A DNA stretch of 45,123 nucleotides from an uncultured Olsenella sp. (lineage in GTDB: Bacteria; Actinomycetota; Coriobacteriia; Coriobacteriales; Atopobiaceae). The DNA lies in NCBI GenBank assembly GCA_900314535.1, contig OMVT01000029.1, positions 1 to 45,123 of the forward strand. Direction: 5' to 3'. Positions within the stretch are counted from its first letter, which is position 1. Every line of letters begins with the position of its first letter. The translations under genes were made by a program, and so were the position numbers. This document shows, piece by piece, positions 1 through 45,123 of the stretch. Under the pieces are notes generated by a model. That model made no database searches and was not told where the DNA came from. It saw only the letters and a list, made by a program, of their open reading frames with translations.

Positions 1-250
<250 letters not shown>

Positions 251-324
251 TTAACTACCTGTTAGCACGCGGCAACCGATGCATGTTCGTTCGTTTTCCA
301 CCGGCTTTCAGGTCTCGAGAGTTC

Positions 325-831
325 CTATAGATTCGCGTTCTCCCGCATCACGGAGGAGCCCCGCTCGAGCGATATGACGCCTGTGCGGCACACCTCCAGG
401 ATCTCGAAATCACGCATGAGGTCGATGAAGTTGTCTATGCGCCGGGTGCCCCCGGCAATGCGGAACACGATGGAATCGCGGGTGTAGTCGACGATCTTGG
501 CACGGAATGCCTCGCCGGCATCGAGCACCTGCTGGCGGGTCGCATTGTCGTTTGCGACCTTCAGAAGCAGAAGCTCGCAGCTGATGGAATCCTCCGGGTC
601 GAACTCCTTGAAGGAGACGACATCGGGGAGCTTCGCGAGCTGGGCGACAAGCTGGCGCTTGGCCCTGTCCTCGCCCTCGAACTGCACGGTGATGCGGGAA
701 AGATCTTCTGTCTCGGTCTCGGAGACCGTGAGGCAGGTGATGTTGAACTGGCGGCGGCGGAACATGCTCGTGACACGGTTGAGCACGCCGTACTCGTTGC
801 GCACCATGATGGCAATGCTGTAGGTCTTCAT
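325..831 (-). CDS. ilvN: Acetolactate synthase small (regulatory) subunit
   Basis: 168 aa, the usual length for short IlvN/IlvH proteins. Residues 1-75 form an ACT domain (starts MKTYSIAIMVRNEYGVLNRV, where the family binds valine for feedback inhibition), followed by the C-terminal ALS regulatory domain. The family activates the IlvB catalytic subunit and confers sensitivity to branched-chain amino acids. The start is 4 nt past the ilvB stop, so translation is probably coupled and both subunits come from one message. Confidence 0.96.
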   Translation of the reverse strand: MKTYSIAIMVRNEYGVLNRVTSMFRRRQFNITCLTVSETETEDLSRITVQFEGEDRAKRQLVAQLAKLPDVVSFKEFDPEDSISCELLLLKVANDNATRQQVLDAGEAFRAKIVDYTRDSIVFRIAGGTRRIDNFIDLMRDFEILEVCRTGVISLERGSSVMRENANL

Positions 832-835
832 GATG

Positions 836-2533
836 CTATCGCCCCATCCTCTGCTTCACGTCGTCCATGTTCACGATGAGCTCGTCCATCGAGGCACCGA
901 TCTGGAGCACCGGCGTCACGAACTCGTCGATCCCTATCGGGCACTCGATGAGGACGGGTCCTGCCTCGGAGAAGGAAGCCTCGAAGGCACGGGAGAAGTC
1001 CTCAAGGGTCTCCGTGCGCGTTGCCTTGGCACCCATGCCGCGGGCAATGGCGCAGAAGTCTGCTCCCTTGTGGGAAAGCGTCGTCTCGGAGTAGCGCTGG
1101 TGCCTGAAGAGCGACTGCATCTGTCGCACCATGCCCAAGGTCCCGTTGTTCAGGAGCACGACCGTGACCGGAATGTCATGGTCGGCGGCTGTGATGGTCT
1201 CCGCCATGTCCATCGCAAAGGAGCCATCGCCCGTGATGAGAACCGAGCGGCACCCGGTGCCGAGAGCGGCGCCGATTGCGGCGCCGAAGCCGAAGCCCAT
1301 GGTCCCCAGGCCTCCTGAGGTGATGAGCTCCCGGGGATGCACGAACGTAAGGTACTGCGCGGCCCACATCTGGTGCTGCCCCACGTCGGTCACGACGGCA
1401 GACTCGTGCGGACGGATCCTGTCGATAGCAATCATGAGGTTCTTCGGGGTCATGCCGTCACGGTAGTCGTCGTAGCCCTTCTCCTCTGCCCTGAGCTCGC
1501 GCACCTTGCGCCCCCACGCCTCGTGCGTGTTGGGCTCGATGAGCGGCAGGAGCGCACGCAAGGTCTCCTCCACATCCCCCAGAAGCTCGACCTTGTCGTC
1601 CAGGGTCTTCGAGAGCTCCGAGGAGTCGATATCGATGCGCACGACCTTGCCGGAGGGACCGAACTTCGTGCGGTCCCCCGTCGCGCGGTCGTTGAAGCGC
1701 ACGCCGAGGGCGATCAGGCAGTCGGAGTCATTGAGCGCTTTCGTGCTGGCAAAGTGTCCATGCATGCCCTGCATGCCGAGGAAATTGGGAGTCCTCGTCG
1801 GGATGCCGGAGACACCCATGAGCGAGCAGCCGATGGGAGCAGAGATCCTCTTGGCAAGCTCTACGACCTCATCCCCCGCTCCATCTGCGACGACGCCTCC
1901 GCCAAAGTAGATGAAGGGGCGCTCGGCGCTGTTGATGGCACGAGCTGCTGCCTCGAGGTCAGCCGCATCGGGCACCATCTGCTGCGGCCTGAGCTTCACC
2001 TCGTCGTGCTCCAGAGGCTCTACGAGCTGGCGCTGGACATCGGAAGGGATGTCCACAAGGACAGGACCCTTCCTCCCGGAGTTTGCGAGCGCGAAGGCCT
2101 CGTGCACGATGTGCTCGAGCCTGTCTGCCGAGCGCACGAAGTAGTTGTGCTTCGTTATGGGCAACGTGACGCCGGTGATATCGAGCTCCTGGAAGGCGTC
2201 CGTGCCGATCATCTGGTTGCTCACGTTGCCGGTGATTGCGACAAGCGGGATGGAGTCGAGGTAGGCCGTGGCGATGCCGGTCACGAGATTCGTGGCACCC
2301 GGACCTGACGTGGCGATAACGACACCGCAGCGTCCTGTCGCCCTGGCATAGCCATCGGCAGCATGCGTGGCATGCTGCTCGTGCGTCGTCTCGATGTGGC
2401 GGATGCGGTCGCGCCTGTCGTAGAGTGCATCATATATATCAAGCACAGTGCCGCCGGGATAGCCGAATACGGTATTCACGCCCTCCTCGATGAGCGTCTC
2501 GATGAGGAGCTCCGCTCCTGTCATCTTCTCCAC
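836..2533 (-). CDS. ilvB: Acetolactate synthase large (catalytic) subunit
   Basis: 565 aa, full length. It has the three-domain TPP-enzyme layout: an N-terminal pyrimidine-binding domain with the catalytic Glu in the ETTHEQHA segment, a central domain, and a C-terminal pyrophosphate-binding domain with a GDGSF...NNG Mg/TPP motif. It condenses pyruvate with pyruvate or 2-ketobutyrate, the first common step to Val/Leu/Ile. The start is GTG: an AAGGAGG Shine-Dalgarno lies 8 nt upstream, whereas the in-frame ATG three codons later would be 17 nt away. It is 38 nt downstream of leuA and 4 nt upstream of ilvN. Confidence 0.96.
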   Translation of the reverse strand: MEKMTGAELLIETLIEEGVNTVFGYPGGTVLDIYDALYDRRDRIRHIETTHEQHATHAADGYARATGRCGVVIATSGPGATNLVTGIATAYLDSIPLVAITGNVSNQMIGTDAFQELDITGVTLPITKHNYFVRSADRLEHIVHEAFALANSGRKGPVLVDIPSDVQRQLVEPLEHDEVKLRPQQMVPDAADLEAAARAINSAERPFIYFGGGVVADGAGDEVVELAKRISAPIGCSLMGVSGIPTRTPNFLGMQGMHGHFASTKALNDSDCLIALGVRFNDRATGDRTKFGPSGKVVRIDIDSSELSKTLDDKVELLGDVEETLRALLPLIEPNTHEAWGRKVRELRAEEKGYDDYRDGMTPKNLMIAIDRIRPHESAVVTDVGQHQMWAAQYLTFVHPRELITSGGLGTMGFGFGAAIGAALGTGCRSVLITGDGSFAMDMAETITAADHDIPVTVVLLNNGTLGMVRQMQSLFRHQRYSETTLSHKGADFCAIARGMGAKATRTETLEDFSRAFEASFSEAGPVLIECPIGIDEFVTPVLQIGASMDELIVNMDDVKQRMGR

Positions 2534-2571
2534 GTTCTCGCCCTCCTTCCCGCTTGTCTTGCTGATATGAA

Positions 2572-4110
2572 CTACTTGCTGCCTTCGTTGGCGCGTGCCG
2601 TCTGGATCATGCGATTGATCGCATTGACATAGGCCTTTGCCGAGGACACGACGATATCGTTGTCGGCGCCACGGCCCGTGTAGATCTTGCCGGACTCGGA
2701 CTGGATGCGGACCGTGACCTCGCCGATAGCGTCGATGCCGCGCGTGACGGCCTTGACGACGAACTCCTGGAGGTCGCCGTGCATCGAGACGACCATGTCG
2801 ATTGCCTTGTAGGCGGCATCGACCGGGCCTGTGCCCGTGGCGCAGACGACGTGCTTCTCCCCTGCTTCGTCCATGATCGTGGCCGTGGCGGTAGGCACCA
2901 GCGGGTCGCCGCAGCTCACCTGCAGTGCATCGAGCGTGTAGACAGCCTTGATGTCGCGGTCGCGCTCCTGGACCATGGACTCGAGGTCCTCGTCGTAGAC
3001 TTCCTTCTTCTGGTCTGCGATCTCGAGGAAGCGCTGGTAGATGTCATCGAACTCCTCAGGCGCAAATGTGTAGCCGAGCTCGGCGAGACGATGCTTCAGC
3101 GCTGCGTGCCCGCTCCTCGCAGAGAGGATGATTTCCGATCCTGCGGCACCCACATCCTCGGGGTTGATGATCTCGTAGGTATCGCGGGCCTTGAGCACGC
3201 CGTCCTGGTGGATGCCGGAGGAGTGCGCAAAGGCATTGGCGCCGACGATGGCCTTGTTTGCCTGGACATTCATGCCCGTGATGCGGGACACCAGATGACT
3301 TGCACGCGTGAGCTCCTGCGTCACGATGTCCGTGTGGCCATCGAGCTCGTCGCCGTGCATCTTGAGCGCCATGACAACCTCTTCGAGGGCGGTGTTGCCG
3401 GCACGCTCGCCGAGGCCATTGATCGTGCACTCGACCTGCGTGGCGCCGTTCTTGACGCCAGCGAGCGCCAGCGCTGTTGCCATGCCCAGGTCGTTGTGCG
3501 TGTGCACGGAGATCGTGACGTTCTCGATGCCGCGGACATTGTCGGAGAGGCTCTTGATGCGAGCACCGAAGTCATCCGGCATGTTGTAGCCCGTCGTATC
3601 CGGAATGTTCACGACCGTGGCGCCGGCATCGACTGCTGCCTGGATGACGCGGATCAGGAAGTCCTGGTCGGCACGGCCTGCATCCTCTGCATAGAACTCG
3701 ACGTCGTCCACATACTGCTTTGCATACTTGACGCAGTGGATGGCACGCTCGATGCACTCGTCCTCCGTGATGCGGAGCTTCTCTGCGAGGTGCTGCGGCG
3801 AGACGCCGAGGCCAGTGTGGATGCGGGGGCGCTTGGCGGTCTTCAGGGCCTCTGCGGCACGGTCGATATCCTTGTCGACAGCGCGCGTGAGGCCGCATAC
3901 GACGCAGTCATCGCCTGCGAGGCGGCCGATCTCCTGCACGGACTTGAAGTCGCCCGGACTCGAAATCGGGAAGCCGGCCTCGATGACATCGACATGCATG
4001 CGGATGAGCTCCTGGGCAATCACAAGCTTCTCTTCCGTGTTCATGGATGCGCCGGGGGACTGCTCGCCGTCGCGGAGGGTGGTGTCGAAGATTGCAATCT
4101 TGCGGGTCAT
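2572..4110 (-). CDS. leuA: 2-isopropylmalate synthase
   Basis: 512 aa. The N-terminal HMGL-like TIM barrel begins [16 protein letters not shown] (metal-binding Asp and catalytic Arg). HTHNDLG and the remaining barrel motifs follow, then a linker and a C-terminal LeuA regulatory domain (about residues 370-500) that in the family mediates leucine feedback. It makes 2-isopropylmalate from acetyl-CoA and 2-ketoisovalerate, the first committed step to leucine. The ATG at 4110 has an AGGAG site 7 nt upstream; the ORF is open 13 codons further but those codons overlap the leader. First gene of leuA-ilvB-ilvN-ilvC, and preceded by an attenuator. Confidence 0.96.
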
Positions 4111-4149
4111 AGGATGGCTCCTCTCGTGTGCGGATGCACATTGATACAC

Positions 4150-4181
4150 AAAACGCCTGGCCCAGGAAACCTGGCAGGCGT
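4150..4181 (-). terminator. Attenuator terminator ahead of leuA
   Basis: On the minus strand CGCCTGCCAGG pairs with CCTGGGCCAGGCG (short internal bulge, TTT loop) and is followed by TTTT. It lies about 40 nt before the leuA start and about 100 nt after the leader-peptide stop, the position expected of the terminator arm in a transcription attenuator. Confidence 0.8.
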
Positions 4182-4278
4182 CGCAGAGAGTTCTATGTAA
4201 GGGTGGTGTGTGCGAGCGCCGATGCCTAGCTTTCTAGGAAGACAGGATCTAACGCGCTGGCTGTATATGTCTATACGC

Positions 4279-4371
4279 CTAGCGCGCGCTCGCTAGTAGG
4301 AGTACCGCAATGGAGCTGATGGCTACGCTCTGCGCAGCTTCAGAACCAATGTATGTCTTAATCTGAGACAC
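4279..4371 (-). CDS. Leader peptide of the leuA-ilvBNC operon
   Basis: A 30-codon ORF (GTG start, TAG stop) in the leuA leader. AAGGGAG sits 8 nt before the GTG. The C-terminal half reads VAISSIAVLLLASAR, so Val, Ile, Ile, Val and three consecutive Leu codons (CTC CTA CTA) occur just before the stop. CTA seems rare in the GC-rich genes here, which would make it sensitive to charged tRNA-Leu. Arrangement, codon content and the downstream hairpins match leader-peptide attenuation of branched-chain operons. The peptide itself is probably only a ribosome-position sensor. It is too short for ordinary gene calling. Confidence 0.72.
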   Translation of the reverse strand: MSQIKTYIGSEAAQSVAISSIAVLLLASAR

Positions 4372-4407
4372 TCTGGATACTCCCTTGGACTTGGCACCTC
4401 CCGGTGC

Positions 4408-4791
4408 GTTGGTAGCAGGATGACACACTCGAAACAGCTTGGACAGGCTCTGAATCTGTTACGTAGCGAAACGGAAACAAAGCACCCAAGCAAGCTTTCA
4501 GCTACCTCTCTGACCGCTTCTTCTAAATATAGATGCAGCCGCCATCATGCCTGAAAGCTAGCCCTGCCCTGTGCGCTTCCTGAATCCGGGAGCGGTCGTG
4601 GAAGATGCAGGGCGCCACAGCGCCTTCACATTCGTCGAATGCCTTCGTTGTGGCCTTCCCCGCCTGCTTGCATACGGACCATATCTGTCTGGGTGGCATA
4701 GCGCAGGGACATCACTGCATGCAGGCACGCCTGATTTTCCAGAGCCTATCGATGGATACGCCAGCCGCTCTGGAGGCTGTCGCTCAGGCTG
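4408..4791. other. Intergenic stretch upstream of the leuA leader
   Basis: No gene is supported on either strand. The leuA promoter should lie here. The best minus-strand candidate is a TATATT near 4530 with a poor -35 (TTTCAG), which I do not regard as secure. The short ORFs here have no Shine-Dalgarno or recognisable product. Confidence 0.4.
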
Positions 4792-5468
4792 CTAGTTCAT
4801 GCGCTTACGGCGGGCTTGCTTCAGCCAGTTGCGCTTGAAGGCACCCACGCCGCCAAAGAACTTGCTGTACGTCTCACCATCCTCGTGGACAGCATATTTA
4901 ACGGCAGCAAGCTCAATGGTGCACAGGTAGTCAGCTACCTGCTCCAGCCGATAGTCGGTCATGGCAGTCTTTCGACGCACGACGACATTGCGGACAGAAT
5001 GCCTCCCGCTGCTCCGTACAGAGCACGCTCCACGATGCTCTGTCCACCGTCGTAGCAGACCTTCATATCGTCGAAGGTCTGAAAGAAATCCAGGCTGTCC
5101 GACATGAAAGTTTCGATGTCGCGCTCCATGCGCCTCGAGAGGCCCTCTGGATTCGGGTACTCGCTGCGACGATAGAAAAAAGGTAGCGTAGCTAATCGGC
5201 AGGCGCTGGACCAGCACGTTGAAAGACCACAGGAGTTGTTTCCTTTGCGATGGCTCCAGGCCCTCATAGGTGCCATGACCATTCAGCAGCGGCTCTGAGC
5301 GGAAGGGAATGTTGGGAAGGCCTGCCCTAGAAAGCGCCTGCTCGTAGCGCATGACCTGCTCGCGTATATCATTCGCCTGGTCATGGAAGACAGGCGTCAG
5401 CAGGCAGTGCGAGATACTCCTCCCATATCCCCGCTTTCGTCCGCAAAGATGCTCTGCCCTCTTGCCAT
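4792..5468 (-). pseudogene. DUF3800-family protein, broken by three single-base indels
   Basis: Joining three reading frames reconstructs a DUF3800 protein of about 225 aa. The ATG at 5468 starts a frame with FADESGDMGG (the family's N-terminal acidic motif). A one-base loss near 5410 moves to the frame of CLLTPVFHDQANDI. One extra T in a T6 run (about 5175-5180) returns to the frame of YRRSEYPNPEGL. A second one-base loss near 4990 leads to DYRLEQVADYLCTIEL, with the C-terminal KFFGG segment, and then the stop. DUF3800 proteins are RNase H-like, often near mobile or defence genes, and of unsettled function. Three indels make real decay likelier than a sequencing slip. Confidence 0.75.
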
Positions 5469-6466
5469 GAAACAGCCCCTGGAGACAGAAGAAGCCGGGG
5501 ATAGGCCCCGGCACTTGGAGGCAGCGGAAACCAACCACCAAAATACCTATGCCACAGAAGAACGCTCCTGCATACCTCCATCGGTCTCGATTCTCATGGC
5601 TTGGATCTCACCATGAATTGGAACCATACCGAATTCACCATGCTGAACTCTCCTGCCGGTTTCTTCGATGTCCGAGCATAACGCATAATCAGGGATGCCC
5701 ATGATACAGATGCAGCTTGGCTACGATATAAAGACTACCCTTGTTCAACGATGGAACCCCCACCCATGCATCCCTGCAAAGGCCATTGCTCATAGCGTGC
5801 TGAAACTGGCTTCCCGACCAATCGTATGCAGCCCTCTCATTGCAAAGAAATGGTCCATGGGGAGCCATCGGAGCCTTCGTGTACCTGCTCCAAGAGAACG
5901 ACAAAGCATTGTCCCTGCACACCCGCACAGCTTGCCGTTCCAGACCGTGCTGGCTTCATTCCCCGCGCGGTGCGGAACGGCCGCGTCCTGAAGCTGTCTC
6001 GCACTCTTTCTGGCATCACAGCCCCTCCATCCATGCGCTCGAGGTCTGTTCTGCCTCCGTTCCATGCACCGGAGGCATACGCACACGTCAGCGGCCTGTG
6101 CGGTGCCGCCAGATTTCTGGCAGAACTACGACGCTATCGAACGCTTTGTGTGCTTTTGCGTCTGCCGAAAAAATCCTTTGACCCTCCGTGCGAAAATGCT
6201 TTCCCGGGCGCAGTTTTGCTACCTGCGCCGGAGTCGCTTTTCTACATGTTGTCGACAGGTCTTCGACATTCTTTCAACAATATCTTGTATATTTCAGCGC
6301 TGCAGACCACCATGAGTTGTGGCATAGTACATCATGCAGCGCAAGAGGCTGTGGTAGCCACAGCTGATATGCACCAACGCAGACGCCTCTCGCATTGCAC
6401 CCAGAAGACAGCTGCGCGAAAGGCCGGCGGGCAAGGCGCTGGCGACAACCATCAAGGAGAGCGGAA
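5469..6466. other. About 1 kb without a supported gene, upstream of nrdD
   Basis: Several ORFs of 60-210 codons are open on both strands, but none has a family motif, a good start site or consistent coding character, and they overlap each other. I see no tRNA, rRNA or repeat. The right end must contain the nrdD promoter. Confidence 0.5.
6265..6293 (+). promoter_or_regulatory. Possible nrdD promoter with a NrdR-box-like element
   Basis: TATATT (6288-6293) is a good -10 hexamer but the -35 at 17 nt (GACATT) is poor. ACAATATCTTGT (6277-6288) in the spacer resembles one NrdR box. The second box, expected about three helical turns away, is not convincing, so regulation by NrdR is only a suggestion. 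The leader to the nrdD ATG would be about 170 nt. Confidence 0.3.
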
Positions 6467-8689
6467 ATGAAGATTATCAAGCGCAACGGATCTGAAGTTT
6501 CCTTCGATATCTCGAAGATCGAGAACGCGATCAGGGGCGCGAACCGCGAGGCAGCCGAAGACGAGCGTCTGACCGACCGCCAGATCGTCTACGCCGCCGA
6601 GAATGTGCGCGACCGCTGCGAGGCAGCAGGACACACGGTCTCGGTCGAGGAGATCCAGGACATGGTCGAGGATGAGATCATGGCACTGGACCGCTACGAG
6701 GTAGCCCGCAAGTACATCATCTACCGCTATGTCCAGTCTCTGAAGCGCCAGAAGAACACGACAGACGACAAGATCCTGTCCCTCATCGAGTGCAACAACG
6801 AGGAAGTCAAGCAGGAGAACTCGAACAAGAACCCGACCGTCGTCTCCGTCCAGCGCGACTACATGGCCGGCGAGGTCTCGAAGGACCTGGCCTGCCGCAT
6901 GCTGCTTCCGCCCGATGTCGTGCGTGCCCACCAGGAAGGCATCATCCACTTCCATGACGCGGACTACTATGCGCAGCACATGCACAACTGCGACCTCGTG
7001 AACCTCGACGATATGCTCCAGAACGGTACCGTCATCTCCGGCACCCTCATCGAGAAGCCGCATTCGTTCTCGACGGCCTGCAACATCGCGACGCAGATCA
7101 TCGCCCAGGTGGCCTCCTGCCAGTACGGCGGCCAGTCCATCTCCCTCTACCATCTCTCAAAGTTCGTCGATGTCTCGAGGAAGAAGATCCGCCGCCAGGT
7201 CGCAGCAGAGCTCGATGCGATCGATGCGCACCCTTCTGAGGATAAGATCCACGAGATGGTCGAGAAGCGTCTGCGCGACGAGATCGCCCGCGGCATCCAG
7301 ACCATCCAGTACCAGGTCGTGACGCTGATGACGACAAACGGCCAGGCGCCGTTCATCACGGTGTTCATGTACCTCAACGAGGCACGCAACGAACAGGAGA
7401 AGCATGACCTCGCCATGTGCATCGAGGAGATGCTGCGCCAGCGCTACCAGGGCGTGAAGAACGAGAAGGGCGTCTGGATCACGCCGGCCTTCCCGAAGCT
7501 CATCTATGTGCTCGAAGAGGACAACATCCATCCGGACGATCCCTACTTCTACCTCACGAAGCTTGCTGCCAAGTGCACGGCCAAGCGCATGGTGCCTGAC
7601 TACATCTCCGAGAAGAAGATGCGCGAGTACAAGCTCTCCAAGGGCGAGACCGAGGGCCACGGCGACGTGTACACCTGCATGGGCTGCCGCTCCTTCCTGA
7701 CGCCTGACCGCTCCGGCAACGGCTACGACAATGTCGCAAAGGCAAAGAACTACGAGCCGGGCAAGCCGAAGTACTACGGCCGCTTCAACCAGGGCGTCGT
7801 GACAATCAACCTGCCCGATGTCGCCCTGTCCTCGAACGGCAACATGGACGAGTTCTGGAAGATCTTCGACGAGCGCCTCGAGCTCTGCCACAAGGCCCTG
7901 CGCTGCCGCCACGAGCGCCTTCTCGGCACGACGTCTGACGCAGCCCCGATCCTCTGGCAGTACGGAGCTCTTGCACGCCTCGACAAGGGCGAGAAGATCG
8001 ACAAGCTCCTCTACGGCGGCTACTCCACGATCAGCCTCGGCTATGCCGGCCTCTATGAGTGCACGAAGTTCATGACCGGCCACAGCCACACCGACAAGGA
8101 GGCTACGCCCTTCGCACTTTCCGTCATGCAGCACATGAACGACAAGTGCGCCGAGTGGAAAGCAGCCGAGAACATCGACTACTCCCTCTACGGCACGCCG
8201 CTCGAGTCCACGACCTACAAGTTCGCGAAGTGCCTTCAGCGCCGTTTCGGCATCATCCCGGGCATCACGGACAAGAACTACATCACGAACTCCTACCACG
8301 TCCATGTGACCGAGAAGATCGACGCCTTCACGAAGCTCAAGTTCGAGAGCGAGTTCCAGCGCCTCTCCCCCGGCGGCGCCATCTCCTACGTCGAGGTCCC
8401 GAACATGCAGGACAACCTCGAGGCAGTCGTGCGTGTCATGCAGTTCATCTATGAGAACATCATGTACGCAGAGCTCAACACGAAGTCCGACTACTGCCAG
8501 GTCTGCGGCTACGACGGCGAGATCAAGATCGTCGAGGACGACGGCAAGCTCGTCTGGGAGTGCCCGAACTGCGGCAACCGCGACCAGAACAAGCTCAATG
8601 TCGCCAGGCGCACCTGCGGCTACATCGGCACCCAGTTCTGGAACCAGGGCCGCACGCAGGAGATCAAGGACCGCGTCCTGCACCTGTAA
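6467..8689 (+). CDS. nrdD: Anaerobic ribonucleoside-triphosphate reductase
   Basis: 740 aa, class III RNR that makes dNTPs without oxygen through a glycyl radical. Residues 1-90 are an ATP-cone (starts MKIIKRNGSEVSFDISKIENAI), the allosteric site for overall activity. The ten-stranded barrel core follows, with CMGC in the middle. The C-terminal zinc site has two CxxC pairs (CQVC and CPNC), and the radical loop RRTCGYIG places the radical glycine at about residue 718. The ATG at 6467 has AAGGAG 8 nt upstream; the open frame extends 24 codons further without a better site. It partners nrdG downstream and implies anaerobic growth. Confidence 0.97.
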   Translation: MKIIKRNGSEVSFDISKIENAIRGANREAAEDERLTDRQIVYAAENVRDRCEAAGHTVSVEEIQDMVEDEIMALDRYEVARKYIIYRYVQSLKRQKNTTDDKILSLIECNNEEVKQENSNKNPTVVSVQRDYMAGEVSKDLACRMLLPPDVVRAHQEGIIHFHDADYYAQHMHNCDLVNLDDMLQNGTVISGTLIEKPHSFSTACNIATQIIAQVASCQYGGQSISLYHLSKFVDVSRKKIRRQVAAELDAIDAHPSEDKIHEMVEKRLRDEIARGIQTIQYQVVTLMTTNGQAPFITVFMYLNEARNEQEKHDLAMCIEEMLRQRYQGVKNEKGVWITPAFPKLIYVLEEDNIHPDDPYFYLTKLAAKCTAKRMVPDYISEKKMREYKLSKGETEGHGDVYTCMGCRSFLTPDRSGNGYDNVAKAKNYEPGKPKYYGRFNQGVVTINLPDVALSSNGNMDEFWKIFDERLELCHKALRCRHERLLGTTSDAAPILWQYGALARLDKGEKIDKLLYGGYSTISLGYAGLYECTKFMTGHSHTDKEATPFALSVMQHMNDKCAEWKAAENIDYSLYGTPLESTTYKFAKCLQRRFGIIPGITDKNYITNSYHVHVTEKIDAFTKLKFESEFQRLSPGGAISYVEVPNMQDNLEAVVRVMQFIYENIMYAELNTKSDYCQVCGYDGEIKIVEDDGKLVWECPNCGNRDQNKLNVARRTCGYIGTQFWNQGRTQEIKDRVLHL

Positions 8690-8709
8690 GAGCCGTCTGC
8701 ATACTGCAA

Positions 8710-8745
8710 GCGGGGATGGGCCGGAAGGCCTGTCCCCGCTCTTTT
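8710..8745 (+). terminator. Terminator between nrdD and nrdG
   Basis: GCGGGGA-TG-GGCC pairs with GGCC-TG-TCCCCGC around a GAA loop, followed by TCTTTTT. The strength of this hairpin means nrdG probably receives less transcript than nrdD or has its own start between 8746 and 8829. Confidence 0.85.
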
Positions 8746-8829
8746 TGTGCTCTGCCATCTGTACGCGTTCCTGTCGGCAGAGCCTGCTAAGGTTGAGACC
8801 ATAAGAAAGTCCAGAGAAGAGGCTGGCGG

Positions 8830-9399
8830 ATGAACTACTCCGAGATCAAATACTGCGACATCGCGAACGGTGCCGGTGTCAGGACGACGCTTTTCGTCTC
8901 AGGATGCAGGAGGCACTGCCCGTTCTGCTTCAATGAGGTTGCCTGGAAGTTCACAGCCGGAAAGCCTTTCACGAAAGACGTCGAGGATGCCATCATCGAG
9001 AGCATGGAGCCCTTCTATGTGGATGGCCTCTCGGTCTTGGGCGGCGAGCCGATGGAGCTCGAGAACCAGCGCGGCCTTGTGGACTTCCTCGAGCGTGTGA
9101 AGAAGACCTATCCGGAAAAGCCGATCTGGCTCTACTCCGGCTTCACCTATGAGGAGCTTGCAGGCACAGAGCCCGTGCATGCTCCCTATACGAAGTCTCC
9201 CCGCACCGAGGTCACAGACCGAATTCTCCAGACCCTCTCCGTCCTGGTAGATGGCCCCTTTGTCCAGGACTTGAAGGACATCTCGCTCCGCTTCCGCGGC
9301 TCCTCGAACCAGCGCCTCCTCGATATGCCGAAGACGCTTGAGTCGGGCACGCCGACCATCTGGCACGACGACCCCATCTTCGAGACCCATACGATGTAG
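8830..9399 (+). CDS. nrdG: Anaerobic RNR activating enzyme (radical SAM)
   Basis: 189 aa, within the family range. The radical SAM cluster motif CRRHCPFC (C26, C30, C33) binds the [4Fe-4S] that cleaves S-adenosylmethionine and installs the glycyl radical on NrdD. LGGEPM is the SAM-binding GGE motif. C-terminal residues VDGPF and FRGSSNQR fit NrdG. It is 140 nt downstream of nrdD behind a strong terminator; a weak AGAGG lies upstream of the ATG. Confidence 0.95.
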   Translation: MNYSEIKYCDIANGAGVRTTLFVSGCRRHCPFCFNEVAWKFTAGKPFTKDVEDAIIESMEPFYVDGLSVLGGEPMELENQRGLVDFLERVKKTYPEKPIWLYSGFTYEELAGTEPVHAPYTKSPRTEVTDRILQTLSVLVDGPFVQDLKDISLRFRGSSNQRLLDMPKTLESGTPTIWHDDPIFETHTM

Positions 9400-9423
9400 G
9401 GCACAGAGCAGCACGCACACCAA

Positions 9424-9451
9424 GAGGGCGCCCGCAGGCGCCCTCTTCTTC
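9424..9451 (+). terminator. Terminator after nrdG
   Basis: A perfect 9-bp stem GAGGGCGCC / GGCGCCCTC with a CGCA loop and a pyrimidine-rich tail TTCTTCT. It sits between converging nrdG and coaX; the minus-strand tail is weaker but it may serve both. Confidence 0.8.
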
Positions 9452-10290
9452 TATCTCGAAACAGTCCTGCCCTGGAGCTTGGGGTTCGCGCCATAGATCT
9501 CATGAAGGCCCCGGAGCGTGAGCGTCGCATCGGCCGTGACCTTGTGGCGCATATGTGCGGCAAGCTCTTCTGCCTGGCTTCCCGTGACAGCGACCGGAGC
9601 CGCGCTTCCCAGCTCTTCGAAGACAAGATCGATGAGGCCGTCGACCTTCGCAAGCTCTCCCAGGACGAGGCCTGAGCGCATCGCATCTGCGGTCGTCGTG
9701 CCGATGGCATGTGCCGGTACCGAGAGCTCGATCTCAGGCAGGCGTGCAGCTGACTCGCGCAGGGCCTTTGCCCCAAGCGAAAGCCCCGGCGCTATGATGC
9801 CGCCCAAGAAGGCGCCATCTTTTCCGACCGCCTCGATGTTCAGGGTCGTGCCGAAGTCCACGGCGACAGATGGCGCTCCGTAGCGCGTGCGCACAGCGAC
9901 GGCATCTGCCAGGCGATCGGGACCAATCTCTGCCGGATCCTTGTAGGCAAGGCGCATGCCGCTTCTGATGCCCGGCCCCACGACGAGGGGACGCAGACCC
10001 GAAGAAGCGCCCAGACCTTCGCGCCAGGCTTCTGCAAGGCAGGGAACGACACAGGAAAGAACCGTGCCGAAGCTGTGAGGCACCTCGATGCCTGCATCCT
10101 CTGCCATGAGCTTCAAGGCTTCCCGCACGCTGAGCCTGACTTCATCTGCCGTGAGATGGGCTGCCGTCGTGAGCGTGAAGGACGAGAGCGGCTCCGCATC
10201 TGCTGTGACACCCGCTGCAAACAGGCCGAAGGAGGTCTCTGTATTGCCGACGTCGACTGTCAGGACAGCGAGGGGATCTTGTATCTGCAT
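9451..10290 (-). CDS. coaX: Type III pantothenate kinase
   Basis: 279 aa. An ASKHA-fold kinase: the N-terminal phosphate loop LTVDVGNTETSFGLF, a central VDFGTTLNIEA metal/substrate segment and the LGGIIAPGLSLGAKAL motif are all in place. It phosphorylates pantothenate, the first step to CoA, and this class is not feedback-inhibited by CoA. The start at 10290 is chosen because AAGGAG lies 7 nt upstream; the frame stays open 8 codons further without a site. It is divergent from the OPT transporter and convergent with nrdG. Confidence 0.95.
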   Translation of the reverse strand: MQIQDPLAVLTVDVGNTETSFGLFAAGVTADAEPLSSFTLTTAAHLTADEVRLSVREALKLMAEDAGIEVPHSFGTVLSCVVPCLAEAWREGLGASSGLRPLVVGPGIRSGMRLAYKDPAEIGPDRLADAVAVRTRYGAPSVAVDFGTTLNIEAVGKDGAFLGGIIAPGLSLGAKALRESAARLPEIELSVPAHAIGTTTADAMRSGLVLGELAKVDGLIDLVFEELGSAAPVAVTGSQAEELAAHMRHKVTADATLTLRGLHEIYGANPKLQGRTVSR

Positions 10291-10326
10291 GGGACCTCTC
10301 CTTATTGAGACCATTTTCAGAATGCA

Positions 10327-10356
10327 CCCGGATATCCGGGCTCCTGCCTGTATACT
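10327..10356 (+). promoter_or_regulatory. Promoter-like -10 with a palindrome, upstream of the OPT transporter
   Basis: TATACT (10351-10356) is a near-consensus -10. The -35 position 17 nt upstream falls inside a perfect 14-bp palindrome, CCCGGATATCCGGG (10327-10340). A palindrome over a poor -35 is typical of an operator, and it lies in the divergent coaX/OPT intergenic region. The 5' UTR (10383-10403) also has two mutually exclusive short hairpins, CTCTCC/GGAGAG and CCGCT/AGCGG. Confidence 0.4.
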
Positions 10357-10424
10357 GTAGCCGTTCTGTCAGCGTAACCCGACTCTCCGCTGAGGGAGAG
10401 CGGATATACCTCAAGGAGCATCAA

Positions 10425-12125
10425 TTGAAGAACGCTACGCATTCTGCCTCATGGCAGGGGCAGCTCACCCTCAGGGGTGCCCTCATCGGCTGCATCGGCT
10501 GTGTCATCATCACAGCCTCGTCCGTCTACACGGCGCTGAAGCTCGGAGCCCTTCCCTGGCCCATCGTCTTCGCGGCCGTCATCTCCCTCTTCTTCCTGAA
10601 GCTTCTGGGCCATACGACCTTGAATGAAGCGAACGTCACGCACACGATCATGAGCGCTGGCGCTATGGTCGCAGGCGGCCTTGCCTTCACGATCCCCGGT
10701 GCCTGGATGCTGGGGCTGGGAGACCAGATCGGCTGGACCGAGATCTTCCTCGTCGCCCTTGCCGGCACCATCCTGGGCCTCATCTCCACTGCGCTCATCC
10801 ATCGCCACTTCATCGTCGATGCCGCGCTCGAATTTCCGACCGGCACGGCTGCCGCAGAGACGCTGCGCGCGACCGAGGCGGGGGGTGCCACGGGACGCGA
10901 GCTCTTCTGCTCGATGGGTGTGGCCGGCCTCTGGAGCGTCCTGCGCGACGGCGTGGGCGCCCTGCCCACGATGCTCGCTGCACTTCCCATTCCCGGCATC
11001 ACCTTCGGCATCTACAACTCGCCGATGATGCTCTCCGTCGGCTTCCTCGTCGGCTGGGTGCCGGTCCTCTTCTGGTTTGCAGGAGCTCTCTTCTCGAACT
11101 TCGGCCTCATCGTCGGTGGCTCTGCTGCAGGACTCTGGGACATCGCCACGGCCCAGGGAATCGTCTCCTCCCTCGGCATGGGTCTCATGATGGGCTCTGG
11201 CACAGCGACCGTCGTGAAGGACATCCTGCCCGAAGCGAAGACAATCGTCTCAGGACTCAGGCATGAAGCCACCGAGGAGAAGGACTCCCCCTATTCCCTT
11301 GCGACGGGGTCTCTCCGCCTCGATGCGGGCATCTTCGGCATCGCCGCGGCCGCCGTGGCACTCCTTGTCTGCTTTGCCCTCGGCTTGGGCCCTCTTCCTG
11401 CCATCGTCGTCGTGCTCTTTGCCTTCGTCGCAACGATCATGAGCGCACAGTCCTGCGGCCAGACCGGCATCGACCCGATGGAGATCTTCGGCCTCATGGC
11501 CCTTCTCGCCGTCGCTGCCCTCTCCGGCGTGGCCCAGGTGAAGCTCTTCTTCGTGGCCGGCATCGTCGCTGTCGCCTGCGGCCTTGCAGGAGACGTCATG
11601 AATGACTTCAAGGCTGGCGCCATCCTCGGCACCGATCCGAGGGCCCAATGGCTGGGGCAGGCTCTGGGCGGCATCATCGGTGCCATCGTCGCTGCAGCCG
11701 TGATGGTCGCGCTCGTCTCTGCCTATGGGCCTGATGCCTTCGGCCCTGGCAAGGAATTCGTCTCTGCCCAGGCATCGGTCGTTGCGACCATGGTGTCAGG
11801 AATCCCGAGCCTGCCTGCCTTCTGGGTGGGGCTCATTTCCGGTATCGCGCTCTACTGGGCAGGCCTTCCTGCCATGCTCATAGGGCTTGGCGTGTATCTT
11901 CCCTTCTACATGAGCTTCACAGCCTTCCTCGGCGCTCTCGCAAAGCAGGTCTACGACCGTATCCAGCGTGCCCGCAGGAAGGGCATGCCTGAAGCAGAAG
12001 CCCATGAGGCCCAGAAGGAGGCAGATGAGGCAGGACTTGTCGTTGCCTCGGGCGTCCTTGGTGGCGAGTCCATCGTCGGTGTCATCATCGCCTTCATCGC
12101 CGTTGCCGCAGGCCTTGCCGGCTAG
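10425..12125 (+). CDS. OPT-family oligopeptide/metal-chelate transporter
   Basis: 566 aa with about 14-16 hydrophobic segments. Motifs such as TAAAETLRATEAGG after the fourth or fifth helix and GGSAAGLWDIA match the prokaryotic OPT (oligopeptide transporter/YSL-related) family. Characterised relatives move small peptides or metal chelates by proton coupling; the substrate here cannot be told. The start is taken as TTG at 10425 because AAGGAG sits 6 nt before it, and the upstream 40 codons of open frame contain the promoter region. The C-terminal 60 residues include a charged cytoplasmic loop before a last helix. Confidence 0.88.
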   Translation: MKNATHSASWQGQLTLRGALIGCIGCVIITASSVYTALKLGALPWPIVFAAVISLFFLKLLGHTTLNEANVTHTIMSAGAMVAGGLAFTIPGAWMLGLGDQIGWTEIFLVALAGTILGLISTALIHRHFIVDAALEFPTGTAAAETLRATEAGGATGRELFCSMGVAGLWSVLRDGVGALPTMLAALPIPGITFGIYNSPMMLSVGFLVGWVPVLFWFAGALFSNFGLIVGGSAAGLWDIATAQGIVSSLGMGLMMGSGTATVVKDILPEAKTIVSGLRHEATEEKDSPYSLATGSLRLDAGIFGIAAAAVALLVCFALGLGPLPAIVVVLFAFVATIMSAQSCGQTGIDPMEIFGLMALLAVAALSGVAQVKLFFVAGIVAVACGLAGDVMNDFKAGAILGTDPRAQWLGQALGGIIGAIVAAAVMVALVSAYGPDAFGPGKEFVSAQASVVATMVSGIPSLPAFWVGLISGIALYWAGLPAMLIGLGVYLPFYMSFTAFLGALAKQVYDRIQRARRKGMPEAEAHEAQKEADEAGLVVASGVLGGESIVGVIIAFIAVAAGLAG

Positions 12126-12150
12126 GGCAATCGGCACACGCACCATGCAG

Positions 12151-12184
12151 GAAGCCCCGAAGCGCATATGCTCCGGGGCTTCAT
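12151..12184. terminator. Shared terminator between the OPT gene and nudC
   Basis: GAAGCCCCG and CGGGGCTTC arms with an inner AGC/GCT pair. It lies between convergent genes and can act for both strands; T-runs on either side are short. Confidence 0.6.
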
Positions 12185-12208
12185 TCTGTATGGCTTGCTT
12201 CCAATGGC

Positions 12209-13093
12209 CTAAGCCTTCCTGCTGAACGGGTCCTCCCCTTTCGCAAAGAGCTCGATCATCCAGTTTGTCATGCTCGAGGTGTCCTCATGCGTCTTCGGAA
12301 GATCTTTCCTCTCGACCCACTCGGCGAGGCTGAGCTCCCCTTCGTCGACCGTGAGCTCGTCCGAGCCGTCGAGCCTGGCGAAGAAGCCGACAAGCAGGGT
12401 ATCCGAGAAGGACCAGGGCTGGTCCGTGACATAGGTGAGGTCCTTGACGGAAAGGCCGACCTCCTCTGCAATCTCGCGCCGGCAGCACTCCTCGAGCGTC
12501 TCTCCAACCTCGGTATAGCCGGCGACAAGCGCATAGTGCGTGATGCGTCTTCCGGCATACTTCGTGAGGAGGAGCCTCTCGCCGTCCACGATTGCGACGA
12601 TCACGCCGATGTTGATGCGGGGATAGACGATGTTTCCGCAGGACGGGCAGACAAGCTCGCGGGAGCGCGGTGCATGGACAAGAGGGGCGGCGCACGCACC
12701 GCAGTAGCGGTTGTGCTGCCGCCAGTCCCAGAGCTGGTAGCCCGTGATGGCAGCGAATGCCAGCCAGCGTGGCTCATAGAACCGGCAGCCTGAGACAGAG
12801 AGGTAGCGGAAGGATCCCTTGGCCTCGACGAGCACATCGGTCGCAAGGAAGAACCGCTTGTCGTCGATCGAGAAGAGATAGACACAGGAAGGCTTCCGTG
12901 CGTAGTCCGCAAGCTTCGGCAGCACGAGCTCTCCATCACGTTCCTGCGCAAGCATACCCTTGCCGTGCACCCGCATGCTGTCTGCCCCTGTCCAGGACGC
13001 ATTGGCAGCATAGTGGAGGACATAGTCTCCTGGTTCGGGATCGAGCGCCTTGAAGGCATTGTCGAAGACGTGCGGAGCGATTTCCTGAATCAT
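12209..13093 (-). CDS. nudC: NAD(H) pyrophosphatase / NAD-capped RNA decapping hydrolase
   Basis: 294 aa. The middle has a Zn ribbon (CGAC ... CPSC), followed by a Nudix box GYTEVGETLEECCRREIAEEVGL, broken here as GYTEVGETLEEC plus REIAEEVGL, with the Mg-binding glutamates. Downstream the NudC-specific DQPWSF segment (SQPWPF in most members) identifies the subfamily, which cleaves NADH to NMNH and AMP and removes NAD caps from RNA. The N-terminal domain (1-125) is as in NADH pyrophosphatases. It is 20 nt downstream of the DUF554 gene stop-to-start direction, so it may be the last gene of the minus-strand cluster. Confidence 0.93.
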   Translation of the reverse strand: MIQEIAPHVFDNAFKALDPEPGDYVLHYAANASWTGADSMRVHGKGMLAQERDGELVLPKLADYARKPSCVYLFSIDDKRFFLATDVLVEAKGSFRYLSVSGCRFYEPRWLAFAAITGYQLWDWRQHNRYCGACAAPLVHAPRSRELVCPSCGNIVYPRINIGVIVAIVDGERLLLTKYAGRRITHYALVAGYTEVGETLEECCRREIAEEVGLSVKDLTYVTDQPWSFSDTLLVGFFARLDGSDELTVDEGELSLAEWVERKDLPKTHEDTSSMTNWMIELFAKGEDPFSRKA

Positions 13094-13113
13094 GGATGCT
13101 TCTTTTCTGTGCC

Positions 13114-13839
13114 TCAGACAAGCGCCGGCACGAGCGATATCAGGGGATAGAGGACAAGCGGCAGGAAGGCTGCCGGCAGGAGATTGGCTGTCTTGATATG
13201 GCAGATGTCCATCATATCGAAGGCAATGGCAAGAAGGAGGAGCGATCCTGTGACAAGCATCTGGGAGATGGTCGCATCCGAGAGATACGGCGCCACCGCT
13301 CCTGCAAGGATCGTGAGCACAGCCTCATAGGCAAAGACGCAGAGGCCTGAGACCACGGTGCCCGAGCCGAGCGTCGCCGCCATGAGCATGCAGACGACGC
13401 AGTCAATCAAGGACTTCGCGAAGAGCGTCGATGCATCGCCTTCAAGGCCTGCCTCGAGCGATCCCACGATTGCCATCGACCCCACACAGATGAAGAGCGT
13501 CGAGGAGACGAAGCCCCGGGCAAAGCCGGGGCTTGCTGCCTTCTGCTCGGCAGGTGCCGCCGGGCCGAGCTTTTGCTCCACCCAGGAGCCGAAGCGCGAG
13601 ATCAGAGCGTCGAGGTCGAGCGCATGGCCAAGAGCGCCGCCCAAGGCAACCGAGAGCGTGATCGTCACGACCGACGCGTCTCTCATCATCCCTTCCACGG
13701 CGACCAGGATCACGCAGAGCCCCATGCCCTTCATCAGGAAGGTGCCGAGGTCCTCGGAGATCCGGCTCCGGAACGTGAGGCCGACAAATGCCCCGCCTGA
13801 TGCCGCAAGGCCATTCACGAGCGCACCGAAGAGATTCAC
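13114..13839 (-). CDS. DUF554 membrane protein
   Basis: 241 aa, a normal DUF554 length, with six or seven hydrophobic helices and glycine-rich segments such as LGGALGHALDLDALI. The family (E. coli YdfK/YqgA-type) is of unknown function; transport has been suggested but not shown. It starts with GTG, overlapping the HAD stop by 4 nt (GTGA), so its translation is probably coupled to the HAD gene. Confidence 0.85.
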   Translation of the reverse strand: MNLFGALVNGLAASGGAFVGLTFRSRISEDLGTFLMKGMGLCVILVAVEGMMRDASVVTITLSVALGGALGHALDLDALISRFGSWVEQKLGPAAPAEQKAASPGFARGFVSSTLFICVGSMAIVGSLEAGLEGDASTLFAKSLIDCVVCMLMAATLGSGTVVSGLCVFAYEAVLTILAGAVAPYLSDATISQMLVTGSLLLLAIAFDMMDICHIKTANLLPAAFLPLVLYPLISLVPALV

Positions 13840-14660
13840 TGGTTCGCGCCATCCCCTCTGAGCTTGCCAGGAATGAGGCCGAGGCGCACGCAGGCATTCC
13901 AGATGCCGTCGTGGTCCACATCGTCTGTCACGTAGTCGGCAAACTCCTTCACCTCGGGGTTGCCGTTGCCCATAGCGATGGAGGTGCCGACGACGCCGAA
14001 CATCTCGAGGTCGTTGCCGCCGTCTCCGAAGCAGATGGCATGCTCGGGAGGTATTTCGTAGTGTCTGAGCATGCGGGCCACCGCCCTGGCCTTGCCGCCG
14101 CCGAGCGGGAATGCATCGACGAAGTTCGGGCTCCAGCGCGTGAGCTTCAGATGCTTCGTGTTCTTGGTCACGATGTCGGTCTTGCCGGGTCCCAGGAAGA
14201 TGTTGAGCTGGATGATATCGTGGTCGAGCGCCTGGTCGATATCCTCTGTCGGCATATCGATATTGGCTGCCTCGAAGGCACGCTCGAGGAGCTCATCGCG
14301 TCCGCTCACATAGCACTTCGTCGCCTCCATGAAGGCGCAGTTGTAGAGGCCCTGGTGCACCTGGTCGACGACGACCCTGATATCGTCGGGGTCGATCGGC
14401 TGCTGGAAGATCACGCCGTAGCGGTTTAGGACGAACTGGCCATTGAAGAGGATGAAGGCCTCCATGTCCTCGATATCGATCATATCGACCTGATAGGGAG
14501 GGCGTCCTGTCGCAAGGAAGCACTTGACACCTGCCCGCTTGAGCTCGTGCAGCGCCTGCTTCGTCGATTCCGGTATCTGGTGCGTCGCAAACGACAGGAG
14601 CGTTCCGTCTGCATCGAAGAATGCTGCCTCTACCGGCTCTGTCCTCGTCCAGCTTGGCAT
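13836..14660 (-). CDS. Cof-type HAD-IIB phosphatase
   Basis: 274 aa. Motif I is FFDADGTLLS (nucleophile and acid/base Asp), motif II LATGRPP, motif III a Lys in GGGKARAV, motif IV FGDGGNDLEMF. The inserted C2-type cap between motifs II and III (about residues 85-185) defines HAD-IIB/Cof hydrolases, which dephosphorylate sugar phosphates, pyridoxal phosphate or flavin precursors. Substrate cannot be deduced. The ATG at 14660 has GGGGAG 5 nt upstream. Confidence 0.92.
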   Translation of the reverse strand: MPSWTRTEPVEAAFFDADGTLLSFATHQIPESTKQALHELKRAGVKCFLATGRPPYQVDMIDIEDMEAFILFNGQFVLNRYGVIFQQPIDPDDIRVVVDQVHQGLYNCAFMEATKCYVSGRDELLERAFEAANIDMPTEDIDQALDHDIIQLNIFLGPGKTDIVTKNTKHLKLTRWSPNFVDAFPLGGGKARAVARMLRHYEIPPEHAICFGDGGNDLEMFGVVGTSIAMGNGNPEVKEFADYVTDDVDHDGIWNACVRLGLIPGKLRGDGANQ

Positions 14661-14695
14661 GGTCTCCCCTTACCTCCCGTAGTCTCCCAGAAATC

Positions 14696-16201
14696 CTACG
14701 ACTGCCTTGTGAGCACAGCGCCGTGACCACCGAGAATCTGCCAAACCCCCGGACCAAGAAGGCGGATAAGATACTTGCGCTCGGCACGGGCAAGATCGGG
14801 GACCGCATCCACACGGGTGAGCAGGAACGGTGCCAGGCGGTTGAACTCGGACTGGGGACGCGTCTCTCCGTGGATGTTGATGAGGATGTCGCCCGAGACG
14901 CAGAGATGCTGCGTCCGGTCGATGAGGACGGTCTCGCCCTTCACATGCCCGCCCTTCCCCTCATAGACCTCGAAGGAGAAGGGGGCGAAGTCGAGCGTCA
15001 CAGGGTCTCCGTCTGCATCGACGCAGCGGGCAATAGGCTCATCTGCCCCTTCGGGACGCTTGCCGAGGCTCTCGAAGAGCTCCGCCGCGGGCGGCTCATA
15101 GCGGCTGAAGAGGTTTGCAAGCCTCGAATAGGCAAGGCCGCGCGGGTCGCGCTCGCGCCAGTCGGGACGTCCCTCGCGCTGCCGTGCATAGTTCTCGATC
15201 ACATGCTCCGAGGCAAAGGCATGGGCAAAAAGATTGATGGCACCCGAATGGTCCGCATCTCCGTGGCTCAGAAGGACGGTGCCCTCGCCTGGCTTCCAGC
15301 CCGGGCAGAGCGCCTCGATCTCGCGCGCCAGCTCGTCTCTGTAGACCGCAAAGCCAGTATCGACGAAGAGCAGGCCTTCGTCGCCGAAGAGGATCCAGGT
15401 GTCAGAGCCGCAGGGCGGCTCAATCAGGGCGCACTGGGCTCCGCCTGGCGCCGTAAAGCGCGTCGTGCGCACCGCCTCGGCGTACCCGTCTCCCCGGTAG
15501 CGCTCGATCCTTTCTGCGAACTGGCGCATGTAGTCGAACGGCTTGAACGGGTCTGCACTCGTCGTCTCGAGGACCTGGATGAGCCTGTTTGCGTTCACCA
15601 TGACCCGCTTTGCCTGCGCCTCCGTGAAGCCGCAGATCTTCGAGATGTCCTTCGCGAATGGCTCGTAGAAGAGCGTGTTGTCGATCAGGTAGCCTTCGCG
15701 CCCGAACGGCAGCTGCCGGCAGGGGCAGATCCTCTGTACCTCGTCGAGGAAGACCTGGAGACGTGCCGGATCCTCCACATAGAGGCCGGCGCGCACGATC
15801 TCTGCACCCGGCAGCTCAGGCTCAGATACAAGGGCATCCAAGGCGGCACCCACGTGGTAGTCCTTCGCACGGGCATTGAGATAGGTGAGCGAGAAGCCGT
15901 AGCGCTCGCAGAGCTCGAGGAAGGGTGTCAACGCCCCCTCTGCATCGGGCAGCTCGAACTCGAGGAGGACGACCCTACCCCAGAGCCGCTGGCCGGCAAG
16001 CACCCTGCGCTCCCTGAGCTCGGCTTCTGCTGCATCGAGGGCCTCTTCCTCCCCCTCCGCCTCGATGAAGAGGGTATGGACATCGATGACCTTGTTGTAG
16101 CTCACACGCTTGATATCGAGGCCATGGGCCGCGAAGAGCCGCTCCTGCGCCAGGAAGGACCCAGGCCTGTCGTTGAGCGCGAGCACGAATGAACGATGCA
16201 T
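14696..16201 (-). CDS. ACT-domain / metallo-beta-lactamase fusion protein
   Basis: 501 aa. Residues 1-65 (MHRSFVLALNDRPGSFLAQ ...) and about 78-150 look like two ACT-type repeats. A helical linker leads to a C-terminal MBL-fold hydrolase (about 255-495) with the metal motif SHGDADH (HxDxDH rather than HxHxDH), a later GGHVKGET histidine and a GDILIN aspartate. ACT domains bind amino acids or other small ligands, so a ligand-gated hydrolase or oxidoreductase is plausible. There is no flavodoxin domain, so it is not a complete flavodiiron protein. Function unknown. It lies 16 nt after the metallophosphoesterase gene. Confidence 0.78.
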   Translation of the reverse strand: MHRSFVLALNDRPGSFLAQERLFAAHGLDIKRVSYNKVIDVHTLFIEAEGEEEALDAAEAELRERRVLAGQRLWGRVVLLEFELPDAEGALTPFLELCERYGFSLTYLNARAKDYHVGAALDALVSEPELPGAEIVRAGLYVEDPARLQVFLDEVQRICPCRQLPFGREGYLIDNTLFYEPFAKDISKICGFTEAQAKRVMVNANRLIQVLETTSADPFKPFDYMRQFAERIERYRGDGYAEAVRTTRFTAPGGAQCALIEPPCGSDTWILFGDEGLLFVDTGFAVYRDELAREIEALCPGWKPGEGTVLLSHGDADHSGAINLFAHAFASEHVIENYARQREGRPDWRERDPRGLAYSRLANLFSRYEPPAAELFESLGKRPEGADEPIARCVDADGDPVTLDFAPFSFEVYEGKGGHVKGETVLIDRTQHLCVSGDILINIHGETRPQSEFNRLAPFLLTRVDAVPDLARAERKYLIRLLGPGVWQILGGHGAVLTRQS

Positions 16202-16217
16202 GCTGAGATCCTCCCGG

Positions 16218-16937
16218 TCAGCCGAAATACGTGTGGCCGGCGCCGAGCACGCCTGCCTCCTGGGCCGTGAGCCCGTCGCTCTTCTTGAGGCAGCGCCTGT
16301 TCACCCAGGACTCCTTCCATCCATAGGAGAGCTGGGACGCTGGAGGCACATCAATCGTCGTATAGCCATAGGCATTGATCACATGGGTGCCGGATGCAAG
16401 CACGCGCTCCCTCTTGAAGTCAGGGATATAATTCGCATGCACGTGCCCATGAATGTGGTAGCGGGGATGCCAGCGCTCGACGAACTCATCGAAGCACTCG
16501 AATCCCCGATGCGGCAGGTCCTCGAGGTCGCCGACGCCGCGCTCCGGCGCATGCGTGAGCAGGATATCGAGCCCTCCCAGAAGCCTGATCTGGGGGTCAA
16601 TGCGCCGGATCTGCCGTGCCATCTCGCGCTCCGTATACATATACTTGCCGTCCCGGTATTTCCGGGAGCCGGCAAGACCTGCAATGCGGATGCCCTGGTA
16701 GACATAGACGGAGTCGTCGAGGCAGATGCAGCCTCCCGGTGCCGACTTCCTGAACTTGTCATCGTGGTTGCCATGCACATAGAGAAGCGGCCTGTTCAGC
16801 ATCGTGACAAGGAACTCGAGGTAGTCGGGATCGAGGTCTCCTGCAGCAAGGATGAGGTCTATGCCCTCGAAGCGGCGCCTGTTGAAGGAGCCCCAGAGCA
16901 GCTTCTCTTCGACGTCGGCAATAGCAAGGATGCGCAT
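16218..16937 (-). CDS. Calcineurin-like metallophosphoesterase
   Basis: 239 aa. Motifs in order: IADVEEK (the first DxH motif is changed to DxE), AAGDLD, YVHGNHDD, a HAP segment and HGHVH, giving the two-metal centre of the MPE fold. The DVEEKxLW variant is shared, as I recall, by a group of small anaerobe proteins of unknown substrate. It follows the ParB-like/BMP gene by 3 nt and precedes the ACT-MBL gene by 16 nt, so all three are probably one transcript. Confidence 0.88.
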   Translation of the reverse strand: MRILAIADVEEKLLWGSFNRRRFEGIDLILAAGDLDPDYLEFLVTMLNRPLLYVHGNHDDKFRKSAPGGCICLDDSVYVYQGIRIAGLAGSRKYRDGKYMYTEREMARQIRRIDPQIRLLGGLDILLTHAPERGVGDLEDLPHRGFECFDEFVERWHPRYHIHGHVHANYIPDFKRERVLASGTHVINAYGYTTIDVPPASQLSYGWKESWVNRRCLKKSDGLTAQEAGVLGAGHTYFG

Positions 16938-16940
16938 CCC

Positions 16941-18896
16941 TCACGCACCTTTCTGGGTGTTCTGAGGCACTTCGGGAAGCGAGCTTTCGGCCGGCTTCCA
17001 GTCCCCAGGAAGGCCGCCCCGCACATTCTGGCAGAGCCAGTCGCAGGAGACGATGTCGGACGGCGCAAGCTTCGTGCCGTCGATCGTCCTGCCATCCTGG
17101 AGCGCGATCTCGCCTGCAAAGGGCTCGAGGGTCCGGGCCTTGATATCGTGCTCGAGGAGCCCGACAAGGCGCTTCGAGGACTCAGGAAGTCCCGGCGCGA
17201 GCACGATATCGATCACGCCGGAAGAAAGGCCATACCAGTAGCTCACAGCCTGGGCATCTCCTGCCGGCTTCGGCAGCTCGAGCCTGCCGTCTCCATCCTG
17301 GAGTGCCGGCGGAAGCGCCCCCTGCAGCATGCTCCTCATGATGAGCTCGTAGTAGCGGCCCCAGTGCCAGACCGGCACGGCGAGGTTGTGGACGTGGCCC
17401 TCCTCGAGCGTGAAGAGGCCGAAGGCAGAGGGCTCGCCGACAGGGGCTGTCACATCGTTTCCGGAGATGAGCGGAGCCCCCTGCCATTTCTCGAGGTCTG
17501 CCTGGAAGAACTCTGTCTGCTCGCCGCGCTTCGACCAGGAAAGCAGGACCTCTGCCGCAGGGTCGACAAGGGCTGCTCCGAGCGCGAAGGCATCGATCTC
17601 CGATACTGTGCCGAAGATCGGGACATGGGCATGGTAGAGGAGCCTGTGATCCTCGGAGAGGCTTGCCGCAAGCGCACCGAGCACGAACTTCGCCTCATAC
17701 ATGCGCCCATAGTAGGAGCGCACCGACTGGTGCGGCAGCGTGATCGAGCAGTTCAGGAAGCGCACCTCGGGGTGCATGACCGCTTCCTTCACGGTTGCCT
17801 GCATGAGGGTAGGAGACGTCGTGAAGACGATGCTCGCTCCCTGGGCAACGGCGTCCTGGATGGCTCCAGCGACTGCCGTATCGTCCGAGCAGCCCTCATA
17901 GGCAAGCGTCTCGACGACGCCGGAGAGGCGCTCTGCCATCTTCTTCCTGCCTTCCTCATGCGCACGCACCCAGGCAGACTCCGCTGCTGTCTCCTCGTGG
18001 ATGAAGGCAGCGATGACGGGCTTCTGGCTGCCTTGCGGCAGGCGCCCGAGGACATGGGAGATGAGGCTCCGGGGAGCCACCTTCGGCCCGTCCACGAGCA
18101 CGACCGGGCCTTCCTCGCCGTCGAGCGTGGAGCCCTGAAAGACAAGCTCCTTCCAGATTCTCTGGATGCGCTCGAGCACGATCTGGGACGGCGTCTCGAG
18201 GAGATTGTCCTGGCCGAAGAAGGAGAGATAGATGAGGAGGGCATCCGACGCCGTGACATCGAGGTGCCAGCCGCCGGCACGCAGGAACATCTCCTCGAAG
18301 AAGTAGTAGGTGCTCCTCAGATAGTGCACGCGCTCATCGGGCCAGGGATGCTCGAGGTCCTCGCCGAAACAGGCCGCAAGCTTTGCATAGGAGCCTTCGC
18401 GGGTGAAATCGATCTCGAAGAGCGGACATACCTTGAAGAAGGCAAGGAACTCGTTGTAGGTGCCATCGGCCTCGCTCGGGACCAGGCGTGTGACCTCAGC
18501 CTCGATCGTCTTGGCACCGAGGTACTTCATGACAGAAGTGCGCTTGTTGCCTTCGAGCACATAGAAGCGGTGCAGGAACTCATAGACCTTGATCGGATCG
18601 CGGAAGCCTTCTGTGACCTGTATGTCGTAGAGGTGCGACCACTTCATCGCGAACTCGGAGTTCTGGGGCAGGATCGGAAGGAACGTGCGCGAGAACGCGA
18701 CCTGGCGGCCTTCCGTACGGGTGCCCACGACCTGCGAGAGCGGAATCTCGAACGTGCCGAGCGGCTTCTCGCCGGCAAACGACTCCTCGCCCGTGATCGA
18801 ATCGAGCGCTGTCAGATAGGGATGGCGGCCCTGCGCCTGCGCCCTCCTGCAGTCGCGCTCGCCCTGCTTCATCGCCTTGCGGTAGTTCTCGTCCAC
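16941..18896 (-). CDS. ParB-like N-terminal domain fused to a BMP-type ligand-binding domain
   Basis: 651 aa without a signal peptide. Residues about 65-150 carry a ParB/sulfiredoxin-type segment, with FHRFYVLEGNKRTSVMKYLG at the position of the ParB GxxR box. From about 250 the protein resembles the periplasmic-binding fold of basic membrane proteins (BMP/PnrA, nucleoside-binding lipoproteins), including PVIAAFIHEE, TTSPTLM and a GRMYEAKFVLG segment. BMP proteins are normally lipoproteins; lack of a lipobox and fusion to a ParB-like domain imply a cytoplasmic sensor or regulator. GTG start with GAGGTG 5 nt upstream. First gene of the minus cluster that continues with the metallophosphoesterase. 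Confidence 0.75.
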   Translation of the reverse strand: MDENYRKAMKQGERDCRRAQAQGRHPYLTALDSITGEESFAGEKPLGTFEIPLSQVVGTRTEGRQVAFSRTFLPILPQNSEFAMKWSHLYDIQVTEGFRDPIKVYEFLHRFYVLEGNKRTSVMKYLGAKTIEAEVTRLVPSEADGTYNEFLAFFKVCPLFEIDFTREGSYAKLAACFGEDLEHPWPDERVHYLRSTYYFFEEMFLRAGGWHLDVTASDALLIYLSFFGQDNLLETPSQIVLERIQRIWKELVFQGSTLDGEEGPVVLVDGPKVAPRSLISHVLGRLPQGSQKPVIAAFIHEETAAESAWVRAHEEGRKKMAERLSGVVETLAYEGCSDDTAVAGAIQDAVAQGASIVFTTSPTLMQATVKEAVMHPEVRFLNCSITLPHQSVRSYYGRMYEAKFVLGALAASLSEDHRLLYHAHVPIFGTVSEIDAFALGAALVDPAAEVLLSWSKRGEQTEFFQADLEKWQGAPLISGNDVTAPVGEPSAFGLFTLEEGHVHNLAVPVWHWGRYYELIMRSMLQGALPPALQDGDGRLELPKPAGDAQAVSYWYGLSSGVIDIVLAPGLPESSKRLVGLLEHDIKARTLEPFAGEIALQDGRTIDGTKLAPSDIVSCDWLCQNVRGGLPGDWKPAESSLPEVPQNTQKGA

Positions 18897-18924
18897 GCTA
18901 TCACCTCACGCACGTTCTCATAGC

Positions 18925-18939
18925 CCTTATACTATAAGG
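18925..18939. promoter_or_regulatory. Palindrome in the divergent ParB-BMP / larE intergenic region
   Basis: CCTTATA-C-TATAAGG is a perfect 7+1+7 palindrome containing -10-like sequences on both strands (TATACT on plus, TATAGT on minus). It could be a shared operator or overlapping divergent promoters. I do not see convincing -35 elements. Confidence 0.4.
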
Positions 18940-19043
18940 TTTTAAGGCCCCGCTATTTCTTCTGTCCGGAACGTTACAGAGTCTCATGCAAACCCTGCCT
19001 ATTTGCTACCCTTTGAGTGACAGCCACGTACGGAAGGATCTAC

Positions 19044-19898
19044 ATGCCAGATGAATTCACCGCTTCTGCAGAAGAGCACGCAAAGCTCGATGCCCTCAAG
19101 CAATATCTTCAGGAGCTCGGATCGGTCGCCGTCGCCTTCTCCGGAGGCGTCGACTCGACGTTCCTTCTGAAGGTCGCCCATGACACGCTCGGCGACAACG
19201 CAATCGCCATCACCGCCCGCTCCGAATCCTTCCCGATAAGGGAATTCCACGAGGCAGAGGACTTCTGCCAGAAGGAAGGCATCCGCCATATCTCTGTCGC
19301 CTCGGAGGAGCTCGATATCCCCGGCTTCAGCCACAACCCGACGAACCGCTGCTATCTCTGCAAGAAGGAGTTCTTCTCGGAGATCCTTCAGAAGAAGGAC
19401 GAGGAAGGCTTCTCCTATCTCCTCGAAGGCTCGAACATGGACGATGAGGGAGACTACCGCCCCGGCCTCAAGGCCGTGGCCGAGCTCGGCGTGAAGTCGC
19501 CTCTCCGCCATTCCAATCTCTGGAAGCAGGAAATCCGAGACCTCAGCCACGAGATGGGCCTTCCGACCTGGCAGAAGCAGTCCTTTGCCTGCCTCTCCTC
19601 CCGCTTCGTCTACGGCGAGGAGATCACGCGCCAGAAGCTTGCCATGGTGGACAAATCCGAGCAGTTCCTGCTCGACCTCGGCTTCCACCAGCTCCGCGTG
19701 AGGATCCATCAGGAGGGAAAGACCGGCGCCATCGCCCGCATCGAGGTTGCACCCGATGAGCTCCAGAAGCTCCTCGACTTGAGGCTCGAGGTGGCGGATG
19801 AGCTCAAGAAGATCGGCTTCTCCTATGTGACGATGGACCTTCTGGGATACCGCACAGGATCGATGAACGAGACGCTCACTGCAGAAGAGAAGGCGTAA
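19044..19898 (+). CDS. larE: Pyridinium-3,5-bisthiocarboxylate mononucleotide synthase LarE (ATP-dependent sulfur transferase)
   Basis: 284 aa. An N-type ATP pyrophosphatase with the PP-loop SGGVDST (residues 33-39) and the LarE signature FACLSSRFVYG, where Cys183 corresponds to the Cys that in some LarE proteins donates its sulfur. A CYLC pair occurs at 103-106. LarE converts the two carboxylates of the LarB product to thiocarboxylates. The start is ATG at 19044, preceded by GGAAGGA; the open frame extends to a GTG 9 codons earlier. First gene of larE-larB-larC, spaced 3 and 8 nt apart. Confidence 0.93.
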   Translation: MPDEFTASAEEHAKLDALKQYLQELGSVAVAFSGGVDSTFLLKVAHDTLGDNAIAITARSESFPIREFHEAEDFCQKEGIRHISVASEELDIPGFSHNPTNRCYLCKKEFFSEILQKKDEEGFSYLLEGSNMDDEGDYRPGLKAVAELGVKSPLRHSNLWKQEIRDLSHEMGLPTWQKQSFACLSSRFVYGEEITRQKLAMVDKSEQFLLDLGFHQLRVRIHQEGKTGAIARIEVAPDELQKLLDLRLEVADELKKIGFSYVTMDLLGYRTGSMNETLTAEEKA

Positions 19899-19901
19899 GA
19901 G

Positions 19902-20666
19902 ATGGAGCGTGCAGAGCTCAAGGCCCTTCTCGCCGAGGTCCAGGAAGGCACCGTCTCGATAGACGATGCAACCGCCAGGATCGGCGAGGCACCGCTTGTC
20001 GACCTCGGCTACGCCGTGCCCGACCTTGCCCGCGGCATCCGCCAGGGAGCGGCCGAGGTCATCTACGGCGCCGGAAAGACTGCCCCACAGATTGCAGGCA
20101 TCGCGGACGCCCTCATGGATGCCGGCGAGAAGCGCATCCTGATCACCCGGCTCGACGAGGAGAAGGCCGAAGCTGCGAAGAAGCTCCTGCATGACAGCAG
20201 CGCATTCCGCTATGAGCCCATCCCACGTCTCGGCATCATCGGCAACCCGCCTGCGCCTGACGGCCAAGGCACCGTCCTTGTCCTTGCTGCCGGCACGAGC
20301 GACCTCTACTGTGCAGAGGAGGCAGCCGTGACAGCCGAGATGCTCGGAAGCGAGGTCAGGCGCGTCTACGATGTCGGCGTTGCCGGAATACACCGCCTCC
20401 TTGCCCACACCGACGATATCCAGCATGCAGCGGCAATCATCTGCGTTGCCGGCATGGAAGGGGCGCTTGCCTCCGTCGTGGGCGGCCTTGCCGCCTGCCC
20501 CGTCATCGCCGTTCCCACAAGCGTCGGCTACGGCGCCTCCTTCGGCGGCATGGCAGCGCTTCTCTCCATGCTCAACTCCTGCGCAAGCGGCGTCTCGGTC
20601 GTGAATATCGACAACGGATTCGGGGCAGGCTATCAGGCGAACCTCATCAATCATGTAGGGAAGTAG
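19902..20666 (+). CDS. larB: Pyridinium-3,5-biscarboxylate mononucleotide synthase LarB (NaAD carboxylase/hydrolase)
   Basis: 254 aa. The N-terminal part is LarB-specific and the C-terminal half (from about 120) is a PurE-like fold with GTSDLYCAEEA, AGMEGALASVVGGL and PTSVGYGASFGG. LarB carboxylates nicotinic acid adenine dinucleotide at C5 and releases AMP, the first step of nickel-pincer nucleotide (NPN) synthesis. It begins 3 nt after larE, indicating an operon. Confidence 0.94.
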   Translation: MERAELKALLAEVQEGTVSIDDATARIGEAPLVDLGYAVPDLARGIRQGAAEVIYGAGKTAPQIAGIADALMDAGEKRILITRLDEEKAEAAKKLLHDSSAFRYEPIPRLGIIGNPPAPDGQGTVLVLAAGTSDLYCAEEAAVTAEMLGSEVRRVYDVGVAGIHRLLAHTDDIQHAAAIICVAGMEGALASVVGGLAACPVIAVPTSVGYGASFGGMAALLSMLNSCASGVSVVNIDNGFGAGYQANLINHVGK

Positions 20667-20674
20667 GCTGAGCT

Positions 20675-22027
20675 ATGAGCAACATGCTGTATCTGTCCTG
20701 CGAGACAGGAATCTCCGCAGACATGGTCGTAGGCGCCCTCCTCGATCTGGGCGCGAACCAGGAAAAGCTCGAGCAGGCACTCTCGAGCCTGCCGCTCGAT
20801 GGCTATAAGGTGAAGATCTCGAAGAAGCAGGTCTCAGGCATCGTGGCCACCGACTTCGATGTCGAGCTCGACGAGGAGAACCACGACCACGACATGGCAT
20901 GGCTCTATGGCGGGCTCGACGGCGAAGACGGGCACGAGCATCACCATCACCACGATCATGAGCACGAACACGAGCATGGTCACGACCACCATCACGACCA
21001 CGAACATGAACACGATCATGAGCATCACCACATGCACCGTGGCCTCGCCGAGATCGAATCCATCATTGATGCGGGCGAGCTCACGCCGCGTGCAAACGAG
21101 CTTGCAAAGAAGATCTTCCGCATCGTCGCCGAGGCAGAATCTCATGCCCACGGCGTGCCCGTCGAGGAGGTCCATTTCCACGAGGTCGGTGCTGTCGACT
21201 CCATCGTCGACACCGTGGCAGCAGCCGTCTGTGTCGACGACCTTGATATCGAGCGGACGTATGTGGGGCCGCTTGCCGAGGGCACAGGACGCATCCGCAC
21301 GCAGCACGGTGTCCTCTCGATTCCGGTGCCTGCTGTCGCAAATATCTGCGAGAGCCACAGGCTCGCACTTGCCACGACAGAGCGCAAAGGCGAGCTCGTG
21401 ACGCCGACTGGCGCCGCGATCGCAGCAGCCTTGAAGACCGAAGAGGCGCTCCCCTCCTCCTGGAAGATCCTTGCTTCCGGCATAGGATCTGGCAAGCGCG
21501 ACTACCACCCCGTGAGCACCGTACGTGCCTACCTCATCGAGTCTCAAGATGCCCCGAAGCAGAAGGCCGCGACAGAGAATGCCTGCGGTGGTGCTGGCAC
21601 GGTCTGGAAGCTCGAGTGCGAGGTCGACGATGCGACAGGAGAGGCCCTCGGCTACGCGATGGAGCATCTCTTCGATGCCGGCGCCCTCGATGCGCACTTC
21701 CTGCCCGTGTTCATGAAGAAGGAAAGGCCCGGCTGGCAGATCCAGGTCCTCTGCACCGAGGAGAAGCGGGAAGCCCTCGAGCGCATCCTCTTCGAGGACA
21801 CGACGACTATAGGCATCCGCCGCTATCCCTATCAGAGGACGACCCTCCCCCGCCGCATCGAGACCATCCAGGCCGAGATCGGCCCGGTCAGCATCAAGAT
21901 CGTGACGATGCCGGACGGCACCGAGCGCGCCTATCCTGAATACGATTCTGTCGCCGCGCTGGCAAAGGCACAGGGACTGCCGTTCCAGATGGCATGGAGG
22001 CTTGCGCTCAAGAGCCTCGACGCCTAG
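20675..22027 (+). CDS. larC: Nickel insertion protein LarC, single ORF with His-rich insert
   Basis: 450 aa. It begins with the LarC N-terminal segment (YLSCETGISADMVVGALLDLG) and has EVHFHEVGAVDSIVD and the C-terminal metal-insertion domain (ECEVDDATGEALGYAMEHLF). LarC inserts nickel into P2TMN to give NPN. In Lactiplantibacillus plantarum, larC is split and joined by frameshifting; here it is one uninterrupted frame. Residues about 69-120 are dominated by His, Asp and Glu (HEHHHHHDHEHEHEHG and more), probably a nickel store. There is no larA or nickel transporter in the window. Confidence 0.94.
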   Translation: MSNMLYLSCETGISADMVVGALLDLGANQEKLEQALSSLPLDGYKVKISKKQVSGIVATDFDVELDEENHDHDMAWLYGGLDGEDGHEHHHHHDHEHEHEHGHDHHHDHEHEHDHEHHHMHRGLAEIESIIDAGELTPRANELAKKIFRIVAEAESHAHGVPVEEVHFHEVGAVDSIVDTVAAAVCVDDLDIERTYVGPLAEGTGRIRTQHGVLSIPVPAVANICESHRLALATTERKGELVTPTGAAIAAALKTEEALPSSWKILASGIGSGKRDYHPVSTVRAYLIESQDAPKQKAATENACGGAGTVWKLECEVDDATGEALGYAMEHLFDAGALDAHFLPVFMKKERPGWQIQVLCTEEKREALERILFEDTTTIGIRRYPYQRTTLPRRIETIQAEIGPVSIKIVTMPDGTERAYPEYDSVAALAKAQGLPFQMAWRLALKSLDA

Positions 22028-22054
22028 AGGCGATCTTCTCAGAAGCGCTCACAC

Positions 22055-22095
22055 GAGCCGGGAGAGCATCTTCGCTCTTCCGGCTCTCTTCTTTC
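22055..22095 (+). terminator. Terminator after larEBC
   Basis: GAGCCGG-GAGAGC pairs with GCTCTT-CCGGCTC around an ATCTTC loop, followed by TCTTCTTTCT. Ends the lar operon. Confidence 0.75.
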
Positions 22096-22233
22096 TGCAG
22101 GAGACCCTCAGGCTGCCAAATGCTGCGCAGCATCCTGAAGCCTCCTTGAACAATGATGGGAGCAAGGATGGGGCGAGGCCACACCATTCCCGGCCAGCCG
22201 CATCCGTCACATCCTGCTCAGAAAGGGGAAATC

Positions 22234-22626
22234 ATGAGGAGAAGCGCAGAGCCAAAGCATCTGAAAGAGACCGAGAAGCCGAAGGCACTGAAGAGCATCC
22301 TGGCAGCAGCAACCGCTGCTGCATCTGCAGGCGCACTGATCATGACGGCGACGCCGGCTCTCGCAGAGGAGTCCGCATCTGAAACCGCACCTGCGAAAGA
22401 AACAGCCCAGACCGAGACGGCTGCCACCACGACCGAGTCTGCCAAGCAGACACTCGATGAGGCAACGGCAGCGCACGACAAGGCAGCAGCAGATGCTGCC
22501 ACCGCAAGCGCAGAGGCCCTGCCGAACACCTCCGACACGAACGATATGGCAGGCGCCGGTGCAGCAGCCGCTCTCGGTATCGCCGCCATCTTCGACTTCC
22601 TGCGTCGCCGTCCTCACGCCGAGTAG
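22234..22626 (+). CDS. Short surface protein with a sortase-type sorting signal (LPNTS)
   Basis: 130 aa, not a recognised family. A basic N-terminus and hydrophobic stretch (21-40) end in TPALA-EE, a probable signal peptidase site after Ala44. The mature part is only about 50 residues of Ala/Thr/Glu/Lys/Asp-rich linker. LPNTS (96-100), a hydrophobic stretch (about 105-121) and RRR with a short tail form a cell-wall sorting signal with Ser replacing the usual Gly of LPxTG. The ATG at 22234 has AAAGGGGA upstream; a longer open frame lacks a site. It has its own terminator and lies 206 nt after larC. Confidence 0.72.
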   Translation: MRRSAEPKHLKETEKPKALKSILAAATAAASAGALIMTATPALAEESASETAPAKETAQTETAATTTESAKQTLDEATAAHDKAAADAATASAEALPNTSDTNDMAGAGAAAALGIAAIFDFLRRRPHAE

Positions 22627-22668
22627 CCATAGGCTTCTCAAGCCTGACGCGGTAGGTATCTGAACATG

Positions 22669-22709
22669 AAGCTGCCGGGTCCGCTTGATGCGGTACCCGG
22701 CAGCTTTTT
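22669..22709 (+). terminator. Terminator after the LPNTS protein
   Basis: AAGCTGCCGGGT pairs with ACCCGGCAGCTT, followed by TTTTT (the last stem Ts run into the tail). Very strong intrinsic terminator. Confidence 0.9.
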
Positions 22710-22753
22710 CATGGCGGAAGGTCTGCTCTGTCTCTCTTGTGGGGCCAGAGCTC

Positions 22754-23695
22754 CTACCGCTCCGGCTTTCCCCCTGCCGCAAGCTCGGCCTCGACAGCCC
22801 GTGCCTCGGGCGACGGCATGAGCTCGGTGATGAGCATCGAGACGAAGATGAAGGCAAAGCCCACAAAGAGCGTGAGCGTCAGCGCCTCATAGCCGAAGAG
22901 CACCGAGAAGAGGACACCGAAGACACTCTCGAAGGAAAGGAAGAGCGCCGCCTCTGCAGCAGGCACATGCTTCTGGCCGATATTCTGGGCGACCGTAGCA
23001 AGGCAGCTCGAAGCGATCACGAGATAGGCCATCTGGAGCCAGAAGTCCTGCGTGAAGGCAGAGGCAGGAGGCAGGGGCTCCGTCAGAAGGCCGCCGATAG
23101 CGCAGACGATCGCATAGGCGCAGAACTGGACGACCGTGAGCGTGATGGGATCCTCATCCTTTGCCAGGCAGGCATAGGAGGCAATCTCTGCAGCAAAGAA
23201 GCCGGCAGAGACAAGCGTCAGGATATCGCCCCAGGAAAGCGAGAGCGAAAGATCGTCTCCCAGCGAGAGGAAGCCAAGACCCGTCACGCAGAGCACTGCC
23301 GCGACCACGTTGTGGATGGCAGGCCTCTTCTTTGCGAAGGCCCAGTAGAAGAACGGCGTCATCACGCAGTAGATGGCCGTGATGAAGGCATTGCGTCCCG
23401 GTGTCGTGCCCAGAAGGCCGATGTTCTGCACGAGATAGCCGAGGCCATTGAGAAGGCCGGTCACGCCCCCCACGAAAAGATGGCTCCTGTCGAAGTTCTG
23501 GGCAATCCTCTTCCTGCAGATGAAGCCCAGGACAAGAGCAGCAAGGGAGAAACGGATGGCAAGGAGCCAGGAGGGCGTTACCGCATTGATGGCATCCTTC
23601 AGGACGACAAACGAGCCTCCCCAGAAGAGTGCAGCGGAAAGAATCAGGAGCTTGTAGACCACGGGAGGAAGCTCGCGGCGGGAAGTAGTCGGCAT
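22754..23695 (-). CDS. EamA/DMT-family transporter
   Basis: About 313 aa with ten hydrophobic helices in two EamA repeats (first helix LLILSAALFWGGSFVVLKD; second repeat from about residue 160). The family exports metabolites or amino acids or acts as permeases; no substrate can be assigned. Two starts are possible: MPTT at 23695 (used here) or an in-frame ATG at 23716. Neither has a good Shine-Dalgarno. A -10-like TATACT on the minus strand at 23738-23743 suggests a very short leader. Confidence 0.88.
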   Translation of the reverse strand: MPTTSRRELPPVVYKLLILSAALFWGGSFVVLKDAINAVTPSWLLAIRFSLAALVLGFICRKRIAQNFDRSHLFVGGVTGLLNGLGYLVQNIGLLGTTPGRNAFITAIYCVMTPFFYWAFAKKRPAIHNVVAAVLCVTGLGFLSLGDDLSLSLSWGDILTLVSAGFFAAEIASYACLAKDEDPITLTVVQFCAYAIVCAIGGLLTEPLPPASAFTQDFWLQMAYLVIASSCLATVAQNIGQKHVPAAEAALFLSFESVFGVLFSVLFGYEALTLTLFVGFAFIFVSMLITELMPSPEARAVEAELAAGGKPER

Positions 23696-23822
23696 TTCAT
23701 CACAACCAGACAGCATATGGCTTGTTCATTCCGTTGTAGTATACGGTAGATGCCGCACCTTCGGCTCCATGCCAGAGCGAAGGTGATGATGAGGAAACGT
23801 CCTGGGAAGGATGAGGATCTCC

Positions 23823-24260
23823 GTGAACTTTCTTTCGTACCTGACCGACCAGGAGCTTGCCATCCTGAGCTATGCACTGGCTCCCCTGACGATCCTCTTT
23901 CTCGTCCTCGGCATCCGCGAAATCCTCTTTCCGCTCATAGCCTTCAAGAAGACCGATGCCACGTTCGTGGCAGCAGACCATCTGCCCGCAGCACCCCACA
24001 TCTATCATGTGAGCTTTGCCTATGAGATCGACGGTGAGCCCTATGAGAGCACGACAAGGGACACCTACGACGAGCATGCTGTGCAGAAGCGCTTCGACAA
24101 TGAGAAGCCGCAGCACATCTATTACCGCAAGAAGGACCCGACCTTCATCAAGACAAGCCGCTCCTCCGCCATCATGCTCGGCATCGCCTCTCTCCTCATC
24201 GGAGCAGGGCTCGGGGCAATCGATCTCTACCTCTTCGGCATGCTGGTCATGCCCTGTTAG
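23823..24260 (+). CDS. Small membrane protein, DUF3592-like
   Basis: About 145 aa. A first hydrophobic segment (about 10-35), a soluble part of some 60 residues with HVSFAYEIDGEPYES and PQHIYYRKKDPT, and a second hydrophobic segment near the C-terminus. The arrangement and the YEIDGEPYES beta-strand motif resemble DUF3592 proteins. Function unknown. The GTG at 23823 is preferred because GAGGA lies 5 nt upstream; the ATG 12 nt earlier has its purine tract directly adjacent. Divergent from the EamA gene. Confidence 0.6.
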   Translation: MNFLSYLTDQELAILSYALAPLTILFLVLGIREILFPLIAFKKTDATFVAADHLPAAPHIYHVSFAYEIDGEPYESTTRDTYDEHAVQKRFDNEKPQHIYYRKKDPTFIKTSRSSAIMLGIASLLIGAGLGAIDLYLFGMLVMPC

Positions 24261-24372
24261 CAATCAGGTTCCTTCGATAAACTTTATAGACGTAAATACA
24301 TTGCGATATTCCGTTTTAATTGGCGATTTCTTTTCCTATCAACGTATCACGCAACCAAGGAAAGGGATTGCC

Positions 24373-25658
24373 GTAATTCGTGCAAGAAAGATCGAGCTCT
24401 CGAACATCAAAAACGTCCATCTTGGATCCATAGAATTCCGCGACAGCGATTTCGGGTCGTGCATTGCCGGCATCTATGGACAGAACGGTTCGGGCAAGAC
24501 AGCAGGCGTCGACGCTTTCTCATGCCTGAAGCTGCTGATGTGCGGACGCTCCCTGCCTGCTGGAGCAGAGGGCTTGCCAAAAACGCACCCTTATTGCCTA
24601 TGACCTCGGCGATACAGGAAAAGATTTTGCGCTCGCTCCGGAGATTCGCTGGCGTGCTCTCAGAAATCTGGCAGGACCGGAAGCCAGCCTTGAGCTGACG
24701 GTCTCGCAGCGTTCATCCGAGCAGGCAAGCGCCTCTAAAACCTTCTCGAAGGCATTCGGGGGATTCGTCGATGCTGTCAGAAAAGGCTGCGCCGACCGCA
24801 TGCAGGAGGGGACCATCTCGCATGCTGGCGAAGAAGCCTTCAAGCGCACCCTCCTTCCCCTTTCTGGCATCATCTCTCTCCTCTCAGCTTATGCATCAGC
24901 AAAGCTGGAAGTCTTCAGCACTACCCGCGGAGCCTCGCTTGCCTTCAATTTGCTTCCTTTCCCTGCCCCCAGACGGCTTGAAACGCCTGATGGAAAAATC
25001 GGATTTCACACCGGATGGCAATAGCAGATACTTCAGAGATTTCTCGCTCCGATCAGACAGATCATCTGTTGTGCCAGCATCAATCTGTCCCGAGCTTCAT
25101 GCAGCCATCAAGATGGAAAACGAAGTTCTAGGCGCTATCATTCCAGGGCTGTCTCTGGAGCTCAAAGAGCTCAACGAAGAGACGCTAGATGATGGGAAGC
25201 CCGGAAAGCGTGTCGAGCTGCTCTCGCGCAGAGGGGATATCTATGTTCCCTTCCGCTGCGAATCTGAAGGCGTCAAGAAAATCGTCTCCATTCTCGGACG
25301 TCTGATTGACATCTATAGCGACGAAAAAGCCTGTCTGGACATAGATGAGCTCGATTCGGGAATCTTCGAATTCCTCCTCGGCGAGATTCTCCAAGTAATC
25401 TCTGGCCACAGCAAAGGCCAGCTCATCTTCACAGCGCACAATCTCAGACCGCTGGAATGTCTGCCATCCAGCTGCCTTGTCTTCACCACAACGAATCCGG
25501 ACAACCGCTATATCAAATTCCGCGGTTCAGGCGCATCGAACAACCTGCGCAGCCAATATCTCCGCGCCATCAATCTTGGCGGACAGAAAGAGCAGGTATA
25601 CGAGCCGACGAGCGAGACTGAAATCGGAGCTGCCTTCTATCGGGCTTGCCACTCGTAG
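24373..25658 (+). pseudogene. AAA15-type ATPase (COG1106-like), two frameshifts
   Basis: Joined frames give about 428 aa. Frame one has RARKIELSNIKNV and the Walker A GIYGQNGSGKTA. One extra C in the CCC at about 24588-24590 shifts to the frame of LIAYDLGDTGKDF. One extra base in the C5 run near 24967-24971 shifts to PDGLKRLMEKSDF and on to the Walker B/signature region CESEGVKKIVSILG and CLDIDELDSGIF, with a switch His in FTAHNL. These ATPases are often defence or toxin components (OLD/RloA-like), but no partner nuclease is visible. The expected start codon position reads GTA. The gene and its upstream 110 nt look more AT-rich than neighbours, suggesting transfer. Confidence 0.78.
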
Positions 25659-25707
25659 CCTGAAAAGTGCGCGTACGCGTTTCGGGATGAATGGTGCGAC
25701 TGCAGAT

Positions 25708-26619
25708 TCAGACCTCCTGGATCGTCCTTCGTCTTGAACCGTGCTCCTTTCCCTGATATTGCGAGAAGGCAATCGCTCCGAGGATGAGCGCCACCGCTGC
25801 CCACTGGAGCGGCTCGGCGCTGTCCTTGAGTACAAGCGCAGACACGAAGAGGCCCGCCGGAAGCTCTGCCGAGGCAAGGACCGTTGCCGAAGCGGCACTC
25901 AGATGAGGACCTCCAAGCCCGAAGAGAAGCACCGGCAGAAACATCCCGAAAAGCCCCGCCATGAGGGCAAAGGGCGCCATGCCAGAGAAGAAGACACCCG
26001 AAGGAATATAGGCAGGGCAGACCAGAAGCGATGCCAATCCCAGCCCAAGGCAGATGAGGGTGCCGCGCTCCCCTGTTCCGCATGCGGGGCTCACGCGCCC
26101 CGAAAGCACAAGGAACGTGGCACAGCTCAGAGCTGCAACAAGAGCTGCGGCAACACCGGCAGGATCGAGCCCCGAAAGCCCATGCCGCCAGACACCGCTT
26201 GCTATGGGCGTCGCCGCCACGATCAACGCTGCAGAGATGGCTTCCCTGCGCGTCGGCTTCCTGCCATCGAGCACAAGCTGCACCGGAATGCCAAGCCAGG
26301 AATACTGGAAGAGGAGCGTCATTGTCATCGAGAAGCAGTAGAAGGACGAAGTCACGGCCGAGAGCGCACCGAGCCCCATGAGCTTGGCTGCCTCGCGGAG
26401 AGGCAGTCGCACGAGCTTCGTCCCTCTGAGAGCCTCGATGAGCGCCAGGAGCACAAAGAGGCCGCATCCTGTCCAGGCCTGCGCTGCCACGACTTCCTGC
26501 CAGCTATAGCCTACTGCATAGGCCAGCTTGTACGTTGTTGCCATGAACCCATAGCTTGCTCCCCCGAGAAGCATCTCGAAGGCGGCAAGGCTCTGCCTGG
26601 CGCCTTTCTCTTCTGCCAT
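25708..26619 (-). CDS. DMT-family (EamA-type) transporter
   Basis: 303 aa, ten predicted helices in two repeats (ASYGFMATTYKLAYAVGYSW near the start; PHLSAASATVLASAELP near the end, a classic second-repeat EamA segment). Substrate unknown. The ATG at 26619 has GGGAGG 4 nt upstream. The frame is open 45 codons further and passes through a strong terminator hairpin; the upstream part has no start site and I exclude it. Confidence 0.87.
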   Translation of the reverse strand: MAEEKGARQSLAAFEMLLGGASYGFMATTYKLAYAVGYSWQEVVAAQAWTGCGLFVLLALIEALRGTKLVRLPLREAAKLMGLGALSAVTSSFYCFSMTMTLLFQYSWLGIPVQLVLDGRKPTRREAISAALIVAATPIASGVWRHGLSGLDPAGVAAALVAALSCATFLVLSGRVSPACGTGERGTLICLGLGLASLLVCPAYIPSGVFFSGMAPFALMAGLFGMFLPVLLFGLGGPHLSAASATVLASAELPAGLFVSALVLKDSAEPLQWAAVALILGAIAFSQYQGKEHGSRRRTIQEV

Positions 26620-26647
26620 GAAACCTCCCTGTCCGGCATCTGCGCAC

Positions 26648-26684
26648 AAAAAAGCGCCGCACAGCTGAAGTAGCTGCGCGGCGC
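26648..26684 (-). terminator. Strong terminator (possible attenuator) just before the DMT transporter
   Basis: On the minus strand GCGCCGC-GCAGCT pairs with AGCTGT-GCGGCGC, followed by TTTTTT. It ends the DJ-1/PfpI gene, but only about 28 nt separate the T-run from the DMT ATG, leaving no room for a promoter after it. Confidence 0.85.
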
Positions 26685-26764
26685 AAAGATGGCAGAGCCC
26701 GGAAACGACCACGAATTGTTTGCAGCGCCATGGTAGCCGGAATGGGACGCTCATGCAAGCAGGG

Positions 26765-27346
26765 CTACTTTCCCTGCCAGACGATCCTCGGCTTCAGGTC
26801 CTCGACCCCTGCCTCGCCGAGATAGTGCTCGACGATTGCAAAGCCGAAGTCGATGGCCGTGCCCATGCCACGGGAAGTGATGATGTTGCCATCAACGACG
26901 ACTGGTGCCTCAGAGTAGATGGCGCCACCCTCGACGCAGGCATCCTTGAAGTTCGGGTTCGACGTCGCATGCCTGCCCTTGAGAAGGCCAAGCTTTGCAA
27001 AGACGGAAGGAGCAGCGCAGATGGCAGCAATCTCCTTGCCGGTCTGGGCGAACTCCACGACCTTGTCCGTCAGCATCTTGCAGTCACCGAGATTCAAGGT
27101 TCCCGGCATGCCGCCCGGAAGCACGAGCATGTCGTACTCGTCGAAGTCGAGATCTTCGATCCTCTTGTCTGCCACAATATGGATCTGATGGGACGAGGTC
27201 ACGTCCTTCGTGCCCGTGATGGAGACCGTATCGGAAGGGATGCCAGCACGATAGAGAAGGTCGCACACCGTGAGGCCTTCGATCTCCTCGAGGCCATTGG
27301 CAAGGAAGACCGCAACCTTCTTGTCAGATGTCTGCCTGAATGTCAC
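26765..27346 (-). CDS. DJ-1/PfpI-family protein
   Basis: 193 aa. Typical DJ-1 layout: VAVFLANGLEEIEGL near the N-terminus (conserved Glu), VLPGGMPG, and AAICAAPSVF with the nucleophile-elbow Cys. Members are glyoxalase/deglycase-like, chaperone or stress proteins, often of the YajL/ThiJ type; exact role undetermined. The GTG start at 27346 is chosen because AAAGGAG lies 7 nt upstream; the frame extends 30 codons further without a site. Confidence 0.9.
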   Translation of the reverse strand: MTFRQTSDKKVAVFLANGLEEIEGLTVCDLLYRAGIPSDTVSITGTKDVTSSHQIHIVADKRIEDLDFDEYDMLVLPGGMPGTLNLGDCKMLTDKVVEFAQTGKEIAAICAAPSVFAKLGLLKGRHATSNPNFKDACVEGGAIYSEAPVVVDGNIITSRGMGTAIDFGFAIVEHYLGEAGVEDLKPRIVWQGK

Positions 27347-27552
27347 AGCTCTGCTCCTTTCGTTGAGCAACTTGCTATTCCCATCAATTGTACCCTTGAG
27401 CCTTCCGGCCCCTATCTGGCCATTTTCTGAGGACAATCACCATCTGCAAATTCAGAATGGCGCATATCCGCGTTCGCGGTATTATCGGTTTAGCAAGCTG
27501 TGCCTTGGCTCATAGGGGGTCTGAGGCCGATTGCGTTTGGAGAGGAGAATCC

Positions 27553-28245
27553 ATGCAGTATTCCGCAGAAGTGGAGAGGATGTGCCCCGTCACCAAGGGC
27601 GCATACCACGGACCTGCACCAATTCCCGAGGAGGGGAAGTGGGTCCAGGCCAAGGAGATCAGCGACATCTCCGGCTACACGCACGGTGTAGGCTGGTGCG
27701 CACCGCAGCAGGGTGCCTGCAAGCTTAGCCTCAACATCAAGGAAGGTGTCGTCGAGGAGTGCCTGATCGAGACCATCGGCTGCTCCGGCATGACGCACTC
27801 CGCTGCAATGGCAGCTGAGATCCTTCCGGGCAAGACGATTCTCGAGTGCCTCAACACCGACCTCGTCTGCGATGCTATCAATGTCGCTATGCGCGAGCTG
27901 TTCCTCCAGATCGTCTACGGCCGCTCCCAGACCGCATTCTCCGAGGGTGGTCTGCCTATTGGCACCGGCCTCGACGACCTCGGCAAGGGCCTCCGCTCCA
28001 TGGTCGGCACCACGTACGGCACGAAGGCCAAGGGTGCCCGCTACCTCGAGCTCACGCAGGGCTACATCACGCATCTGGCACTCAACGAGAACGATGAGAT
28101 CATCGGCTTCGAGTTCCTGAACCTCGGCAAGTTCACCGATGCCCTGAAGAAGGGCGTCGACGCCCAGAAGGCTGTAGACGACGCAATGGGCCGCTACGGT
28201 CAGTGGGACAACCCCGCCAAGGTCATCGATCCGCGTGTCGAGTAA
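27553..28245 (+). CDS. IscU/NifU-like iron-sulfur cluster scaffold paired with the GGGtGRT protein
   Basis: 230 aa, longer than ordinary SufU. The NifU-like part has GWCAPQQGACKLSLNI, ETIGCSGMTHSAAMAAEIL and a later NTDLVCDAINVAM, giving three cysteines in scaffold-like spacing. It is probably an Fe-S assembly or carrier protein. AGAGGAG lies 5 nt before the ATG. The downstream GGGtGRT gene starts 21 nt after its stop, and the two genes form a conserved pair in anaerobes, to my knowledge. Its codon use is strongly biased to preferred codons, suggesting high expression. Confidence 0.85.
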   Translation: MQYSAEVERMCPVTKGAYHGPAPIPEEGKWVQAKEISDISGYTHGVGWCAPQQGACKLSLNIKEGVVEECLIETIGCSGMTHSAAMAAEILPGKTILECLNTDLVCDAINVAMRELFLQIVYGRSQTAFSEGGLPIGTGLDDLGKGLRSMVGTTYGTKAKGARYLELTQGYITHLALNENDEIIGFEFLNLGKFTDALKKGVDAQKAVDDAMGRYGQWDNPAKVIDPRVE

Positions 28246-28266
28246 CCAGGAAAGGAGCTGATAAAC

Positions 28267-29271
28267 ATGGCAGTTACGTTCGAAGGCTATGAGCGCCGCA
28301 TCGCCCAGATCAACAAGGCATGCGAGCAGTATGGCATCAAGGACCTCGAGGACGCCCGCAAGATCTGCACCGACCTCGGATTCGATCCGTATGACATCAC
28401 GACCGGCATTCAGTCCATCGCATTCGAGAACGCAAAGTGGGCCTACACCCTCGGCTGCGCTATCGCTGTGAAGAAGGGCTGCAAGACCGCTGCTGAGGCA
28501 GCTTCCGCAATCGGCGAGGGCCTGCAGGCATTCTGCGTCCCTGGCTCCGTTGCAGACGAGCGCAAGGTCGGCCTTGGCCACGGCAACCTGGGCGCAATGC
28601 TTCTCGGCGAGGACACCGAGTGCTTCTGCTTCCTCGCAGGCCACGAGTCCTTCGCAGCCGCTGAGGGCGCAATCGGCATTGCCAACAACGCCAACAAGGC
28701 CCGCAAGAAGCCGCTCCGCGTCATCCTGAACGGCCTCGGCAAGGACGCAGCACAGATCATCAGCCGTATCAACGGCTTCACCTACGTCCAGACCAAGTTC
28801 GATTACTACACCTCCAAGCTCGAGATCGTCCGCGAGATTCCGTATTCCAACGGCCCGCGTGCTGCGGTCAAGTGCTACGGCGCTGACGACGTCCGCGAGG
28901 GCGTTGCCATCATGTGGCACGAGAACGTCGACATCTCGATCACCGGCAACTCCACGAACCCGACGCGCTTCCAGCACCCCGTTGCGGGCACCTACAAGAA
29001 GGAGCGCCTCGCTGCCGGCAAGAAGTACTTCTCCGTCGCTTCCGGTGGCGGCACTGGCCGTACCCTGCACCCGGACAACATGGCCGCTGGTCCTGCATCC
29101 TATGGCATGACCGACACCATGGGCCGCATGCACTCTGACGCCCAGTTCGCTGGCTCCTCCTCCGTGCCGGCACACGTCGACATGATGGGCCTTATCGGCA
29201 TGGGCAACAACCCGATGGTTGGCTGCACCGTTGCCTGCGCTGTCGCTGTCGAAGAGGCACTGAACAAGTAA
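28267..29271 (+). CDS. GGGtGRT protein
   Basis: 334 aa. The name-giving motif SGGGTGRTLHPDNMAAGPASYG (here split: SGGGTGRTLHP then DNMAAGPASYG) occurs near residue 260. Other features are cysteines in CAIAVKKGC, CFCFLAGHE and a glycine-rich C-terminus (GLIGMGNNPMVGCTVAC). The family is named from this motif; its biochemical role is unknown to me, but the constant neighbour is an IscU-like scaffold, pointing to Fe-S or redox work. AAAGGAG 8 nt before the ATG. A strong terminator follows. Confidence 0.9.
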   Translation: MAVTFEGYERRIAQINKACEQYGIKDLEDARKICTDLGFDPYDITTGIQSIAFENAKWAYTLGCAIAVKKGCKTAAEAASAIGEGLQAFCVPGSVADERKVGLGHGNLGAMLLGEDTECFCFLAGHESFAAAEGAIGIANNANKARKKPLRVILNGLGKDAAQIISRINGFTYVQTKFDYYTSKLEIVREIPYSNGPRAAVKCYGADDVREGVAIMWHENVDISITGNSTNPTRFQHPVAGTYKKERLAAGKKYFSVASGGGTGRTLHPDNMAAGPASYGMTDTMGRMHSDAQFAGSSSVPAHVDMMGLIGMGNNPMVGCTVACAVAVEEALNK

Positions 29272-29299
29272 GGCTTCGGAGGCTATTCCTTCGAACTGC

Positions 29300-29335
29300 A
29301 AGCCGGCTTCCACTTCTGTGGGAGCCGGCTTTTTC
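29300..29335 (+). terminator. Terminator after the GGGtGRT gene
   Basis: AAGCCGGCT pairs with AGCCGGCTT across a TCCACTTCTGTGGG loop (with inner CCAC/GTGG pairing), followed by TTTT. Confidence 0.88.
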
Positions 29336-29460
29336 ATGCAGAGAAGCAAAGTGCAGTGACACTCTCCCGCAGCAATTCGTCTGGGAATTCCAAGTCGGTT
29401 ACAGAACCCTCGCCTGTCTTTCGCCGGCACTTGATTTCCTGTTTGAATCTGAAAGAGTGT

Positions 29461-29527
29461 CTTCGGACAGAAATACCTTCGGGTTTTGCAAGGCAGGGTC
29501 GCGAAAGCGGGCTTGTCTCATTTTTTT
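29461..29527 (+). ncRNA. Two-hairpin small RNA, copy 1 (upstream of abi)
   Basis: The same element as the RNA after the IS30 copy. A short ACC-TTCG-GGT hairpin is followed by AGGCAGGGTCGC-GAAA-GCGGGCTTGTCT and a T7 run. Against copy 2 the terminator stem differs by one C to T change that keeps pairing as G-U; similarity continues into CTCGAGA after the T-run. The promoter is degraded: TTGATT 17 nt before AGAGTG. It lies about 490 nt upstream of abi. Confidence 0.6.
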
Positions 29528-29572
29528 GCCTCGAGAAAGTCAATTACTGTCAGGAACCTTTCTTTTACAGGC

Positions 29573-29776
29573 CTAGATAAGGACATTCAGCCCGTCCATC
29601 CGCTCTTCAATGAATTCCAAATCTGCAAATAGGTCGTCTACCGACGCATAGCGCTTGGAATCCACTCTGCCAGGCAGGATGTCGTTCGATCCCTGCAAAG
29701 CAAGCTCAGCCTCAACGTTGAAGCATCTCCGTATAGCGCAGCGCTCATCCCTGCAAGGCTGCCTTATATTACGCAC
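29573..29776 (-). pseudogene. Possible remnant of a RelB/DinJ-type antitoxin
   Basis: An open frame of 67 codons. Only its second half looks like protein: FNVEAELALQGSNDIL and RYASVDDLFADLE resemble the C-terminal half of RelB/DinJ antitoxins (typically RYSSVDELFAELD). The ribbon-helix-helix N-terminus is missing, no Shine-Dalgarno is seen and no toxin gene follows. A decayed fragment is the best reading; a chance resemblance is possible. Confidence 0.35.
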
Positions 29777-30019
29777 CCGTACGCCTGCCTCATATCAGGC
29801 AGATTTCTCCTTGCCATATGCATTTCACCATTTTGCCGTCCAAGAAATCCCTGCATTCATGCCATGGATGCCTTGATATCTTCGCTGCGCAGCCACATCA
29901 TCTCTTATCTATCAGCAATCTAACAAAACATAGCTATCTACCTGCGTTTATGTTCACAGATATCCCTGCAGTTATATCGGCTTCGAGCGTATGATATGGC
30001 CCCTGAGAAAGGAGCCATC

Positions 30020-30967
30020 ATGGAGGAACAGCGCATCAAAATTGGCACACCAGCAAGTGGCCAGCATCATCCAGCCAAGCCAATGCTCAGCATCGATGAG
30101 CAGATCAATCATCTGAAGAGCAAGGGTGTGACCTTCCGTCTCTGTTCTGAGGAAGAGGCTGCAGCCTATCTCACGGACCGGACCTATTTCTTCAAGATTG
30201 CGGCATACCGTGTGCTCTTCCAGAAGCGGGTAGGTGGCACGCGCGATGGGCAGTACATCGATCTCGACTTCGGATATCTGAAGTCTCTTGCCTCTCTGGA
30301 CCGAAACCTCCGCTATGCGCTTCTTCCGCTCACACTTGATGTCGAGCATGCCGCCCGGACAAAGCTGATGCGCATAGCAACTGCGCAGGAAGACGAGGAT
30401 GGCTATTCGATTTCAGCCGATTACGTTGCACAGCTTAGCGCAAGCGAACGACACAGAAGAGAAAGAGAGATTGCGATGCTTTCCCGCAATACCTTCGTCG
30501 GGGACCTTGTGCGAAAGTACGGTGATCCGAACGAGATGCCACTCTGGGTATTGATGGAGGTCCTCTCGTTCGGCAGCTTCGCAAGCCTCTATCTCTACTG
30601 CGCTGACCGCTGGGGCGACAAAGACCTAAAAGTCGAACATTACATGCTTCGTCAGGCACAGTACGTCCGAAATGCCTGCGCCCATTCTTCAGATATGCTC
30701 AATGGCCTTCGTACGCATGACAATAGATTTCAGGCAACGCCTTCATTACAAAATGCGCTTGCCTCGACAGGCCTCTCACATCGTGTAAGAACAGCACGAA
30801 TGTCAAATCCATGCTTGAAAGCGATTGCTACGCTTCTATATCTGCATAGCCAAATGGTACAGGAGGGAACAAGCAGATTGCGAGCTATCTCAGACATGCA
30901 GCATCTCGAAGACGATATGGTGACGGCTTCCAATCAGATGTTGAGCAACGACACAAGGTTGATTTAA
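30020..30967 (+). CDS. Abi_2 family (AbiD/AbiF-like) HEPN protein, C-terminus altered by IS30
   Basis: 315 aa. Abi_2 family: SIDEQINHLKSKGVTF at the N-terminus, YFFKIAAYRVLF, LDVEHAARTKL, and a HEPN RNase motif RNACAH (R217-x4-H222) in QYVRNACAHSSDMLN. Members are abortive-infection proteins or RNA-targeting toxins. The ATG has AAGGAG 5 nt upstream. The last codons (Arg-Leu-Ile-stop) come from the IS30 inverted repeat. Without the IS the protein would continue after Asp-Thr with IRSSLDFLMVLIDSWF and stop at 32612. The bulk of the HEPN domain is intact, so activity may remain. Confidence 0.9.
   Translation: MEEQRIKIGTPASGQHHPAKPMLSIDEQINHLKSKGVTFRLCSEEEAAAYLTDRTYFFKIAAYRVLFQKRVGGTRDGQYIDLDFGYLKSLASLDRNLRYALLPLTLDVEHAARTKLMRIATAQEDEDGYSISADYVAQLSASERHRREREIAMLSRNTFVGDLVRKYGDPNEMPLWVLMEVLSFGSFASLYLYCADRWGDKDLKVEHYMLRQAQYVRNACAHSSDMLNGLRTHDNRFQATPSLQNALASTGLSHRVRTARMSNPCLKAIATLLYLHSQMVQEGTSRLRAISDMQHLEDDMVTASNQMLSNDTRLI
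30944..30956 (+). repeat. 13-bp target-site duplication, left copy
   Basis: AGCAACGACACAA lies immediately left of the IS30 inverted repeat and recurs exactly at 32550-32562 immediately right of the other end. Confidence 0.88.
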
Positions 30968-32549
30968 AAACTCAGCCGAACGCCCGGGGCTGATTCGGAG
31001 ATTCTCGAGGTCAGAGGAACGCACCCCTCTGGCCTCGAGCGCTCTCTCTCGGGGGAAGGCCAGCCCAGGAAGGCGGCGCCTGCCCTTTCCGATGACTTCG
31101 GAGCATGATTCCAGAACCCTCCGGCAGTCGCCTCAAGACTCATCCGAAAGGTCTGGCTGTGGTCCTTTTTCCGGGCGGAATCTGCTTAGATGGTCATGCC
31201 TCTCCCTTCCTCACGGGCAAGGAGCGAGGGTGTGAGGTTGAGCTCGCCGGGGCCTATCTCCTCGACGCCGAGGGCGTCGAGGAGCCTCTCGGCGAGCCCT
31301 CCATAGGCAAGCCTGAACATCCTGATGGGGGAAAGGCCTGCCAGGGACGGCCTGGGCTCCGAGTTCACGTGGCTCATGAGAAGGGCGCAGTCGGCCCTCG
31401 TGAGGCCATCGAAGCTCGTCCCCTTGGGAAGGACCTTCCTGAGCTCCACGTGGTTGCGCTCGCAGGAGCCCTTCTGCTGGGACTGCCTCACGTCGCAGTA
31501 GAAGACGCGGGCACGCCTTGCCGCGCTGTCCCCGGCCGACCGCTCTATGAGCACGTGGTCCGAGAACTCCGCCCCGTTGTCGGTGAGGATTGGGTCGAAG
31601 AGCCTGCCGAAGCCATCCATCCCCACGGCCTCCTCCAGCGCGTCCAGGGCCCCCGCAGCCTCCTCTGCCGTCTTCCCCCCGAGAAGCAGCATGAGCTGGA
31701 ACTTGCAGGGCCTGAGATATAGGGTGAGCAGGCACTTCGAGTCATGCACCCTGCCGATCACGGTGTCCATCTCGCAGGCAGAGGCCCTCTCCTCCTCGCT
31801 GAGGCCGAGGAAGGCGGCATAGGAGCGCTCCGCCCCGTGCGAGGTGCTCCTGGGAGCTGCCTTCTTCTTCCTCGGCTTGTAGGAGACCTTGCGCCTGAGC
31901 TCGATGTTCCCGGTGCCGGCGTAGCCCTCCTCTATCCATCGGTAGATGGTGGCGGGGCTCACGTCGAGGGCGTATGAGACGACGATCTGCTCGGGAGAGA
32001 GGCCGCGCGCGAGGCCCTCCTTCACGCACCCCATGATGTGCTCGAACTGCTCCCTTGTCTTGTCGATGCCGCGCCTCGAGGCCGAGAGCTCCTCGTCGGC
32101 CAGGGCCTGTGCCCTGGCCGCCCTGTACTCTGCCTGCCACCTCTTCGGGCAGTGGTAGTTGCGCAGCCTGCAGCCATTGCACACATAGGGCCAGGAGAGC
32201 AGCTTCGGGCAGGCATCCTCCGGGACGTCCGCGACCTTCTCCCCCTTGCCAGGGCCCCTCTTCACCACACGGTTCCTCTTCACCTCGCAGAATACCGTGG
32301 AAGGGGATCTGCCGAGGCCTTCCGCGATCGAGCGGCATGACCCCCTCGTGCCGAGCGCGGCCTGTATCGCATGCCTGTCTGCCTTGGTGAGCCTGCAGTA
32401 CTTCTTTGGTCCTGCCATGAGATCCTCCAGCCATCGGATGGGGCGACCTTATGCGCCCCGTGCAAGGGAGATTCTCAGACTTATCTGGACATGTTCGCTT
32501 CAGTCTGCGAACACCCCATGGGGCGTTCGGATGAAGTTGCTAATCAACC
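30957..32549 (-). mobile_element. IS30-family insertion sequence, complete, 1593 bp
   Basis: Bounded by imperfect inverted repeats: left end 30957-30985 begins GGTTGATT and ends CCGAACGCCC; the right end (32521-32549, read inward) also begins GGTTGATT and ends CCGAACGCCC, with 23 of 29 positions matching. Both ends abut exact 13-bp direct repeats. One transposase gene reads leftward. A long hairpin (31004-31039, CTCGAGG..CCTCGAG) lies inside the left end and may block outside transcription. IS30 elements usually duplicate 2-3 bp, but longer duplications are known in the family (IS1630). The element interrupts abi near its 3' end. Confidence 0.9.
31186..32418 (-). CDS. IS30 family transposase
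   Basis: 410 aa. An N-terminal helix-turn-helix (RLTKADRHAIQAAL ... GRSPSTVFCEVKRN), a Cys-containing stretch CNGCRLRNYHC, a second HTH (SPATIYRWIEEG) and a DDE catalytic core: first Asp in EMDTVIG, second in LTDNGAEF, Glu in GSCERNHVELRK. Full length without frameshift, so probably active. The ATG follows GGAGG 5 nt upstream. It occupies most of the IS. Confidence 0.95.
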   Translation of the reverse strand: MAGPKKYCRLTKADRHAIQAALGTRGSCRSIAEGLGRSPSTVFCEVKRNRVVKRGPGKGEKVADVPEDACPKLLSWPYVCNGCRLRNYHCPKRWQAEYRAARAQALADEELSASRRGIDKTREQFEHIMGCVKEGLARGLSPEQIVVSYALDVSPATIYRWIEEGYAGTGNIELRRKVSYKPRKKKAAPRSTSHGAERSYAAFLGLSEEERASACEMDTVIGRVHDSKCLLTLYLRPCKFQLMLLLGGKTAEEAAGALDALEEAVGMDGFGRLFDPILTDNGAEFSDHVLIERSAGDSAARRARVFYCDVRQSQQKGSCERNHVELRKVLPKGTSFDGLTRADCALLMSHVNSEPRPSLAGLSPIRMFRLAYGGLAERLLDALGVEEIGPGELNLTPSLLAREEGRGMTI

Positions 32550-32562
32550 AGCAACGACACAA
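32550..32562 (+). repeat. 13-bp target-site duplication, right copy
   Basis: Exact copy of AGCAACGACACAA at 30944-30956, flush with the right inverted repeat. Confidence 0.88.
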
Positions 32563-32612
32563 TACGCTCATCTCTCGATTTCCTCATGGTTCTCATTGAC
32601 TCGTGGTTCTGA
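32563..32612 (+). pseudogene. Displaced 3' end of the abi gene
   Basis: If the IS and one target copy are removed, the abi frame reads ...SNDT then IRSSLDFLMVLIDSWF and TGA (32610-32612). The amphipathic helix-like segment is a credible Abi_2 C-terminus, and the frame fits exactly across the 13-bp repeat. It is no longer translated with abi. Confidence 0.7.
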
Positions 32613-32623
32613 TTGGGCATAAT
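32596..32623 (+). promoter_or_regulatory. Promoter of small RNA copy 2
   Basis: TTGACT (32596-32601), 16-nt spacer, CATAAT (32618-32623). The -35 lies inside the original last codons of abi and the abi stop lies in the spacer, so RNA and gene were packed together. Confidence 0.65.
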
Positions 32624-32629
32624 AGGGTC

Positions 32630-32692
32630 AGACAACAAAACCTTCGGGTTTTATAAGGCAGGGTCGCGAAAGCGGGCTTGCCTACTTTTTTA
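32630..32692 (+). ncRNA. Two-hairpin small RNA, copy 2 (originally directly after abi)
   Basis: Predicted transcript of about 63 nt. Hairpin 1: AAAACC-TTCG-GGTTTT, six pairs closed by a stable UUCG loop. Hairpin 2: AGGCAGGGTCGC-GAAA-GCGGGCTTGCCT, twelve pairs with one mismatch, followed by ACTTTTTT as terminator. A good promoter precedes it. Copies 1 and 3 keep the layout with compensatory changes. Role inferred: RNA partner (antitoxin or guide-like) of the Abi_2 protein; AbiF-type proteins have been linked to such ncRNAs. No open frame of meaning lies inside. Confidence 0.68.
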
Positions 32693-32830
32693 TCTCGAGA
32701 CAGACGATAATGTGTTGGCAAGACATCTGCTGCAAATCGCTTGGCTTCTCTGTCTGACAAGCATCATTTGTTTCCTGCAGATAGACTCTTCTCGAGGGAC
32801 CACCGATACGTTATCCATAATCAGCCCCAA

Positions 32831-32868
32831 AGAGAAAAGCGGCATCGGATTTGTGCTCCGATACCGCC
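32831..32868 (-). terminator. Terminator after the 65-aa membrane protein gene
   Basis: On the minus strand GCGGTATCGGA pairs with TCCGATGCCGC (11 pairs, one G-U), followed by TTTTCTCTTT. Confidence 0.85.
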
Positions 32869-32893
32869 TCAATGCAAATCTTGACTGGCTGCC

Positions 32894-33091
32894 TTATGCA
32901 AACCCATTGATGCTGTAGAAGATGAAGTTCGCAGTGAAGATGGCTGCAGCAAAGATCGGTCCTGCAAGAGAGAAGAAGCGCCAGACTGGCTCAGATCCGC
33001 GCTTCTTCTGCACGAAGTAGAGCACGACACCGGCAAGAGGATAGAAGTAGCCAAGCACGAACGATGCGACACAGAGAATCTGCTGCTTCAA
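32894..33091 (-). CDS. Small two-helix membrane protein
   Basis: 65 aa from TTG at 33091. Two hydrophobic segments (about 3-26 and 40-60) separated by a short basic loop KKRGSEPVWR. No known function. A strong terminator follows on the same strand, which supports a real gene. The start is uncertain: no clear Shine-Dalgarno, and the frame is open about a dozen codons further. Its promoter would lie across from small RNA copy 3. Confidence 0.55.
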   Translation of the reverse strand: MKQQILCVASFVLGYFYPLAGVVLYFVQKKRGSEPVWRFFSLAGPIFAAAIFTANFIFYSINGFA

Positions 33092-33196
33092 GCCGATAAT
33101 GGGCTTGTGTCTGCCCAGCCTGTTACTTCAGGGCAGCACAGACCGCTCTGGTGCCCTCTTGGTTTTCGCCAGTTTCTTCCAGATTCCCTGGCGGCC

Positions 33197-33225
33197 TTCA
33201 TGTTCGTGGTTCTGGCCGCTATAGT
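33197..33225 (+). promoter_or_regulatory. Promoter of small RNA copy 3
   Basis: TTCATG, 17-nt spacer, TATAGT. The spacer shares TCGTGGTTCTG with the spacer of copy 2, showing common descent. Confidence 0.5.
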
Positions 33226-33231
33226 TCGGGC

Positions 33232-33287
33232 AGCAAAGCCTTTGGGCCTCGGAAGGCGGGGCTGCAGAAGCAGTTCTGCCTGTTTTT
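33232..33287 (+). ncRNA. Two-hairpin small RNA, copy 3 (diverged)
   Basis: GCC-TTTG-GGC replaces ACC-TTCG-GGT in hairpin 1, and the terminator stem AGGCGGGGCTGC / GCAGTTCTGCCT keeps all twelve pairs although many positions differ from copy 2. TTTTT follows. Compensatory changes argue for selection on RNA structure. No abi gene adjoins it; a short stretch before it aligns with the end of abi, suggesting an older, mostly lost unit. Confidence 0.55.
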
Positions 33288-33587
33288 GTTCTGATTGCAT
33301 CCCCGCCTTTTTCGTTCGATGCCTGATGCTGCTGTCTTGGCCAAGCTTCTCTGTCCGCCGCATCTTTTCTCAGGACGATCCTGTGCTGCCAGGCAGAAGA
33401 CCCGCGCCCATCCGTCCATATCTTCTGTCACGCCTCGCCTTCCTGCTCTCGCATGAGGATGGCGCCTCCTCGCTCCATTCAGACCGATGGGCAACACTCT
33501 GCCATCCATTTCAAGAGATGCCGCATTCATGCTGTCTTGGCAGGTCAGAGCCGCATTCATACACGTTTCAGTGGAACATCAATGTGT
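33288..33587. other. Stretch without a supported gene
   Basis: Short ORFs on both strands have no motif or start site. I see nothing beyond degenerate sequence between the third small RNA and the aquaporin promoter region. Confidence 0.45.
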
Positions 33588-33602
33588 TTGTGTATTTCAC
33601 AA
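33588..33602. promoter_or_regulatory. CRP/FNR-like inverted repeat upstream of the aquaporin gene
   Basis: TTGTG-N5-CACAA, similar to half-sites of Crp/Fnr-family regulators. A TATATT -10-like hexamer lies about 30 nt downstream (near 33629). Binding is inference. Confidence 0.35.
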
Positions 33603-33677
33603 TTCGATGATTTTCTGTGAACGGTAGTATATTGCCCGCGAGAGTCATTGGGTGGGCTACGAGACCAAGGAGAAAAG

Positions 33678-34403
33678 ATGCCCTATAACATTCTGGCGGA
33701 GTTCGGCAGCACGGCCCTCATGATCATCTTCGGCGTCGGCGTGCACTGCGATACGGTGCTCAAAGGCACGAAGTATCAGGGTTCTGGCCATATGTTCGCA
33801 ATCACGACCTGGTCTTTCGGCATCTCTGTGTGCCTCTTCATCTTCGGCGGCTCCATCTGCATGAACCCCGCCATGGCACTGGCACAGTGCATCCTCGGCC
33901 TCGTGCCCTGGTCCATGTTCATCCCCTATGTCATTGCCGAGATGCTTGGCGGCTTCGTCGGCGCTGTCGCAGCCTGGTTCATGTACAAGGATGAATTCGA
34001 GGAGTCTGTCGGCAAGGTCGATCCTATTGCCCAGCGCAACATCTTCTCTACGAACCCGACGCGCAACAACCTCTCCCATGACTTCTTCTGCGAGGCCTTC
34101 TGCACCTTCTTCTTCATCACCGGCATCCTCGCTATTGCCCACTATGCAGGCGACAATCTGCTCCTGCTTGCCATCTGCGTCGGCCTCCTTGTCTGGGCTA
34201 TCGGCATGGGCATGGGCGGCATCACGGGTTTCGCAATGAACCAGGCCCGCGACCTCGGTCCCCGCATGGCCTATCAGCTGCTCCCGATCAAGGACAAGTG
34301 CGACAACAACTGGAAGTACGGCCTGACCGTTCCGGGCATCGCCCCCTTCGTCGGCGCTGCCATCGCAGCCCTCTTCGTCCACTTCTTCCTCGGCATCTTC
34401 TGA
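33678..34403 (+). CDS. MIP-family channel (aquaporin/glycerol facilitator-like)
   Basis: 241 aa with six hydrophobic helices. The first half-helix motif is intact (CMNPAMALAQ) while the second reads GFAMNQARDLGPR, NQA instead of NPA with the RDxGPR downstream signature kept. The family passively conducts water, glycerol or small neutral solutes including lactic acid. Asp in RDLGPR is typical of glycerol facilitators. AAGGAG lies 5 nt before the ATG at 33678. Monocistronic, with a terminator. Confidence 0.88.
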   Translation: MPYNILAEFGSTALMIIFGVGVHCDTVLKGTKYQGSGHMFAITTWSFGISVCLFIFGGSICMNPAMALAQCILGLVPWSMFIPYVIAEMLGGFVGAVAAWFMYKDEFEESVGKVDPIAQRNIFSTNPTRNNLSHDFFCEAFCTFFFITGILAIAHYAGDNLLLLAICVGLLVWAIGMGMGGITGFAMNQARDLGPRMAYQLLPIKDKCDNNWKYGLTVPGIAPFVGAAIAALFVHFFLGIF

Positions 34404-34431
34404 TCCAGATATCCCAAGAGGCACGAAACCC

Positions 34432-34459
34432 AGAGCCAGCCGCAAGGCTGGCTCTTTTC
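34432..34459 (+). terminator. Terminator after the aquaporin gene
   Basis: AGAGCCAGCC pairs with GGCTGGCTCT around GCAA, followed by TTTT (overlapping). Confidence 0.88.
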
Positions 34460-34557
34460 ATCTGCCGCTCCCCTCTCCTATGGAGATGGCATGTGGCGCC
34501 GAGAGCCGGGTACACTTAGACCCATGTATTCACCGGAGAGGGATTGGATATACCCAC

Positions 34558-34986
34558 ATGAGCAATGAAGGCAAGAAAGTCAGCGTCCACTACACCGGCA
34601 CGCTTGATGACGGAACGAAGTTCGACTCCTCCTATGACAGGAACCAGCCGCTCGAGTTCACCTGCATGGCAGGCCAGATGATCAAGGGCTTCGACGAGGC
34701 TGTGCGCGACATGGAGGTCGGCCAGACCGTGAACATCCATCTCGAGCCCTCCGAGGCCTACGGCGAGCGCCGCGAGGACCTCATCTACGAGTTCCCGATG
34801 GAGCAGGTGCCCGAGGACATGCGCTCCCTCAAGGTCGGCGAGCATGTGATGCTCCAGGGCCCGATGGGCCAGCCTATCCCGGCTGTCGTCTCCAAGGTCA
34901 CGCCGAGCTCGATCTTTGTGGACTTGAACCACGAGATGGCAGGCAAGGCCCTGAACTTCGAGATCACGCTCCTGAGCGCTGAGTAA
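34558..34986 (+). CDS. FKBP-type peptidyl-prolyl isomerase (SlyD-like)
   Basis: 142 aa. FKBP core with VSVHYTGTLDDGTKFDSSYDR, then MIKGFDEAVRDMEVGQ, an inserted flap (EAYGERREDLIYEF..) typical of SlyD-type proteins, and a C-terminal strand LNFEITLL. No His-rich tail, so no nickel-binding extension of the E. coli SlyD kind. Folds proteins by proline isomerisation plus chaperone flap. The ATG at 34558 has only a distant GGAGAGG; upstream open frame lacks a better start. Confidence 0.92.
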   Translation: MSNEGKKVSVHYTGTLDDGTKFDSSYDRNQPLEFTCMAGQMIKGFDEAVRDMEVGQTVNIHLEPSEAYGERREDLIYEFPMEQVPEDMRSLKVGEHVMLQGPMGQPIPAVVSKVTPSSIFVDLNHEMAGKALNFEITLLSAE

Positions 34987-35006
34987 AAGCTTCTTCCAGA
35001 TAGCAG

Positions 35007-35045
35007 ATGCGGCCGTACCGGACACCCGGTGCGGCCGCATTCTTG
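35007..35045 (+). terminator. Terminator after the FKBP gene
   Basis: ATGCGGCCG-T-ACCGG pairs with CCGGT-G-CGGCCGCAT, followed by TCTTG. Possibly used by both converging genes. Confidence 0.8.
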
Positions 35046-35064
35046 TAGCTATCAGGACCTCCGT

Positions 35065-37500
35065 CTAGGTAGCTGCGCCCGCTGCTGTGGCATCTTTCCC
35101 CTCATTACCGGTCGCGGCGGCATCTGCCGCCTCATCCGTGCCTGAGACATCGCCTACGGCGTCGATGACGGTCTGGGCATAGGCAGCGACACCTTCATCC
35201 GTGAGGCTTGCGCCGTCTGACGTGAACCAGCTGCTCTGGCCTTCAGATGCGCTGTACCAGTCGATGAGCTGGACATTGGAACGAGAGGAAGCTTCATCGG
35301 CGATGATCTGGTTGTTCGAGTCGCAGAAGGCAGCATTGCTCCTGCCGTTCACGAGCCAGATCTGGCGCTCAGATCCGATGCTGTCAAGGAGTGCATCGAC
35401 CCCCTCTTTCGTGATAGGCACATCGGTCGGAAGCGCCACCACGACCCTGCTTCCTGCGGTACCGGCACCCACATAGCCTTCCCAGTCGCCCTTCAGCGCG
35501 TCGACGGTCCTGCCTGCGGCACAGTCGACCATGCCCTGCGGCCAGGCGGCAGCAAGCTTGTCTGCTGCCTGCATGCTCGTGGCATCGCCGAGGAAGAGCA
35601 CGGAATAGGTCGTGTTCTCTTCTGTCGGAATCTCATAGCCGATCGTGCTGACGACGAGGTCTGCAAAGTTCTGGGCAGCTTCCGGGCGAAGGTGCGTGCC
35701 ATCGTCCCAGAACCATCCAGACTCATTGGCAGAGGTGCCGTACCAGTCGATCACGCCGACGTTCTCGTGCTCGGCTGCAAAGGAGGCAAGGAGGTCGTTG
35801 TTTGCCGTACACCAGTCGCGCGGCGTCCTGTCGTTCACGAACCAGAGCTCCTTGTCGGTGCCCACCGCCTCATAGATTGCCTCGAGCGTATCCTCATCGA
35901 GGTAGCCGTTCGAGCCGATCGAGAAGATCACGGTATTCCCGACAACGCCAGTGCTGGCATAGCTGTTATAGACATCGAGGGCTTCCGATGCCTGCCGGCC
36001 CACAGCAGAGTCGACCACGCCGTGCGGGAAGGAGGCATTGAGCTCCGTCGAGGCACCAAGCGAGACCGAATCTCCTATGAAGACGACATCGTAGACGCCG
36101 TCGACAAGCGGCTTCTTCAGGGTCGCAGCGCTCACCTGCTGGGCGCCATTCGTGCCGCCCATCGCATTCTCGGGCGGGACGAGGATGAGGCCGAAGACGG
36201 CAATTGCGATGACAGCAGCGGCGCAGATGGTCTGCGGCACCTTCACGGGACTCTTGAGGAGCGCAGCGTGGACCTTGCGCGACACGCCACGGCAGGGCTT
36301 CTGCTCTCGCACGGCGCGCTCGCGGTCCTTCTTCCTGCGGATGAAGTCGCGGCGGATGACAGCGCGGAGCGTATGGCGTCTGAGCGGCATCTCGACAAGC
36401 GCATAGGAGAGCTCTGCTGCAATGAACGTGAGCAGAAGCTCGACCACGACCTGCCACCACGGAAGCGACAGGGCCGCGTTATGCGAGGCCATGAGCTGCA
36501 CGATCAGGTAGTGCCAGACATAGATGGCAAAGCTCCTCTTGCCGATCCAGGCAAGAGGTCCCCACGAGAGGACCTTGGCGGCTGCAGTCCCGGAAGGCGT
36601 CAAGGCAGCGATCGCGACGGCGGCAATGGCAGAGATCAGGAGCGTGCCGCCGTAGTAGGTGAAGGACGTATAGCCCTCCGTGAAGCGCATCATAAGGAGA
36701 AGGACGACGACGGAGGCCGCACCTGCCAGCTCGATGCCGAGGCGCTTCTTCTGGCCGAAATCGACCGCCGCCTTGGCGCTCATCTTGTCGAAGGGCCAGA
36801 TGATAGCAAGAAGGCAGCCGAGAAGGAGGCTCTGCGCCCTCGTATCCGTGCCGTAGTAGGCACGCGAGGGGTCTGCGCCTGGCACGAAGAGAAGCGCCAT
36901 TGCGACAGCAGAGGCGACGGTGAGGACGCCCAAGCCGATGGCAAGGTGCTTCTTCTGGACCTTCTTCCTGAGAAGAAGGCAGAGCACAGGCGGCAGGATG
37001 AGATAGAACTGGAACTCGATTGCAAGCGACCAGAAGTGCGTCAGGGGCGATGGCGCTCCTGCAGCTGCGAAGTAGGACTGGTTCGAGAAGATCTTGTACC
37101 AGTTGAGCACCATGAGAAGCGATGGCACGATATCGGGCCGCATCTTCGTCAAGAGCTGATGGGACAGGAGCGTGCAGGCAGCTGCACACACGACGACGTA
37201 GACGACAGATGTCGGCAAGAGGCGCTTGATCCTCTTGAGATAGTACTTGCCCGATGCGATCGTGCCGGTCTTCTCGAACTCATGGAGAAGGCCGCCCATC
37301 GCGAGATAGCCCGAGAGCACGAAGAGCACCGTGACGCCGAGAAGGCCGCCCTGACACCAGCCAAGGCCCATATGGTAGAAGACGACGCCCAGGGCGCAGA
37401 GGGCCCTGAGACCATCGAGCGAGGCGACATAGGGCTTCTTAGAGGCAGAAGCTCTGCCGGCACCTGCCTGAGCAGCAGCTGGCTTCATCTGTTGAGACAC
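35065..37500 (-). CDS. Membrane acyltransferase with two C-terminal SGNH-like domains (OatA-like)
   Basis: 811 aa. Residues about 22-370 are an acyltransferase-3 membrane domain (YVASLDGLRALCALGVVFYH start; ten or so helices; THFWSLAIEFQFY). After another helix (about 430-450) come two extracellular SGNH-like domains in tandem. The first has GDSVSLG and DDGTHL, keeping Ser and the Asp-x-x-His. The second repeats the pattern as GDATSMQ and SDGASL, lacking the nucleophile and His, so probably inactive. OatA-type enzymes acetylate peptidoglycan or other surface glycans. GTG start with GGAGG 4 nt upstream. Confidence 0.85.
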   Translation of the reverse strand: MSQQMKPAAAQAGAGRASASKKPYVASLDGLRALCALGVVFYHMGLGWCQGGLLGVTVLFVLSGYLAMGGLLHEFEKTGTIASGKYYLKRIKRLLPTSVVYVVVCAAACTLLSHQLLTKMRPDIVPSLLMVLNWYKIFSNQSYFAAAGAPSPLTHFWSLAIEFQFYLILPPVLCLLLRKKVQKKHLAIGLGVLTVASAVAMALLFVPGADPSRAYYGTDTRAQSLLLGCLLAIIWPFDKMSAKAAVDFGQKKRLGIELAGAASVVVLLLMMRFTEGYTSFTYYGGTLLISAIAAVAIAALTPSGTAAAKVLSWGPLAWIGKRSFAIYVWHYLIVQLMASHNAALSLPWWQVVVELLLTFIAAELSYALVEMPLRRHTLRAVIRRDFIRRKKDRERAVREQKPCRGVSRKVHAALLKSPVKVPQTICAAAVIAIAVFGLILVPPENAMGGTNGAQQVSAATLKKPLVDGVYDVVFIGDSVSLGASTELNASFPHGVVDSAVGRQASEALDVYNSYASTGVVGNTVIFSIGSNGYLDEDTLEAIYEAVGTDKELWFVNDRTPRDWCTANNDLLASFAAEHENVGVIDWYGTSANESGWFWDDGTHLRPEAAQNFADLVVSTIGYEIPTEENTTYSVLFLGDATSMQAADKLAAAWPQGMVDCAAGRTVDALKGDWEGYVGAGTAGSRVVVALPTDVPITKEGVDALLDSIGSERQIWLVNGRSNAAFCDSNNQIIADEASSRSNVQLIDWYSASEGQSSWFTSDGASLTDEGVAAYAQTVIDAVGDVSGTDEAADAAATGNEGKDATAAGAAT

Positions 37501-37515
37501 TTATCCTCCAGGAAT

Positions 37516-37532
37516 TGCCTGCCAAGCAGGCA
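37516..37532. repeat. Hairpin just upstream of the acyltransferase start
   Basis: TGCCTGC-CAA-GCAGGCA, a 7-bp perfect stem within 16-32 nt of the GTG and next to the Shine-Dalgarno (minus strand). No T-run. It may affect ribosome access or be incidental. Confidence 0.35.
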
Positions 37533-37699
37533 CAAATAAGAGGGTGCTACCCCCGAAAATGCAAGACATTCCAATTGTAGCCTGTAGCGCAAGCGCTTCC
37601 TGCCTCTTCAGGCCAAATGCCAAAAGTCGCCTTGAAGAATGAATGTGCTGAAATGTTGGTACATACGAGTTCAGTGAGGCATCGCAGAAAGGGGCACGT

Positions 37700-38302
37700 A
37701 TGGGAAAGCTGCTGTATCAGGGACACGGAAGCCTGAGGCTCACCTCGGATTCGGGAGCCGTCTGCTATATCGACCCCTATGCCGGAGAGGGCTACGACAA
37801 GCCGGCAGACCTCATCCTCGTGACGCATCAGCACTACGACCACAACGCGCTCGATCTTCCCGCCAGAAAGCCAGGATGCGTCGTCTGGCAGAACATGGAT
37901 GCCCACCCCGACCCTGATACCTATGTTGCGAAGACCTTCGGCCCCTTCACGGTCGAAGCCACCATCGCCGAGAATGCGAACCATCCGAAGGATGAGTGTG
38001 TCGGCTTCCTCGTGAAGGTCGATGGCAAGACGCTCTGGTTCTCGGGCGACACCTCCTACACAGACCAGATGAAGGATGAGCTCTCGAAGATGCGCATCGA
38101 CTATGCCTTCCTTCCCGGCGATGGCATCTTCAACATGAACATCGACGAGGCAGCACGCTGCGCCAATATCCTGAAGGCCCGCCATGTGACGCCGATCCAT
38201 CTGAATCCTGGCAAGCTCTACTCAGAAGAGCTTGCTTTGCGCTTTGCGAAGCTCGTCTCGAGCGCCCTGCTCCTGAAGCCTGGCGAGGAGATAGAGCTCT
38301 GA
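37700..38302 (+). CDS. MBL-fold metal-dependent hydrolase (UlaG-like)
   Basis: 200 aa. Metal motif THQHYDH (HxHxDH), FSGDTSYT with the bridging Asp, and IHLNPGK near the C-terminus. The compact length and N-terminal YQGHGSLRLTSDSGAVCYIDPY place it with UlaG-like hydrolases of the YtkL/MBL type. Substrate unknown. AAAGGGG 6 nt before the ATG; own terminator downstream. Confidence 0.88.
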   Translation: MGKLLYQGHGSLRLTSDSGAVCYIDPYAGEGYDKPADLILVTHQHYDHNALDLPARKPGCVVWQNMDAHPDPDTYVAKTFGPFTVEATIAENANHPKDECVGFLVKVDGKTLWFSGDTSYTDQMKDELSKMRIDYAFLPGDGIFNMNIDEAARCANILKARHVTPIHLNPGKLYSEELALRFAKLVSSALLLKPGEEIEL

Positions 38303-38328
38303 CAGGAAACTGCAGCGCGAGTGTCTGG

Positions 38329-38365
38329 AAGGGCAGGAGCGGACGTGCCGCTCCTGCCCTTTCTA
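38329..38365 (+). terminator. Terminator after the MBL-fold gene
   Basis: AAGGGCAGGAGCGG pairs with CCGCTCCTGCCCTT around ACGTG, followed by TCT. Confidence 0.85.
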
Positions 38366-38475
38366 CATGCCGGATGCATATTTCGCCAATTATCTGCACT
38401 TGTGTGGCAAAGAAGTGACCAAAGGCCCTATAGTCAACTCTTCGGACGTCGAGTCCCTGAAAGGAGGAAATGGCA

Positions 38476-39654
38476 ATGACACCCTTCATTGCTTCCCATA
38501 TCGCAGCATCCATCCCTGAGAATCCCACACCAGAGGAAAGGACGCATGCCGGAAACACTGCCTCGCTCATAGGCATCGTCCTCAACATCCTGCTTGCTCT
38601 CGGCAAGGGCACGGTCGGCTTCATCGCAGGCTCCGTCTCCATCGTCGCCGACTCCGTGAACAACCTCTCCGATGCGGCAAGCAGCATCGTGTCCTTGATC
38701 GGCTTCAAGCTTGCAAGCAGGCCGGCAGATGAAGGCCACCCCTATGGCCATGGCCGCTTCGAGTACCTTGCGGGCCTTGTCGTCGCTGTCATGGTCTGCG
38801 CCGTCGGCCTCGAGCTCATCAATTCCTCGGTGAGGAAGATCCTGGACCCCGAGCCTGTCGAGTTCGGCTGGGCCATTGTCGTCGTGCTTCTGGGATCGAT
38901 TGCCGTAAAGCTCTGGATGGCACACTTCAACAAGCTCGTCGGCAGAAAGATCGACTCCGAGACCCTGCAGGCAACCTCTGTCGACGCCAGAAACGATGTG
39001 ATAACGACATCTGCCGTCCTTGCAACCTCTCTCATCTCCTACCTCTGGGGTGTGGACCTGGACGGCATATGCGGCTGCGCTGTCGGCGTCTTCATCCTCG
39101 TCTCCGGCGCCCAGCTTGTGAAAGATACGATCAGCCCGCTTCTGGGCCAGGCTCCTTCGGCCGAGTATGTCCAGCACATCCACGACACGATCATGAGCTA
39201 TCCGGGGGTCCTGGGAACGCATGACCTGATGGTCCACGACTACGGCCCGGGCAGGCAGTTTGCCAGCGCCCATGTCGAGATGCCAGCAGAAGAGTCTGTC
39301 ATGGAGAGCCACGACACGCTCGACAACATCGAGCAGGACTTCAAGGACAAGGAGGGCCTCATCATCTCCCTCCACCTCGACCCGATCGTGACCGACGACC
39401 CTGAGGTCAAGGACCTGAGGAACTGGATTGCCGAGCACGTGAAAACGATCGATCCTGCCATCACGGTCCACGACCTGAGATGCGTCCCCGGCCCTACCCA
39501 TACGAACGTGATCTTCGACGTCGTGAAGCCGTTCTCGCTCGAGATGTCTGACGAAGAGCTCAAGCGCGAGATCTCCGCTATCGTCAAGTCCCACAAGAAG
39601 GATGCGGTGCCAAAGATCACCGTCGACCACAGCTACGTATCGGCCCGCCAATAG
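38476..39654 (+). CDS. Cation diffusion facilitator (CDF) transporter
   Basis: 392 aa. Six helices in the first 210 residues, with the metal site DSVNNLSDAASS in helix 2 (DxxxD) and DARNDVITTS in helix 5, plus HPYGHGRFEY between. A cytoplasmic C-terminal domain (about 215-300), then an extra 80 residues with HTNVIFDVVKPF that resemble a second ferredoxin-like fold. CDF proteins export Zn, Mn, Fe or Co against protons. The second ATG at 38476 is preferred: AAGGAGG is 8 nt before it, only 2 nt before the ATG at 38470. Confidence 0.93.
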   Translation: MTPFIASHIAASIPENPTPEERTHAGNTASLIGIVLNILLALGKGTVGFIAGSVSIVADSVNNLSDAASSIVSLIGFKLASRPADEGHPYGHGRFEYLAGLVVAVMVCAVGLELINSSVRKILDPEPVEFGWAIVVVLLGSIAVKLWMAHFNKLVGRKIDSETLQATSVDARNDVITTSAVLATSLISYLWGVDLDGICGCAVGVFILVSGAQLVKDTISPLLGQAPSAEYVQHIHDTIMSYPGVLGTHDLMVHDYGPGRQFASAHVEMPAEESVMESHDTLDNIEQDFKDKEGLIISLHLDPIVTDDPEVKDLRNWIAEHVKTIDPAITVHDLRCVPGPTHTNVIFDVVKPFSLEMSDEELKREISAIVKSHKKDAVPKITVDHSYVSARQ

Positions 39655-39677
39655 AAACCAGCAGAAGGAGTCCATCC

Positions 39678-40130
39678 ATGGGAAGCTCGTCCTACAAGGC
39701 AAAGCAGATGATCGTGATGCGCCGCGACCTCAAGATGCGCAAGGGAAAGATCGCTGCACAGGCAGGGCATGCCTGCGTCGAGGCCACGCTCATGGCGCTG
39801 GCACGCGAAGGCAGGCTCGATGAGGTGCGCGTGCTAAAAGATGAGGACGGCGCCCCCTCCTGGGTGGCGCTCGACCATCCGGAGAGCGACCATACACCGC
39901 TTTCCGACTGGTTCGACGCCGGTGTCGCAAAGGTCTGCGTCTATGTGGACTCAGAAGAAGAGCTCCTGGACCTTGCCGCCAAGGGACGCGAGCTTGGCTT
40001 CATCGTCGCCCTCATCAGGGATGCCGGCTTCACGGAGTTCCACGGCGAGCCGACCTATACCTGCCTTGCCTTCGAGCCGCTCTCAGCCGAAGAGATCGAT
40101 CCGCTCACAGGGAAGCTTCCGCTCTACTAG
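39678..40130 (+). CDS. Peptidyl-tRNA hydrolase 2 (Pth2-type)
   Basis: 150 aa. KAKQMIVMRRDLKMRKGKIAAQ and QAGHACVEA match the archaeal/eukaryotic Pth2 active-site strand, and the C-terminal TYTCLAFEPLSAEEIDPLTG matches its core. It has an acidic insertion (about 53-80) relative to short Pth2 proteins. Pth2 hydrolyses peptidyl-tRNA; bacteria normally use the unrelated Pth1, but Pth2 homologues occur in some actinobacteria. Downstream of the CDF gene by 23 nt with AGAAGGAG before the ATG. Confidence 0.82.
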   Translation: MGSSSYKAKQMIVMRRDLKMRKGKIAAQAGHACVEATLMALAREGRLDEVRVLKDEDGAPSWVALDHPESDHTPLSDWFDAGVAKVCVYVDSEEELLDLAAKGRELGFIVALIRDAGFTEFHGEPTYTCLAFEPLSAEEIDPLTGKLPLY

Positions 40131-40161
40131 AAGCAATTCATCCAGGAAGCAATTCATCCAG
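40130..40161 (+). repeat. 16-bp tandem duplication at the pth2 stop
   Basis: GAAGCAATTCATCCAG occurs twice head to tail; the first base is the last base of the pth2 TAG. Probably a slippage duplication. Confidence 0.85.
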
Positions 40162-40168
40162 ACAGACG

Positions 40169-40204
40169 AAGGGGACGCAGCTCCAAGTGAACTGCGTCCC
40201 CTTC
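40169..40204. terminator. Bidirectional terminator between pth2 and asnS
   Basis: AAGGGGACGCAG pairs with CTGCGTCCCCTT. Serves converging genes. Confidence 0.8.
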
Positions 40205-40226
40205 TGCAGCTATCGAAGGTTCTGGA

Positions 40227-41636
40227 TCAGAAGTCTGCGTTGCCCACAGTACGCGGGTGCGGAAGCACGTCGCGGATGTTGTCGACACCCGTGAGATACA
40301 TCACGAGACGCTCGAAGCCGAGACCGAAGCCGGCGTGGCGACACCCGCCATACTTCCTGAGGTCGAGGTAGTAGCGGTACTGGTTCTCGTCCATGCCGAG
40401 CTCCTCGATGCGCGCACGGAGCAGGTCGTAGCGCTCCTCGCGCTGGGAGCCACCGATGATCTCGCCGATGCCCGGCACGAGGCAGTCGACCGCAGCGACG
40501 GTCTTGCCATCGTCGTTTGCGCGCATGTAGAAGGCCTTGATCTCCTTCGGGTAGTCCGTGACGAAGGTCGGGCGCTTGAAGTGCTGCTCCGTGAGGTAGC
40601 GCTCGTGCTCGGTCTGGAGGTCGATGCCCCAGCTTACGGGGTACTCGAACTTGTGGCCTTCCTTCACGGCATCCTCGAGGATCTTGATTGCGTCGGTGTA
40701 GCTCACGCGGGCAAAGTCGGAGCTGGCAACATGCTCGAGACGGTCTTTGAGACCCTTGTCGACGAAGCGGTTGAACATGTCGAGCTCATCCGGGCACTGG
40801 TCCATGACCGTACGGATCACGAACTTGAGCATGGCCTCGGCGCACTCCATGTCGCCCTCGAGGTCGCAGAATGCCATCTCCGGCTCGACCATCCAGAACT
40901 CGGCAGCATGCCTTCTCGTATTCGAGTTCTCGGCACGGAACGTCGGTCCGAATGTGTAGACATCGCCGAAGCTCATTGCGAAGTTCTCTGCCTGGAGCTG
41001 GCCGGAGACCGTGAGGTTCGTCGGCTTGCCGAAGAAGTCCTTCGACCAGTCGACCGTGCCGTCAGGGTTCTTCGGAACATTCGCGAGGTCGAGCGTCGTG
41101 ACACGGAACATCTCGCCGGCACCCTCTGCATCGGATGCCGTGATGATCGGCGTGTTCACATAGACGAAGCCGCGCTCCTGGAAGAACGTGTGGATGGCAT
41201 AGGCTGCGACAGAGCGGACGCGGAAGACGGCACGGAAGAGGTTCGTGCGGGAACGGAGGTGCTGCTGCGTGCGCAGGAACTCGCGCGTCGCACGCTTCTT
41301 CTGTATCGGGTAGTCAGGAGCAGACGTGCCCTCGACCGTGATCTCGGCAGCCTGGAGCTCGAAGGGCTGCGGACGGTCTGGCGTGAGCGCGAGCGTGCCG
41401 GTGACGATAAGCGCTGCTCCCACATTCTGGGACACGATGTTCTGATAGACATCCTCGCCGAGTGCGTCCTTGTTGAGGACGACCTGCAGGTCCTTGAAGC
41501 AGCTGCCGTCGTTCAGGACGACGAAGCCGAAGTTCTTCATGTCGCGGATGGAACGGACCCAGCCTGCGCAGGTGACAGAGCTGCCACCGAATGTGTCCGG
41601 CTCCTTGTAGAGCTGGGCGATCTTCGTACGGTTCAA
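40227..41636 (-). CDS. asnS: Asparagine-tRNA ligase
   Basis: 469 aa. An N-terminal OB-fold anticodon-binding domain ([21 protein letters not shown]), class II motif 2 ([22 protein letters not shown]) and motif 3 ([15 protein letters not shown]). Asn rather than Asp specificity fits the AsnRS pattern [14 protein letters not shown]. Charges tRNA-Asn. The TTG start at 41636 has AGGAGG 7 nt upstream. Confidence 0.96.
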
Positions 41637-41817
41637 CGGAAATCCTCCTCAGGGCTCCGGGACGTTATCCCGAAGACACATAGAAGTGCATTCATACCCT
41701 GCAAAGCCTATCGCAAATTGAACCATCCTGCACGCTGAGACGTCAGCTGCGCAGAGCCTGCCGCACAAAAGACAGGCTGTCTGAGGGAATCTATGCTGTT
41801 CTGAGAAGGGAGCCTGT

Positions 41818-42528
41818 CTACTTCTGGCAGGCTGCCACGAAGGCGTCAGAGAGCGCCATCTCTTCCGGATAGGTGCAGAAGAGCGACTCGGGATGCCACT
41901 GCACGCCCCAGACGAAACGCTTTTCCGGCATCCAAGCTGCCTCGATGATGCCATCAGGCGAGGTGCCAGCAACCTCGAAGGCAGGGGCAAGCTCCTTGAT
42001 GGCCTGATGGTGGCAGGAGTTGACCTCAATCTCCGTCTTCCCCATCGCAGCCTGGATCGGCGTCCCCTCCACGAGCTTCACGCTGTGGACAAGCTTCTCC
42101 GGCGTCTCGAACTGGGCATGGTTGAAATCGGTCGCACCCTGGACTTTCACATCCTGCCAGAGCATGCCGCCGAAGGCGACATTGAGCACCTGGATGCCAC
42201 GGCAGATAGCGAAGATCGGCATGTCGCGTTCGACAGCCTGGCGCACAAGCTCGAACTCGGAGTCATCGCGGTCCTTATGCGGCTCGTTCGTGCACTCGAG
42301 GCGCTCTTCGCCGTAGCGGGCAGGATCGATATCGTAGCCGCCGGTAAGGAGCAGTCCCTGGCACCCGTCAAGGAGCTCTGACACCTCAGCAGGATCCGTT
42401 GGATAGTCGCACATGACAGGAAGCGCACCGGCGCGCCGCACCATCTTCGCGTACTTCATGTTGATGAGCTGATGGCCCTTGTCGGGACCCTGGAAGAGCG
42501 ACGGTGTGATGCAAACGATCGGTTTCAA
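41818..42528 (-). CDS. Class I glutamine amidotransferase-like hydrolase (gamma-Glu-GABA hydrolase family)
   Basis: 236 aa, peptidase C26/PuuD-like. The nucleophile elbow FAICRGIQVLN holds the catalytic Cys, and the C-terminal QWHPES supplies the His-Glu pair. The family cleaves gamma-glutamyl bonds, for example of gamma-glutamyl-GABA in putrescine breakdown; no put/puu genes are near. The start is TTG at 42528 with AAGGAGG 8 nt upstream. Lies 180 nt before asnS on the same strand, with no clear terminator between. Confidence 0.9.
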   Translation of the reverse strand: MKPIVCITPSLFQGPDKGHQLINMKYAKMVRRAGALPVMCDYPTDPAEVSELLDGCQGLLLTGGYDIDPARYGEERLECTNEPHKDRDDSEFELVRQAVERDMPIFAICRGIQVLNVAFGGMLWQDVKVQGATDFNHAQFETPEKLVHSVKLVEGTPIQAAMGKTEIEVNSCHHQAIKELAPAFEVAGTSPDGIIEAAWMPEKRFVWGVQWHPESLFCTYPEEMALSDAFVAACQK

Positions 42529-42592
42529 TGTGCATGCCTCCTTGCATTGGACGGACCTATCCTAGCAAACAGGACTTGTCTCCACAGAAGCG

Positions 42593-42843
42593 TCAGAGCA
42601 CGCGAAACATGCTCATAATCGGCACGGAAATCATCTCATTTTGATGGCACTGCTCCTGCTGGCAAGCCGGCTCGACACCCCTCCGCTTCAGGCGTTCGCG
42701 GAACTCTGCGAAGGCCTCTTCGGAGGGCGGACCCTTCCTGCAAGATAGTCCTCATAGTCACGGCATATATGTACATGGAACTCCTCTGCGCCCATCCTGC
42801 TGCAGTCGATATCTCGCGGTGCGGGAGGCAGCTGCACCTTCAT
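42593..42843 (-). pseudogene. Small unrecognised gene broken by one frameshift
   Basis: From ATG 42843 (weak AAGG upstream) one frame reads [20 protein letters not shown] ... EDYLAGR, then terminates at 42688. Restoring one G in the GGG run near 42729-42731 continues into [18 protein letters not shown] and ends at 42593. The combined charged 83-aa product looks like a small regulatory or antitoxin-like protein, but I do not recognise a family. Confidence 0.35.
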
Positions 42844-43061
42844 TCTCTGGCCTTCACTTTCGTCCTTTCCATGTTCCATGGCAGCCGCCTTCCGGATGCA
42901 GAAGTTCCCATAGCTCCATTCTGCTGCAGCGCAGCGATGCATTCTTCAGACCTGAAGCAGAGTGCAGACAGAACAGGCACCATCTGCTTGTCCGGATGCA
43001 CCCATCAGAAGACCGCTTACGTGCTAAGGTAGCAGGAGTTTTCCTACATAAGGAGGCAGCT

Positions 43062-44432
43062 ATGGACGGCGCCACGCGCATCGAGCACGATTCCATGGGA
43101 GAGGTCGAGGTTCCCGCCTGGGCCCTCTGGGGAGCGCAGACCGAGCGCTCCTACGAGAACTTCAGAATCGGGACGGAGACGATGCCAAAGGGCATCATCC
43201 GTGCCTTCGCCCTCCTCAAGAAAGCGGCAGCCCAGGCAAATGCCGAGCTCGGCTGCCTCACAGAAGAGCAGGCCACGCTCATCGGCCAGGCAGCAGATGA
43301 AGTCCTGGCCGGCCAGCACGACGACATGTTCCCGCTCAAGGTCTGGCAGACAGGCTCTGGCACCCAGAGCAACATGAACATGAACGAGGTGCTTGCAAAC
43401 CGTGGCAACCAGATTGCCGGCATGAAGGTGCTCCACCCGAACGATTCCGTGAACCGCTCGCAGTCCTCGAACGACACCTTCCCGACAGCACTCCATATCG
43501 CTGCGGTCCTGGCACTCGAAGAGGAGCTCCTGCCAGAGGCCAGAAACCTCGTCGAGACCTTGAAGCGCCTCGAGAAGGAGAACGAAGGCATCGTGAAGAG
43601 CGGACGTACGCATCTCCAGGATGCCGTGCCCATCGCCTTCAGCCAGGAGATCTCGGGCTGGCGCGGCCTGGTCGAGGCAGGCATCGAGGACATCGAGGCT
43701 TCGCTTCCAGGACTCCTGAAGCTCGCGCTCGGCGGCACCGCCGTGGGTACCGGACTCAATGCCCCAGAAGGCTTCGACAAGCTCGTTGCCTCGAAGGTGG
43801 CAGCGCTGACCGGCCAGCCCTTCGTGACCGACCCGAACAAGTTCCATGCCCTGACCGGCAAGGATGCCATCGTCTTCAGCCACGGCGCCGTGAAGGCTCT
43901 GGCTGCGAACCTCATGAAGATCGCAAACGACGTGCGCTGGCTTGCCTCGGGCCCCAGGCTTGGCTTGGGCGAGATCACGATTCCTGCGAACGAGCCCGGC
44001 AGCTCCATCATGCCTGGCAAGGTGAACCCGACCCAGTGCGAGGCAGTCACGATGGTCGCCGTCCAGGTCATGGGCAACGATGCCGCTATCGGCTTTGCGG
44101 CCTCCCAGGGCAATTTCGAGCTCAATGTCTTCATGCCCGTCATCGCCTACAACTACCTCCAGTCGGTGAGGCTCCTGGCCGATGCAATCCATTCGTTCGA
44201 TATCCACTGCGTCTCAGGCATAGCTGCAAACAGGGACAAGATGCAGAGCAATTTGCATAATTCCCTGATGCTCGTGACGTGCCTGAACCCTTATATTGGA
44301 TATGAGCGGGCTGCGAAAGTGGCCCACAAGGCGTATGCAGAAGGGACTTCGCTGAAGGATGCCTGCCTTGCGCTTGGCTATCTCACGGCGGAGGAATTCG
44401 ACAAGGTCATGAGACCTGAGGAGATGGTTTAG
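43062..44432 (+). CDS. fumC: Class II fumarate hydratase
   Basis: 456 aa, usual for Fum[23 protein letters not shown] at the start, [14 protein letters not shown] and the signature [13 protein letters not shown], with the catalytic Ser in that loop and [12 protein letters not shown] supplying the His. Oxygen-stable, Fe-S-free enzyme interconverting fumarate and malate. AAGGAGG 5 nt before the ATG at 43062; the longer open frame upstream is not coding. The malic enzyme starts 4 nt after its stop. Confidence 0.96.
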
Positions 44433-44436
44433 CACC

Positions 44437-45123
44437 ATGGACGAAACCAGCAGGAAGAGCCTGGAGCTCCACGAGAAGCTCCATGGCAAGATCGAGGTCG
44501 TTGCCCGCGCCAAGGCTGAGACCAACGAGGATCTGGCGCTGCTCTATACGCCGGGTGTCGCTGAGCCCTGCCGCCAGATCCAGGCAGACTACCAGAAGTC
44601 GTGGGAGCTCACGCGCCGCGGCAACCTCGTCGCCGTCATCACCGACGGCACGGCAGTGCTGGGCTTGGGTGACATCGGACCTGCCGCCGGCATGCCCGTC
44701 ATGGAGGGCAAGTGCCTCCTCTTCAAGGAGTTCGGCGATGTCGATGCCATTCCTCTGTGCGTCGATACCCACGATGTGGACAAGTTCGTCGAGACCGTCT
44801 ATCTGATCTCCAAGTCCTTCGGCGGCATCAACCTCGAAGACATTGCCGCACCGCGCTGCTTCGAGATCGAGAAGCGCTTGAAGGAGATGTGCGACATCCC
44901 CGTCTTCCATGATGACCAGCACGGCACCGCCATCGTCACGGCCGCCGGCCTCATCAACGCCCTCAAGGTCACGGGCAAGCAGAAGGGCAGCCTCAAGATC
45001 GTCATGTCCGGTGCAGGCGCAGCAGGCATCGCTATCGCCACGCTCCTCATCCACATGGGCTTCGGCGACGTTATCCTGACTGATCGCCATGGCGCCATCT
45101 ATGAGGGCAGGGACAGCCTGAAC
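44437..45123 (+). CDS. Malic enzyme, N-terminal part (cut by window)
   Basis: The first 229 codons are present. [28 protein letters not shown], the catalytic Lys in [11 protein letters not shown], the [12 protein letters not shown] metal motif and the beginning of the NAD(P)-binding fold GAGAAGIA are visible, typical of the short bacterial malic enzymes (SfcA/MaeB-like N-half). It decarboxylates malate to pyruvate or runs in reverse. The ATG is 4 nt after fumC, so the pair works as a fumarate-malate-pyruvate unit. Confidence 0.93.

Follow-up and report, generated by a model that had tools for sequence, protein, structure and literature searches.

The minus strand of the window, by which we mean the whole stretch of 45,123 nucleotides analysed, carries leuA, ilvB, ilvN and the start of ilvC in this order up to the contig end, and the locus raises the question of what the sequence ahead of leuA does for these genes. 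The leuA gene (2-isopropylmalate synthase, 2572..4110) has its ATG at 4110 and a Shine-Dalgarno region, GAGAGGAG, recognised from the sequence at 4118..4125. It is followed by ilvB (acetolactate synthase large subunit, 836..2533), ilvN (small subunit, 325..831) and the 5' end of ilvC (1..169, assigned from translation and synteny), which is cut by the contig end. The genome is that of a member of the Atopobiaceae, and by leuA it is closest to hRUG864 (95%) and Parafannyhessea umbonata (91%). From sequence comparison we consider it very probable that the region is a ribosome-mediated (leader-peptide) transcription attenuator, sensing charged tRNA-Leu and controlling leuA-ilvB-ilvN-ilvC.

The leader upstream of leuA

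The leader ORF is found at 4279..4371 (minus strand, like all features below), runs from GTG to TAG over 30 sense codons and has the predicted peptide MSQIKTYIGSEAAQSVAISSIAVLLLASAR, with homologous Leu-rich leaders in relatives. Its Shine-Dalgarno sequence AGGGAG (4380..4385) lies 8 nt ahead of the GTG, and its branched-chain codons are, in order, Val GTA, Ile ATC, Ile ATT, Val GTA and Leu CTC, CTA, CTA. The three Leu control codons (4294..4302) end four codons before the stop; the window genes use CTA only rarely for Leu. The aligned ORFs of the four nearest relatives begin with ATG, 6-8 nt after an AAGGAG, and for this reason the GTG at 4371 is favoured over a longer, 49-codon GTG frame. 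The Shine-Dalgarno sequence, the start and the short ORF are all kept in five species, and translation of the ORF is predicted. A sigma-70 promoter scan upstream of the leader recognised none.

A sequence-only reading of this DNA had described the ORF with its Shine-Dalgarno sequence and Val, Ile and Leu codons, a hairpin at the stop codon and a terminator further on, and all of these are where it placed them. The hairpin (P2) has segment B, CGCGCTAGGC, on its 5' side, covering the ORF end and the stop (4277..4286), and segment C, GCCAGCGCG, on its 3' side (4253..4261). The terminator (4146..4181), about 98 nt past the leader stop, consists of a hairpin at 4181-4153 of -17.6 kcal/mol and a U-rich tail at 4152-4146, and reads ACGCCTGCCAGG-TTT-CCTGG-gc-CAGGCGT followed by TTTGTGT. 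It is imperfect, with a 2-nt bulge and a U-tail (UUUGUGU) interrupted by a G; a simple terminator scan of the leader missed it, probably because of the bulge, and shuffling the window's own leader yields a terminator of equal strength in 10% of cases. The complementarity from which the proposed switch had been built is also exact: the stop codon and the post-stop segment form TAGGCGT (4275..4281), the presumed antiterminator strand, and its AGGCGT at 4280-4275 matches ACGCCT at 4181-4176.

The whole leader folds better than 100 of 100 shuffles (z -4.0). The ORF, with 3 Leu in its last 15 codons, is not significant by Leu content alone, and in the near-identical leader of hRUG864 (L002) the Leu content of the ORF is matched by 27 of 100 shuffles. 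The case therefore rests on comparison and conservation.

Leucine codons in the family

The comparison drew 132 distinct leuA upstream regions from named genomes and from whole-genome sequences of the family and order. A short Leu-rich ORF is present in 89 of them at a shuffle p of at most 5%, and in 70 at 1% or less. A few of the 89, among them L102, L105 and L106, derive from the 3' end of a gene lying upstream, and most of the remaining peptides end in ...LL..(A/S)AR* or ...LLLA*. The sequence-only reading had staked its claim on relatives sharing the ORF and its Leu codons, and most Atopobiaceae and Collinsella/Enorma do have such a Leu- and CTA-rich leader ahead of leuA, together with a stop-spanning hairpin and a terminator. 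The Leu-rich peptides recur across genera despite differing nucleotides.

In 41 non-redundant leaders Leu makes up 28.6% of the codons, as compared to 8.7% in six window genes, and CTA accounts for 100 of 233 Leu codons, as compared to 1 of 254 (Fisher p 4e-37). The enrichment is specific to the reading frame, as 100 CTA stand in frame and only 3 and 38 in the two remaining frames. An explanation by the CTAG hairpin motif does not hold, because 65 of the 100 in-frame CTA are not followed by G. In these 41 leaders the control codons for the end product are thus conserved as codons. Another codon string, CGA CTT ACG AGC or CTT ACG/ACC, was seen near the leader end, outside the GCGCGC motif, in L027, L168, L170, L173, L174, L177, L178, L162, L076 and L004. 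In the Eggerthellaceae loci L102, L104, L105 and L106, leuA is found behind other genes and without a Leu leader; the genes ahead of it include one with an ACT-domain-like C-terminus and, in L104, ilvBNC.

The sequence-only reading had predicted a response to leucine and other branched-chain amino acids, and here the two parts of the prediction fared differently. Across the sequences compared Leu is the general signal of these leaders. Ile and Val are not general but track the leaders of leuA-ilvBNC operons: the last 20 codons hold on average 3.6 Ile and Val codons where ilvB follows leuA and 0.8 otherwise (8 versus 50 leaders, p=4e-6). Among the genomes examined, the leuA-ilvBNC order is confined to Olsenella-type genera and the clades of the window and of P. 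umbonata, and since it requires only 3-4 changes on the leuA tree the association is suggestive and not proof. The geometry in the window also favours Leu, as a ribosome on the last CTA would cover GCGAGCGC, and one on the Val or Ile codons would not. A second branched-chain cluster was seen on contig C81 (L205 and L206), where an acetolactate-synthase-like ORF, an ilvA-like ORF, ilvD and leuC-like genes share one strand. The stretch read at this cluster showed no leader rich in Leu, Ile or Val.

Alternative pairings and the probable switch

In the 41 non-redundant leaders a strong hairpin with a U-tract lies between the ORF and leuA in 29 cases, as compared to 7.0 expected from dinucleotide shuffles, and an intrinsic terminator between the leader ORF and the first gene is thus a feature of the family, window included. 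Across the family, the sequence at the ORF end and stop (GCGCGCTAG) finds its partner in the downstream segment C. Own partners beat re-matched ones at every thinning (n=20-42), down to 20 leaders of less than 60% identity, and none of 20,000 permutations was as good. In Thermophilibacter-type leaders, C adjoins the terminator and is not within it. The post-stop strand and the 5' arm of the terminator are co-complementary as well, with p = 0.0000 (n=29), 0.0001 (18), 0.0002 (15) and 0.0019 (12) as related leaders were removed stepwise; in the ranking of this pairing hRUG864 comes first and the window fourth of 33. A pairing of the ORF end with the 5' arm of the terminator was rejected (co-complementarity p=0.24).

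In Collinsella/Enorma the antiterminator is one interrupted helix that merges the pairings of the ORF end and of the post-stop strand, GAUGCGCG-GGGU-CUUC with GAAG-ACCC-CGCGCAUC. Of its cells, 94% are paired, both sides have changed in 5 of 16 pairs, and 0 of 500 shuffles were as good. The helix and the terminator are mutually exclusive because both use the same strand, and at the family level there is accordingly an antiterminator that excludes the terminator and shows covariation. Conserved Leu codons and stem switching were what the sequence-only reading had expected an alignment of leuA leaders to reveal; the first are present, and the second is supported by the co-complementarity and by the compensatory changes in Collinsella. 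A hairpin inside the Collinsella ORF (CCCTAGCGC:GCGCTAGGG) is present in most leaders and shows no covariation. Downstream of the terminator, about 30-90 nt before the CAGGAGG of leuA, a conserved anti-Shine-Dalgarno stretch, CCTCCTGC, was observed in L020, L021, L079, L082, L085, L088, L090, L094, L103 and other Collinsella/Enorma, and its sequence suggests that control has a further layer at translation.

The window belongs to a clade of five species (the window, hRUG864, L111, P. umbonata and L112), which share a 24-nt block, CTCCTACTAGCGAGCGCGCGCTAG, identical in four of them and one base off in L111, as well as segments C (YAGCGCG), D and E, while the surroundings drift. The block occurs once in the genome, and no second copy was found even when 3 mismatches were allowed. 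Segment 1, GCGAGCGC, lies inside the ORF, among its last four codons (4286..4293), pairs with D (P1) and has in the five species one change, which leaves a wobble. Segment D, GGCGCTCGCA, at 4211..4220, is invariant in the five species and can pair with either segment 1 or E. Segment E, TGCGACGCC, at 4177..4185, is the 5' arm of the terminator with its flank, and reads TGCGRCGYC in four species and GCGCGGCGTC in P. umbonata. The arrangement of ORF end, D and E is conserved throughout the clade, and the D:E pairing is kept in all five, with 8 of 8 pairs in four species and 7 of 8 in the fifth. The UGCG of E is outside the terminator stem and is nevertheless conserved, which the D:E pairing explains. 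Because segments 1, D and E are nearly invariant, the clade offers conservation without covariation. The terminator is poor on the P. umbonata side, and that of hRUG864 has a U6 tail. In L014, from the same genus as the window (G002), leuA was observed without leader or terminator. The 4.5-kb locus also holds matches to ilvB and ilvC, and its gene arrangement is therefore a different one.

What the sequences establish is that the ORF is present, conserved and biased in its codons, that the pairings exclude one another and that terminators are there. From these we infer that the ORF is translated, that ribosomes stall on it, in which direction the leader responds and which antiterminator dominates in this species. 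When leucine is plentiful, the ribosome would pass CTC-CTA-CTA and leave at the TAG. The ORF end would then fold back, segment 1 with D and B with C, leaving E free, and the terminator would end transcription about 35 nt ahead of leuA. When leucine is short, the ribosome would stall on the CTA codons with its footprint over segment 1, and the free D would pair with E (GGCG..CGCA with UGCG.CGCC). The exposed post-stop UAGGCGU may also pair with E; either way the terminator would be blocked and the operon read through.

Folding with masked ribosome positions shows D:E to be the usual early pairing of E and does not settle in which direction the switch works. With the ribosome modelled on the last CTA, four of the five species have E paired with D ahead of transcription of the terminator, and in most modelled states E is bound mainly to D as long as the terminator is incomplete. 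In stalled hRUG864, E is predicted to pair with the post-stop strand instead of D. In equilibrium folding without a ribosome, segment 1:D is not by itself favoured over D:E, and the switch therefore needs kinetic, co-transcriptional control.

The switch as originally proposed is itself a variant of attenuation, in which the post-stop AGGCGT:ACGCCT pairing would be the only antiterminator here and D merely part of a structural three-way junction. The family-wide co-complementarity speaks for this type of pairing, and so do 6 of 6 pairs in the window, 5 of 6 with one compensatory change in hRUG864, and its hold on E in the stalled hRUG864 transcript. The exact pairing stands in these two species only, being broken in the other three of the clade, the P. 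umbonata side included, whereas D and the UGCG flank show the conservation expected under D:E, and the stalled window transcript pairs E with D before its terminator is complete. We find this version rather unlikely, and think that D:E would be the main conserved antiterminator in the window clade, with the post-stop strand a second, younger or auxiliary one.

It is conceivable, and we propose it tentatively, that the window/Parafannyhessea clade uses a relay instead of the four segments known from textbooks. The stretch of codons that separates the Leu run from the stop would pair with D, some 65 nt further on, and the antiterminator would be D and not the strand beside the stop. One ancestral leader would then have diversified into several switch architectures, with an anti-Shine-Dalgarno hairpin of CCTCCTG and CAGGAGG added in Collinsella, some transcriptional and some possibly translational in addition.

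Relation to known leaders

A known leader of the same gene and position is the LEU element, described for other Actinomycetota as a pseudoknotted leuA leader in which the Leu run pairs with the leuA Shine-Dalgarno sequence, acting on translation, perhaps protein-bound, and without terminator-based attenuation (Seliverstov et al. 2005, PMC1262725). It shares the Leu-rich leader ORF before leuA. The species of the window clade could also form 5 bp between CUCCU in the Leu run and AGGAG in the Shine-Dalgarno sequence, although these may be a by-product of CTC-CTA standing beside any AGGAG. The complementarity between Leu run and Shine-Dalgarno sequence is no better than that of re-matched partners (p=0.12, 41 leaders), so the base stem lacks comparative support here. 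Terminators are strongly enriched in our leaders and the switch ends in one, while the text on the LEU element names none, and the codon-level selection for CTA points to translation of the leader. That the leader of the window is a LEU element is improbable. The genomes listed in the study of that element include no member of the class Coriobacteriia.

A constitutive terminator or a structured RNA, such as an sRNA, with a chance ORF would fit the strong folding of the leader and the window ORF not being Leu-rich beyond chance. It would leave unexplained the in-frame enrichment of a codon nearly absent from the window genes, the Leu-rich peptides encoded by differing nucleotides across genera, and the leader amino acids following operon content, and it is very improbable. 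A T-box or metabolite riboswitch, suggested by the setting in an amino-acid operon of a Gram-positive bacterium, can practically be dismissed, as the window contains no T-box, riboswitch or known leader family at the Rfam gathering cut-off. Scanning the leader permissively (E<=5) gave one chance-level match, to an unrelated sRNA family on the opposite strand.

The leader-peptide attenuator would work like leuL of Salmonella and E. coli, with which it shares CUA-dominated, rare Leu control codons, alternative stem-loops, an intrinsic terminator and leuA as the first gene. Rare CUA control codons are described in PMC1183508 as a hallmark of the Salmonella leu attenuator, where changing CUA to CUG lowers sensitivity (Carter et al. 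1986, cited there). Compared to leuL the present leader has another fold, an Ala-Ser-Ala-Arg tail, a stop-spanning GCGCGC hairpin, the second switch D:E and ilvBNC in the operon, and matches no Rfam leader family. The Corynebacterium ilvB-II motif (PMC10272879) and the ilvB1NC uORF of Mycobacterium tuberculosis (PMC13236596) are alike in having a branched-chain-rich uORF and overlapping terminator and antiterminator structures that control ilvBNC. Those leaders precede ilvB and have mixed branched-chain codons, whereas ours precedes leuA and is centred on Leu and CUA, with Ile and Val mainly where ilvBNC follows leuA.

A literature search, incomplete in coverage and weak as evidence, found no earlier account of leuA attenuation in Coriobacteriia. 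Going by the comparisons above, what we describe is a new lineage of a known attenuator type with a clade-specific switch, and among the genomes examined it seems to be limited to Atopobiaceae and Coriobacteriaceae. It would place leader-peptide attenuation of leucine synthesis in Coriobacteriia, common bacteria of the gut and rumen, and contrast cleanly with the LEU element, for which the mechanism in other Actinobacteria is under dispute. The leaders would also form an evolutionary series in which the codons, Leu alone or Leu with Ile and Val, follow the genes behind leuA, and annotating them would provide points at which control of branched-chain amino acid synthesis in these organisms could be tested.
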